Of a stretch of DNA of 34,078 nucleotides, positions 1 through 34,078 are shown one piece after another (within the stretch, counting starts at the first letter, position 1; the number at the start of each line of letters is the position of its first letter). Origin of the DNA: a virus; the IMG/VR virus record IMGVR_UViG_3300025674_000180, positions 1 through 34,078 of that record; one strand, written 5' to 3'. Position numbers and translations under genes: made by a program. The notes below the pieces were generated by a model that saw only the letters and a program-made list of their open reading frames with translations, was not told the origin of the DNA and searched no databases.

Positions 1-685
1 CACTAGCGTCCTTCAGAGGTAGCTTACAGATTTTCAGCTTGTCAGGACTGAAGAGGTCCTTCACTTGTTCTACTGCTTCTTCTCCTGCCTTGTCGTTGTC
101 AAAGCAAAGGACTACCGTGTCGTAGGACTCAAGCCACTCTAGTTGGGCCTTGATCTCCTTAGCGGCATTACTAGCGCCTGACCGTAGGGACACTACGTCC
201 CAAGACTTCCCTGACATCTCGTAGATGGCTAGGGCATCCAACTCACCTTCAGTGATCGTAATGTAGGTGTCACGGATGCACTGTTGTTGTCCGAAGAAGC
301 CGACGTTGCTTACGTCCCCCATTGACATGAACCCTTTGGTTTTAACCTCGCGTACCTTTGCCGCGCACAGGTCACCAGTGGACAAGTCGTAGTAGGGGTA
401 GTAGTGTTTGTCTATTTCACCTGTGGAGGTGTACTCAACGGTGACTCCGTAGCGCCCACAGGTGTCCTGAGATATGCGCCGTTGGGGTATGCTTGAGACC
501 ACTCCCTTAAAATTTAGGGGCTTGGCTTTTGGTAATTCTGTAGCCATGTTGTCTCCACCGTGAACGTGATAGTCGCAACCAGCGCCAAAACAATGTTGGC
601 CCCCGTCGCTGTAGATAGCGAGAGCGTCCGAAGAACCACACTCCGGACAACTCTCGTGTCGTAGGAACTTAGAAGTCTGCGGCAT
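1..685 (-). CDS. T7 gp4-like DNA primase-helicase, N-terminal part (cut by left edge)
   Basis: The first 228 codons are present, with no stop before the window edge. The N-terminus carries the primase zinc motif (Cys13, Cys16, Cys32, Cys37, with CGSSDALAIYSDG between the pairs). A Toprim domain follows, with TEGELDALA at about 145-153 and DNDKAGEEA at about 196-204, whose acidic residues bind the catalytic metal. The helicase half lies outside the window. In T7-type phages this protein makes RNA primers and unwinds the fork. The ATG start overlaps the end of the SSB gene by 17 bp, so the two are probably translationally coupled. The primase part is certain; a fused helicase is inferred from the family. 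Confidence 0.93.
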   Translation of the reverse strand, partial: MPQTSKFLRHESCPECGSSDALAIYSDGGQHCFGAGCDYHVHGGDNMATELPKAKPLNFKGVVSSIPQRRISQDTCGRYGVTVEYTSTGEIDKHYYPYYDLSTGDLCAAKVREVKTKGFMSMGDVSNVGFFGQQQCIRDTYITITEGELDALAIYEMSGKSWDVVSLRSGASNAAKEIKAQLEWLESYDTVVLCFDNDKAGEEAVEQVKDLFSPDKLKICKLPLKDAS

Positions 686-1046
686 CGCCTACGGCAATCT
701 CTGCTTCCTCTAGTACTTTGACCGCCTCAAGGTAGGTCGCTACGCCATGCACTGGGTGAGGCTGTCCCAGCTTGTACTTCAGGCGAACTTTGGAGTTGTA
801 CGGGACTTCTCCGGAGTACGGTGCGCCTTCCTCGTCGAAGACCTTGATCTCGTACTTTGATTTGAACTTGCGTTGCTTGTTGCCTTGGTAGTCCTTGATC
901 TTGACACCGTTGGCTGCAAGCTCTGCAGCGTCCTCTTCTGACATTGTGATTGTCATGGAGTAGGCTCCAGTTGATTGACCATTGAACACGTCGTGTTGGG
1001 TCACGTTACTGAAGTTAACTACACCTTCGATTGTTGTTGCTGTCAT
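669..1046 (-). CDS. single-stranded DNA-binding protein (phage gp2.5-like)
   Basis: A 125-aa protein with the layout of phage SSBs: a beta-rich body with basic and aromatic residues (KQRKFKSKYEIKVFDEEG, then a YNSKVRLKYKLG segment and a TYLEAVKVLE strand) and a short acidic tail ending in DAADF. Such tails contact polymerase and primase. It would coat single-stranded DNA during replication. A clear Shine-Dalgarno (GGAG) precedes the ATG, and a sigma70-like promoter lies about 80 bp upstream. The gene sits directly before the primase-helicase, a usual replication-module neighbour. The family call comes from overall pattern and position. Confidence 0.85.
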   Translation of the reverse strand: MTATTIEGVVNFSNVTQHDVFNGQSTGAYSMTITMSEEDAAELAANGVKIKDYQGNKQRKFKSKYEIKVFDEEGAPYSGEVPYNSKVRLKYKLGQPHPVHGVATYLEAVKVLEEAEIAVGDAADF

Positions 1047-1127
1047 GGAATAATCTCCGTAAGTCGTAGACTTGCGCCTACGTTGGTTTTGGTTTTAGTC
1101 CTGAGGAATCTCTCAGAACATACTAAT

Positions 1128-1156
1128 AGTATACACTATGTTTTTGGTTGTGTCTA
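1128..1156 (-). promoter_or_regulatory. sigma70-like promoter for SSB and primase
   Basis: Reading leftwards, TAGACA (1151-1156) and TATACT (1128-1133) are separated by exactly 17 bp. Each hexamer matches consensus at five of six positions. It lies between the stop of the small membrane ORF at 1160 and the SSB start at 1046, leaving a leader of roughly 75 nt that contains a small 5-bp stem (CTGAG/CTCAG, 1101-1116). Confidence 0.6.
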
Positions 1157-1159
1157 GTT

Positions 1160-1309
1160 TTATATCCAAGACCCTGTCAAAAAAGAGTCTATGACGTTGA
1201 TAAAAAAGTACATCAAAAACATCATAAACCCTATGCCCCCAGCAGGATAGATCACGTTAGCTTTCCACGGGTTGTCCCGTAGCCACTTCTCTAACTGCTG
1301 TTCGTTCAT
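1160..1309 (-). CDS. 49-aa single-pass membrane protein, unknown function
   Basis: A short ORF starting ATG with a textbook Shine-Dalgarno (GAGGAGG, 6 nt upstream). The N-terminal half is polar (MNEQQLEKWLRDNPWK). Residues about 19-44 form one hydrophobic segment (VIYPAGGIGFMMFLMYFF and following). Its ATG directly abuts the stop codon of the 54-aa gene upstream, so it belongs to the same operon. No family recognised. It is one of five tiny membrane ORFs in this early region, which could act on the host envelope; that role is only inferred. Confidence 0.7.
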   Translation of the reverse strand: MNEQQLEKWLRDNPWKANVIYPAGGIGFMMFLMYFFINVIDSFLTGSWI

Positions 1310-1474
1310 TTAGTCCTCCTCTAGTTCAATGCTTTGGAACTCTTCGTCTATGTAGTTGTACTCTGAATCATGAATTTCTGTCTTCAGTAGTGCCAACGCT
1401 TCGTCCTCTGTTTCTGCAGAGATGCGGTAGACGTGCTCTATTGTTTCAATAGTCTTAATACAGTACGTGTTCAT
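1310..1474 (-). CDS. 54-aa DpnD/PcfM-like small protein
   Basis: Starts at ATG 1474, overlapping the end of the upstream gene by four bases (ATGA). The body has the beta-alpha pattern IEHVYRISAETEDEALALL, a strand followed by an acidic helix, which resembles the small DpnD/PcfM-like motif (y.v.AeseeEA). It resembles the 59-aa protein at 2805-2984, so the two may be distant paralogues. The C-terminus (ELEED) is encoded by the same bases that form the Shine-Dalgarno of the next gene. Function unknown. Confidence 0.7.
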   Translation of the reverse strand: MNTYCIKTIETIEHVYRISAETEDEALALLKTEIHDSEYNYIDEEFQSIELEED

Positions 1475-1728
1475 GATTCACCCTCCGCTTGCGGTAGTTC
1501 ATCACTAGCTAGGAACAGAATCTTGTCCAGTGTCTGCCTAGACATAACCACGTTCCCTTTGTCGTCAAAGGACAGCTCTAGGTCCTGCCTGAGGACAAAC
1601 GGGATGCCACCCCAAGGGTCGGCCTTCATGATGTCGTTTGTCACTGATCTGGCCTGTGTGTAGCCTAGGCAGTAGATGGAGTAGTCACCCCCGTCGACCA
1701 CGTAGATGCTCCTTTCGTTTATAAACAT
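1471..1728 (-). CDS. hypothetical early protein, 85 aa
   Basis: ATG start preceded by AGGAG at good spacing (AGGAGTAAACTTATG). The product is mixed alpha/beta and soluble (MFINERSIYVVDGGDYSIY at the start, an acidic tail QAEGES at the end), with no membrane segment and no motif I recognise. It is the first gene after a 72-bp AT-rich gap and overlaps the next gene by four bases, so it heads a small leftward operon leading to SSB. A role in taking over the host is possible but only inferred from its position. Confidence 0.7.
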   Translation of the reverse strand: MFINERSIYVVDGGDYSIYCLGYTQARSVTNDIMKADPWGGIPFVLRQDLELSFDDKGNVVMSRQTLDKILFLASDELPQAEGES

Positions 1729-1800
1729 AAGTTTACTCCTGTAGTACTACTATAGTTAACTACTACTGCTACTTCTTTAGTATATATACCTAAGTATACC
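1729..1800 (-). promoter_or_regulatory. AT-rich intergenic gap, possible promoter/operator
   Basis: This 72-bp gap holds two leftward TATACT boxes (1793-1798 and 1779-1784), neither with a convincing -35. It also holds the palindrome ACTATAGT (1749-1756) inside TAGTTAACTA-type symmetry. ACTATAGT also occurs just downstream of the -10 boxes at 4499 and 9733. Start-site function is plausible but weakly supported. Confidence 0.3.
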
Positions 1801-1992
1801 TTAGTAGAGGGTATCACACTTTTCATCGTCTGTAAATATCTCATATTGGTAATATTCCATAGTATCTGTATCTACTCCCGCAGAAGCAGTAGCAGAAAGG
1901 CATATGCCACAAAGATCCAAAAAGTTACCATGTGTGTCCTTCCGTGTTAGTTCTGATTCCTCTAGTATTCTGTCACAAGCTTTACAGCGCAT
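1801..1992 (-). CDS. small zinc-ribbon protein, 63 aa
   Basis: Two Cys pairs, CKAC (Cys3/Cys6) and CGIC (Cys28/Cys31), form a compact zinc ribbon near the N-terminus, followed by an acidic tail. I take the ATG at 1992, giving MRCKACDRIL, because it has a GAGGG Shine-Dalgarno at sensible spacing and overlaps the upstream gene by only 11 bp. An ATG nine codons earlier (2019) would overlap by 38 bp. Zinc ribbons of this size may bind nucleic acid or host protein; the target is unknown. Confidence 0.7.
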   Translation of the reverse strand: MRCKACDRILEESELTRKDTHGNFLDLCGICLSATASAGVDTDTMEYYQYEIFTDDEKCDTLY

Positions 1993-2209
1993 CTCTCCAG
2001 CCCTCCCCGTATATCTCAATCATCATCTTCTGTAAGTGCCTAGAGTTTAGACTAGAGTACTTACGCTGGCAGTCCAGACGGAACATCTCAGTTTCAAACT
2101 CTACTATGTGGTCTATCATGGCTTGCGTCTCTGGGTCCTCTGGGGGCCCTGAAAGCTCCCCAGAGTCGTCTCCAAAGTAACCCAGCTCGTATTCGTCCTC
2201 GTACATCAT
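1982..2209 (-). CDS. hypothetical acidic protein, 75 aa
   Basis: Begins ATGATG at 2209, overlapping the upstream stop (ATGA), with a G-rich Shine-Dalgarno. The N-terminal third is strongly acidic and Gly/Pro-rich (YEDEYELGYFGDDSGELSG). The rest is helical (AMIDHIVEFETEMFRLDCQR and onward). No family recognised. Acidic small early proteins in phages can mimic DNA or bind host regulators, but nothing here proves that. Confidence 0.65.
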   Translation of the reverse strand: MMYEDEYELGYFGDDSGELSGPPEDPETQAMIDHIVEFETEMFRLDCQRKYSSLNSRHLQKMMIEIYGEGWRDAL

Positions 2210-2361
2210 TTATAGACCCCCTGCATCCGTTGTATAAGCTCGTCTATCACTTTCTGCTCCTCCTCCTTCCACTCCTCTATATCGTCGAGGCCTTCGTAGT
2301 CCTCCGCCTCTAGCTGGTCGTAGTAGTAGTCGTGTGATTCTTCCCATGATTCTCTAGGCAT
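2206..2361 (-). CDS. 51-aa highly acidic helical protein
   Basis: ATG at 2361 preceded by AGGAGGACAACGACA. The product is dominated by Glu, Asp and Tyr (ESHDYYYDQLEAEDYEGLDD, then EEWKEEEQKVIDEL), predicted as one long charged helix. It overlaps the next gene by four bases and the upstream membrane ORF by eight. No known family. The charge and size are compatible with a DNA mimic or a binding partner of a host protein; that is inference. Confidence 0.65.
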   Translation of the reverse strand: MPRESWEESHDYYYDQLEAEDYEGLDDIEEWKEEEQKVIDELIQRMQGVYK

Positions 2362-2482
2362 TGTCGTTGTCCTCCTTTATCATCTCTAAAAACGTGATCC
2401 ACGCTACCAACAGCGGTAGTCCTACGAACCACGCCCCCAGTACTCCTCCTATGGTCCACAGTAGCGGTTCCCAGTATATCAT
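2354..2482 (-). CDS. 42-aa membrane protein, unknown function
   Basis: Start ATG at 2482 with GGAGAGG upstream. Nearly the whole chain is hydrophobic (MIYWEPLLWTIGGVLGAWFV, then a second stretch PLLVAWITFLEMI), ending in a charged tail KEDNDNA. That suggests one long or two short membrane passes. It is linked by overlapping start/stop codons to both neighbours. No family recognised. Confidence 0.65.
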   Translation of the reverse strand: MIYWEPLLWTIGGVLGAWFVGLPLLVAWITFLEMIKEDNDNA

Positions 2483-2562
2483 CTGTCCTCTCCTTTTATC
2501 ACAATCCAGACGGACCCTAGTATACAGAATGCCCAGAGTAAACTCAAGACCTCAGTCTCCAT
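2479..2562 (-). CDS. 27-aa single-pass membrane microprotein
   Basis: The smallest member of the membrane set: a short acidic start (METEV), about 18 hydrophobic residues (LSLLWAFCILGSVWIVI) and a charged end (KGEDR). The evidence for translation is a GGAGGGAGAGAG Shine-Dalgarno and a four-base ATGA overlap with the next gene. Its last codons (KGED) double as that gene's Shine-Dalgarno. At this length coding is not proven. Confidence 0.55.
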   Translation of the reverse strand: METEVLSLLWAFCILGSVWIVIKGEDR

Positions 2563-2662
2563 CTCTCTCCCTCCTGTCAATGTAGACATACAGAGGCGTG
2601 AGTATAGCACAGGTGCTCAGTAGTAACAATATGTCAAACCACGGTTGCCAGTTCTCTAACAT
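2552..2662 (-). CDS. 36-aa single-pass membrane protein
   Basis: ATG at 2662 immediately follows the TAG of the upstream gene, with GAGGAGGAGG as a very strong Shine-Dalgarno. It has a short amphipathic start (MLENWQPWFD), a hydrophobic core (ILLLLSTCAILTPLYVYI) and a charged tail (DRRERDGD), consistent with an N-out or N-in single-pass protein. No family recognised. Confidence 0.62.
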   Translation of the reverse strand: MLENWQPWFDILLLLSTCAILTPLYVYIDRRERDGD

Positions 2663-2800
2663 CTAATCCTCCTCCTCTGCAGCTTTTTTCATTCGCTCGA
2701 ACTTCCTATTGAACTCCTCCTGATCTATCGTTAGCCACGATATAGCCACAATGACAGCCACCATAGCGACTAGGAGTAGACCTACGTAGTCCCCTAGCAT
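2663..2800 (-). CDS. 45-aa single-pass membrane protein with charged cytoplasmic helix
   Basis: ATG at 2800 after AAGGAGGAC. Residues about 5-23 are a clear membrane segment (YVGLLLVAMVAVIVAISWL). The rest is a charged helix (DQEEFNRKFERMKKAAEEED). Architecture resembles small phage inner-membrane regulators, but no specific family is recognised. The EEED tail overlaps the Shine-Dalgarno of the following 36-aa gene. Confidence 0.66.
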   Translation of the reverse strand: MLGDYVGLLLVAMVAVIVAISWLTIDQEEFNRKFERMKKAAEEED

Positions 2801-2804
2801 GTCT

Positions 2805-2984
2805 CTAGTCCTCCTTCCGTAGTAACGCTGGGTAATTCAACGGCTCTACGTCCAGCGTATGGACCCGCAGTAGCTCCTCCCAGTCTCCGAAGTTGTCGAA
2901 TATCTCCTCTGCTTCTTCTCTAGACTCTGCTTCTACTTTAACTTCGTATATCTTGGTCATGATTACTTGATACGTACGTTTCAT
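2805..2984 (-). CDS. 59-aa DpnD/PcfM-like small protein
   Basis: I use the ATG at 2984 (MKRTYQVIMTKIYEVKVEA), which has GGGAGGAAC upstream and does not overlap the preceding gene. A longer frame from 3041 would overlap it by 55 bp. The segment YEVKVEAESREEAEEIFDNF is the strand-helix signature of small DpnD/PcfM-like proteins, whose molecular role is unclear. It resembles the 54-aa product at 1310-1474 in pattern. Soluble, acidic. Confidence 0.68.
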   Translation of the reverse strand: MKRTYQVIMTKIYEVKVEAESREEAEEIFDNFGDWEELLRVHTLDVEPLNYPALLRKED

Positions 2985-2986
2985 CT

Positions 2987-3232
2987 CTAGTTCCTCCCGC
3001 GGCCGTAAGCCGTGCTTCCGTGTCGTAATCGGTCCCACCATCGCATTACACGCCAGAAGCGTCCACGGTTCCTCTCAGTGTCTAGGAACCCTAGGCGGTC
3101 CCGTAGACCGCACAGAAGCCGCGAATAGTTGTTGATGGTGTACTCTGGGTACCTGAACCCCTTCCGGCTGTCATAGATGTCCCAGACGTGGTCTTCGTGG
3201 TTGTACCAGATTGTGTATCGCCCTATGTTCAT
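2987..3232 (-). CDS. hypothetical protein rich in Trp/Arg, 81 aa
   Basis: ATG with GGGGAGAAGG upstream, overlapping the preceding stop as ATGA. The N-terminal half looks like beta hairpins (IGRYTIWYNHEDHVWDIYDS). The C-terminal half is basic and aromatic (RGRFWRVMRWWDRLRHGS), which could bind nucleic acid. No family recognised. Confidence 0.65.
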   Translation of the reverse strand: MNIGRYTIWYNHEDHVWDIYDSRKGFRYPEYTINNYSRLLCGLRDRLGFLDTERNRGRFWRVMRWWDRLRHGSTAYGRGRN

Positions 3233-3510
3233 GCTACCTTCTCCCCGTCAATGTAGATATCACCGTTGCGCTGGTACACGTTGATGTCCAGTGCTCTCAA
3301 GCGGCTCATGGTGGTGCGTGTGGGCCATGCAATCAACGTACCGATACAGGGCCTAGCAATGCCAAAGTCGTCCACTGTGGCGATCAGGTGCCCGTGTAGG
3401 TACACCCGTGAAGTGTCGTCCTCCCGTAGGTAGGTTACCATAGTGTTTCCTTGAGACCAGTTCTCGTTGCGATTGATGGCCCGAATCATTTGTTGCTCTA
3501 CTTTTCTCAT
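3229..3510 (-). CDS. hypothetical protein, 93 aa
   Basis: ATG at 3510 follows GGAGGCATTGAC, a good Shine-Dalgarno; internal Met codons at residues 8 and 24 are less well placed. The sequence is mostly beta with regular turns (TMVTYLREDDTSRVYLHGHL, then NVYQRNGDIYIDGEKVA) and an Arg/Thr-rich middle. It looks like a compact, small DNA- or protein-binding fold seen among phage early proteins, but I cannot name it. A large imperfect hairpin precedes it at 3535-3582. Confidence 0.68.
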   Translation of the reverse strand: MRKVEQQMIRAINRNENWSQGNTMVTYLREDDTSRVYLHGHLIATVDDFGIARPCIGTLIAWPTRTTMSRLRALDINVYQRNGDIYIDGEKVA

Positions 3511-3534
3511 GTCAATGCCTCCAGTGGCTCGTGT

Positions 3535-3582
3535 GTTGACTCACTGCTGGACACTCTAGGGAATGCCCAGCGATTAGTCAAC
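3535..3582. repeat. nested inverted repeat (long imperfect hairpin)
   Basis: GTTGACT (3535-3541) pairs with AGTCAAC (3576-3582). Inside, GCTGG (3546-3550) pairs with CCAGC (3566-3570) across a symmetric 4/4 internal loop, and the inner stretch CACTC/GAATG adds a few more pairs. It lies between two minus-strand genes. No U-run follows, so it is more likely an RNA processing or stability element than a terminator. Its right arm contains GTCAACCC, the motif repeated upstream at 4149-4337. Confidence 0.55.
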
Positions 3583-3585
3583 CCC

Positions 3586-3915
3586 CTAGTACGTCTCTAA
3601 CTCTAACTCGTCGAATTTCTCGTCCACGTACGCCCAGTCTGCTAGGTCAACGTCCAGACCAAGAGACCGAAGCTCTCTGCCTACCTCCTGCACACTACGC
3701 AGGGTCCTATTACGCTCCTTTACCAGACCGACGTGCTCGTCACAGTAAAAGCTCACGTCCTCGTCGTTCCAACGTGCGGAGTTGTAGAACTCGCGTAACT
3801 TCTCTAGCGCCTCGTTCCACTCGCTGTAGTAGATGGCGTACATCTCAACAGCTTCTGACAGTGTGCGGTGGCTACCTTTGATGGTCTCGTTGAGACCGTA
3901 GTTGACTTGTTTCAT
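3586..3915 (-). CDS. hypothetical helical early protein, 109 aa
   Basis: First gene of the leftward arm. The ATG at 3915 (MKQVNYGLNETIKG) has AGGA nine bases upstream. The ATG three codons earlier sits on that Shine-Dalgarno and is less likely. Mostly alpha-helical and acidic, with a segment YYSEWNEALEKLREFYNS and a later KERNRTLRSVQEVGRELRSL that could form coiled coil. No motif recognised. First-transcribed position suggests an early host-interaction role; inference only. Confidence 0.68.
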   Translation of the reverse strand: MKQVNYGLNETIKGSHRTLSEAVEMYAIYYSEWNEALEKLREFYNSARWNDEDVSFYCDEHVGLVKERNRTLRSVQEVGRELRSLGLDVDLADWAYVDEKFDELELETY

Positions 3916-4090
3916 GAGAATCATTCCTATTTAGGGGTGGCTTCTGTCCCCCGTCGCCATGTGTGTATGAAACTACAGATCGACTCAGATGTATATAGTA
4001 AATATTCACACGTTTAGACTATTGACCGCCCGTGTTGTTCCGTGCTAGTCGCGTGTGCGCGTGTAATAAATAGCTCGCGTAGCAAAACCC

Positions 4091-4337
4091 GTGCCAACTT
4101 TGTCAGCTCAGGTTGTGACCAGAGGGTCCAACATAAGTCCTCACACTTGTCAACCCATGCAAACCCCATGCCAATTTTACTCATGCAAACATCGTGCCAA
4201 CTCTGGTTGCTACTACAGTTGGCCCCGTGTGTCAACCCTTGTTAACCCCCTGCAAGAACCATGCCAACTCTTGGAGCTAACATAGGTTGCAACCCGTGTC
4301 AACCCGTGGAAAAACTTAGGGCGGGGGAGGGGTTGAC
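4091..4337. repeat. clustered short repeats GTCAACCC and TGCCAA
   Basis: GTCAACCC occurs at 4149-4156, 4231-4238 and 4298-4305, with an inverted copy GGGTTGAC at 4330-4337; another direct copy lies at 3577-3584. TGCCAA occurs at 4092, 4169, 4195 and 4262, each flanked by similar bases (RTGCCAAYT). CATGCAAAC is present twice (about 4156 and 4183). The last two GTCAACCC copies form an inverted repeat around a G-rich loop. Such density suggests protein-binding sites (operators or iterons). Confidence 0.65.
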
Positions 4338-4472
4338 ATTTGTTTTACTTTTGTAGTAGCACCTCAGACACAAAATAGGTCAAAATTAGGAAAATTACCC
4401 TTTTATTTAACTCATGTAACCCGTTGTTTTTACTCATGTTTATACTACTACTGCTTTTCCCTCTAAAATAAC

Positions 4473-4501
4473 TTGACTTTTGTGTAGACTTGTGGTATAC
4501 T
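4473..4501 (+). promoter_or_regulatory. strong sigma70-like promoter for the rightward (structural) arm
   Basis: TTGACT (4473-4478) and TATACT (4496-4501) with a 17-bp spacer, five of six matches in each hexamer. It lies 28 bp before the first structural-arm gene. The -35 block (CTTGACTTTTG) is identical to that of the promoter at 9701. The palindrome ACTATAGT overlaps the end of the -10. Confidence 0.8.
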
Positions 4502-4529
4502 ATAGTCATAAACAGGGATAATTTTAATC

Positions 4530-4916
4530 ATGACTCAAGAAGTTAAAAAAAGAGGTCGTGGTAGACCCCGGAAGTCCGAAGTAGCTGCTGTAAAACCCGG
4601 TAACAAGGGTCAAGTAGGCCGACCAAAGGGTGACGCAGCGATAATTAACGAGTACAAGGCTAGGATGTTGGCTAGTCCTAAGTCTCGTAAGGTCCTAGAG
4701 ACTATTTTTGATGCTGCTTTGGACGATGACCATAAGAATCAGGCTGCTGCTTGGAAACTTGTGATGGACCGTATACTACCAGTGGGTGCTTTTGAAAAAG
4801 ACGTAGTAAAAGACGCTGGTAGAAACGCTATTCAGATCAACATTAGTGGCGTAGGTACTGCTGAAGTTTCAACACCTGAAGACATTATTGAAGGAGAAGT
4901 AGTAGGTGACTCTTAA
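4530..4916 (+). CDS. probable terminase small subunit (AT-hook-containing)
   Basis: The N-terminus holds AT-hook-like basic motifs (KKRGRGRPRK at about 6-15, then QVGRPKG), followed by a helical region (ASPKSRKVLETIFDAALDDD, AAAWKLVMDRILPV) and an acidic tail. A small DNA-binding protein just upstream of the terminase large subunit is usually the DNA-recognition subunit that selects the packaging site. The assignment rests on position, size (128 aa) and DNA-binding features, not on a diagnostic motif. It could instead be an AT-hook transcription regulator. Ribosome binding site is weak (AGGG 14 nt upstream). Confidence 0.55.
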   Translation: MTQEVKKRGRGRPRKSEVAAVKPGNKGQVGRPKGDAAIINEYKARMLASPKSRKVLETIFDAALDDDHKNQAAAWKLVMDRILPVGAFEKDVVKDAGRNAIQINISGVGTAEVSTPEDIIEGEVVGDS

Positions 4917-5256
4917 GTACTTTACTAGAGAAGAATTTGACTGCCAAGCCTCCGGTACCAACAACATGGAACAAGACTTTCTAGAAAAGTTAGACAAGTT
5001 AAGGCACTGCTGTGGTTTTCCTTTTGTAATAACAAGCGGGTATCGGCATCCAACGATGCACCCCATAGAAAGAAAAAAAGAAGTACCCGGCACACATGCC
5101 CAAGGGATCGCAGCGGACATAAAAATAACAAACGCTGCTGATCGCCTTAAAGTTGTCTACGCTGCTCTTGAGCTAGGCTTTACAGGCATAGGTGTTGCTT
5201 CTGACTTTGTCCACGTTGACACCCGTGGCACAACACCAGTAATGTGGACGTACTAA
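4906..5256 (+). CDS. endolysin: M15-type zinc D,D/L,D-peptidase
   Basis: A 116-aa single-domain peptidase of the M15A (D-Ala-D-Ala carboxypeptidase-like) family. Visible motifs are SGYRHP (44-49), HAQGIAADI with probable zinc ligands His64 and Asp71, and FVHVD with His103, the third ligand. It would cut peptidoglycan peptide cross-links at lysis. It has no signal peptide, so release would need the holin at 20911, 16 kb away. It starts at GTG 4906 with AAGGAG upstream, overlapping the previous gene by 11 bp. Position next to the terminase, not the holin, is notable. Confidence 0.9.
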   Translation: MTLKYFTREEFDCQASGTNNMEQDFLEKLDKLRHCCGFPFVITSGYRHPTMHPIERKKEVPGTHAQGIAADIKITNAADRLKVVYAALELGFTGIGVASDFVHVDTRGTTPVMWTY

Positions 5257-5260
5257 GATT

Positions 5261-5602
5261 ATGAAGTTTTCTCACGGTGACGCACTAACAGCAGGTTCTA
5301 GTAACACTATTTTAGAAGTACCTAACGGCTACGACGCTATTGTTACTTACTTGTTTATCTCTAATACAACGGGCAGTAGTAAAAACCTTAGTGCTAAGTG
5401 GGTACACAGCGGTGTGGACATTGACTTCTTAGCAGGTAAGAACGTAGGCAGTGGAGATTTCCTAGAGTTTGGTGGACAGTACGGTGAGTTCCTTGTAGCA
5501 AAAGAAGGTGACACCTTAAGCTTAACACCAGAAGCAGGATCTACGTTTGTTAGTATTATTTCCTTTGAGTTAGTACCAGCAACACCAAGGCTTAACTTTT
5601 GA
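5261..5602 (+). CDS. hypothetical beta-rich protein, possible virion component
   Basis: A 113-aa protein predicted as a beta sandwich: alternating strands such as YDAIVTYLFISNTTGSSKNL and KEGDTLSLTPEAGSTFVSII, no membrane segment and no catalytic motif. The pattern resembles small decoration or fibre-associated proteins and is broadly like the 97-aa product at 12100. The gene lies between endolysin and terminase, overlapping the latter by four bases. Shine-Dalgarno weak. Role unknown. Confidence 0.6.
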   Translation: MKFSHGDALTAGSSNTILEVPNGYDAIVTYLFISNTTGSSKNLSAKWVHSGVDIDFLAGKNVGSGDFLEFGGQYGEFLVAKEGDTLSLTPEAGSTFVSIISFELVPATPRLNF

Positions 5603-6855
5603 CAGACCTTAATATAGAACTACTGCCTTGGCAACAACAAGTCTGGGCAGACGACACCAGATTTAAAATAGTAGCTGCTGGGCGACGTACAGGTAAGTCT
5701 AGGTTAGCAGCATGGATGTTAATAGTAAACGCACTTCAGGCGGACAAAGGCCATGTATTTTACGTCGCACCTACTCAGGGACAAGCCAGAGACATCATGT
5801 GGCAAACCCTCTTGGAACTGGGACATCCCGTTATTGCTGGTAGCCACATTAATAATCTTCAAATTAAGCTTGTCAACGGAGCCACGATCAGTCTCAAAGG
5901 TGCAGACAGACCAGAGACAATGCGAGGTGTCAGCCTCAAGTTCCTAGTCATGGACGAGTACGCTGACATGAAACCAGAGGTCTTTGAACAAATTCTTAGA
6001 CCAGCATTAGCAGACCAAAAAGGATGTGCCATGTTTATTGGTACACCTATGGGAAGGAACCACTTTTATGAACTTTACAAATATGCGGAACTGGATGACG
6101 ACCCTACGTACAAAGCTTGGCATTTTACAAGCTACGATAACCCCTTATTGGACCCCAGTGAAATTGACATTGCAAAAAGGTCTATGTCTTCTTATGCGTT
6201 CCGTCAAGAGTTTATGGCTTCGTTTGAAGCTCGTGGGTCAGAAATGTTTAAAGAAGACTGGGTTACTTTTAGTGAAGATGAGCCAGAAGTAGGAGATTAC
6301 TACATTGCAGTTGACTTGGCAGGATTTGAAGAAGTCAACAAGAAGAAGACTAAAAACTCCAAGCTTGACGAAACAGCGATTGCCGTGGTTAAGGTCAGTG
6401 AGCATGGTTGGTATGTTGACAATATCATATACGGTAGATGGACACTTGACGAAACAGCAGCTAAGATATTTCAGGCCGTTAGAGATTACCGTCCCGTGTC
6501 GGTGGGAATCGAAAGAGGTATTGCTAAACAAGCCGTCATGTCACCATTGATGGACATGCAAAAAAGATACGGTATGTTCTTTAGGGTAGAAGAACTGACT
6601 CATGGTAACAAGAAAAAAACAGACCGTGTTATGTGGGCATTACAAGGCAGGTTTGAAAACGGTTACATAGAACTTAACAAGGGTGAGTGGAACAGTCGTT
6701 TCTTAGACCAGCTATTTCAATTCCCTGATCCGTTAACACACGACGACTTAGTTGACGCTTTAGCTTATATAGATCAGTTAGCTAACGTACCTTATGGTAT
6801 AGCAGATCTAGACCTTGAAGAACCTGAAATTTTAGATATTGTAGCAGGATATTAG
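5599..6855 (+). CDS. terL: terminase large subunit (packaging ATPase/nuclease)
   Basis: All hallmarks are visible: Walker A AAGRRTGKS (26-34), Walker B with MDEYAD (Asp119, Glu120), coupling motif IGTP (147-150), then an RNase H-like nuclease with Asp239 (AVDLAG), Glu305 (GIERG) and Asp386 (HDDLVDALAY). At 418 aa it is a compact TerL with both domains. It pumps DNA into the prohead and cuts the concatemer. The only start before Walker A is TTG at 5599, overlapping the previous stop as TTGA with AAGG upstream, so coupled translation is likely. The portal gene follows one base after the stop. Confidence 0.95.
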   Translation: MTDLNIELLPWQQQVWADDTRFKIVAAGRRTGKSRLAAWMLIVNALQADKGHVFYVAPTQGQARDIMWQTLLELGHPVIAGSHINNLQIKLVNGATISLKGADRPETMRGVSLKFLVMDEYADMKPEVFEQILRPALADQKGCAMFIGTPMGRNHFYELYKYAELDDDPTYKAWHFTSYDNPLLDPSEIDIAKRSMSSYAFRQEFMASFEARGSEMFKEDWVTFSEDEPEVGDYYIAVDLAGFEEVNKKKTKNSKLDETAIAVVKVSEHGWYVDNIIYGRWTLDETAAKIFQAVRDYRPVSVGIERGIAKQAVMSPLMDMQKRYGMFFRVEELTHGNKKKTDRVMWALQGRFENGYIELNKGEWNSRFLDQLFQFPDPLTHDDLVDALAYIDQLANVPYGIADLDLEEPEILDIVAGY

Positions 6856-6856
6856 T

Positions 6857-8890
6857 ATGACTGAACTATTTGAACAAGATCCGTTAATGATCCAAGAATC
6901 ACTAGAAGACTGGGTTATAACTAAATGCGAAGACTGGAGGGATTTTTACGAAAGCAATTATGAAAATAAATTTGAAGAGTACTATAGATTATGGCGTGGC
7001 CAGTGGGATCCTGCTGACAGTGAGCGTAGCTCTGAGCGTTCCCGTATTATTTCTCCTGCACTTCAACAAGCTGTTGAGTCTAACGTAGCAGAACTAGAAG
7101 AAGCCACCTTTGGACGTGGTAAGTGGTTTGACGTTAGTGACAACATGGGTGACACTGACAAGCAGGACGTACAGTTTCTACGAAACAAACTAACAGAAGA
7201 CTTTGAAAACTGCATGGTACGTAAAGCCGTAGCAGAATGTCTAATTAACTCAGCAGTGTTTGGTACAGGCATTGGTGAGATTGTAATTGAAGAAATGAAA
7301 GAGATGGCTCCTGCTACTCAGCCTATCATGGGTGGAGATTTACAAGCAGTAGGAGTAAGCATTACTGACCGTGTGGTTGTAAAACTTAAGCCTGTACTGC
7401 CTCAGAACTTCCTTATTGACCCTGTAGCTACGTCTGTTGAAGACGCTATGGGTGTAGCTGTAGACGAGTTTGTTAGCAAACACCAAGTAGAAATACTACA
7501 AGAACAAGGCGTGTACCGTGACGTGTACGTTGGTTCTGCTGCTCCTGATACTGACTTGGAGCCTGACCAAGACCTAACTATTTACAACGACGACAAGGTA
7601 CGACTGACTAAGTACTACGGTCTAGTGCCACGAGAGCTTCTAGATTCCGCTGTGAGCGACGATGACGAAGAAGCAGTAGGTGAGGAAGGGTCTGACTCAA
7701 AGTACGTAGAAGCCGTTGTAGTGATCGCTAACGGGGGTATACTACTTAAGGCTGAAGCTAACCCTTACATGATGCAGGACCGTCCAGTAGTAGCATTCCC
7801 TTGGGACGTAGTACCCGGTAGGTTCTGGGGTCGTGGTGTATGTGAAAAAGGTTACAACTCTCAGAAGGCTTTAGATACTGAGTTACGAGCACGTATCGAC
7901 GCACTAAGCCTTACTATTCATCCTATGATGGCTATAGACGCTACTCGTCTACCACGTGGTGCTAAACCAGAAGTACGTCCGGGTAAGATGATCCTAACCA
8001 ACGGAGATCCACGTGAAGTACTTCAACCCTTTAACTTTGGTCAAGTCAGTCAAATTACTTTTGCTCAGGCCGGAGCACTGCAGCAGATGGTACAGCAAGC
8101 AACAGGGGCCGTTGACTCAGCAGGAATCGCTGGTCAGGTTAACGGCGAAGCTACTGCCGCTGGTATTAGTATGTCTCTTGGCGCTATTATTAAACGTCAC
8201 AAGCGTACACTAATTAACTTCCAGCAGTCATTCTTGATTCCTTTTGTTAAGAAAGCTGCCTATCGTTACATGCAGTTTGACCCTGAGAATTACCCTGTAG
8301 CTGACTACAAGTTTAACGCAAGCAGTACTCTTGGTATTATTGCTCGTGAATACGAAGTAACTCAGCTTGTACAACTACTACAGACTATGCAAAAAGACTC
8401 ACCGTTGTACAACACGTTGATCCAAAGCATTATTGACAACATGAACTTGTCTAACCGTGAGGACTTGTTAGCCGCTATGCAACAAGCTATGCAGCCTAAC
8501 CCAGAAGCACAGCAGATGGCTATGGCAGCGCAACAGGCACAACTACAGTTCCAGCAGTCACAAACAGCAGCACTGTCTGCTCAGGCTCAAGAGTCACAAG
8601 CACGAGCACAGAAGCTTGCTGCTGAAGCTATGGTTGTACCGCAAGAACTTGAGATCGACAAGATCAATGCTATCACTCGAAACCTTAGAGAGGGTGACCA
8701 AGAAGATAAAGAGTTTGAACGACGTATGCGTGTCGCTGATGCTCTCCTTAAAGAAAAAGCAATAGAAGGTAAAACGAATGCTAATAACACAAAAAGAAAT
8801 GCAGTCCCTGCTGGACCAAGTCAACAACCACTTCAAGGGAACGTTCGAGCGGCTGGACCAGTTGGAAGCCAAGGTGGAGGAACTGTCTAA
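6857..8890 (+). CDS. portal (head-tail connector) protein
   Basis: A 677-aa protein directly after TerL. The N-terminal part (DWRDFYESNYENKFEEYYRL, RSRIISPALQQAVESNVAEL) and the middle (AFPWDVVPGRFWGRGVCEKG) match podovirus portals, as does the later GEATAAGISMSLGAI. Residues about 545-620 form a Gln/Ala-rich helix, and the end is Gly/Pro-rich and low in complexity. Twelve copies would form the DNA channel at one head vertex. The last 113 bp overlap another coding frame at 8778. Shine-Dalgarno AGGA is well spaced. Confidence 0.9.
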   Translation: MTELFEQDPLMIQESLEDWVITKCEDWRDFYESNYENKFEEYYRLWRGQWDPADSERSSERSRIISPALQQAVESNVAELEEATFGRGKWFDVSDNMGDTDKQDVQFLRNKLTEDFENCMVRKAVAECLINSAVFGTGIGEIVIEEMKEMAPATQPIMGGDLQAVGVSITDRVVVKLKPVLPQNFLIDPVATSVEDAMGVAVDEFVSKHQVEILQEQGVYRDVYVGSAAPDTDLEPDQDLTIYNDDKVRLTKYYGLVPRELLDSAVSDDDEEAVGEEGSDSKYVEAVVVIANGGILLKAEANPYMMQDRPVVAFPWDVVPGRFWGRGVCEKGYNSQKALDTELRARIDALSLTIHPMMAIDATRLPRGAKPEVRPGKMILTNGDPREVLQPFNFGQVSQITFAQAGALQQMVQQATGAVDSAGIAGQVNGEATAAGISMSLGAIIKRHKRTLINFQQSFLIPFVKKAAYRYMQFDPENYPVADYKFNASSTLGIIAREYEVTQLVQLLQTMQKDSPLYNTLIQSIIDNMNLSNREDLLAAMQQAMQPNPEAQQMAMAAQQAQLQFQQSQTAALSAQAQESQARAQKLAAEAMVVPQELEIDKINAITRNLREGDQEDKEFERRMRVADALLKEKAIEGKTNANNTKRNAVPAGPSQQPLQGNVRAAGPVGSQGGGTV

Positions 8891-8963
8891 TGCCAGCAAA
8901 GAAAGACCCAAGACTAGCACGAGCAGGGGTAAGCGGGTACAACAAACCAAAGCGAACGCCTAG
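8778..8963 (+). CDS. 61-aa coiled-coil protein overlapping both neighbouring genes
   Basis: This frame starts inside the end of the portal gene and ends inside the start of the next gene; all three are in different frames. The product has a clean heptad pattern (FERLDQLEAKVEELSNASK) and a basic polar tail (GKRVQQTKANA). Such regularity would be surprising for a chance frame. ATG 8778 has AAGG eight bases upstream. Function unknown; a small trimeric or dimeric virion-associated protein is conceivable. The portal's own end over this stretch is low-complexity, suggesting it was the overprinted frame. Confidence 0.6.
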   Translation: MLITQKEMQSLLDQVNNHFKGTFERLDQLEAKVEELSNASKERPKTSTSRGKRVQQTKANA

Positions 8964-9156
8964 TCACCCCACTAAGAAGTTTGTAGTAGTAGCAAAAGAA
9001 GGCGACAAGACTAAGACTATTCGTTTTGGTGACGCTAAGATGACTATTAAGAAGGACCAACCAGCAAGACGTAAGTCCTTTAGAGCACGTCACAAGTGTG
9101 ACACAAACCCACCTAGTAAACTAACAGCACGATACTGGTCGTGTAAGAAATGGTAA
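8890..9156 (+). CDS. conserved basic phage protein, 88 aa
   Basis: Starts at ATG overlapping the portal stop (TAATG). The N-terminus DPRLARAGVSGYNKPKRTPS and the C-terminal block RRKSFRARHKCDTNPPSKLT, ending YWSCKKW, resemble a family I recall from many marine phages and some bacteria, usually unnamed. It is strongly basic, with two late cysteines that might bind metal. A capsid- or DNA-associated role is possible; not established. The first 74 bp are also coding in the 8778 frame. Confidence 0.78.
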   Translation: MPAKKDPRLARAGVSGYNKPKRTPSHPTKKFVVVAKEGDKTKTIRFGDAKMTIKKDQPARRKSFRARHKCDTNPPSKLTARYWSCKKW

Positions 9157-9166
9157 GGAAATAATT

Positions 9167-9226
9167 ATGTCTAACTGTATGGGTAAGCGTAAAAAGAAAG
9201 GTAAGTCTAAACCAAAGGGGAAATAA
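9167..9226 (+). CDS. 19-aa Lys-rich micro-ORF
   Basis: ATG start after AAGGAAATAATT, giving a 19-residue product that is mostly Lys, Gly and Ser (MSNCMGKRKKKGKSK). The leader is nearly identical to that of the next micro-ORF, which supports both being translated. Its final codons contain that next Shine-Dalgarno. Coding is plausible, not proven. Confidence 0.45.
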   Translation: MSNCMGKRKKKGKSKPKGK

Positions 9227-9228
9227 TT

Positions 9229-9315
9229 ATGGCATGTGGATGTACTAATAAAAACTGCGGTTGCGGTGGATACTCTAAGGGGAAGAAACGTGGCGGCAAA
9301 AAGAAAGGCTACTAA
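9229..9315 (+). CDS. 28-aa Cys/Gly-rich basic micro-ORF
   Basis: ATG preceded by GGGGAAATAATT. The product has four cysteines in a tight cluster (CGCTNKNCGCGG) and then a Lys/Arg/Gly tail (KGKKRGGKKKGY), like a minimal metal knuckle fused to a basic tail. It overlaps the next gene by 26 bp in another frame. Function unknown; nucleic-acid binding is a reasonable guess. Confidence 0.5.
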   Translation: MACGCTNKNCGCGGYSKGKKRGGKKKGY

Positions 9316-9457
9316 GAAAGCCAACGACGCATGTGCTAAGAAGGTTAAGTCTCGTTACAAAGTCTGGCCTTCTGCATACGCCTCTGGTGCTGTAGCTAAG
9401 TGTCGCAAGGTAGGCGCTAAGAACTGGGGTAACAAAAGTGGCCGTAAGAAAAAGTAA
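9290..9457 (+). CDS. conserved basic protein with KVWPSAYASGA motif, 55 aa
   Basis: I choose GTG 9290 (MAAKRKATKKANDAC) because AAGGGGAAG lies seven bases upstream; longer frames start in poor context. The core CAKKVKSRYKVWPSAYASGA followed by VAKCRKVGAKNWG is a widely seen viral motif family of unknown function, also found in other viruses to my recollection. Very basic, two cysteines. It overlaps the next gene by 20 bp. Confidence 0.75.
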   Translation: MAAKRKATKKANDACAKKVKSRYKVWPSAYASGAVAKCRKVGAKNWGNKSGRKKK

Positions 9458-9704
9458 GAAAGGTGCTGCCCTTAAGAAGTGGTTTAAGGAGGAGTGGGTA
9501 GACGTTAAGACAGGTAAGCCTTGTGGACGTAAGTCTGCAACTAAGTCTAAGCGTCCCTACCCTTCCTGTAGACCTAAAGCTGTTGCAGCTAAGATGACTA
9601 AAGCTGAAAAAGCCTCTTCTGCACGTCGTAAGACAGGGCCAGCTAAAATTAAACACGCTGTCACAGCTTCAGGTAAACGAAGAAAGTCTACAAGAAATGC
9701 TTGA
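9438..9704 (+). CDS. conserved basic protein with KKWFKEEWVDV motif, 88 aa
   Basis: GTG start at 9438 with GGGG eight bases upstream. The pattern KKGAALKKWFKEEWVDVKTG, then PCGRK, then YPSCRPKAVAAKMTKAEKAS is a conserved phage/virus small-protein family of unknown function, with two conserved cysteines and a long Lys/Arg-rich tail. It is the fifth basic protein in a row between portal and scaffold. Its stop codon overlaps the -35 box of the promoter at 9701. Confidence 0.75.
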   Translation: MAVRKSKKGAALKKWFKEEWVDVKTGKPCGRKSATKSKRPYPSCRPKAVAAKMTKAEKASSARRKTGPAKIKHAVTASGKRRKSTRNA

Positions 9705-9729
9705 CTTTTGCCTAAAAGTATGATATAAT
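9701..9729 (+). promoter_or_regulatory. strong sigma70-like promoter for the head genes
   Basis: TTGACT (9701-9706), 17-bp spacer, TATAAT (9724-9729): 5/6 and 6/6 matches. It shares the block CTTGACTTTTG with the promoter at 4473 and is followed by ACTATAGT (9733-9740), as at 4499. It would boost transcription of scaffold and capsid genes. Confidence 0.85.
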
Positions 9730-9760
9730 AAAACTATAGTTAACCAAAAGACAATTAAAG

Positions 9761-10015
9761 ATGAATCCAGAGCTTGAAACCTACTTCGACAACTACAACG
9801 AACTCTTCAATCACAAAGGTTTTAAACAACTCTTAGAAGAAATAAACAATAATGCAAAACTTTTGTCTGACATACAGACTGTAAAAGATGTAGAAGAACT
9901 CTACTACCGTAAAGGCCAAGTTGCAGCTTTCGCCACTATAATTAACCTACAGGCTACTATAGAGAATGCAAGAGAGCAAGCAGAAGCAGAAGAACAGGAA
10001 GTAGAGTATGTATAA
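9761..10015 (+). CDS. hypothetical helical protein, 84 aa
   Basis: First gene after the 9701 promoter. Begins NPELETYFDNYNELFNHKGF and continues as amphipathic helices, with a conserved-looking VKDVEELYYRKGQVAAF segment and a strongly acidic end (EAEEQEVEYV). Similar small acidic proteins precede the scaffold in T7-like phages, but I cannot name a function. It has no good Shine-Dalgarno. Overlaps the next gene by eight bases. Confidence 0.68.
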   Translation: MNPELETYFDNYNELFNHKGFKQLLEEINNNAKLLSDIQTVKDVEELYYRKGQVAAFATIINLQATIENAREQAEAEEQEVEYV

Positions 10016-10220
10016 GGTGTACGATTTCCGTTGCGACAACGGTCACGTCACAGAAGAATTTGTAGAGTCTACTATTACAACCAGTAGGTGCGGTTGTGGT
10101 GCTAACTCTACAAGGATGGTATCTGCCCCGTCTTTTCACCTTAATGGGTCCGATGGTTCATTCCCCGGCGCTCATATGAAATGGGTACGAGAACACGAAA
10201 AAGCAGGTAGTAAACGATAA
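10008..10220 (+). CDS. small zinc-ribbon (FmdB-like) protein, 70 aa
   Basis: MYKVYDFRCDNGHVTEEFVE followed by RCGCGANSTR makes a degenerate zinc-ribbon of the FmdB-like type, with one Cys/His pair and one CxC pair. A conserved tail follows: SAPSFHLNGSDGSFPGAHMK, then WVREHEK. AGGAAG lies well placed before the ATG. This type of protein often sits near scaffold/capsid genes in marine podoviruses. Its role is unknown. Confidence 0.72.
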   Translation: MYKVYDFRCDNGHVTEEFVESTITTSRCGCGANSTRMVSAPSFHLNGSDGSFPGAHMKWVREHEKAGSKR

Positions 10221-10228
10221 CTCCATAA

Positions 10229-10240
10229 TGATTATAATCA
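10229..10240. promoter_or_regulatory. perfect 12-bp palindrome containing TATAAT
   Basis: TGATTATAATCA is fully self-complementary and contains a consensus -10 box (10233-10238). The corresponding -35 position reads GTAAAC, a poor match. It lies just before the scaffold gene. It may be a weak promoter with an operator or a chance AT-rich palindrome. Confidence 0.3.
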
Positions 10241-10252
10241 CGGAGATTAATA

Positions 10253-11056
10253 ATGTCAAGAGCGACACTCGTTGACCCACAACCAGAAATGGACAATGTG
10301 GACGATATAAACGAAGAAGCAGTAGAGACTCGGTTTGATGATGAGGAAGTAGAAACCGAACAACCTCAAGAGCAACCTACTATTCCAGAGAAGTACCAAG
10401 GTAAGTCACTGGAAGAAGTCGTACAGATGCACCAAGAAGCTGAGAAGCTTTTAGGTCGTCAGTCAGGCGAAGTAGGCGAACTTCGTAAAGTGGTAGACGA
10501 CTACATTGCTAGTCAAATACCAACTCAAGCACCTCAACAAACTGTTGAGCCTGAAGACGATATAGATTACTTTACTGATCCACAAAGTGCTGTTAATCGT
10601 GCAATTGAGAATCATCCTAAGATAAAAGAAGCAGAGCAGTACACAGCGCAGTATAAGCAACAAGCTGCATTGGCTGCGCTTAATAACAAACACCCAGACA
10701 TGCAAGAGATCCTTGGTGATCCCAAGTTTGCTGAGTGGATAAAAGCTTCAAAGATTAGGACTCAGTTGTTTGTAGCCGCTGACCAAGGGTACGATGCTGA
10801 CTCTGCTGATGAACTGTTTACACTCTGGAAAGAACGTAAAGCAGTAACACAGCAAACTGCCGATGTTGAAAAACAGGCACGTAAGCAACAACTCAAGGCA
10901 GCTAATACAGGCAACGCACGAGGCAGTAACGAAGGGACACGGAAGAAGGTATATCGACGGGCCGATATTATTAAACTTATGAGAACAGACCCGGACCGTT
11001 ATACTGCATTAGCCGATGAGATCATGGCAGCGTATGCGGAGGGTCGCGTAAAATAA
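10253..11056 (+). CDS. capsid assembly scaffolding protein
   Basis: A 267-aa acidic, Gln-rich, mostly helical protein immediately before the capsid gene, the usual place for a scaffold. The first 50 residues are acidic and disordered (EEVETEQPQEQPTIPEKYQG). A coiled-coil follows (SLEEVVQMHQEAEKLLGRQS). The last 40 residues are basic and helical (KKVYRRADIIKLMRTDPDRY), fitting a capsid-binding end. It would direct procapsid assembly and then leave. GGAG precedes the ATG. No protease gene is seen nearby. Confidence 0.88.
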   Translation: MSRATLVDPQPEMDNVDDINEEAVETRFDDEEVETEQPQEQPTIPEKYQGKSLEEVVQMHQEAEKLLGRQSGEVGELRKVVDDYIASQIPTQAPQQTVEPEDDIDYFTDPQSAVNRAIENHPKIKEAEQYTAQYKQQAALAALNNKHPDMQEILGDPKFAEWIKASKIRTQLFVAADQGYDADSADELFTLWKERKAVTQQTADVEKQARKQQLKAANTGNARGSNEGTRKKVYRRADIIKLMRTDPDRYTALADEIMAAYAEGRVK

Positions 11057-11070
11057 TCTAGGAGATTATC

Positions 11071-12045
11071 ATGGCTACTCAACGTTATCCCGGAACCGTT
11101 GGCGGCGGTTCAATTGTAAACAAGGCTGCGGCAGATACTTTCATTCCAGAAATCTGGAGTGACGAAGTAATTGCTGCGTATCAGAAAAACCTGAAGATGG
11201 CTCCTCTTGTTAAGAAGTTGCCAATGACAGGTAAGAAAGGCGATCTGATTCACATTCCTAAGCCCATCCGTGGCGCTGCTTCTGCTAAGGTTGCTGACAC
11301 TGCTGTCAACATCCAAGCAAACGTAGAAGGTGAATTGACAATCGCTGTTGATCGTCACTTCGAGTACTCACGTTTCATCGAAGACATCGTAGAAGTACAA
11401 GCACTTAACAGCCTCCGTCAGTTCTATACTGAAGACGCTGGTTACCAGTTGGCACTTAAGGTTGATACTGACCTTATGAACGCTGCTACTGGCTTTGGTA
11501 ACGGTACTCTAGACCTTGCTGCTCCTTCTGGTGCTGACTGGGTTAACAGCAACAGCTACTACTTTGACGCTGCTGCTGCTGGTGGTACTCCACTGACTAC
11601 GTTTGCTGCTTCAACTGTAGCTTCTGGCGACAACTTTACTGATGCTGGTCTACGTCAAGCTATTCAGCTTCTCGACGACGCTGACGTACCAATGGACGGA
11701 CGTTGCATCATTGTTCCTCCAGTAGTACGTAACACTATCATGGGCACAGAGCGGTTCTCGTCTTCTGACTTCGTATCAGGACAGACTGTTAACACTGGCC
11801 TTATCGGTAACCTCTACGGTGTAGACGTATACGTTTCTTCTAACTGCCCAACACTTGAAGCTAACGTTCGTGGTTGTATCCTTATGCACAAGGACGCAAT
11901 TGTACACGCAGAGCAAATGTCTGTACGCTCACAGACTCAGTACAAGCAAGAGTACCTCTCGACTCTGTACACTGCTGACACTCTCTATGGTGTTAACGTG
12001 TACCGTCCAGAAGCTGGTCTTGTACTTGCTGTCTACGACGCATAA
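11071..12045 (+). CDS. major capsid protein
   Basis: A 324-aa protein with podovirus-capsid features: N-terminal FIPEIWSDEVIAAYQKNLKM, then LVKKLPMTGKKGDLIHIPKP, RHFEYSRFIEDIVEVQALNS and the C-terminal GLIGNLYGVDVYVSSNCPTL and TLYGVNVYRPEAGLVLAVYD. These fit an HK97-like fold. It follows the scaffold at 15 bp with an excellent GGAG Shine-Dalgarno and is followed by a terminator-like hairpin, both common for highly expressed capsid genes. Hundreds of copies would form the head. Confidence 0.93.
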   Translation: MATQRYPGTVGGGSIVNKAAADTFIPEIWSDEVIAAYQKNLKMAPLVKKLPMTGKKGDLIHIPKPIRGAASAKVADTAVNIQANVEGELTIAVDRHFEYSRFIEDIVEVQALNSLRQFYTEDAGYQLALKVDTDLMNAATGFGNGTLDLAAPSGADWVNSNSYYFDAAAAGGTPLTTFAASTVASGDNFTDAGLRQAIQLLDDADVPMDGRCIIVPPVVRNTIMGTERFSSSDFVSGQTVNTGLIGNLYGVDVYVSSNCPTLEANVRGCILMHKDAIVHAEQMSVRSQTQYKQEYLSTLYTADTLYGVNVYRPEAGLVLAVYDA

Positions 12046-12053
12046 GAGCACTA

Positions 12054-12080
12054 GGGGGTCAGCAATGGCCCCTTCACTTT
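12054..12080 (+). terminator. hairpin terminator after the capsid gene
   Basis: GGGGTCA (12055-12061) pairs with TGGCCCC (12066-12072), with one G-T wobble, closed by a GCAA (GNRA) tetraloop. A T-rich but imperfect run (TTCACTTT) follows. It is probably a partial terminator that lowers transcription downstream or protects the capsid mRNA 3' end. Confidence 0.65.
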
Positions 12081-12099
12081 CTGACTCAGGAGAACATCC

Positions 12100-12393
12100 A
12101 TGTCACGTTTAGCAAGAGACTCAGGTGCAGCACCTATTCAATGTTTACGACCCGGAGCGTCACAGACTGTTAACGTCTCTGGTTCAGCAAATGCAACAAC
12201 TTCCATCACTCAACGAGTAACACGGATTTGTGCCACTACAGACGTACACATTAGCGTCTCAGGCACTGCTACTATTAGCGACTATTACATCCCTGCGAAT
12301 ACTGTTGAGTTCATCCACACTTACACTGGAGACACCATTAGCTTTATCACCGACGGTACATCGGGCACAGCTTACGTATCGGAGATGATCTAA
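12100..12393 (+). CDS. hypothetical beta-rich protein, possible head decoration
   Basis: 97 aa, rich in Ser/Thr/Val strands (ASQTVNVSGSANATTSITQR, TTDVHISVSGTATISDYYIP), ending in TAYVSEMI. No membrane or catalytic motif. Small beta-sandwich proteins next to capsid genes often decorate the head or attach fibres. CAGGAG precedes the ATG, and the stop overlaps the next gene's start (TAATG), so it is coupled to the spike gene. The role is inferred. Confidence 0.65.
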   Translation: MSRLARDSGAAPIQCLRPGASQTVNVSGSANATTSITQRVTRICATTDVHISVSGTATISDYYIPANTVEFIHTYTGDTISFITDGTSGTAYVSEMI

Positions 12394-15389
12394 TGTACGG
12401 CTCTATCCCTAACAGGCTCTCAAAGAACCAGAGGGCCTTATCCAAATATTCTGTTGGGTCTGTTGAACCCGGCCTTGCCTTTGACTTTGTAGACAATGTT
12501 TACAGGAAGGGCGAAGGACAAACAGCTAATCTATCCAGCGCCATAACCCACGCCCGTGCTGGCAATGCCACTATGACGGACGGCTATGGGCCTGAGCTTG
12601 TTACCAATGGTGGATTCGACTCGGACTCTGACTGGACGTTAGGGACTGGCTGGAGTATTGCTGATGGTGTTGCCACTTCGGACGGCAGTCAAACGGCAAA
12701 CTCAACACTAGGACAGACAGTCACAACGCAAGCAAATAAAACCTATGTTCTTTCAGTAAGTGTAACAGTAGCCGCAGGAACATTTAGAGCTATTGCGTAT
12801 GATGGCGGGGATTTAGTTAATACGCCTATAAGTTCATCAGGCAACTACAGCATGATTTTTACCGCTGTAGATGACAGCACTCCACTTATTTTACGCGCTC
12901 AAGTTGGTTTTGCTGGCTCCATAGACAACGTAAGCGTCCGCGAGATGCCTGTCATCAAATGGGCACCGCATAATCTGCTGACGTACTCTGAAACTTTTGA
13001 TAGCTCAGATTGGGCTTATGCTAGATTAACCGACTCCGTAGGTGTTACGGCTCCTGATGGCTCTTCAAATTCTACGGCCTTAACATTAGACGCTACGACG
13101 AACACGCATTACGTACAGCAAAGTATTACTGCATCTGGCTCTTCTTATACAGGTGTTGTTTATCTAAAGACTAACGGTGTTCAATACGCAGGTATTACCC
13201 TTCAAGCAAGCACTACATACGGATGTGTCGCGGATTTAGTAAATGGGACAATAACTCAATCTGGTTCTAATACCGCCTCAACAAGCATCGAAGATGTGGG
13301 AGATGGTTGGTATAAAATCCAAGTAAAAATTGATGCGGCGGCTACAAAGCTATTGATTGGGCTGTCGAACTCGTCATCAAGTTTATTGCCATCTTTTACT
13401 GGCGATGGTTCATCAGGAATCTACGCATGGGGCGCACATCTCTACCGCTCAGACCTAGGCGGCATGGTAGACAACCCTGAGCGTGGAGACTCATACGTCC
13501 CTACAGCGTTGCGTCCTTTTGGTGCCAGCCTAGTTACAAACGGTACGTTCGACACTGACATAAGCGGTTGGAGTAATGTATCTGGAGGTGTTGCTTCGTA
13601 TCAGTCAGGTGTGATGCGTCTAACCCCCGCTGTAGGCGATACATTAGGCGGCGCAGAGCAAACCATTACGACGGTTAGCGGCAAGGCTTATGAGTTAAAA
13701 ATTACAGTTACAGCCGTTAGTTCAGCTACGCTTCGGTTTGGCGCAGGAACAGCAACAAACTTTTTAAATCTTGTGGACGTAGGATCGCTGGGAGTTGGCA
13801 CACATACCGTATCGTTTGTTGCAAGTAGCGCAACAAGTTACATTGTTGTTTACGCACAATCAGCAGGAGCTGGTACTGAGTATATTGAAGTAGATAACAT
13901 CAGCGTCCGCGAATCCTCAGTAAACCCCTCTGTCGCACGTTACCTCCCAAGAGTAGGCCATCACGTCTACAACGGCTCTGCATGGGTTAACGAGGGTGTG
14001 CTGGCTGAGTCTGAGGCTAGGACTAATCTAATTACTTACTCGAATGACTTTACGGATGCTAGTTGGACGGGAGGTGCGTCTGTTTCTTTAGGGTCAGTCG
14101 CGTCTCCTGATGGAAGTTATGCCTCTAAAATTACCTCAGTAGGTGGATTAAGCGATTACACAATACTTAGTGGCGCAGTTAATAATGGGCAGACTAAATC
14201 AGTATGGGCTAGGGCTGTTTCTGGAACCGGAACCGTAAATATACTAGCTCATAATTCAGTAGCTGAATCTCTTGTAACACTAACTGAGGAATGGCAGAGA
14301 TTTTATTTAACTTCTGATCTAACCGAAACCGGAGGCAATAATTTTTATTTAGTGGATTTTAGGGGTAGTGGAACGCTTAGCGAAATACTTGTTTATGGCG
14401 CACAGCTCGAGGCTGGCTCCACACCGTCAAGCTACATCCCAACGTCTGGCTCTAGCGTCACAAGAGCGGCAGAGACCTTCACGATACCATCAGCTAACCT
14501 ACCGTGGCCTACGCCGCAGTACATTGGCCCTGAGTTGGTGACTAATGGGACGTTTGATACGGACAGTGATTGGACGCTGGGAACTGGTTGGAGCATTGGA
14601 TCTGGCGTTGCCAGTAAAACAGCAGGAACTTCTTCGGTTCTTCAGCAGTTTGGAGTTGTGCCTTCTACGGGCTTAGTCAGGATAACATTCGATGCGACTA
14701 GATCGGCTGGATTTTTATACGCTAGGGCGGGAGGTAACACAAACCAACTAACGATCAATGCAAGCGGATCTTATGATGAAATCTTGGTAGTTCAGGGAGT
14801 AGATCAAACTCTTAGGTTTGTAGCTGACGGATTGTTTGCTGGCTCAATAGACAACGTCAGCGTCCGCGAGATCAACCCCCTGTCTGTCTCTATCGGCATG
14901 GAGGGGCGTGTTACGTATGCTGATGAGGGCACAACACAAACAAGTAAGTTTTACAGATGGATAAACGGCGGGGAATACATACAGCCTAGTATATTTACGG
15001 ATAGCACAAGAACGGGGCTAATGGCATTTGAGCAAGCTGTCGCAGGTGTTTACGACGCTGTTAGTTCATCGACTACACATTATTCTCCTGATGTTTTAGT
15101 GCCGTTTAATGTGGCTTCTCGTCACGGCTCCACCTTTATCAACGGCGCAGTTGAAGGCGTAGCATTAACAGAAAATACAACACCGACAGCTCTAGCTGAT
15201 CTTGAATCTGCTGACTTGAGCCTAGCTTATGACTACATGGGTACTTTATCGTCATTCCGTGTATGGGACAGAGACTTGGGTGACGCTGGTATTGTCGAAG
15301 CAACCAACCCATCGCTAGAGCCATCACTGAGTCTAACCTTTGAAGGCACTGGCACTAACTCATTCGTTGTTAATGATTGGGCAGAATGA
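12393..15389 (+). CDS. large spike/fibre protein with repeated carbohydrate-binding modules
   Basis: A 998-aa structural protein built from alternating modules. Galactose-binding-like units begin at about residues 68, 379 and 713, with the signature ELVTNGTFDTDSDWTLGTGW and the end SIDNVSVRE. Phage spike-fibre units begin at about 193 and 544 (NLLTYSETFDSSDW; ending AQLEAGSTPSSYIPTSGS). The C-terminal 200 residues look like a concanavalin/LamG-type jelly roll (FRVWDRDLGD). It is likely to bind host surface glycans. The following endonuclease start overlaps its stop. Module boundaries are by eye. Confidence 0.85.
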   Translation: MYGSIPNRLSKNQRALSKYSVGSVEPGLAFDFVDNVYRKGEGQTANLSSAITHARAGNATMTDGYGPELVTNGGFDSDSDWTLGTGWSIADGVATSDGSQTANSTLGQTVTTQANKTYVLSVSVTVAAGTFRAIAYDGGDLVNTPISSSGNYSMIFTAVDDSTPLILRAQVGFAGSIDNVSVREMPVIKWAPHNLLTYSETFDSSDWAYARLTDSVGVTAPDGSSNSTALTLDATTNTHYVQQSITASGSSYTGVVYLKTNGVQYAGITLQASTTYGCVADLVNGTITQSGSNTASTSIEDVGDGWYKIQVKIDAAATKLLIGLSNSSSSLLPSFTGDGSSGIYAWGAHLYRSDLGGMVDNPERGDSYVPTALRPFGASLVTNGTFDTDISGWSNVSGGVASYQSGVMRLTPAVGDTLGGAEQTITTVSGKAYELKITVTAVSSATLRFGAGTATNFLNLVDVGSLGVGTHTVSFVASSATSYIVVYAQSAGAGTEYIEVDNISVRESSVNPSVARYLPRVGHHVYNGSAWVNEGVLAESEARTNLITYSNDFTDASWTGGASVSLGSVASPDGSYASKITSVGGLSDYTILSGAVNNGQTKSVWARAVSGTGTVNILAHNSVAESLVTLTEEWQRFYLTSDLTETGGNNFYLVDFRGSGTLSEILVYGAQLEAGSTPSSYIPTSGSSVTRAAETFTIPSANLPWPTPQYIGPELVTNGTFDTDSDWTLGTGWSIGSGVASKTAGTSSVLQQFGVVPSTGLVRITFDATRSAGFLYARAGGNTNQLTINASGSYDEILVVQGVDQTLRFVADGLFAGSIDNVSVREINPLSVSIGMEGRVTYADEGTTQTSKFYRWINGGEYIQPSIFTDSTRTGLMAFEQAVAGVYDAVSSSTTHYSPDVLVPFNVASRHGSTFINGAVEGVALTENTTPTALADLESADLSLAYDYMGTLSSFRVWDRDLGDAGIVEATNPSLEPSLSLTFEGTGTNSFVVNDWAE

Positions 15390-16018
15390 TGCCAGCATAT
15401 AGGACTAAATGGACAAGAGACGCTGTGGAGCAGGTAGCTCAGAACTATCTGTATAAGTGGGAGTTTGTCCACGAAAATGGCGGAGCGGCTAAGGCGGCAA
15501 AAGAGGAGGGTTACTTCGACGATTTAACCGCTCATATGCTAGTAAAGCAGAATGCATGGACATACGAGTCCGTAAAGGCAGAGGCTTTAAAGTATACGAC
15601 TAGAGAAGACTTTCAACGAGGATCTTCAGGCGCAATAAAGTGGGCAAGAAGAAACGGAGTTATGGAGGACGTCTGCGCTCATATGAAGTACAACCGTAGA
15701 GGCGACTTTGATGCTGTGTACTTATGGAAAGTTAAAGACGAAAACGACGTATACAAGGTTGGCGTTACCTCTTACAGGCTAAAAGACAAAAGGATTAACT
15801 GGGTGTCTAATGCTTCTGGCTATGAAGTTGAGGGTTATATTTTGAAACAGTTTGATAATGCTTGCGAAATAGAAACGCAGTTGTTGTCTTTAGGTAACGC
15901 ATTGCATGATGCAGACTTTAATGGTGCCACTGAATTTAGACGGTTTACAGCAGATGATTTAGTTAAATGCTGTGAGCTTCTTAGTGTGGACAGCTTAGAA
16001 AGCGACTGGAGGCACTAA
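15386..16018 (+). CDS. GIY-YIG-like homing endonuclease with two DNA-binding repeats
   Basis: About 210 aa. Two copies of a DNA-binding repeat occupy roughly 14-51 and 61-100; the second reads ALKYTTREDFQRGSSGAIKW then ARRNG, with each copy ending AHM. This is typical of phage homing endonucleases. From about 111 a GIY-YIG-like core follows (AVYLWKVKDENDVYKVGVTS, Arg in KDKRINW, Glu in ACEIETQLL). It sits between two spike paralogues. ATG 15386 is preferred over an upstream TTG at 15377. No strong Shine-Dalgarno. The exact nuclease subfamily (GIY-YIG versus the related T5orf172 type) is uncertain. Confidence 0.75.
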   Translation: MMPAYRTKWTRDAVEQVAQNYLYKWEFVHENGGAAKAAKEEGYFDDLTAHMLVKQNAWTYESVKAEALKYTTREDFQRGSSGAIKWARRNGVMEDVCAHMKYNRRGDFDAVYLWKVKDENDVYKVGVTSYRLKDKRINWVSNASGYEVEGYILKQFDNACEIETQLLSLGNALHDADFNGATEFRRFTADDLVKCCELLSVDSLESDWRH

Positions 16019-17658
16019 TGGGAACGAAGACGTATAACAACTACGAAGACTTACTAACGTATACCCGAGCCTCTAAGGGCCATGCCCTGCGCCCTGTTAG
16101 CTATGGGGATGAGCTTGTAACTAATGGTACGTTTGATAGTGACATTAGCGGGTGGACGGACTCCCTATCAACTAGCACATGGGACCCTGCTGGTTATATT
16201 TCAGTTAGTTATTTTACTTCGGCGTCTGGCCCCTATCAGTCATTTAGCACTGAGGTAGGTAAGATTTACACCGTAAGTGGCACACTAATTTCAACTACAG
16301 GAACAGGTGCGTCGGGGCCGCTAATTAGAGCGGGAAGCGGCTCTTCACCAGACGCGGGAATCATTGACAGCAACACTCTGTCAGCAGGGGAAACTGCAAC
16401 GATTTCTTTTGTAGCAACAAGCACTACTTCTTATGTTTATTTGCGAAATGCCAGCGCATACACATCAAAATGGGACAACATCAGCGTCAAAGAGGTAACC
16501 TTCGACCAACCAGACGGCACCCTAACGCTCTTCGAGCATCCCAATAACATCCCTCGTGTAGAGTGGGACGCAGACGGTAACAGGCTGGGTTTGCTGGTGG
16601 AGGAAGCTAGGACTAATCTGTTTCCTTACAGCGAAGACTTTAGTAATGCGGCTTGGATTAAACAAAATCTTACTGTAAGCCCAAACACTGTAACAGCTCC
16701 CGACGGAACAAACACGGCAGACGTATGTACGCCCAGCTCTGGGACAAGCGACGCAGGAATAAGAGCTATTGCGTCAAGCACGGCATCACCCCATGTTTTT
16801 TCTGTTTGGTTAAAAAGTTCGACCGACTCGTCTTTTGACGTCAATTTAACTGTAACTAGAAACGTTCCTTACGCATCCGTAGCTTCTAAGTCAGTTACGG
16901 TTACTACTAGCTGGCAATTATTTTCTGTTTCAGCAACATTGCTTGATACATCTTCTCATGCTTTTAGAATAGGACATGGAAGCTCGTGGGTTGATGGCGA
17001 AGTTTTAAGCATCTGGGGCGCTCAACTAGAAGCTGGCTCATTCCCCACAAGCTACATCAAGACTACAGGGGCAACAGCAACACGCTCTGCCGACGTAGCG
17101 TCTATCCCCGTGGCTGACTTTGGGTATAACAACAAAGAAGGCACAATCTTAGTTGAAGGCGACTATAAGTTTAATACCTCTGGTTCAGGCTTTCCTAGAA
17201 TCCTAGAGCTAGGAAACACCACTACATCTGAAAACAGAATTGTTATTTACATAAGTGAATCGGGAAACGATGCTGTATTCGGCCCTCTCGCCGCCAATGT
17301 GCAACAAGCCTCAATTAATTTATTTGCTGATCAAACAGATGGAGTCTTTGAGGCTTCAAAAATGGCGATTGTATTTGCAGAAAATAATTTCATTGGTGTT
17401 AGGGACGGCGTAACAAAAGCAACTGATACATCAGGAACAATAGTGCCCAGTGAGCCGAGAGATATCCTAGCGATTGGAAGACAAGCCGCAGGTTCTTCGT
17501 CGGTTGGGACAGGCCACTTCAAAACCATTAAGTATTATCCGAGAGCGCTAACTAGCGCACAACTACAAGCACTGACAGAGCCACGCAGCGACGCAACCCT
17601 ATCTCTAACCTTTGACGGCCTAGAGTCTAGCTTTACGGAGAACTATATACATGGCTAA
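16018..17658 (+). CDS. spike/fibre protein, second paralogue
   Basis: 546 aa. A short conserved start (YTRASKGHALRPVSYG) is followed by a galactose-binding-like unit at about 32 (ELVTNGTFDSDISGWTD), a spike-fibre unit at about 200 (NLFPYSEDFSNAAWIKQN, ending AQLEAGSFPTSYIKTTGA) and a C-terminal LamG-like lectin domain. It aligns throughout with the 17651 protein and in modules with the 12393 protein. GGAGG lies just before the ATG, inside the endonuclease's last codons. Probably a receptor-binding subunit. Confidence 0.85.
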   Translation: MGTKTYNNYEDLLTYTRASKGHALRPVSYGDELVTNGTFDSDISGWTDSLSTSTWDPAGYISVSYFTSASGPYQSFSTEVGKIYTVSGTLISTTGTGASGPLIRAGSGSSPDAGIIDSNTLSAGETATISFVATSTTSYVYLRNASAYTSKWDNISVKEVTFDQPDGTLTLFEHPNNIPRVEWDADGNRLGLLVEEARTNLFPYSEDFSNAAWIKQNLTVSPNTVTAPDGTNTADVCTPSSGTSDAGIRAIASSTASPHVFSVWLKSSTDSSFDVNLTVTRNVPYASVASKSVTVTTSWQLFSVSATLLDTSSHAFRIGHGSSWVDGEVLSIWGAQLEAGSFPTSYIKTTGATATRSADVASIPVADFGYNNKEGTILVEGDYKFNTSGSGFPRILELGNTTTSENRIVIYISESGNDAVFGPLAANVQQASINLFADQTDGVFEASKMAIVFAENNFIGVRDGVTKATDTSGTIVPSEPRDILAIGRQAAGSSSVGTGHFKTIKYYPRALTSAQLQALTEPRSDATLSLTFDGLESSFTENYIHG

Positions 17659-19198
17659 TGTAAAAGCTACAGACCTGATTGACTTTACCCGTGCATCCAA
17701 AGGCCACGCACTGGCTAAGGTTAGCTATGGTGAGGAGCTTGTAACTAATGGTACGTTCACCGATAACATAGACGGATGGACAAAAGTAGGCGATGCCGCT
17801 TCAACAATAAGTTATTCTGCTGGAAAAATTGAAGCTGATGCCGCGACAACGCTTGACGGCGCATTACAAAGCTTTGCTACTGTTGTGGGGAAAGTATACT
17901 ACGCAACTGCTGACATAGCTTTGGGCACGTCTAATCAAGCGCGATTAGTTACACAGCCGACAGAAGATTTTACTCTTACAACTACAGATAAAACAGTTTC
18001 GCTTGTATTCGTTGCTACCTCAGCAACAACCACTATTCGTGTTGATAGCTACGCAGGAACTGGGACGTTTACGGCAGACAACATCAGTGTCAAAGAAGTC
18101 ACCTTTGACCAACCCAACGGTACACTCCAGTTATTTGAACACCCACAAGGAATCCCACGCATTGAGTACGACGCAGACGGGAATCTGTTGGGGCTGTTGA
18201 TTGAGGAGTCTAGGACTAATCTGATTACTTATAGTGAGGACTTTAGCAATGCGGCGTGGACTAAATACGGAGCTTCGGTAGTTGCTTCCACGACAACAGC
18301 GCCTGATGGCTTTACAACCCCGTATGAAATTGTTGAAAACTCTGGTGCCGCAACTCAGCATAGAATAGTTGATAGCATCTCAATTTCTTCGGGCGTTACA
18401 TATACGGCATCTGTTTATGTAAAAAGAGGCACAGGCTCCCGTCAGTTTGGTATTTTAAATGTTCTTGGCGGTTCAAGAGTTTATTTCAACTTGGATACTG
18501 GAACTGTTGCTACAGAGACGCTAGGTTCTGGAAAAATAGAAGATGTTGGCGGCGGCTGGTATCGTTGCTCTAGCACTGGCGTGTCAACTTCTACAAGTAC
18601 GGCGTTTTACCTTGCTCTTTGTGATGGAACGACGACAGGGTCTGAAACTTACGATGGTGATGGCTTATCTTCGCTTGTAATCTACGGCGCTCAACTAGAA
18701 GCTGGTGCTTTCCCTACGTCCTACATTAAAACAACAGGCTCTACAGCAACCCGTTCAGCCGATGTCGCCTCTATTCCTGTTTCGGACTTTGGGTACAACC
18801 AGAATGAGGGGACGTTGTTCGTTGAGGCGCAGATGTTCATCAAGGATGTTTCTTACAAAGCAATAGCAAACCTCAATACCGACGGCTCTAATCGTATTCG
18901 CATAATTAGCAGTTCATCGGTAAACGTCATACAGGCAGAGATTACCAATGGTGGAACAGCTCAGCTATCTATATCAGAAACGATACCAGAAAGCTCGTTG
19001 TTTAGCGGCGCGATTGCATACAAGCAGAACGATTCATCTTCTTCTGTTAACGGCTCTGTAGAAACAACAGATACAGCTTGCACGATCCCTGCTGTTACAA
19101 AACTAGACATAATGACGGGCAACTCAGGCCACATCAAATCAATCAAGTACATACCCAAGCGTCTATCCAACGCTAAACTACAGGAACTCACATCATGA
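17651..19198 (+). CDS. spike/fibre protein, third paralogue
   Basis: 515 aa with the same order of parts as its upstream neighbour: DFTRASKGHALAKVSYG start, galactose-binding-like unit at about 29 (ELVTNGTFTDNIDGWTK), spike-fibre unit at about 190 (NLITYSEDFSNAAWTK, ending AQLEAGAFPTSYIKTTGS) and a lectin-like end (HIKSIKYIPKRLSNAKLQEL). Start overlaps the previous gene by eight bases. A 23-bp stretch is identical in both genes at the start of the first module, suggesting recent duplication or gene conversion. Confidence 0.85.
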   Translation: MANVKATDLIDFTRASKGHALAKVSYGEELVTNGTFTDNIDGWTKVGDAASTISYSAGKIEADAATTLDGALQSFATVVGKVYYATADIALGTSNQARLVTQPTEDFTLTTTDKTVSLVFVATSATTTIRVDSYAGTGTFTADNISVKEVTFDQPNGTLQLFEHPQGIPRIEYDADGNLLGLLIEESRTNLITYSEDFSNAAWTKYGASVVASTTTAPDGFTTPYEIVENSGAATQHRIVDSISISSGVTYTASVYVKRGTGSRQFGILNVLGGSRVYFNLDTGTVATETLGSGKIEDVGGGWYRCSSTGVSTSTSTAFYLALCDGTTTGSETYDGDGLSSLVIYGAQLEAGAFPTSYIKTTGSTATRSADVASIPVSDFGYNQNEGTLFVEAQMFIKDVSYKAIANLNTDGSNRIRIISSSSVNVIQAEITNGGTAQLSISETIPESSLFSGAIAYKQNDSSSSVNGSVETTDTACTIPAVTKLDIMTGNSGHIKSIKYIPKRLSNAKLQELTS

Positions 19199-19584
19199 CC
19201 GAAGAAATCATTGAAGCACCAAAGGTAGACTTCCACCTACGTCTAGCCGCTGAGTCAGAGATGCCTACTGTGCTGGCTGACTTCTACACTCAGGACTACG
19301 TTACAGTCGTAGACGAGGAAGGCGTAGAGACGCAGACACCAGACGGTGATCCCTACCTAGTAGCTCACAGCCATGACTACGCTATCGACGTTGTAGGGAC
19401 AATTCACGAGCCTACAGGGACTATGCTGACCGACGACGAGGGCAACGAGTACCCTGAGATGGCACCGATTGACGGCTGGCACATCAACATCAGACTCGTG
19501 GGCGATGCCAAGCGTGAAACTGTAGAGGCTTTGGACGCAACTCACGGGGTAACACCTGAGCAACCTAAGAGAGTTTGGTTATGA
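19195..19584 (+). CDS. hypothetical tail-region protein, 129 aa
   Basis: Acidic protein with beta-rich stretches (FYTQDYVTVVDEEGVETQTP, HSHDYAIDVVGTIHEPTG) and a conserved-looking end (DGWHINIRLVG, then HGVTPEQPKRVWL). Similar small proteins lie between spike and fibre genes in marine phages, possibly as fibre chaperones or adaptors; I cannot assign one. AGGAA precedes an ATG that overlaps the upstream stop as ATGA. Confidence 0.65.
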   Translation: MTEEIIEAPKVDFHLRLAAESEMPTVLADFYTQDYVTVVDEEGVETQTPDGDPYLVAHSHDYAIDVVGTIHEPTGTMLTDDEGNEYPEMAPIDGWHINIRLVGDAKRETVEALDATHGVTPEQPKRVWL

Positions 19585-20618
19585 GTAACTATACTAAAGC
19601 TACGGACTTTGCTGCTAAGGACGCATTGCCTTCTGGTGACGCTGCTAAGGTCATCAAAGGTGCTGAGTTTGAGGACGAGTTTGATGCTATTGCAACAGCA
19701 GTAAACTCTAAGGCAGACACTGCTAGTCCGACGTTTACAGGAACAGTAACAATACCTACCGCTGCTGTTACAACATTTAGTCTTGGTGGAACAACTGTTA
19801 CTTCTACTGCTGCTGAGCTTAACTTGTTAGACGGAGTAACTGCTACTACGGCAGAGATTAATTATGTGGATGGTGTAACCTCTAACATACAAACACAGCT
19901 AGACGCTAAAGCTCCTACAGCATCTCCTACCTTTATTGGCACTGCAACAATACCTACTGCTTCTGTGACTACATTAAACCTTGGAGGTATTGCTCTTACC
20001 TCTACTGCCGTTGAGCTTAACTATGTTAATGGTGTAACCTCTAACATTCAAACCCAGCTTAACTCTAAAGGTACTGTGGACAACTTGGGAGACCTCGGTT
20101 TAACCGCTACTGCCGTTGAGATTAACAAGCTAGATGGCGTTACAGCCTCTACAACAGAGCTGAACTATGTCACAGGAGTCACCTCTAGTATCCAAACACA
20201 GTTAGACGCTAAAGGAACTGTTAGCTCCCTGTCTGACCTGAGTGTTACTGCTACTGCGGCTGAGCTTAATTATGTAGACGGCGTTACTTCTAATGTTCAA
20301 ACACAACTAAACGCTAAGGTTAACGACAGCGACTTTACTCAAAGCCTTGCTAGTAACGGATGGACTGAGCTTCCTAATGGTTTAATTATACAATGGGGTA
20401 GGCAATATCTTGCCGCAAACTCCAGTAATGCGACAGTGAGCTTTCCAAAAACGTTTACGACCGCGTGTTTTCAGGTTGTTATTACGGGTGAGGATAATGA
20501 AACATCAAGAGGTGATAACTTTTCACTAGGACAAACTGCGCCTACAACTTCAAATTTTAGAATTACCAATGGTGTAAACACAGGACTTTATTTTAGATTT
20601 ATAGCTATAGGTCACTAG
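19581..20618 (+). CDS. tail fibre built from tandem repeats
   Basis: About 345 aa from ATG 19581, which overlaps the preceding stop (ATGA); a TTG two codons earlier is less likely. The shaft is made of repeats with the core ELNYVDGVTSNIQTQLDAK, present about four times with variants such as ELNLLDGV and EINKLDGV between them, typical of trimeric fibre shafts. The C-terminal tip (SNGWTELPNGLIIQWGRQYL, ending YFRFIAIGH) matches the fibre-tip domain of many tail fibres. It would bind a host receptor. Confidence 0.9.
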   Translation: MSNYTKATDFAAKDALPSGDAAKVIKGAEFEDEFDAIATAVNSKADTASPTFTGTVTIPTAAVTTFSLGGTTVTSTAAELNLLDGVTATTAEINYVDGVTSNIQTQLDAKAPTASPTFIGTATIPTASVTTLNLGGIALTSTAVELNYVNGVTSNIQTQLNSKGTVDNLGDLGLTATAVEINKLDGVTASTTELNYVTGVTSSIQTQLDAKGTVSSLSDLSVTATAAELNYVDGVTSNVQTQLNAKVNDSDFTQSLASNGWTELPNGLIIQWGRQYLAANSSNATVSFPKTFTTACFQVVITGEDNETSRGDNFSLGQTAPTTSNFRITNGVNTGLYFRFIAIGH

Positions 20619-20629
20619 GAGTACTAATA

Positions 20630-20914
20630 ATGTCCGACCAAACTGATTACTCAGTACGTTTAAATCGTATTGAAACCAAGCTAGACAAGTTAACTGAGGC
20701 GTTGACAATGATTGCTCGTGTTGACGAAAAACTAACAGCGGGGTCACTACGTATTGATCGTCTTGAATTTCGTTTAGACGAACAAGAAACTGACCTTGAC
20801 AAAGTAAAAGAAATAGTAGGTTACAACTCACAAACAGCTAGAACAGCAGAACGATTTGTGTGGTTATTAGTTAGTGCGCTTGTTGGCATTGTGGCTTATG
20901 GGTTTAAAGTATGA
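20630..20914 (+). CDS. coiled-coil membrane protein, holin-associated (XhlA-like)
   Basis: 94 aa: a long coiled coil (SVRLNRIETKLDKLTEALTM, then RIDRLEFRLDEQETDLDKVK) and a single C-terminal membrane segment (FVWLLVSALVGIVAYGF). This layout matches XhlA-type proteins and other lysis accessory proteins anchored by the C-terminus. It overlaps the holin gene by four bases. A role in lysis timing or membrane disruption is inferred. AGGAG precedes the ATG. Confidence 0.75.
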   Translation: MSDQTDYSVRLNRIETKLDKLTEALTMIARVDEKLTAGSLRIDRLEFRLDEQETDLDKVKEIVGYNSQTARTAERFVWLLVSALVGIVAYGFKV

Positions 20915-21255
20915 TCCAACAACTGCTTGGTCCTATTGTTTCTCTTGCTACAGGATTCCTTGAGCGTAAGGCTGAAGAGAAACGTGCAGTGCATGAGCGT
21001 AAGCTAGAGATTATCAAACAGGACAGTAACTGGGAAAACATACAAGCTGGCAACTCAGGTTCATCATGGAAAGACGAATGGCTAACTCTTTTGTTTTCTG
21101 TCCCCCTTGTTATGGCGTTTTTTCCTTCTGCGGTTCCTTATGTAATTGATGGCTTTAAAGCTTTAGAAGAAATGCCAGAGTGGTATCGCGTATACTTAGG
21201 TGTAATTATGGCTGCTTCTTTTGGTGTAAGACAATTAGTAAACTTTAAAAAATGA
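20911..21255 (+). CDS. holin of the 3TM gene-transfer-release type
   Basis: 114 aa. The N-terminal helix (LLGPIVSLATGFLERKAEEK) leads to NSGSSWKDEWLTLLFSVPLV, then the AFFPSAVPYVI region and WYRVYLGVIMAASFGVRQLV, matching the 3TM holin family. It would let the M15 endolysin reach the wall. The last 14 residues (AASFGVRQLVNFKK) recur at the end of the next gene (AASFGLRGLANWRK). The 3' end therefore appears to have been supplied by the inserted HNH element. Confidence 0.85.
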   Translation: MIQQLLGPIVSLATGFLERKAEEKRAVHERKLEIIKQDSNWENIQAGNSGSSWKDEWLTLLFSVPLVMAFFPSAVPYVIDGFKALEEMPEWYRVYLGVIMAASFGVRQLVNFKK

Positions 21256-21719
21256 AAACGTGTCGTATTTGTAAAGAAACAAAACCTTTTACTGATTATT
21301 ATCCAAGAGGCGCTAGATGTAAAAGCTGTTGTATAGTCGCTGTTAAAAAATGGAAAGTTGATAACAGAGAAAAAGCTTTAGAGCACCAAAGAATTTCAAA
21401 TAAAAACAGACGTTCTAAAAGACTAATAGAATGTAACATTAGACGAAAAAGAGTTAAACAGGCTACTCCAAAATGGGTAGATAAAAACGAATTAAAGTAT
21501 ATTTATACATTAGCAAACGAAAAAAATTTAGTTGTGGATCACATAGTTCCTTTAAAGCATGAGTTAGTTTGTGGATTAAATGTTCCAGATAACTTAAGGT
21601 GTATACCAATGCAAATGAACGCAACTAAAAGTAACAAGTTTAACCAAGAAACTGCTAGTTCTCATGCGGCAGTAGCGGCATCATTTGGTCTACGCGGCCT
21701 AGCTAACTGGAGAAAATAA
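21252..21719 (+). CDS. HNH homing endonuclease fused to the old holin 3' end
   Basis: 155 aa. Zinc ribbon at the N-terminus (Cys4, Cys7, Cys23, Cys26), a basic Lys/Arg-rich middle, then an HNH core (VVDHIVPLKHELVCGLNVPD, Asp96/His97, His103, with NLRCIPMQMNATKSNKF). The last 14 residues match the end of the holin. The gene is AT-rich compared with its neighbours, starts ATGA on the holin stop and lacks a Shine-Dalgarno. It is probably a free-standing mobile endonuclease that nicks or cuts holin alleles lacking it. Confidence 0.88.
   Translation: MKTCRICKETKPFTDYYPRGARCKSCCIVAVKKWKVDNREKALEHQRISNKNRRSKRLIECNIRRKRVKQATPKWVDKNELKYIYTLANEKNLVVDHIVPLKHELVCGLNVPDNLRCIPMQMNATKSNKFNQETASSHAAVAASFGLRGLANWRK
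21675..21719 (+). repeat. relic of the holin 3' end (second copy)
   Basis: Codons here give AASFGLRGLANWRK plus stop. The holin's own end at 21211-21255 gives AASFGVRQLVNFKK plus stop. Nine of 14 residues are identical, yet most codons differ (for example GCG GCA TCA against GCT GCT TCT). The downstream gene's Shine-Dalgarno (GGAG) lies in this copy, so this is probably the original end. Confidence 0.7.
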
Positions 21720-21720
21720 T

Positions 21721-22791
21721 ATGCCTCGTAACGTTGAAGGAGGAAGAAACGAGCTTGATATGTTTGGCGGCGGTAGCGGTGGTCTTTTTACGTTTTACAA
21801 CTACGGGCCTGATGGTGCTCCTAGTAACGCGCCTCCGACTGCTTTTGAGCGTGGAATTACCCGAGCCCCTTCACCCGGTTTTTTTACGAGTCCGGGCGGC
21901 GTTGTTATTACTGATACTGAGCAGATTGAAGATATTTTTAATCCCCCGCAGTTTGCTATTGGGCCGGGGTATACCGATCAAAATGTTTCTAAAGAACCTG
22001 CTGAGTTAGACCCTACTCTTACAACAGAAGAAGAAACAGAACAAGAAACACCTATAGCTGACGCTGTAGAACAAGCAACAGAAGCAGTAACAGAAGGCGT
22101 GTCCAGTGTGGTACAGGACGCTATTGACGCTGCAAAAGATGCTTTACCTGATGACGCTTCGGTAGAATCCATATTAGACTGGATAGCAGAAAACGTACCA
22201 GAGATTACACCTCAGTCCATCTTTGATGAGTACATTGGTGCTGGTGTAGGCGTTAACTTACCTACAGGAGCGCCTATAGGCTCTGGCACAGTGTTTATTC
22301 CGGGTATACCGGGTTTACCTTCCTCTTCTCCTAACATGGTTATAGGGACTGTAGACGAGGTTATGCAGGACATCCTAGAAGGTAATCTTCCGGGTGTCAT
22401 TGGTGACATTGCTGAAGACCCTGTAGGAGGTATTGAAGCAGTAGTAGAAGGAGTAACAGACGATGCAGAAGAAGTTACACTAGGCGACCTGTTAGGTTCC
22501 GGTGTTGACTTAGGTATCGGTGATGACGACGAAGTTTCTGACATCTTTACAGAAGAAGGGCAGACAACAGACTACGGTGCTGGTCTTAATGACGGAGAAA
22601 CTGAGGACATACTAGCTGCTGTTGGAGGCGCTGGAGCTACTGCTGCCGCTACTGGGACAGGGGTACAAAGACCTTCAGGTGACTTTACTCCTTTCATGAG
22701 AAGGCTTCAGTACACTCCAGTGGCTATCCCTAAGCCTATTGTACCTAATGCTCCTGTTGTAAGTAGTTTATTTAGTGAGTACTTAAAATGA
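21721..22791 (+). CDS. acidic virion protein of unknown role, 356 aa
   Basis: Very acidic and poor in cysteine. It has a Gly-rich start (LDMFGGGSGGLFTFYNYGPD), a long acidic helix (ADAVEQATEAVTEGVSSVVQ, then DAIDAAKDALPDDAS), a Pro/Gly segment (GTVFIPGIPGLPSSSP) and a short basic end. No enzyme motif. Its place between lysis and tail-adaptor genes suggests a virion or DNA-ejection component. The end FMRRLQYTPVAIPKPIVP looks like a conserved docking tail. Name withheld. Confidence 0.65.
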   Translation: MPRNVEGGRNELDMFGGGSGGLFTFYNYGPDGAPSNAPPTAFERGITRAPSPGFFTSPGGVVITDTEQIEDIFNPPQFAIGPGYTDQNVSKEPAELDPTLTTEEETEQETPIADAVEQATEAVTEGVSSVVQDAIDAAKDALPDDASVESILDWIAENVPEITPQSIFDEYIGAGVGVNLPTGAPIGSGTVFIPGIPGLPSSSPNMVIGTVDEVMQDILEGNLPGVIGDIAEDPVGGIEAVVEGVTDDAEEVTLGDLLGSGVDLGIGDDDEVSDIFTEEGQTTDYGAGLNDGETEDILAAVGGAGATAAATGTGVQRPSGDFTPFMRRLQYTPVAIPKPIVPNAPVVSSLFSEYLK

Positions 22792-23435
22792 CATACCTAA
22801 ACATAATGAACAATGTACTACGTCGTTTGCGTGAGGAAGAAGTAAGTGCTGTTACTGAAACTACATACGCAAAGATGGTTGGTGACTTTATTAACGACGC
22901 TAAAGTAATGGTAGAGGAGTCAACTGACTGGTCTGCTCTGCGTACTACTATTAGTATTACTACTGTTAACAACGACAATCAGTACTCACTAACTGACTGT
23001 GGTGACAACGTTAAAGTTATGTCGGCTATGAACGACAGTGAGAACTGCTTCTTGTCCTACCAAACAAAGGACTGGTTTAACGAACAACTTTACCTCAACA
23101 CTGTTGTTGACGGTGCGCCTAGGTACTACACCTTTGACGGCCTTGACAGCAACGGTGACACTCAGATCCTTGTTAGCCCTAGACCAGAAGGTGCACAGAC
23201 ACTTAGGTTTGACGTTATCAAGCGACAGGCAGAATTAGTAAATAACAATGACAACCTGCTTGTACCTGAGAAACCTGTAATCCACATGGCAGTAGCACTA
23301 CTTGCTCGTGAACGTGGTGAAACAGGCGGTACTTCTACTGCTGAGTACTTTGCTATTGCTGATAAGTACTTGTCCGACGCTATTGCTATTGATGCAGCAA
23401 AGCACCCAGAAGAGATGATCTTTAGGACTATCTAA
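22788..23435 (+). CDS. tail adaptor (T7 gp11-like tail tubular protein A)
   Basis: 215 aa. The helical start (YLNIMNNVLRRLREEEVSAV) and VGDFINDAKVMVEESTDWSA, a beta-rich middle (YYTFDGL, ILVSPRPEG) and a helical end (VIHMAVALLARERGETGGTS, YFAIADKYLSDAIAIDAA) form the adaptor fold that sits on the portal and starts the tail. It directly precedes the nozzle gene, as in T7. Overlaps the upstream gene by four bases; Shine-Dalgarno weak. Confidence 0.87.
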   Translation: MTYLNIMNNVLRRLREEEVSAVTETTYAKMVGDFINDAKVMVEESTDWSALRTTISITTVNNDNQYSLTDCGDNVKVMSAMNDSENCFLSYQTKDWFNEQLYLNTVVDGAPRYYTFDGLDSNGDTQILVSPRPEGAQTLRFDVIKRQAELVNNNDNLLVPEKPVIHMAVALLARERGETGGTSTAEYFAIADKYLSDAIAIDAAKHPEEMIFRTI

Positions 23436-23436
23436 T

Positions 23437-24966
23437 ATGTCACAACAACTAAGCAGTATTAATCTTGTAGCACCAGCGTTTAAGGGAGTCAACACAGAAG
23501 ACTCTCCTATTGCTCAAGATCCGTCGTTTGCAGAAGTAGCAGACAACGCTGTTATTGACAAACGTGGACGTATTGCTGCGCGTAAAGGTTACGATGTTAT
23601 TACTACTGACAAGACTGAATTAGGTAGTGGTAAGATCAGAACCATCAGAGAGTTTAGAGACAGCGGCGGTAACACTGAAGTCTTCTCTGTAGGTAACAAC
23701 AAAATACTTAGCGGTACAACTACCTTAGTAGACGAAACTCCTGCTACTTACAGCATTACTACAGACAACTGGAAGATTGTTAACTTCAACGACAAGGCTT
23801 ACTTTTTCCAGCGTGGGTACGAGCCTCTGGTGTACGACAATGCAGGAGGATCTGTTGTCAAGCTTAGTACTGTTTCAGGTGCTGCTGGCGTTACCTCTGC
23901 TATGTACGGTAACGAAGTACTGTCAGCTTATGGTCGTCTTTGGACTGCTGACTTTAGTAGCGACAAGTCTACTATTTACTGGTCTGACTTGTTAATTGGA
24001 CATGACTGGTCTGGTGGTACTAGTGGGTCTATTGACATATCTAAAGTATGGCCTGATGGGTACGACGAGATTGTTGCCTTAGCTGCACACAACGGTCTTC
24101 TTGTTATCTTCGGACAGCACAGCATCGTTGTGTACCAAGGAGCAGAAGCACCAGCAACGATGTCACTGTCGGATACAGTAGCTGGCGTAGGTTGTGTTGA
24201 TCGTGACACTGTACAGCATACAGGTACAGACGTGTTGTTCTTGTCACACACTGGTCTACGTAGTTTTGGTAGAACAATACAACAAAAGTCAATGCCGTTA
24301 AGTACACTGTCAAAGACAATAACAAAAGACTTGATTAGTCTAATACAAAACGAAAGTAGTTTTTACCGTAGCGTCTACAGCCCAGAAGAAAACTTCTACT
24401 TGTTAACGTTTGTAGGACAGTCTACTACGTACTGCTTTGACCTTAGAGGTGCCTTAGAAGATGGATCATTACGAGTAACACGTTGGCCCTCTTCTGTGTT
24501 TAGTGCTTATGAGCGTACGCAAAGTGGTACGTTGTACGTAGGTAGCGATCAAGGTATTAGTGAGTACAAAGACTATCAAGACAACGGTGAGTCATACAGA
24601 TTTAAGTACTACAGCCCTAGTCTTACCTTTGGTGACGCATCAAAGCTTAAGTTTATTAAGAAGATCAAACCTACTATTGTTGGTGCTAGTGGTGAAATAG
24701 CGTCAATTAAATTTGCTTATGACTTTGACGAGACGTACAGAAGTGTAGCTTTTAACATACCTTCTGCTGGTACTGGTGCTGAGTTTAACGTAGCTCAGTT
24801 TAACATTGATGAGTACTCAGGTACTACACAGCAAGTAGTACGTAAAGCACTTAACGCAACAGGCAGTGGAGCTACTGTTGTTGTTGGCTTAGAAGCTGAC
24901 ATTGACGGCTCTCCTCTTTCACTACAAGAAATTAATATATTAGCCTTGGTAGGCAAAACGGTTTAA
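23437..24966 (+). CDS. tail nozzle (T7 gp12-like tail tubular protein B)
   Basis: 509 aa, beta-rich, with propeller-like blades. It starts with LVAPAFKGVNTEDSPIAQDP and DNAVIDKRGRIAARKGYDVI and includes the typical IYWSDLLIGHDWSGGTSG and LLVIFGQHSIVVYQGAEAPA segments. These motifs and the position after the adaptor identify the hexameric nozzle that closes the short tail. Shine-Dalgarno AGGA overlaps the previous stop region. Considerably shorter than T7 gp12 (about 790 aa), as in many marine podoviruses. Confidence 0.87.
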   Translation: MSQQLSSINLVAPAFKGVNTEDSPIAQDPSFAEVADNAVIDKRGRIAARKGYDVITTDKTELGSGKIRTIREFRDSGGNTEVFSVGNNKILSGTTTLVDETPATYSITTDNWKIVNFNDKAYFFQRGYEPLVYDNAGGSVVKLSTVSGAAGVTSAMYGNEVLSAYGRLWTADFSSDKSTIYWSDLLIGHDWSGGTSGSIDISKVWPDGYDEIVALAAHNGLLVIFGQHSIVVYQGAEAPATMSLSDTVAGVGCVDRDTVQHTGTDVLFLSHTGLRSFGRTIQQKSMPLSTLSKTITKDLISLIQNESSFYRSVYSPEENFYLLTFVGQSTTYCFDLRGALEDGSLRVTRWPSSVFSAYERTQSGTLYVGSDQGISEYKDYQDNGESYRFKYYSPSLTFGDASKLKFIKKIKPTIVGASGEIASIKFAYDFDETYRSVAFNIPSAGTGAEFNVAQFNIDEYSGTTQQVVRKALNATGSGATVVVGLEADIDGSPLSLQEINILALVGKTV

Positions 24967-24981
24967 CACTGGAGATTTACA

Positions 24982-25986
24982 ATGGATGAAGATGGAATCA
25001 TAGATCCAAACGAAACTAACTACGGTACGTTTAATCCTATGGATGCCGTTATGAGCGAAGAACAACTGGCCAACTTAGGTACAAGTATAACAGGAGAAGA
25101 AGGCGGCGCTCTTTCGGGTCTTTTGTCTGGCTTAGGTAGTTTCTTAGGAGGCGGTGGCGCTCAAGGTCTAGCAGGTATAGGTCTTCTGTTAAATGCTTAT
25201 AATCGTCTAGGCGGTATAGGTCAGCAGGGACTTCAACTAGGTCAGGACTTAGCTACAACCCAGATGGAACAAGCAGCGTTCAGGCCGTACACTGTGACTA
25301 CTTCTACTGGTGGACAGTTTGGTACTCAGATTGATCCTACTACTGGTCAATTGTCTACGACTATGGCTATGTCACCTCAAGAACAAGCACTGCAACAGCG
25401 GCTGTTTGGTGGGGCAGGTCAGTTCTATGACCAAGCTGCGATGCCTACAGGTGCGCGTGAACAGACCATCTTTGAACGTATGAGAGCTACAATGACTCCT
25501 GAAGAGGAGCGTCAGCGTCTTGCGTTAGAAGAGAGACTGGCTGCACAAGGCCGTTTAGGTGTACGTACAGCACAGTTTGGTGGTGCTCCTGAGCAGTTTG
25601 CATTGGCACAGGCGCAGGAAGAAGCACGTAACAGAGCTATGCTAGGCGCTATGCAACAGGCTCAGGCCGAACAACGGCAACAAGCTGCACTGGGTCAACA
25701 GTACTTAGGCGCTAGTTACATGCCGCAACAACAAATGTTAGCTGCTTTCCAGCCCGGTCAGACTGCGGCAGGTGCTGCACAGCAAGCTCAGTTGTACGGC
25801 ACAGGTTTGTTTGGTGAAGCTACTGCTTCTGGTATTGACGCATTGTTGGCTTCAGGTCTTGGACAGGCTAACCTGATGGGTGAAGCAGGTACTGGTTTGT
25901 TGTCAGGCTTGTTTGGCGCTAGGTCATCAACAGCAACTAACCCCTTCTTTTCTGCATTAGGTAATTTGATAACAGGAGACGAATAA
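24982..25986 (+). CDS. internal virion / DNA-ejection protein, 334 aa
   Basis: The N-terminal region has a hydrophobic Gly-rich stretch at about 41-78 (GALSGLLSGLGSFLGGGGAQ, GIGLLLNAYNRLGG), which could insert in a membrane. Then come long Gln/Ala-rich helices (EEERQRLALEERLAAQGRLG, ALAQAQEEARNRAMLGAMQQ) and a second Gly/Ala hydrophobic end. This layout suits core proteins ejected ahead of the DNA. No enzymatic motif. GGAG precedes the ATG; the next gene starts on its stop. Confidence 0.68.
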   Translation: MDEDGIIDPNETNYGTFNPMDAVMSEEQLANLGTSITGEEGGALSGLLSGLGSFLGGGGAQGLAGIGLLLNAYNRLGGIGQQGLQLGQDLATTQMEQAAFRPYTVTTSTGGQFGTQIDPTTGQLSTTMAMSPQEQALQQRLFGGAGQFYDQAAMPTGAREQTIFERMRATMTPEEERQRLALEERLAAQGRLGVRTAQFGGAPEQFALAQAQEEARNRAMLGAMQQAQAEQRQQAALGQQYLGASYMPQQQMLAAFQPGQTAAGAAQQAQLYGTGLFGEATASGIDALLASGLGQANLMGEAGTGLLSGLFGARSSTATNPFFSALGNLITGDE

Positions 25987-27221
25987 TGGCTAGGTTTGGT
26001 AGAGGATTTTTACAGGCAGCAACACAGCCTAGCTTTGGTAAAGGGTTGTTTACTGTGGGTCAGCAACTAGGGGCTGCTCCCGGTATGAAACGTGAAAGGG
26101 ACTTTTTGAGCCAAATCAATGCAGGGACTCCTGAAGGCTTAAGTCAGTTGGCTAAGTACTACCAAAGTCAGGGCGACATGAACAACGCCTTTAAGTACGA
26201 AGAAGCATCACGTAAATTACAAGCACAAAAAGCAGCACAGGCCCAACTAAGTGCATTTCAAGAGCAAGTAGCTAAAGCAGCAGAAGCAGCAGGACTTACG
26301 GACCAAGCAGCGACTGCACGAGCTACTACGGACATGGACGAGCTACGAGGTATTAGCAAGGATGTACGAGAGTTTCAGATTGAGCAACTGCCTTTAGACA
26401 ACCCACAGGTTATTAGAGCACGTCTAAAGATGGCTGGGTTTACTCCTGCTCAAATTACTGCTATGGGTACGTTGTCAGCCGAAGAAGCAAACGACCTACT
26501 TAAGGGACGCACAGGTAAGCTAGAGGCTTGGCAAGATAACGAAGGAAAAATTCAGGCTGTCAATGTTAACGACTTTGGTTTAGTCTATAACGATCAAACT
26601 AACTCTTATGTTAAAGCTAGTGATCTAGGGTTGGTACGTAAGGCTCCACAGGTTCAAGAAGTTATTGACAAAGGACAAGAAGTAGGGGCTCAAGCAATGG
26701 CGGAAGCCAACGTTAAAAACTTTATTGAGCTAAACACCAAAGCCCAAGACGCTCGTGATATGATTGAGCTGATCGACAGACAAACTGGACGTTTAGAGGG
26801 CGGCATGCCTACGGGTCTTGCGGCTAACGTAGAGCTAAACCTAAGACGCTTTGGTGAACTTATTGGGCTACCTTATGACCCTGCGGTCACCAATGCTGAA
26901 ACCTTTATCTCAGAGGCAGGTAAGATTGTTGCTGACCAAATTAAAGACTTTGGTTCGGGCACTGGTTTGTCAGATGCGGATAGAGAGTACGCTAAGTTAA
27001 TTGCTGCTGCTGACATTACGACGCAACAAGAGGCCCTCCTTGAGTTGTTAAAGATCCGCAGACGTGCTATGGTAGAGACTGTAAATAGCTTTAACAAGGT
27101 CAGAACTGCTACTTCAAAGCGCGTAGGTGAGCAAAACATGACCAGCTTCCCAAGCATAACTATGCCAGAGGAGCCAGAAACACCAGAAGCAGAACTTCCT
27201 GAAGGTTTTGAATTGGACTAA
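25986..27221 (+). CDS. internal virion protein, 411 aa
   Basis: Helical protein with an Ala/Gln-rich coiled-coil at about 75-105 (KLQAQKAAQAQLSAFQEQVA) and a long helical C-terminal half (TKAQDARDMIELIDRQTGRL, FISEAGKIVADQIKDFGSGT, then REYAKLIAAADITTQQEALL). The end is acidic and disordered. I see no lytic transglycosylase or protease motif. Probably part of the internal core that forms the trans-envelope channel. GGAG precedes the ATG, which overlaps the upstream stop. Confidence 0.66.
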   Translation: MARFGRGFLQAATQPSFGKGLFTVGQQLGAAPGMKRERDFLSQINAGTPEGLSQLAKYYQSQGDMNNAFKYEEASRKLQAQKAAQAQLSAFQEQVAKAAEAAGLTDQAATARATTDMDELRGISKDVREFQIEQLPLDNPQVIRARLKMAGFTPAQITAMGTLSAEEANDLLKGRTGKLEAWQDNEGKIQAVNVNDFGLVYNDQTNSYVKASDLGLVRKAPQVQEVIDKGQEVGAQAMAEANVKNFIELNTKAQDARDMIELIDRQTGRLEGGMPTGLAANVELNLRRFGELIGLPYDPAVTNAETFISEAGKIVADQIKDFGSGTGLSDADREYAKLIAAADITTQQEALLELLKIRRRAMVETVNSFNKVRTATSKRVGEQNMTSFPSITMPEEPETPEAELPEGFELD

Positions 27222-27224
27222 AAC

Positions 27225-28829
27225 ATGAAGACAGCGACTAATCCACAGACAGGACAGAAAATATACTGGGACGGTGAACAATGGTTGCCGCTCAAAACTG
27301 CCACTAACAAACAGACAGGAGAAGTCATTGGTATAGTCAACGGGGAAACGTTCACTGTTACTCCACCACGACCACGTGAACCTGAGAGTATGCAGGGGAT
27401 GATTGAGGAGACCCCTGAGCGTTTTACGGAGACCCGTGAGCGTTACAGAGGTCTTGCTGGGGATGTCGAAAGACTGCCCGGTAAGTTCAGAGTAGGCACT
27501 ACGCTTGCTGCTGGTGTTGGGGCTGCTGGAGAGACGTTAGGAGAAGTAGCAGGAGAAGCCTACCGTAGGTACACTCCTGAGGCTATCCAACGTGGTGTCT
27601 CTGAGTTGTACGAAGGTTCTATGCTTCAGCGTGGAATAGAGAAGGTAGGTGAGTTAGCACAGGCTTACCCAGAAGAGGCTACTACTGCTGAAGCCCTCCT
27701 TAATGTTGCTGGTGTCAGTCCTAAGATGGCGCTTCCGTCCATCCCTAGACCCAGTGCTTCAGTACGTATGGCCTCAGGAAGAGCAACACAGGCTGTGCTA
27801 GAGGAAGAACGTAAGGCAGTAGCAGATAGTTTACTACCTGAAGACTACGTTAAAGCTCCGGGAACCATTGAGCCTACAGGAGCTATGAACCGTAACGTGT
27901 ACGTACCGTCGCCTTCAGAAGACAACGTGATTGACTACTTGGCAAAACTGCCTGATTACAAAGGGGACCGAAACCCTGCTGTAAACGCTAAGGTTGTAGA
28001 CGGTCAACTGGCTAAACACGAGGCAGACCTACAGTCCTACATCAATCGGTCTAAAAACCCCAAGACTGACGTAGCTAACCTCTCTAGTACTCTGGAAGAA
28101 CTCAAGGCTGGTTTCCATGATCTTCCTGACTACGTTGAGTTGATGCCTGACGCACAGAAAAAGGTAGACCTGTTTATTGACACGGCTATCAAAAGACTCA
28201 ACGACAAGGCATCCAAAGGTGGCAAGATTACTGCTAGGGACATTCTAGAGGTGCGCCGTCAGTTGGACAAACAGATCTTCCGTAAGAAGCCTTCAGCAGG
28301 TCTTGAGAACCCTGATTTAGCAGGAGCAAAAGAAGTAGCAGGTAAGTACGTAAGGGACGAGTTGAATCAAGCGTTCCTTAAGTTAATGCCTGATGACGAA
28401 GCCTATCGTCTTATCAACGGCATGGCTATGTTGTTTAGAGCTAAGAACCTACTTGACGTTAAGGCAGGTAAGGCCATAAACCAGACCATGTTGGGACGTA
28501 CAGTCAAAGGTGTCGAAGACTTCTCTGGTCTCCGCTTCCCGACTACACCGTTGGCCCTTGGTGCTACTGCTGCTGCTGGTACTGCTGCAGTCGGTGGTAT
28601 GCCCGTGGTTGCCGCTATTGCTGGAGGTACAGGGGTAGGCATAGGTTTGGCTCGTATGTCACGTAAGCGTAGACGTGCGGAGATTCTTAGGGAGTTGATT
28701 AAGGCTACTGACCGTATGATCCAAGGGGCTAACGTAACTACAGACACTATGGCAACGCTACGTGCTGACAAGGTAATGCTGGCGCAAATGCTGAATGAAG
28801 TAAATCAGGAGCCTGAGAATGAGCAGTGA
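27225..28829 (+). CDS. internal virion protein with membrane-active segment, 534 aa
   Basis: The first 40 residues hold two similar units (KTATNPQTGQKIYWDGEQW and KTATNKQTGEVIGIVNGE), possibly a small binding domain. A helical middle follows (DARDILEVRRQ-type segments, KKVDLFIDTAIKRLNDKASK). Residues about 442-478 form a Gly/Ala-rich hydrophobic stretch (GATAAAGTAAVGGMPVVAAI) followed by MSRKRRR, as in proteins that enter membranes. The role is inferred from position and this segment. Overlaps the next gene by 11 bp. Confidence 0.65.
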   Translation: MKTATNPQTGQKIYWDGEQWLPLKTATNKQTGEVIGIVNGETFTVTPPRPREPESMQGMIEETPERFTETRERYRGLAGDVERLPGKFRVGTTLAAGVGAAGETLGEVAGEAYRRYTPEAIQRGVSELYEGSMLQRGIEKVGELAQAYPEEATTAEALLNVAGVSPKMALPSIPRPSASVRMASGRATQAVLEEERKAVADSLLPEDYVKAPGTIEPTGAMNRNVYVPSPSEDNVIDYLAKLPDYKGDRNPAVNAKVVDGQLAKHEADLQSYINRSKNPKTDVANLSSTLEELKAGFHDLPDYVELMPDAQKKVDLFIDTAIKRLNDKASKGGKITARDILEVRRQLDKQIFRKKPSAGLENPDLAGAKEVAGKYVRDELNQAFLKLMPDDEAYRLINGMAMLFRAKNLLDVKAGKAINQTMLGRTVKGVEDFSGLRFPTTPLALGATAAAGTAAVGGMPVVAAIAGGTGVGIGLARMSRKRRRAEILRELIKATDRMIQGANVTTDTMATLRADKVMLAQMLNEVNQEPENEQ

Positions 28830-30537
28830 TATTCTTGAGTTAAACAGAGCGTTAAAAGAGGGCCGTAGTAGAGAACAACGTGAGGCTGAACAACAACGTA
28901 CTCAAAAGCTAGGACAAGCTGTGACTTCCTTTTTTAGCCCCGTTGGTGGTTCTGATGTCTTAGACCCTTATGAAATTACTGTTGATCGTATGCGTGGAGG
29001 GCCTAATGCCTTTGGTCCTTCTGAAACGACAACAATGGATCTTATGGCGATTCCTAATTTTGGTTTAAACGAACTTAGAACACCTGCTAATATTTTTGGC
29101 GCTGGTCTTATAAAAAGAGGCGGTCAAATGATAAATCAAGCAGCAGACGCTGTTATTGACAACTTTGACCTCATGAAAACAGGGTTTCTAACAGGACCTA
29201 GGAACTACATACCTAACCACTACGGCCCTACGGACATGCCTAAAAAAATAGACCCCAAAACAGGGGAACCTATGGTTGATAAACAAGGTAAACAAATTGA
29301 CGCAGACCCTACTCAAAAAGACATTGACTTTTTTGAAAACAAAGAAAAGTACGCAAAAAGGGCTGAGTTGATACCTAAGTATGGTAAGAGAGTAGCAGCT
29401 AAACTTAGAGAAATTAAGAATCCAGTACAAGCTCAACAACTTCGACAAAGGGTTTCGGACTTTGCTGCTTGGGCGCTTGAAGGTGCAAAACAAGGTACTC
29501 TAAATATCCTTGAACCAGAAAGAAGAGCACTTTTAGCCACTACAGGTGTAGACCCTACAACAAGACAAGTAGCTAGAGAAGCTTTAGCAAATCCTAAAGG
29601 AGTTTCAGGTAGAGACGTGTCAAAGGTCATATCACAAGGACAGCAAAGTTTCTTGACACAAGGCCGTGTTGGTTTTGAGGGGCCTTCTGAATCTGGTTTA
29701 GACTTAATCAGAAGACTAAGCTATCTCAGCGATACTGTAGAGTACACGCCTCAGGCTTATGGTCGTCTTATTAAGGAAGCAGACGCACTAGGAGAAGTGT
29801 CAGAAAAAGACCTTAAGTTTTTTGGTGAGCATGTAGGTAACGTGTGGAAAGGAAGAGGAGATGTCAGTGTTACAAATGCTCCTTCTCCTACTATCAACAT
29901 TAAATCACCCACGTCAAGACAAACAGGAGACCACCTTTACGACTTTGCTACGAAGAGAGGGTCTCCTATGTCTGCCCTAAAAAAAATCATAAGCCCTGAC
30001 AAAAGCCCTTCAAATGTTGAAATATTACAAGGACTTCAGTCTTCCAAAATAAGCATTCATCCTTCAATGGGTAAAACCGACGCAGAAATACTAAAGAATG
30101 CTAGAAAGAACGGTGGTTTTTACATAACAGGCTCGTACCAAGGAACTGCAATTACTGAAGGCGGTGTTAACTACGTAGCTAAATTAACTCCTGAAGGTAA
30201 GCTAACTGTTGTTGTTTCTGACGAAAACAATTTCTTAGAGAATGTTCCAGTAGTAGGAGAAGTTATAGAAAAAGCCATGCCTAACAGGGTAGTCTCTGCT
30301 ACTCCTCCTCTTATTTTTGATTTAAAATCAGCTAAACCAAGATCTACTATTGCGGGGGTTGTAGATATACCTGCTAGACAGGAAGTTACTGATAGGGCTT
30401 CTGGCTACAAAAGTATTGTTGAGGACATGGCTGCTCTTGAGGCTGACCCCAAAGCTGTTACAGGGGCCAGACTACAGAATACAGGGGCAGGTATGCTCTT
30501 AGGTAATCGTTTTGTAGGAGAAAAAGAAGAGCGCTAG
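28819..30537 (+). CDS. last virion-arm protein, 572 aa, with unassigned C-terminal domain
   Basis: The N-terminal 300 residues are helical and charged (EGRSREQREAEQQRTQKLGQ; RVAAKLREIKNPVQAQQLRQ). Residues about 400-515 look like a separate globular domain: ILQGLQSSKISIHPSMGKTD, AEILKNARKNGGFYITGSYQ, then paired strands YVAKLTPEGKLTVVVSDE. I do not recognise it; an enzyme or toxin-like effector delivered with the DNA is one possibility. CAGGAG precedes the ATG. Its TAG stop shares CTAG with the opposing gene. Confidence 0.65.
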   Translation: MSSDILELNRALKEGRSREQREAEQQRTQKLGQAVTSFFSPVGGSDVLDPYEITVDRMRGGPNAFGPSETTTMDLMAIPNFGLNELRTPANIFGAGLIKRGGQMINQAADAVIDNFDLMKTGFLTGPRNYIPNHYGPTDMPKKIDPKTGEPMVDKQGKQIDADPTQKDIDFFENKEKYAKRAELIPKYGKRVAAKLREIKNPVQAQQLRQRVSDFAAWALEGAKQGTLNILEPERRALLATTGVDPTTRQVAREALANPKGVSGRDVSKVISQGQQSFLTQGRVGFEGPSESGLDLIRRLSYLSDTVEYTPQAYGRLIKEADALGEVSEKDLKFFGEHVGNVWKGRGDVSVTNAPSPTINIKSPTSRQTGDHLYDFATKRGSPMSALKKIISPDKSPSNVEILQGLQSSKISIHPSMGKTDAEILKNARKNGGFYITGSYQGTAITEGGVNYVAKLTPEGKLTVVVSDENNFLENVPVVGEVIEKAMPNRVVSATPPLIFDLKSAKPRSTIAGVVDIPARQEVTDRASGYKSIVEDMAALEADPKAVTGARLQNTGAGMLLGNRFVGEKEER

Positions 30538-30668
30538 ATACGCTCTAGCACCCACTTTAGGCCCATAATCTCACCTCTGATCTCGTTGTTGCGAGCAGCA
30601 GGTATGGACTTTTGTAGTTTGTTCTCAAGTACTCTAATGCGTATCTCAATATCACGTTTGATGTTCAT
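30534..30668 (-). CDS. 44-aa charged helical protein at the convergence point
   Basis: ATG 30668 with TTAGG upstream. The product is a basic amphipathic helix pair (MNIKRDIEIRIRVLENKLQK, then IRGEIMGLKWVLERI) with heptad-like spacing. Its TAG stop is antiparallel to the TAG of the virion gene on the other strand; both lie in one CTAG. It lies downstream of the RNR terminator, so its transcription depends on read-through or an unseen promoter. Function unknown. Confidence 0.5.
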   Translation of the reverse strand: MNIKRDIEIRIRVLENKLQKSIPAARNNEIRGEIMGLKWVLERI

Positions 30669-30682
30669 AATATAACCTAAGT

Positions 30683-30714
30683 AAAAACGGGGGCGCTAAG
30701 GCCCCCTTTTGTTT
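30683..30714. terminator. bidirectional rho-independent terminator
   Basis: GGGGGC (30689-30694) and GCCCCC (30701-30706) form a perfect 6-bp GC stem with a 6-nt loop. On the plus strand TTTTGTTT follows; on the minus strand GTTTTTAC follows. It lies between the two converging arms and directly after the RNR stop codon, so it can end transcription from both sides. Confidence 0.85.
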
Positions 30715-32584
30715 ACAACTCGCAGTTATTACCTGTACAAGCCAACTGTTGTGACCCTTCGGTCATGTCTGAGTTCTCAGAGATGTTCCAGTCAATAGTC
30801 TCTGGGAACGCCTCCTTCAACTTCTCAAACGTCTCCAGATCAATAGGTTCGTAAGGAGCCTGTTGGTACGTATGTTCTGAGTAAGGCAGGAAGCTTACGC
30901 CACTGATCTTGTCGAACTTGTTGTACAACCACTGACCTACCTCTAGGAACTCGTGGTCACGATAGTAACACGTCATTGACGGCTTATGCTCGCACCAGTA
31001 GTCCTGATATATCTCCCATAGCTCAAGTTGCTCCATAGCACCCATCTCAGAGGCCACCACAGCCCCGTCAGGAGACTTTATGGGGAAGGAGAATACCTTG
31101 GTAGTGGGTGACATCACGTCGTCCTCTACAGGGACTCCAGATGCTTCAAGAACTTGGCAGAGCGGGTCTCTTGCGTCCGCTCGGACTCGTCTAATGTACT
31201 GATCTGCATATCTAGGGTGGATGCCAGATGCAGAATCAACCAACTGACTAACAGTACCGGAAGGTTTAACAGCAGTAATGGCAGCGCTAATATTAATACC
31301 AAGCTTGTCAGCCCATTGCGCATTAGTACTAATTGCTTCCTCTTTGAGGGCCACCAGCCAGTCCTTAAGTTTCTCACGATCTTCCCTCCCTGACAACACA
31401 GCGTGGTCCATGATGCCTGTTAGTGACACACCCAGAAGTGCTTCCTCTTCGGTGTTCTTCTGCCATACCTTACGTAAGTATCGGAAGTCAGTTAGCGTAG
31501 CCTGAAGAGACCCAAGGATAGTTGCAACACGCACTTTTCGTTTGAGGTCCGACAGCGTATCTCCTGCCCTGACAACAACTTCCGAAAGATTGCAGAACTG
31601 GTAGGGCCGGAGGATGATCTCTGAGCATGGATTAGTTCCAAAATCATAGGTAGCATCTCGTCGCTCGTTCTTTGCAGCTTGCTTTTGACTTGCAACTCTA
31701 GAGAACATTCCTCGTTCTCCGGAGCGGGACTCGTATAAACTTTTCCACTCATTTAAAAACGCCTCAAAGTCTGGCTTCTCTGTATAACATGCTGAGTTAT
31801 TTGCTAGTCCTCTTTGAGGATTGTCAACCCACCATTGTCCAGACTTAGCTCTTCGTACTCTGTCGTCAGTGAGGTTACTAAGACTGATGAGAGCACTTCT
31901 GCGGACCCCGCCGACAACAACGATCTGTGCAATCTTACAGCAGAGGTCGTGACATTCGATGGAACTAAGTTTACGTCCAGCAGCTTCCCGAAAGACCTCA
32001 ACGGTGAACTTAAACAGATCGACAAGAGGTTCTGGACCACTTGCTCTACCTCCGAATGTTTTAAGGGCTGCCCCTGCAGGTCGTACTCCAGACACGTCCC
32101 ACTTTGGAAGTTGGCCTGAATAGAGCAAGCTAACAAGTTCTCTGTAAGCTTTAGCCCATCCAATCTTACTGTCGGCGACGTGTATAACGGTATCGGTTTC
32201 ATGAAAGTCCTCTGCTACTTCTGGTAGTTTAGATACGTACTGTCGTTCCACACTAAAGCCCACACCAGTGCCGCACATTAGGACGTACATCATCTCGTCA
32301 AATGCTTTAGGGTGGTCAATAGGCATGTAGGAGCAGTTAAACCCAGCTACATTGTCACGGTCCAAAGCCTCTCCAGCAGTCATGAGTGCTCTCATGCTAG
32401 GCATTACGTCCAACTCATGGATACTCTGGAAGATCTCACTTTGGTCAAACTCATTGAGTTGTACACGGTCTACCCAGTAGTCTAGGTAACGGTTTACTGT
32501 TTCTTCCCAAGTCTCCCTACGTTGTTCCTCTGGTAGGTAACGAGCGTAGCGGGACTTGTGTATGTACTGTTGATATGCGTCCAT
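30713..32584 (-). CDS. nrdJ: class II (B12-dependent) monomeric ribonucleotide reductase
   Basis: 623 aa, adenosylcobalamin-dependent RTPR-type. Key residues: Cys84 in FNCSYM, the active-site motif NPCSEI (Asn318, Cys320, Glu322) and Cys331 in QFCNLSE. The 11-residue step from Cys320 to Cys331 equals that of C408 to C419 in the Lactobacillus enzyme. KPSGTVSQLVDSASGIHPR is the conserved loop, and the tail has Cys616 and Cys621 for re-reduction. It converts ribonucleoside triphosphates to dNTPs without oxygen but needs host or environmental B12. About 100 residues shorter than the bacterial enzyme. AAGGAAAG precedes the ATG. Confidence 0.95.
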   Translation of the reverse strand: MDAYQQYIHKSRYARYLPEEQRRETWEETVNRYLDYWVDRVQLNEFDQSEIFQSIHELDVMPSMRALMTAGEALDRDNVAGFNCSYMPIDHPKAFDEMMYVLMCGTGVGFSVERQYVSKLPEVAEDFHETDTVIHVADSKIGWAKAYRELVSLLYSGQLPKWDVSGVRPAGAALKTFGGRASGPEPLVDLFKFTVEVFREAAGRKLSSIECHDLCCKIAQIVVVGGVRRSALISLSNLTDDRVRRAKSGQWWVDNPQRGLANNSACYTEKPDFEAFLNEWKSLYESRSGERGMFSRVASQKQAAKNERRDATYDFGTNPCSEIILRPYQFCNLSEVVVRAGDTLSDLKRKVRVATILGSLQATLTDFRYLRKVWQKNTEEEALLGVSLTGIMDHAVLSGREDREKLKDWLVALKEEAISTNAQWADKLGINISAAITAVKPSGTVSQLVDSASGIHPRYADQYIRRVRADARDPLCQVLEASGVPVEDDVMSPTTKVFSFPIKSPDGAVVASEMGAMEQLELWEIYQDYWCEHKPSMTCYYRDHEFLEVGQWLYNKFDKISGVSFLPYSEHTYQQAPYEPIDLETFEKLKEAFPETIDWNISENSDMTEGSQQLACTGNNCEL

Positions 32585-32781
32585 TAACTTTCCTTTGTCT
32601 CTTCTTCAAAATATAGTTTGCAGTAAACTTCCGTTACTTCTTCTTCTGAACAAATCAGTTGTCCGTAAAGAGGCACACACCTTTCTCTTACGAAGGTAAG
32701 ACTACCGTAGTCAGCACATAGTCTTGTATCAGGATCAGTAGTACAGCCCGTTAGGAGCAGTAACAGAAGTACTCGTTTCAT
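32584..32781 (-). CDS. small phage lipoprotein, 65 aa
   Basis: MKRVLLLLLLTGC is a short type II signal peptide with lipobox LTGC; lipidation would be on Cys13. The mature part has four more cysteines (LCADYG, RCVPLY, LICSEE, VYCKLY), suggesting two disulfides in the periplasm. It might be a superinfection-exclusion or envelope protein; an o-spanin is less likely because it lies far from the holin and lacks Pro-rich sequence. It overlaps both neighbours at start and stop codons. Confidence 0.75.
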   Translation of the reverse strand: MKRVLLLLLLTGCTTDPDTRLCADYGSLTFVRERCVPLYGQLICSEEEVTEVYCKLYFEEETKES

Positions 32782-33056
32782 TTGTTTACTTCCTTAATTA
32801 GTCTGTCAATGTACCAGCGACACTTACGTAAGTCCTCTACTGGTTTCCCTTTGTAGTCATAGCGCCAGAGGTACTTCAGTGCGTTACCCTTGAGATAACC
32901 TTTGAACTCGTGTTCAGGCATGGACGCTTTGATTGCTTCGATGGCTTCGATTGCTCCTTTATTGTAGTGGTCAGGTTTATCTACAGGATCTTCTACTGCT
33001 TTTAGTTTTCCTGCTGCCCAGTCCCACTCTTGAGGATTTGCATCATCAATACTCAT
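32778..33056 (-). CDS. DUF3310 family protein
   Basis: 92 aa. The core VDKPDHYNKGAIEAIEAIKA, then GYLKGNALKYLWRYDYKGK and DLRKCRWYIDRLI is the DUF3310 signature, common in phages and sometimes annotated as nucleotide-kinase-like. The function is unsettled; the setting between RNR and nucleases suggests nucleotide or DNA metabolism. ATGA overlap with the lipoprotein; 11-bp overlap with the next upstream gene. Confidence 0.88.
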   Translation of the reverse strand: MSIDDANPQEWDWAAGKLKAVEDPVDKPDHYNKGAIEAIEAIKASMPEHEFKGYLKGNALKYLWRYDYKGKPVEDLRKCRWYIDRLIKEVNK

Positions 33057-33222
33057 TATCTTCTTCCTCTAGCTCTTCTTCAAACACGTCCAGTCTGTTG
33101 ATTAGTTTGTCCTCAAACCTGTCCAGTATTTCTTCTGAGGTTATCTGTAGGGCCTCCAGCAGGTCATCTGGGTCAAAGGTTTTCAAGAGGCGTTCCTTAA
33201 CTTCCTCTAGTGTTAGTGACAT
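33046..33222 (-). CDS. small acidic helical protein, 58 aa
   Basis: Starts at ATG 33222 with AGGAG upstream; a TTG two codons earlier is less likely. Product: SLTLEEVKERLLKTFDPDDL followed by an amphipathic helix and an acidic run (FEEELEEEDNEY). The pattern of short helices with many Glu/Asp suggests a protein-binding partner. It overlaps the endonuclease gene by 26 bp. Not recognised by name. Confidence 0.68.
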   Translation of the reverse strand: MSLTLEEVKERLLKTFDPDDLLEALQITSEEILDRFEDKLINRLDVFEEELEEEDNEY

Positions 33223-33595
33223 GGTCAATCAACTCCTGTAGTGTCTCTATAGTATACCATAAAATACCTTCTTTGTCACACCATTCTGACATAGTCATCT
33301 TAGCCCCCTTCCGAATCTTTTTGTTCGGTTGCATTAGGACAAACACTAACTCTTGTCCTTCTGGGAGTGAGTCTCTAATACTGGTGTACTTCTTCGTGTC
33401 TCCGTCCCGAAAATATCCTTTGCATTCAACAAGAGTACCGGAAGCGCTATGTACGAAATCAGGACGGTAAGACCGACTAATAACGTAAGGGATCGTGAAT
33501 GGTTCATAGTCAAAACCTGTTAGTATCTTGCTGACATCGTCTTCGAACGTGCTTCTAAATTTCCCTAAGCGGGATCTCTGGGACTTTCGGCTCAT
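33197..33595 (-). CDS. endonuclease I (T7 gp3-like Holliday-junction resolvase)
   Basis: 132 aa. Catalytic PD-(D/E)XK residues are Glu18 (TFEDD), Asp46 (YRPDF) and Glu57/Lys59 (VECKG), in the same order as in T7 endonuclease I. It resolves branched DNA during replication and packaging and helps degrade host DNA for nucleotide reuse. It overlaps the exonuclease gene by 41 bp. The C-terminal part contains a probable internal promoter (33251-33279). Confidence 0.92.
   Translation of the reverse strand: MSRKSQRSRLGKFRSTFEDDVSKILTGFDYEPFTIPYVISRSYRPDFVHSASGTLVECKGYFRDGDTKKYTSIRDSLPEGQELVFVLMQPNKKIRKGAKMTMSEWCDKEGILWYTIETLQELIDHVTNTRGS
33251..33279 (-). promoter_or_regulatory. possible internal sigma70-like promoter
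   Basis: Leftward GTGACA (33274-33279) and TATACT (33251-33256) with a 17-bp spacer, each 5/6. The 12-mer GGTATACTATAG is identical to that at the 4473 promoter, although here it lies inside the endonuclease I coding sequence. It would drive the acidic protein, DUF3310, lipoprotein and RNR. Confidence 0.5.
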
Positions 33596-34078
33596 TGATA
33601 ACCTCTGTTAAATATCTTGGACCGGAGGAGTAGGCGAAGGCGCGAACGGAAGGCCAGCATACCTGCTTGTAGGAACAATAAGAGCATCCGACGGCGAGTT
33701 TTTGGTTCCCACTCTTTCCATCGTCGATAGTGCCGTAGCATACGTCGGGCGGGGTTGGATGCTCCACTAGCTTTTTTACATGTTCAATACGCTCCTTGAT
33801 GTCGTACTTGATTAAGTCATAGACAGGGGCCTGAGTGTCCTTCTCGTCGTACATGAGGTACGTCAAGTGTCCATTCTGTTTGTCCATTGCTAACCATCCA
33901 AACTTAGTAGCACCCTCTGAATACGCGTATCCTTTAATTTGAGCCACGTAACCAAATGGGTCGTCATAAGCCAGTGTGCCGTCTTTGAATTTCCTAAACC
34001 CATAAGTTGACACGCTTTTAACGTCAGTAACAATACCGTTGATTTTACAGTCCATCGAACCTGTAATGCCATTAACTT
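33555..34078 (-). CDS. Cas4/RecB-type exonuclease, C-terminal part (cut by right edge)
   Basis: The frame has no stop upstream and continues past the edge; the Met at 34055 is internal, because residues before it (VNGITGS) continue a typical nuclease strand. Motifs: VTDVKS (Asp-x-Lys catalytic), then YVAQIKGYAY, and a C-terminal cysteine cluster VGCSYCSYKQVCWP that would hold an Fe-S site, as in Cas4/AddB-type exonucleases. Probably acts as a 5'-3' exonuclease in recombination or host-DNA breakdown. 174 codons are visible. Confidence 0.88.
   Translation of the reverse strand, partial: VNGITGSMDCKINGIVTDVKSVSTYGFRKFKDGTLAYDDPFGYVAQIKGYAYSEGATKFGWLAMDKQNGHLTYLMYDEKDTQAPVYDLIKYDIKERIEHVKKLVEHPTPPDVCYGTIDDGKSGNQKLAVGCSYCSYKQVCWPSVRAFAYSSGPRYLTEVINEPKVPEIPLREI

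Follow-up and report, generated by a model that had tools for sequence, protein, structure and literature searches.

A conserved control-region slot with sigma-54-type repeats in an uncultivated phage family and its varying fillings in related phages

The divergent control region and its frame

The window, meaning the whole stretch of viral DNA that was analyzed (34,078 bases), contains an intergenic control region at 3925..4529 that, according to the list of open reading frames, separates a leftward arm (first ORF at 3586-3924) from a rightward arm (starting with a TerS-like gene at 4530); the preliminary description of this locus had correctly placed it where two arms diverge. The leftward arm encodes a gp2.5-like single-stranded DNA (ssDNA)-binding protein, an endonuclease I, a Cas4-like exonuclease, and a DUF3310 protein, and the rightward arm starts with genes for an AT-hook, TerS-like protein, an endolysin, and the large terminase (TerL). 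The AT-hook protein (4530..4916, plus strand) was recognized by a PF02178 match, and from the position of its gene beside those for the endolysin and large terminase we infer that it may be the small terminase subunit, TerS. A predicted sigma-70-type promoter (TTGACT-17-TATACT with a TG; 4473..4501, plus strand), assigned by sequence match, would serve the rightward arm. No Rfam match was obtained for positions 3400-4600.

Within the control region, a left border, GGGTCCAACATAAGTCCTCACAC (4124..4146, plus strand), and a right border, CCTCAGACACAAAATAGGTCAAAATTAGG (4362..4390, plus strand), are both conserved in relatives, the latter lying 166 nt from the TerS-like gene in most close relatives. 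The left and right borders are alike in sequence and orientation, as in a direct repeat; an example is the pair GGTACTACTCAGACAC and GAGTACCTACTCAGATAC in one related locus (L268). A G-run, GGGCGGGGGAGGGG (4319..4332, plus strand), is likewise conserved near right borders: a run of four or more G lies within 90 nt upstream of 202 of 207 distinct right borders, compared with 406 of 4050 controls, and in 194 of these 202 cases the run ends 30-49 nt from the border. The G-run, typically CGGGGGAGGGG or CGGGGGGCCG, is kept beside nearly every type of filling. As read from the sequences, the slot is an array between two conserved borders, adjoining a conserved G-run and upstream of the AT-hook, TerS-like gene.

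Related phages and their slots

Relatives were collected by similarity to the TerS-like protein (best 80 of 598) and to TerL (best 80 of 599), and further relatives were added by the right-border pattern from among the matches listed. Slots were identified by a G-run close to the right border, with a minimum length of 60 nt; of 234 candidates, 10 fell short of this and were removed, leaving 224. The left border was recognized in 184 of the 234, and for the other 50 the last 250 nt were taken instead. Some contigs are counted twice among the slots (e.g., contig G002, which supplies both L172 and L173), and clustering at 85% identity reduced the 224 slots to 89 clusters, 49 of them with a class of filling. 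Enrichment of fillings was computed for the 224 slots (39,180 bp) against 4480 control segments of the same lengths from the same loci, and a TerL tree was built for the 148 of 224 slots with a long enough TerL match.

The phage family is uncultivated and, by inference, mostly marine. The phage collection that was searched held no nucleotide match to window positions 1-25000 and only distant TerL matches, all below 60% identity. Three TerL relatives (L403, L404, and L405) occur in metagenome-assembled genomes labeled Sphingobacteriales, Verrucomicrobiales, and Planctomycetaceae, one each, and are probably misbinned phage contigs; since the three labels belong to unrelated groups, no host can be named from the binned genomes.

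The 8-mer repeat

The 8-mer GTCAACCC occurs six times in the window compared with 0.93 times on average over 100 dinucleotide shuffles, none of which reached six. Five of these copies (3577, 4149, 4231, and 4298 on the plus strand and 4330 on the minus strand) had been reported in the preliminary description with the same positions and strands, along with a chance expectation of about one copy per window that agrees with the shuffles; a sixth copy at 31823, intragenic and outside the array, had been missed. The proposed five-copy array is reduced to a cluster of four copies within 4149-4337, as the copy at 3577 lies outside, in a conserved context of which the last bases vary: relatives have 22 occurrences of CCAGCGATTAGTCAA, with CCC next in 6 of the 22. 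This context (window 3567-3581 and relatives) is possibly a separate element.

The first copy in the cluster (4149..4156, plus strand) belongs to the left border (TTGTCAACCC), and 80 of 102 close-clade slots have TGTCAAC no more than 40 nt from this border. Two interior copies, assigned by motif count, lie at 4231..4238 and 4298..4305 (both plus strand). The inverted copy (4330..4337, minus strand) adjoins the G-run; of 121 close-clade slots, 52 have GTTGAC to the right of this run. This copy and the one at the left border make up a 14-nt inverted repeat that flanks the array. We read GTCAACCC as serving in part as a border element and in part as an accessory repeat for a putative binding protein.

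Sigma-54-type elements

The preliminary description had also noted four interspersed copies of TGCCAA. The four local copies (4092, 4169, 4195, and 4262) stand, and a 21-nt direct repeat (D1) has this hexamer as its conserved core, even though the hexamer shows no enrichment across the whole window (20 copies versus 17.0 expected). On the minus strand, every local TGCCAA is part of TTGGCAY-N5-TTGCW, a pattern with four matches in the window, all in the control region, versus 0.01 expected, and none of 100 shuffles reached four. The sigma-54 -24/-12 consensus is given as mrNrYTGGCACG-N4-TTGCWNNw in an excerpt of PMC2725144. All four are exact units of the sigma-54 type, YTGGCAC(R) plus TTGCW with GG and GC 12 nt apart, and by consensus match each TGCCAA is the -24 half of a putative leftward sigma-54 (RpoN) -24/-12 promoter element. 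Element 1, TTGGCACGGGTTTTGCT (4081..4097), lies outside the slot, left of the left border; elements 2, TTGGCATGGGGTTTGCA (4158..4174), 3, TTGGCACGATGTTTGCA (4184..4200), and 4, TTGGCATGGTTCTTGCA (4251..4267), lie farther right, and all four are on the minus strand. A unit at the place of element 1 was found in 30 of 100 close-clade slots, including 8 of 40 of the DnaA type.

The spacing between the two halves was examined by searching for TTGGCA on the leftward strand of the 420-nt stretches before slot G-runs, so that the second half was not selected for. TTGC followed at offset 12 in 217 of 253 copies and at offsets 6-11 or 13-16 in none. Units in the slots point leftward in 204 cases and rightward in 22 (n=226), and neighboring units are separated by a ladder of approximately 10 bp (26-28, 34-37, 46-48, 54-57, 66-67, 76-78, and 103-104; R 0.86 at period 10, n=113 distinct contexts), with the limitation that duplication can pass on both orientation and spacing, and the unit counts are therefore not independent events.

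Because the array precedes the leftward arm and its units face that arm, docking of RpoN is the simplest reading. We consider it close to an even call that the array docks a host regulator and thereby ties the leftward early arm to the state of the host. In favor of docking, none of the 24 records searched (some of which are fragments) encodes an integrase or a sigma-54 activator domain. Promoters of the sigma-54 type nevertheless require an activator, no activator site for the elements was identified, and tandem arrays of four to eight such promoters are unusual; these points weigh against RpoN docking. Repeats of GTCAACCC are present among the elements; one guess is that these accessory repeats would be the site for the required activator.

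Fillings of the slot in relatives

The window's slot contains no DnaA box. Across the 224 slots, the DnaA box TTATCCACA was counted at 301 sites versus 0.05 expected from controls, and the sigma-54 unit at 186 versus 0. A Fur-like pattern, TGANAATNATT, was counted 42 times versus 0.35 expected, and a LexA-like pattern, CTGT-N8-ACAG, was modestly enriched (11 versus 1.25); apart from sigma-54, these regulator names are matches to consensus sequences that we take to be those of DnaA, Fur, and LexA. Two further patterns, TAAAGATATC (14 versus 0) and GTTC-N7-GWAC (21 versus 1.4), were also in excess. At least one site of five classes is present in 167 of the 224 slots. The remaining 57 fit none of these classes, and 31 of the 57 contain a repeated or inverted 9-mer, compared with 249 of 1140 random segments. 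Arrays that match no named regulator were seen in six slots (L276, L314, L285, L291, L138, and L145), with examples such as GTCTTATATAAGAC repeats, TTGCAT repeats, and TTGGCAN7TGCCAA. Patterns for CRP, FNR, PhoB, NrdR, NtrC, ArgR, SlmA, IscR, parS, CtrA (TTAA-N7-TTAA), and Lrp gave no sites in the 224 slots, and those for IHF (1 versus 2.2 expected) and NtcA (3 versus 12 expected) were not enriched. The 57 slots without a class, the modest LexA-like excess, and the empty searches for CtrA, CRP, FNR, PhoB, NtrC, ArgR, and parS weigh against the docking reading. Additionally, GATC is rarer in the slots than in control segments (44 versus 106 expected).

On the TerL tree, at least 30 changes of filling are required (148 rows, five classes), some of which could reflect recombination between phages. 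In 9 of 224 slots (L010, L021, L031, L157, and others), DnaA boxes and sigma-54 units occur together, and these mixed slots are possible intermediates of a swap. Judged across these 224 related slots, the frame is constant while the filling varies. The conservation of the array in relatives, on which the preliminary description had made its reading depend, is thus a conservation of slot and frame, not of filling.

The canonical DnaA boxes, present at helical spacing in numbers of 5-9 in many relatives, would suit a replication origin made up of iterons or DnaA boxes next to an AT-rich region, as would the minimum of the window's cumulative GC skew, which falls in the 1-kb bin at 3501-4500 within which the control region begins. 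The preliminary description had proposed origin iterons and a GC-skew check; the minimum was found, although it coincides with the change in gene direction and the two are inseparable. For relatives with DnaA boxes an origin is possible, but sigma-54, Fur-like, and LexA-like fillings are not parts of an origin, and the window's own slot lacks the box. Origin iterons were rejected as a general explanation because these fillings share the slot with DnaA boxes, and we regard an origin function of the array as quite improbable.

The same counts bear on whether the array is a sponge, titrating a host DNA-binding protein (RpoN, DnaA, Fur, or LexA) as phage copies rise and disturbing the host regulon. 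Up to 9 DnaA boxes or up to 8 sigma-54 units are present per genome, the sites are dense and near consensus, and different regulators are used, all of which titration would accommodate. It would not require the 204:22 leftward bias or one fixed place by the early arm, however, and four sites per genome would be a small sink before replication. We hold titration to be unlikely and continue to favor docking of a host regulator.

Another reading is a set of operators for a repressor that the phage itself encodes and that coevolves with its sites; this would be the classic design for a divergent control region, and the array is both repetitive and phased. The fillings nevertheless match known host regulators, and a search through the 6 kb upstream in 72 sequences found no phage gene family that cleanly tracked DnaA-type versus sigma-54-type slots. 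The AT-hook protein was considered as a binder and rejected: its median identity to the window's protein is 92.1% in phages with sigma-54 slots (n=26) and 93.0% in those with DnaA slots (n=28), and because it is similarly conserved across slot types it is unlikely to be the binder. The protein-binding array that the preliminary description placed at the divergence of the arms is supported, in a slot that is conserved, and its operator idea comes close; its candidate AT-hook binder is not supported, as the protein does not vary with the array. A coevolving phage repressor is, in our estimate, very improbable, and docking of a host regulator stays the preferred reading.

Contig ends and the terminal repeat

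Two near-complete contigs have an exact terminal repeat that covers the slot approximately border to border (146 bp in G005 and 190 bp in G021), and G002 has a 2141-bp self-overlap with one end at the left border. By homology with G021, a direct terminal repeat is predicted in the window at 4142..4356. Among 170 known upstream contig ends, 21 lie within 250 bp of the right border, compared with approximately 9 per 500 bp farther out. These assembly data suggest that the slot may lie in, or act as, the direct terminal repeat of the genome. In four other contigs (G003, G004, G025, and G027) the end overlaps are found elsewhere than at the slot, and the ends at the slot may alternatively be caused by contigs breaking where the DNA is repetitive or varies between strains. 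The G-run was also considered as a cos site, a reading that was rejected because the contig ends within the slot are spread, with no single base preferred, and are not fixed at the G-run.

A terminal repeat would also suit a roadblock or anchor, in which any tightly bound host protein halts terminase, RNA polymerase, or the replisome at the concatemer junction, or aids the pull-in or protection of genome ends. This would account for interchangeable fillings in a conserved frame, and both the exact repeats of G005 and G021 and the excess of contig ends in the slot agree with it. The strand bias of the sigma-54 units is not predicted by it, though, and the assembly caveats above weigh against the end data. 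We judge a roadblock or anchor to be rather unlikely and return to docking of a host regulator.

Proposed role of the array

In the proposed mechanism, the host RpoN holoenzyme would bind the four elements and would fire, or be held, toward the leftward early arm, which comprises the ssDNA-binding protein, the nucleases, and, by position, ribonucleotide reductase. Early expression would depend on host state through this docking, and in relatives the same arm would be plugged into other host regulators. The broader proposal is of a phage family with a docking slot for general use, probably within its terminal repeat, into which RpoN, DnaA, Fur, LexA, or other arrays have been swapped repeatedly while the frame stayed fixed, making the host signal or protein the evolvable module; we put this forward tentatively, as a reading with somewhat less than an even chance. 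The pattern suggests a phage control region that could be pluggable into different host circuits.

If true, a lineage that refills one place with sites for varied host regulators would amount to a swap experiment performed by nature, and it could show which host signals are worth reading to phages. The slot type could then hint at the hosts of uncultivated phages, and the single frame could be tested with interchangeable inputs.

Comparison with known systems

Direct terminal repeats of the T7 type measure a hundred or more base pairs. The predicted repeat would be like these in its length; it would differ in holding host-regulator-like sites, and its ends here are contig ends. The four elements are like sigma-54 (RpoN) -24/-12 promoters in sequence and exact spacing, as far as the excerpt of PMC2725144 describes them, and are unlike usual sigma-54 promoters in forming, in a phage, a tandem array of up to eight putative units.

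The closest precedent is "lytic deferment" in alphaproteobacterial phages, for which excerpts of Mascolo et al. 2022 (PMC9437464) describe arrays of CtrA sites in intergenic gaps or direct terminal repeats, with CtrA binding demonstrated by gel shift and reporters; for DnaA sites, the excerpted text reports that no positional asymmetry was found. As in those arrays, dense sites for a host master regulator are concentrated in one gap or terminal repeat (here the sigma-54 units and DnaA boxes counted above), with a proposed link of the lytic program to host state. Unlike them, the 224 slots are without CtrA-type sites, and what fills the one slot varies between DnaA, sigma-54, Fur-like, LexA-like, and other sites. 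By analogy, the slot may resemble lytic-deferment arrays in its working without being one of them.

Phages of the phi29 family with Spo0A sites, and GIL01 and others with LexA sites, are described in excerpts of PMC9437464 and PMC4551915, and there too a host regulator holds or releases the lytic program. In these excerpts the sites lie at phage promoters with one regulator per phage group, and no common refillable slot is described. In the open-licence literature searched, the CtrA, LexA, and Spo0A cases were found and no refillable slot was described. Host-regulator arrays in lytic phages have been described for single regulators such as CtrA; what is added here is the putative sigma-54 identity of the main repeat and the observation that this repeat appears to occupy a slot in which relatives have sites like those of other host regulators.

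Follow-up and report, generated by a model that had tools for sequence, protein, structure and literature searches.

An HNH endonuclease gene between a chimeric holin-like gene and its displaced native end in a phage contig

Direct comparison of the window analysed here, a 34,078-nucleotide stretch of DNA from a marine virus (positions 1 to 34,078 of IMG/VR record IMGVR_UViG_3300025674_000180), with related loci revealed a chimeric holin-like gene, an HNH endonuclease gene at the joint, and the native end of the holin gene displaced beyond the nuclease and in frame with it, while the other loci of the holin lineage carry empty alleles. We estimate a probability of about 0.75 that recombination with a donor that was divergent and rich in A+T brought a free-standing HNH gene of the homing type into the 3' half of the holin gene.

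All of the features lie on the plus strand. The holin-like gene (20911–21255, 114 codons) is preceded by its native left neighbour, an XhlA-like gene (20630–20914) with upstream homologues that are 71–75% identical in L001, L002, L006, L048, and L050. It is followed by the HNH open reading frame (21252–21719) and then by the gene at 21721–22791, which begins with an ATG at 21721 and has matches in lineage loci as the native right neighbour of the holin gene. Residues 25–49 of this downstream product showed 88% identity to the product of the gene directly 3' of an uninterrupted holin gene in L065/L067, and residues 144–356 showed 76% identity in L043. The 5' end of the first gene 3' of the holin varies in almost every relative (L001–L016 and L041–L073), making 21721–22791 a hypervariable slot; around it, the holin end and the gene at 22788–23435 (80–89% identical) are conserved. 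The holin-like protein belongs to phrog_2524 (E = 9.3e-36), and one relative is annotated as DUF3154; no Pfam model matched the protein above the cut-off. The function of phrog_2524 is listed as unknown; we infer the holin identity from the family together with the relatives' neighbours, which are often lysis-type genes.

Two similar 3' ends flank the nuclease where the preliminary description had placed them: the holin-like gene ends in ...AASFGVRQLVNFKK-TGA (21211–21255) and the HNH open reading frame in ...AASFGLRGLANWRK-TAA (21675–21719). That description had also reported nine identical residues out of 14 between AASFGVRQLVNFKK and AASFGLRGLANWRK and mostly different codons, and we obtained the same residue count, with just 4/14 codons identical. 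Over 57 nt, the two copies agree at 32 positions, and their longest exact common run is 6 nt. Within the window alone, the similarity between the holin and HNH sequences is modest, with a local score of 47 that was reached by 9 of 5000 shuffles. Comparison with 46 distinct lineage holins makes the homology of the two ends certain: of their final 17 positions, 13 are invariant, and the HNH tail matches all 13, whereas the end of the window holin itself keeps nine of these residues and misses four. All 17 residues of the tail (21666–21719, including the stop) are identical to the holin ends of L045, L046, L051, and L065.

The second copy had been proposed to be the original holin end, and the comparison bore this out: nuclease-free relatives have this ending and continue directly with the gene that follows. 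The Shine-Dalgarno sequence of the downstream gene, which had been assigned to this copy, can be read directly inside the displaced end as GGAG at 21709–21712, before the ATG at 21721. The original end is also read as the tail of the nuclease, as had been suggested, its 17 codons and stop being open and in frame with the HNH gene. The displacement of the original end is nevertheless partial; the last 17 resident codons remain, but codons 58–97 (about 120 bp) are lost.

The lineage set comprised 71 distinct loci, drawn from a holin search (16 IMG/VR loci) and from searches with the C-terminal half and the N-terminal half of the holin, and 70 of them had at least 300 nt of downstream flank. An uninterrupted, nuclease-free holin gene, as predicted for relatives, was found in all 70 of these judgeable loci, the following gene starting no more than a few bases away. 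At all 70, the holin ends in AAVAASFG(L/I)RGLANW(K/R)K or near it, with NW(K/R)K as the final residues. Nuclease-free relatives ending like 21211–21255, named beforehand as the case that would speak against a duplicated end, were absent; the lineage ends match the HNH tail instead. No nuclease was present in the 71 lineage loci, no HNH or GIY-YIG motif occurred within 1.5 kb 3' of the lineage holins, and a profile of 34 aligned HNH proteins matched the HNH proteins of the window and of phage Greip and nothing in the lineage loci. The 71 nuclease-free loci, together with the Greip/HTVC204P pair described below, represent the empty sites expected of a free-standing homing endonuclease.

The altered holin end had been described as a recoded patch of 15 codons; we found instead that the whole C-terminal half, approximately 57 codons (58–114) starting at about 21,080, is a divergent allele. 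When compared to L001, the resident N-terminal half (codons 1–57, 20911–21081) was identical at 55 of 57 residues and about 91% of nucleotides, whereas the C-terminal half (codons 58–114 plus stop, 21082–21255) matched the lineage, L001 included, at 33 of 57 residues. Lineage pairs that share at least 50 of 57 residues in the N-terminal half share at least 45 of 57 in the C-terminal half. MaxChi analysis placed the best split after window position 21077 (against L001) or 21081 (against L002 and L006), a value reached by none of 2000 permutations, and located the left breakpoint (21078–21082) within the conserved SSWKDEW codons; control comparisons between lineage members showed no comparable break. 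Sites invariant in the lineage were changed in the window holin at 0/23 positions of the N-terminal half and 10/38 of the C-terminal half. Where the amino acid was the same, the codon was identical at 42 of 55 sites in the N-terminal half versus 15 of 33 in the C-terminal half; synonymous divergence therefore also jumps in the C-terminal half, which indicates more than fast protein evolution.

The G+C content was 36.3% in the C-terminal half of the holin gene and 30.9% in the HNH body, compared with 44.4% and 53.7% in the flanks and 45.7% in the window, in agreement with the earlier description of the HNH gene as AT-rich. The simplest account of these sequences is one foreign tract, at approximately 21080–21665, in place of resident codons 58–97. 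The incoming C-terminal part is in frame with the resident core and divergent from the native part, and the native C-terminal part is found on the far side of the nuclease gene and agrees with close relatives; both are properties of mobile open reading frames that restore the gene they enter. In a tree of the C-terminal half, the window fell outside the lineage, and in an AU test over 59 columns, placement inside the lineage was not rejected (p = 0.115). The closest match to the C-terminal half, at 38/57 residues (67%), lies within the lineage, with L060 also at 67%, and this, like the AU result, counts against the insertion account. The tree suggests an origin beyond the lineage and leaves the choice of donor clade wide. 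Searches with the single HNH protein, the HNH alignment, an alignment of the holin C-terminal half, and the exact junction DNA revealed no donor or second carrier of a holin C-terminal half and HNH gene like those of the window among viral contigs, genome contigs, and phage records, and this too counts against the insertion account.

A natural occupied/empty pair was found in two other phages. In Pelagibacter phage Greip (MT375525; L034:1995–3060), the HNH endonuclease-like gene gp52 starts on the stop codon of the holin-like gene gp53, whose product belongs to the family of the window holin (profile E = 4e-14). Pelagibacter phage HTVC204P (L201:2501–3133), a near relative, encodes a holin protein identical to that of Greip, and over the 1.6 kb that end at the holin stop its DNA is approximately 96% identical to that of Greip, but it has no HNH gene there. 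On the 3' side of the Greip HNH gene, sequence matching the last 13–18 nt of the holin gene reappears, joined to the beginning of the gene that follows, whose start is thereby restored. The two genomes indicate that a related nuclease was gained or lost exactly at the holin 3' boundary, with the start region left for the next gene, and the presence of the HNH gene at the holin stop in one and its absence in the other support homing to the holin 3' end. Two further results count against the insertion account: the Greip and window HNH proteins are only 38% identical over 127 residues, and an HNH gene was absent from all 80 Greip-type holin loci sampled in IMG/VR, which implies that occupancy is rare. 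Among 80 HNH loci, no holin–HNH pair other than that of Greip was found, viral contigs yielded no relatives of the Greip HNH protein, and the other HNH loci contained no copied neighbour end comparable to that of the window.

The most serious alternative, which we nevertheless consider unlikely, is ordinary mosaic recombination in the holin gene with an illegitimate right junction, the HNH gene being a passive passenger with no restoring or protecting role. Three near-lineage holins without a nuclease (L069, L084, and L115) have differing middles (PLVMAFVPEAV and similar), from which the C-terminal half of the holin seems to have been exchanged repeatedly; the gene thus recombines in any case, and the gene 3' of it differs in almost every relative. 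Against this reading, the nuclease sits precisely where the incoming end meets the displaced one, and a related nuclease occupies the holin stop in Greip but is absent from HTVC204P. Tandem duplication of the holin 3' half, followed by entry of the nuclease between the two copies and by rapid divergence of the upstream one under selection to escape cutting, would account for two homologous ends flanking the nuclease, but is improbable given that synonymous sites have diverged too, that the change at codon 58 is sharp, and that a low G+C content is common to the divergent half and the nuclease gene. An assembly artefact joining two phages from one metagenome is less probable still: although the arrangement was seen in one contig only, a single IMG/VR record, the ends have no more than 6 nt in common, which is too little to have produced a spurious join at the right-hand junction, the frames are open across both joints, and the native genes on either side agree with those of the lineage.

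The HNH gene body (21252–21665) encodes a protein matched by HNH phrogs (phrog_1035, E = 7e-16, and others) and endonuclease VII phrogs, and thus has a nuclease domain of a homing family. In an alignment of 34 HNH sequences, the motif VDHIVPL...VCGL...DNL...N..K.N was conserved, with D96, N114, N123, and K126 invariant and H97 and N128 nearly invariant. A search of the PDB by sequence gave no match to the HNH protein; a fold search gave weak matches that included HNH proteins (best E = 0.094). As previously noted, the gene starts on the holin stop, its ATG at 21252 overlapping the TGA (ATGA), and has no upstream Shine-Dalgarno sequence of its own, so that its translation is probably coupled to that of the holin. 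The absence of an intron or intein was likewise upheld; no Rfam family, group I introns included, matched in the window, and the flanking frames read through unspliced. The tail had been expected to be missing from HNH proteins elsewhere, and all 35 HNH relatives end shortly past N..K.N and lack it. The idea that the tail, open and in frame as it is, forms a functional part of the HNH family and resembles the holin end incidentally is largely refuted and can be given almost no weight, since these relatives have no tail and the tail DNA and the gene following it match lineage holin loci. The AlphaFold model of the HNH protein (mean pLDDT 86.7 in its confident core, falling to 42–66 in the tail) suggests that the holin-derived tail is tolerated, not used, by the protein.

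For the preferred reading, insertion of the HNH gene by recombination, we propose the following course. In the donor, the nuclease gene would already have stood directly behind the donor's own holin gene. The HNH nuclease would cut the resident holin gene, with the break in codons 58–97, and strand invasion of the donor holin gene at SSWKDEW would provide the left exchange. The 3' half of the donor holin gene would then be copied together with the nuclease gene, giving a chimeric, full-length holin, and rejoining at resident codon 98 would form the right exchange, with resident codons 58–97 lost. The last 17 resident codons and their stop would stay fused to the nuclease gene and still provide the downstream gene with its ribosome-binding site. 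Such a tail fusion has a one-in-three chance of being in frame and may be kept because ribosomes are brought to the start of the next gene.

The chimeric holin is presumably functional, and the incoming half presumably resists cutting by the HNH nuclease; a cut site in codons 58–97, or at a position altered in the incoming half, would imply self-protection. The preliminary description had proposed a self-protecting, gene-restoring insertion, of which the displaced native end holds good, but the short recoded patch gives way to a foreign half that completes the holin. A possible but tentative extension is that the element is a phage homing cassette carrying a cleavage-resistant 3' half of the gene that it cuts, each invasion repairing the essential gene that it destroys and the old end being recycled as nuclease tail and translation start of the next gene.

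Comparable arrangements are known from fungal mitochondria, where a foreign C-terminal part, an endonuclease open reading frame, and the displaced native C-terminal part follow one another in Allomyces macrogynus atp6 and in Glomus sp. atp6, atp9, cox2, and nad3, with hybrid transcripts detected in Glomus; further C-terminal replacements occur in Rhizopus oryzae atp9 and Mortierella verticillata cox2 (PMC3630166). As in those genes, the foreign part in the window completes a hybrid gene, and the native part after the nuclease matches relatives. The mitochondrial open reading frames encode LAGLIDADG or GIY-YIG nucleases, whereas the window has an HNH nuclease in a phage, which places it outside the mitochondrial type, and only here does the displaced end serve as nuclease tail and supply the next gene's ribosome-binding site.

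Among phages, the free-standing T4 endonucleases SegF, SegG, and Mob perform intronless homing with conversion of flanking sequence (PMC2988022, PMC13096335). Like these systems, the window has a nuclease gene with host genes on both sides, lacks an intron or intein, and shows flanking conversion and empty alleles in relatives; the described nucleases lie between intact genes, however, whereas here half a gene has been swapped and the old end left behind. Homing endonuclease genes also enter functional coding regions in phages, as here, namely mobE in Aeh1 nrdA and mobA at T4 gene 60 (PMC2988022), but these split the host gene, whereas in the window the replacement 3' half keeps the holin whole. 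Greip gp52/gp53 is similar in that a related HNH gene overlaps the holin stop with its start and the holin 3' end recurs afterwards; unlike the window, it is a clean insertion without a swapped holin half, and the recurrence is just 13–18 nt. We found no report in the open-access literature of a phage case with a replaced 3' half and a displaced native end. The kind of invasion is already known from fungal mitochondria, and its occurrence in a phage is new as far as that literature shows.

The arrangement resembles engineered home-and-rescue gene drives, of which it would be a natural counterpart if the proposed mechanism is correct. Should the nuclease prove to cut the resident holin gene but not the chimera, phages and fungal mitochondria would share a form of intron- and intein-free invasion of coding sequence. 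A replacement end brought along by the nuclease gene would then explain how such genes target conserved genes in compact genomes, and it would offer a direct mechanism for chimeric genes at phage recombination boundaries.

Nuclease genes were also observed at other sites. In Pelagibacter phage HTVC202P (L039:2222–2779), a related HNH gene lies directly 5' of a peptidase M15 gene, away from the holin-like gene, another lysis-region location for the family of the window HNH protein. At L138:643–1847, the tail of the HNH protein encoded there resembles part of an upstream open reading frame (local score 35), perhaps the remnant of a second HNH gene. The window itself contains a second nuclease-like open reading frame at 15377–16018 on the plus strand (phrog_681 endonuclease, E = 2e-8; phrog_20046, E = 4e-18), which lies between the large tail-type genes 12393–15389 and 16018–17658 with short overlaps; no duplicated gene end was found around it. 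A further tail-type gene, at 19575–20618 on the plus strand, contains internal repeats of the form LGG..LTSTA.ELNYVDGVTSNIQTQLDAK.
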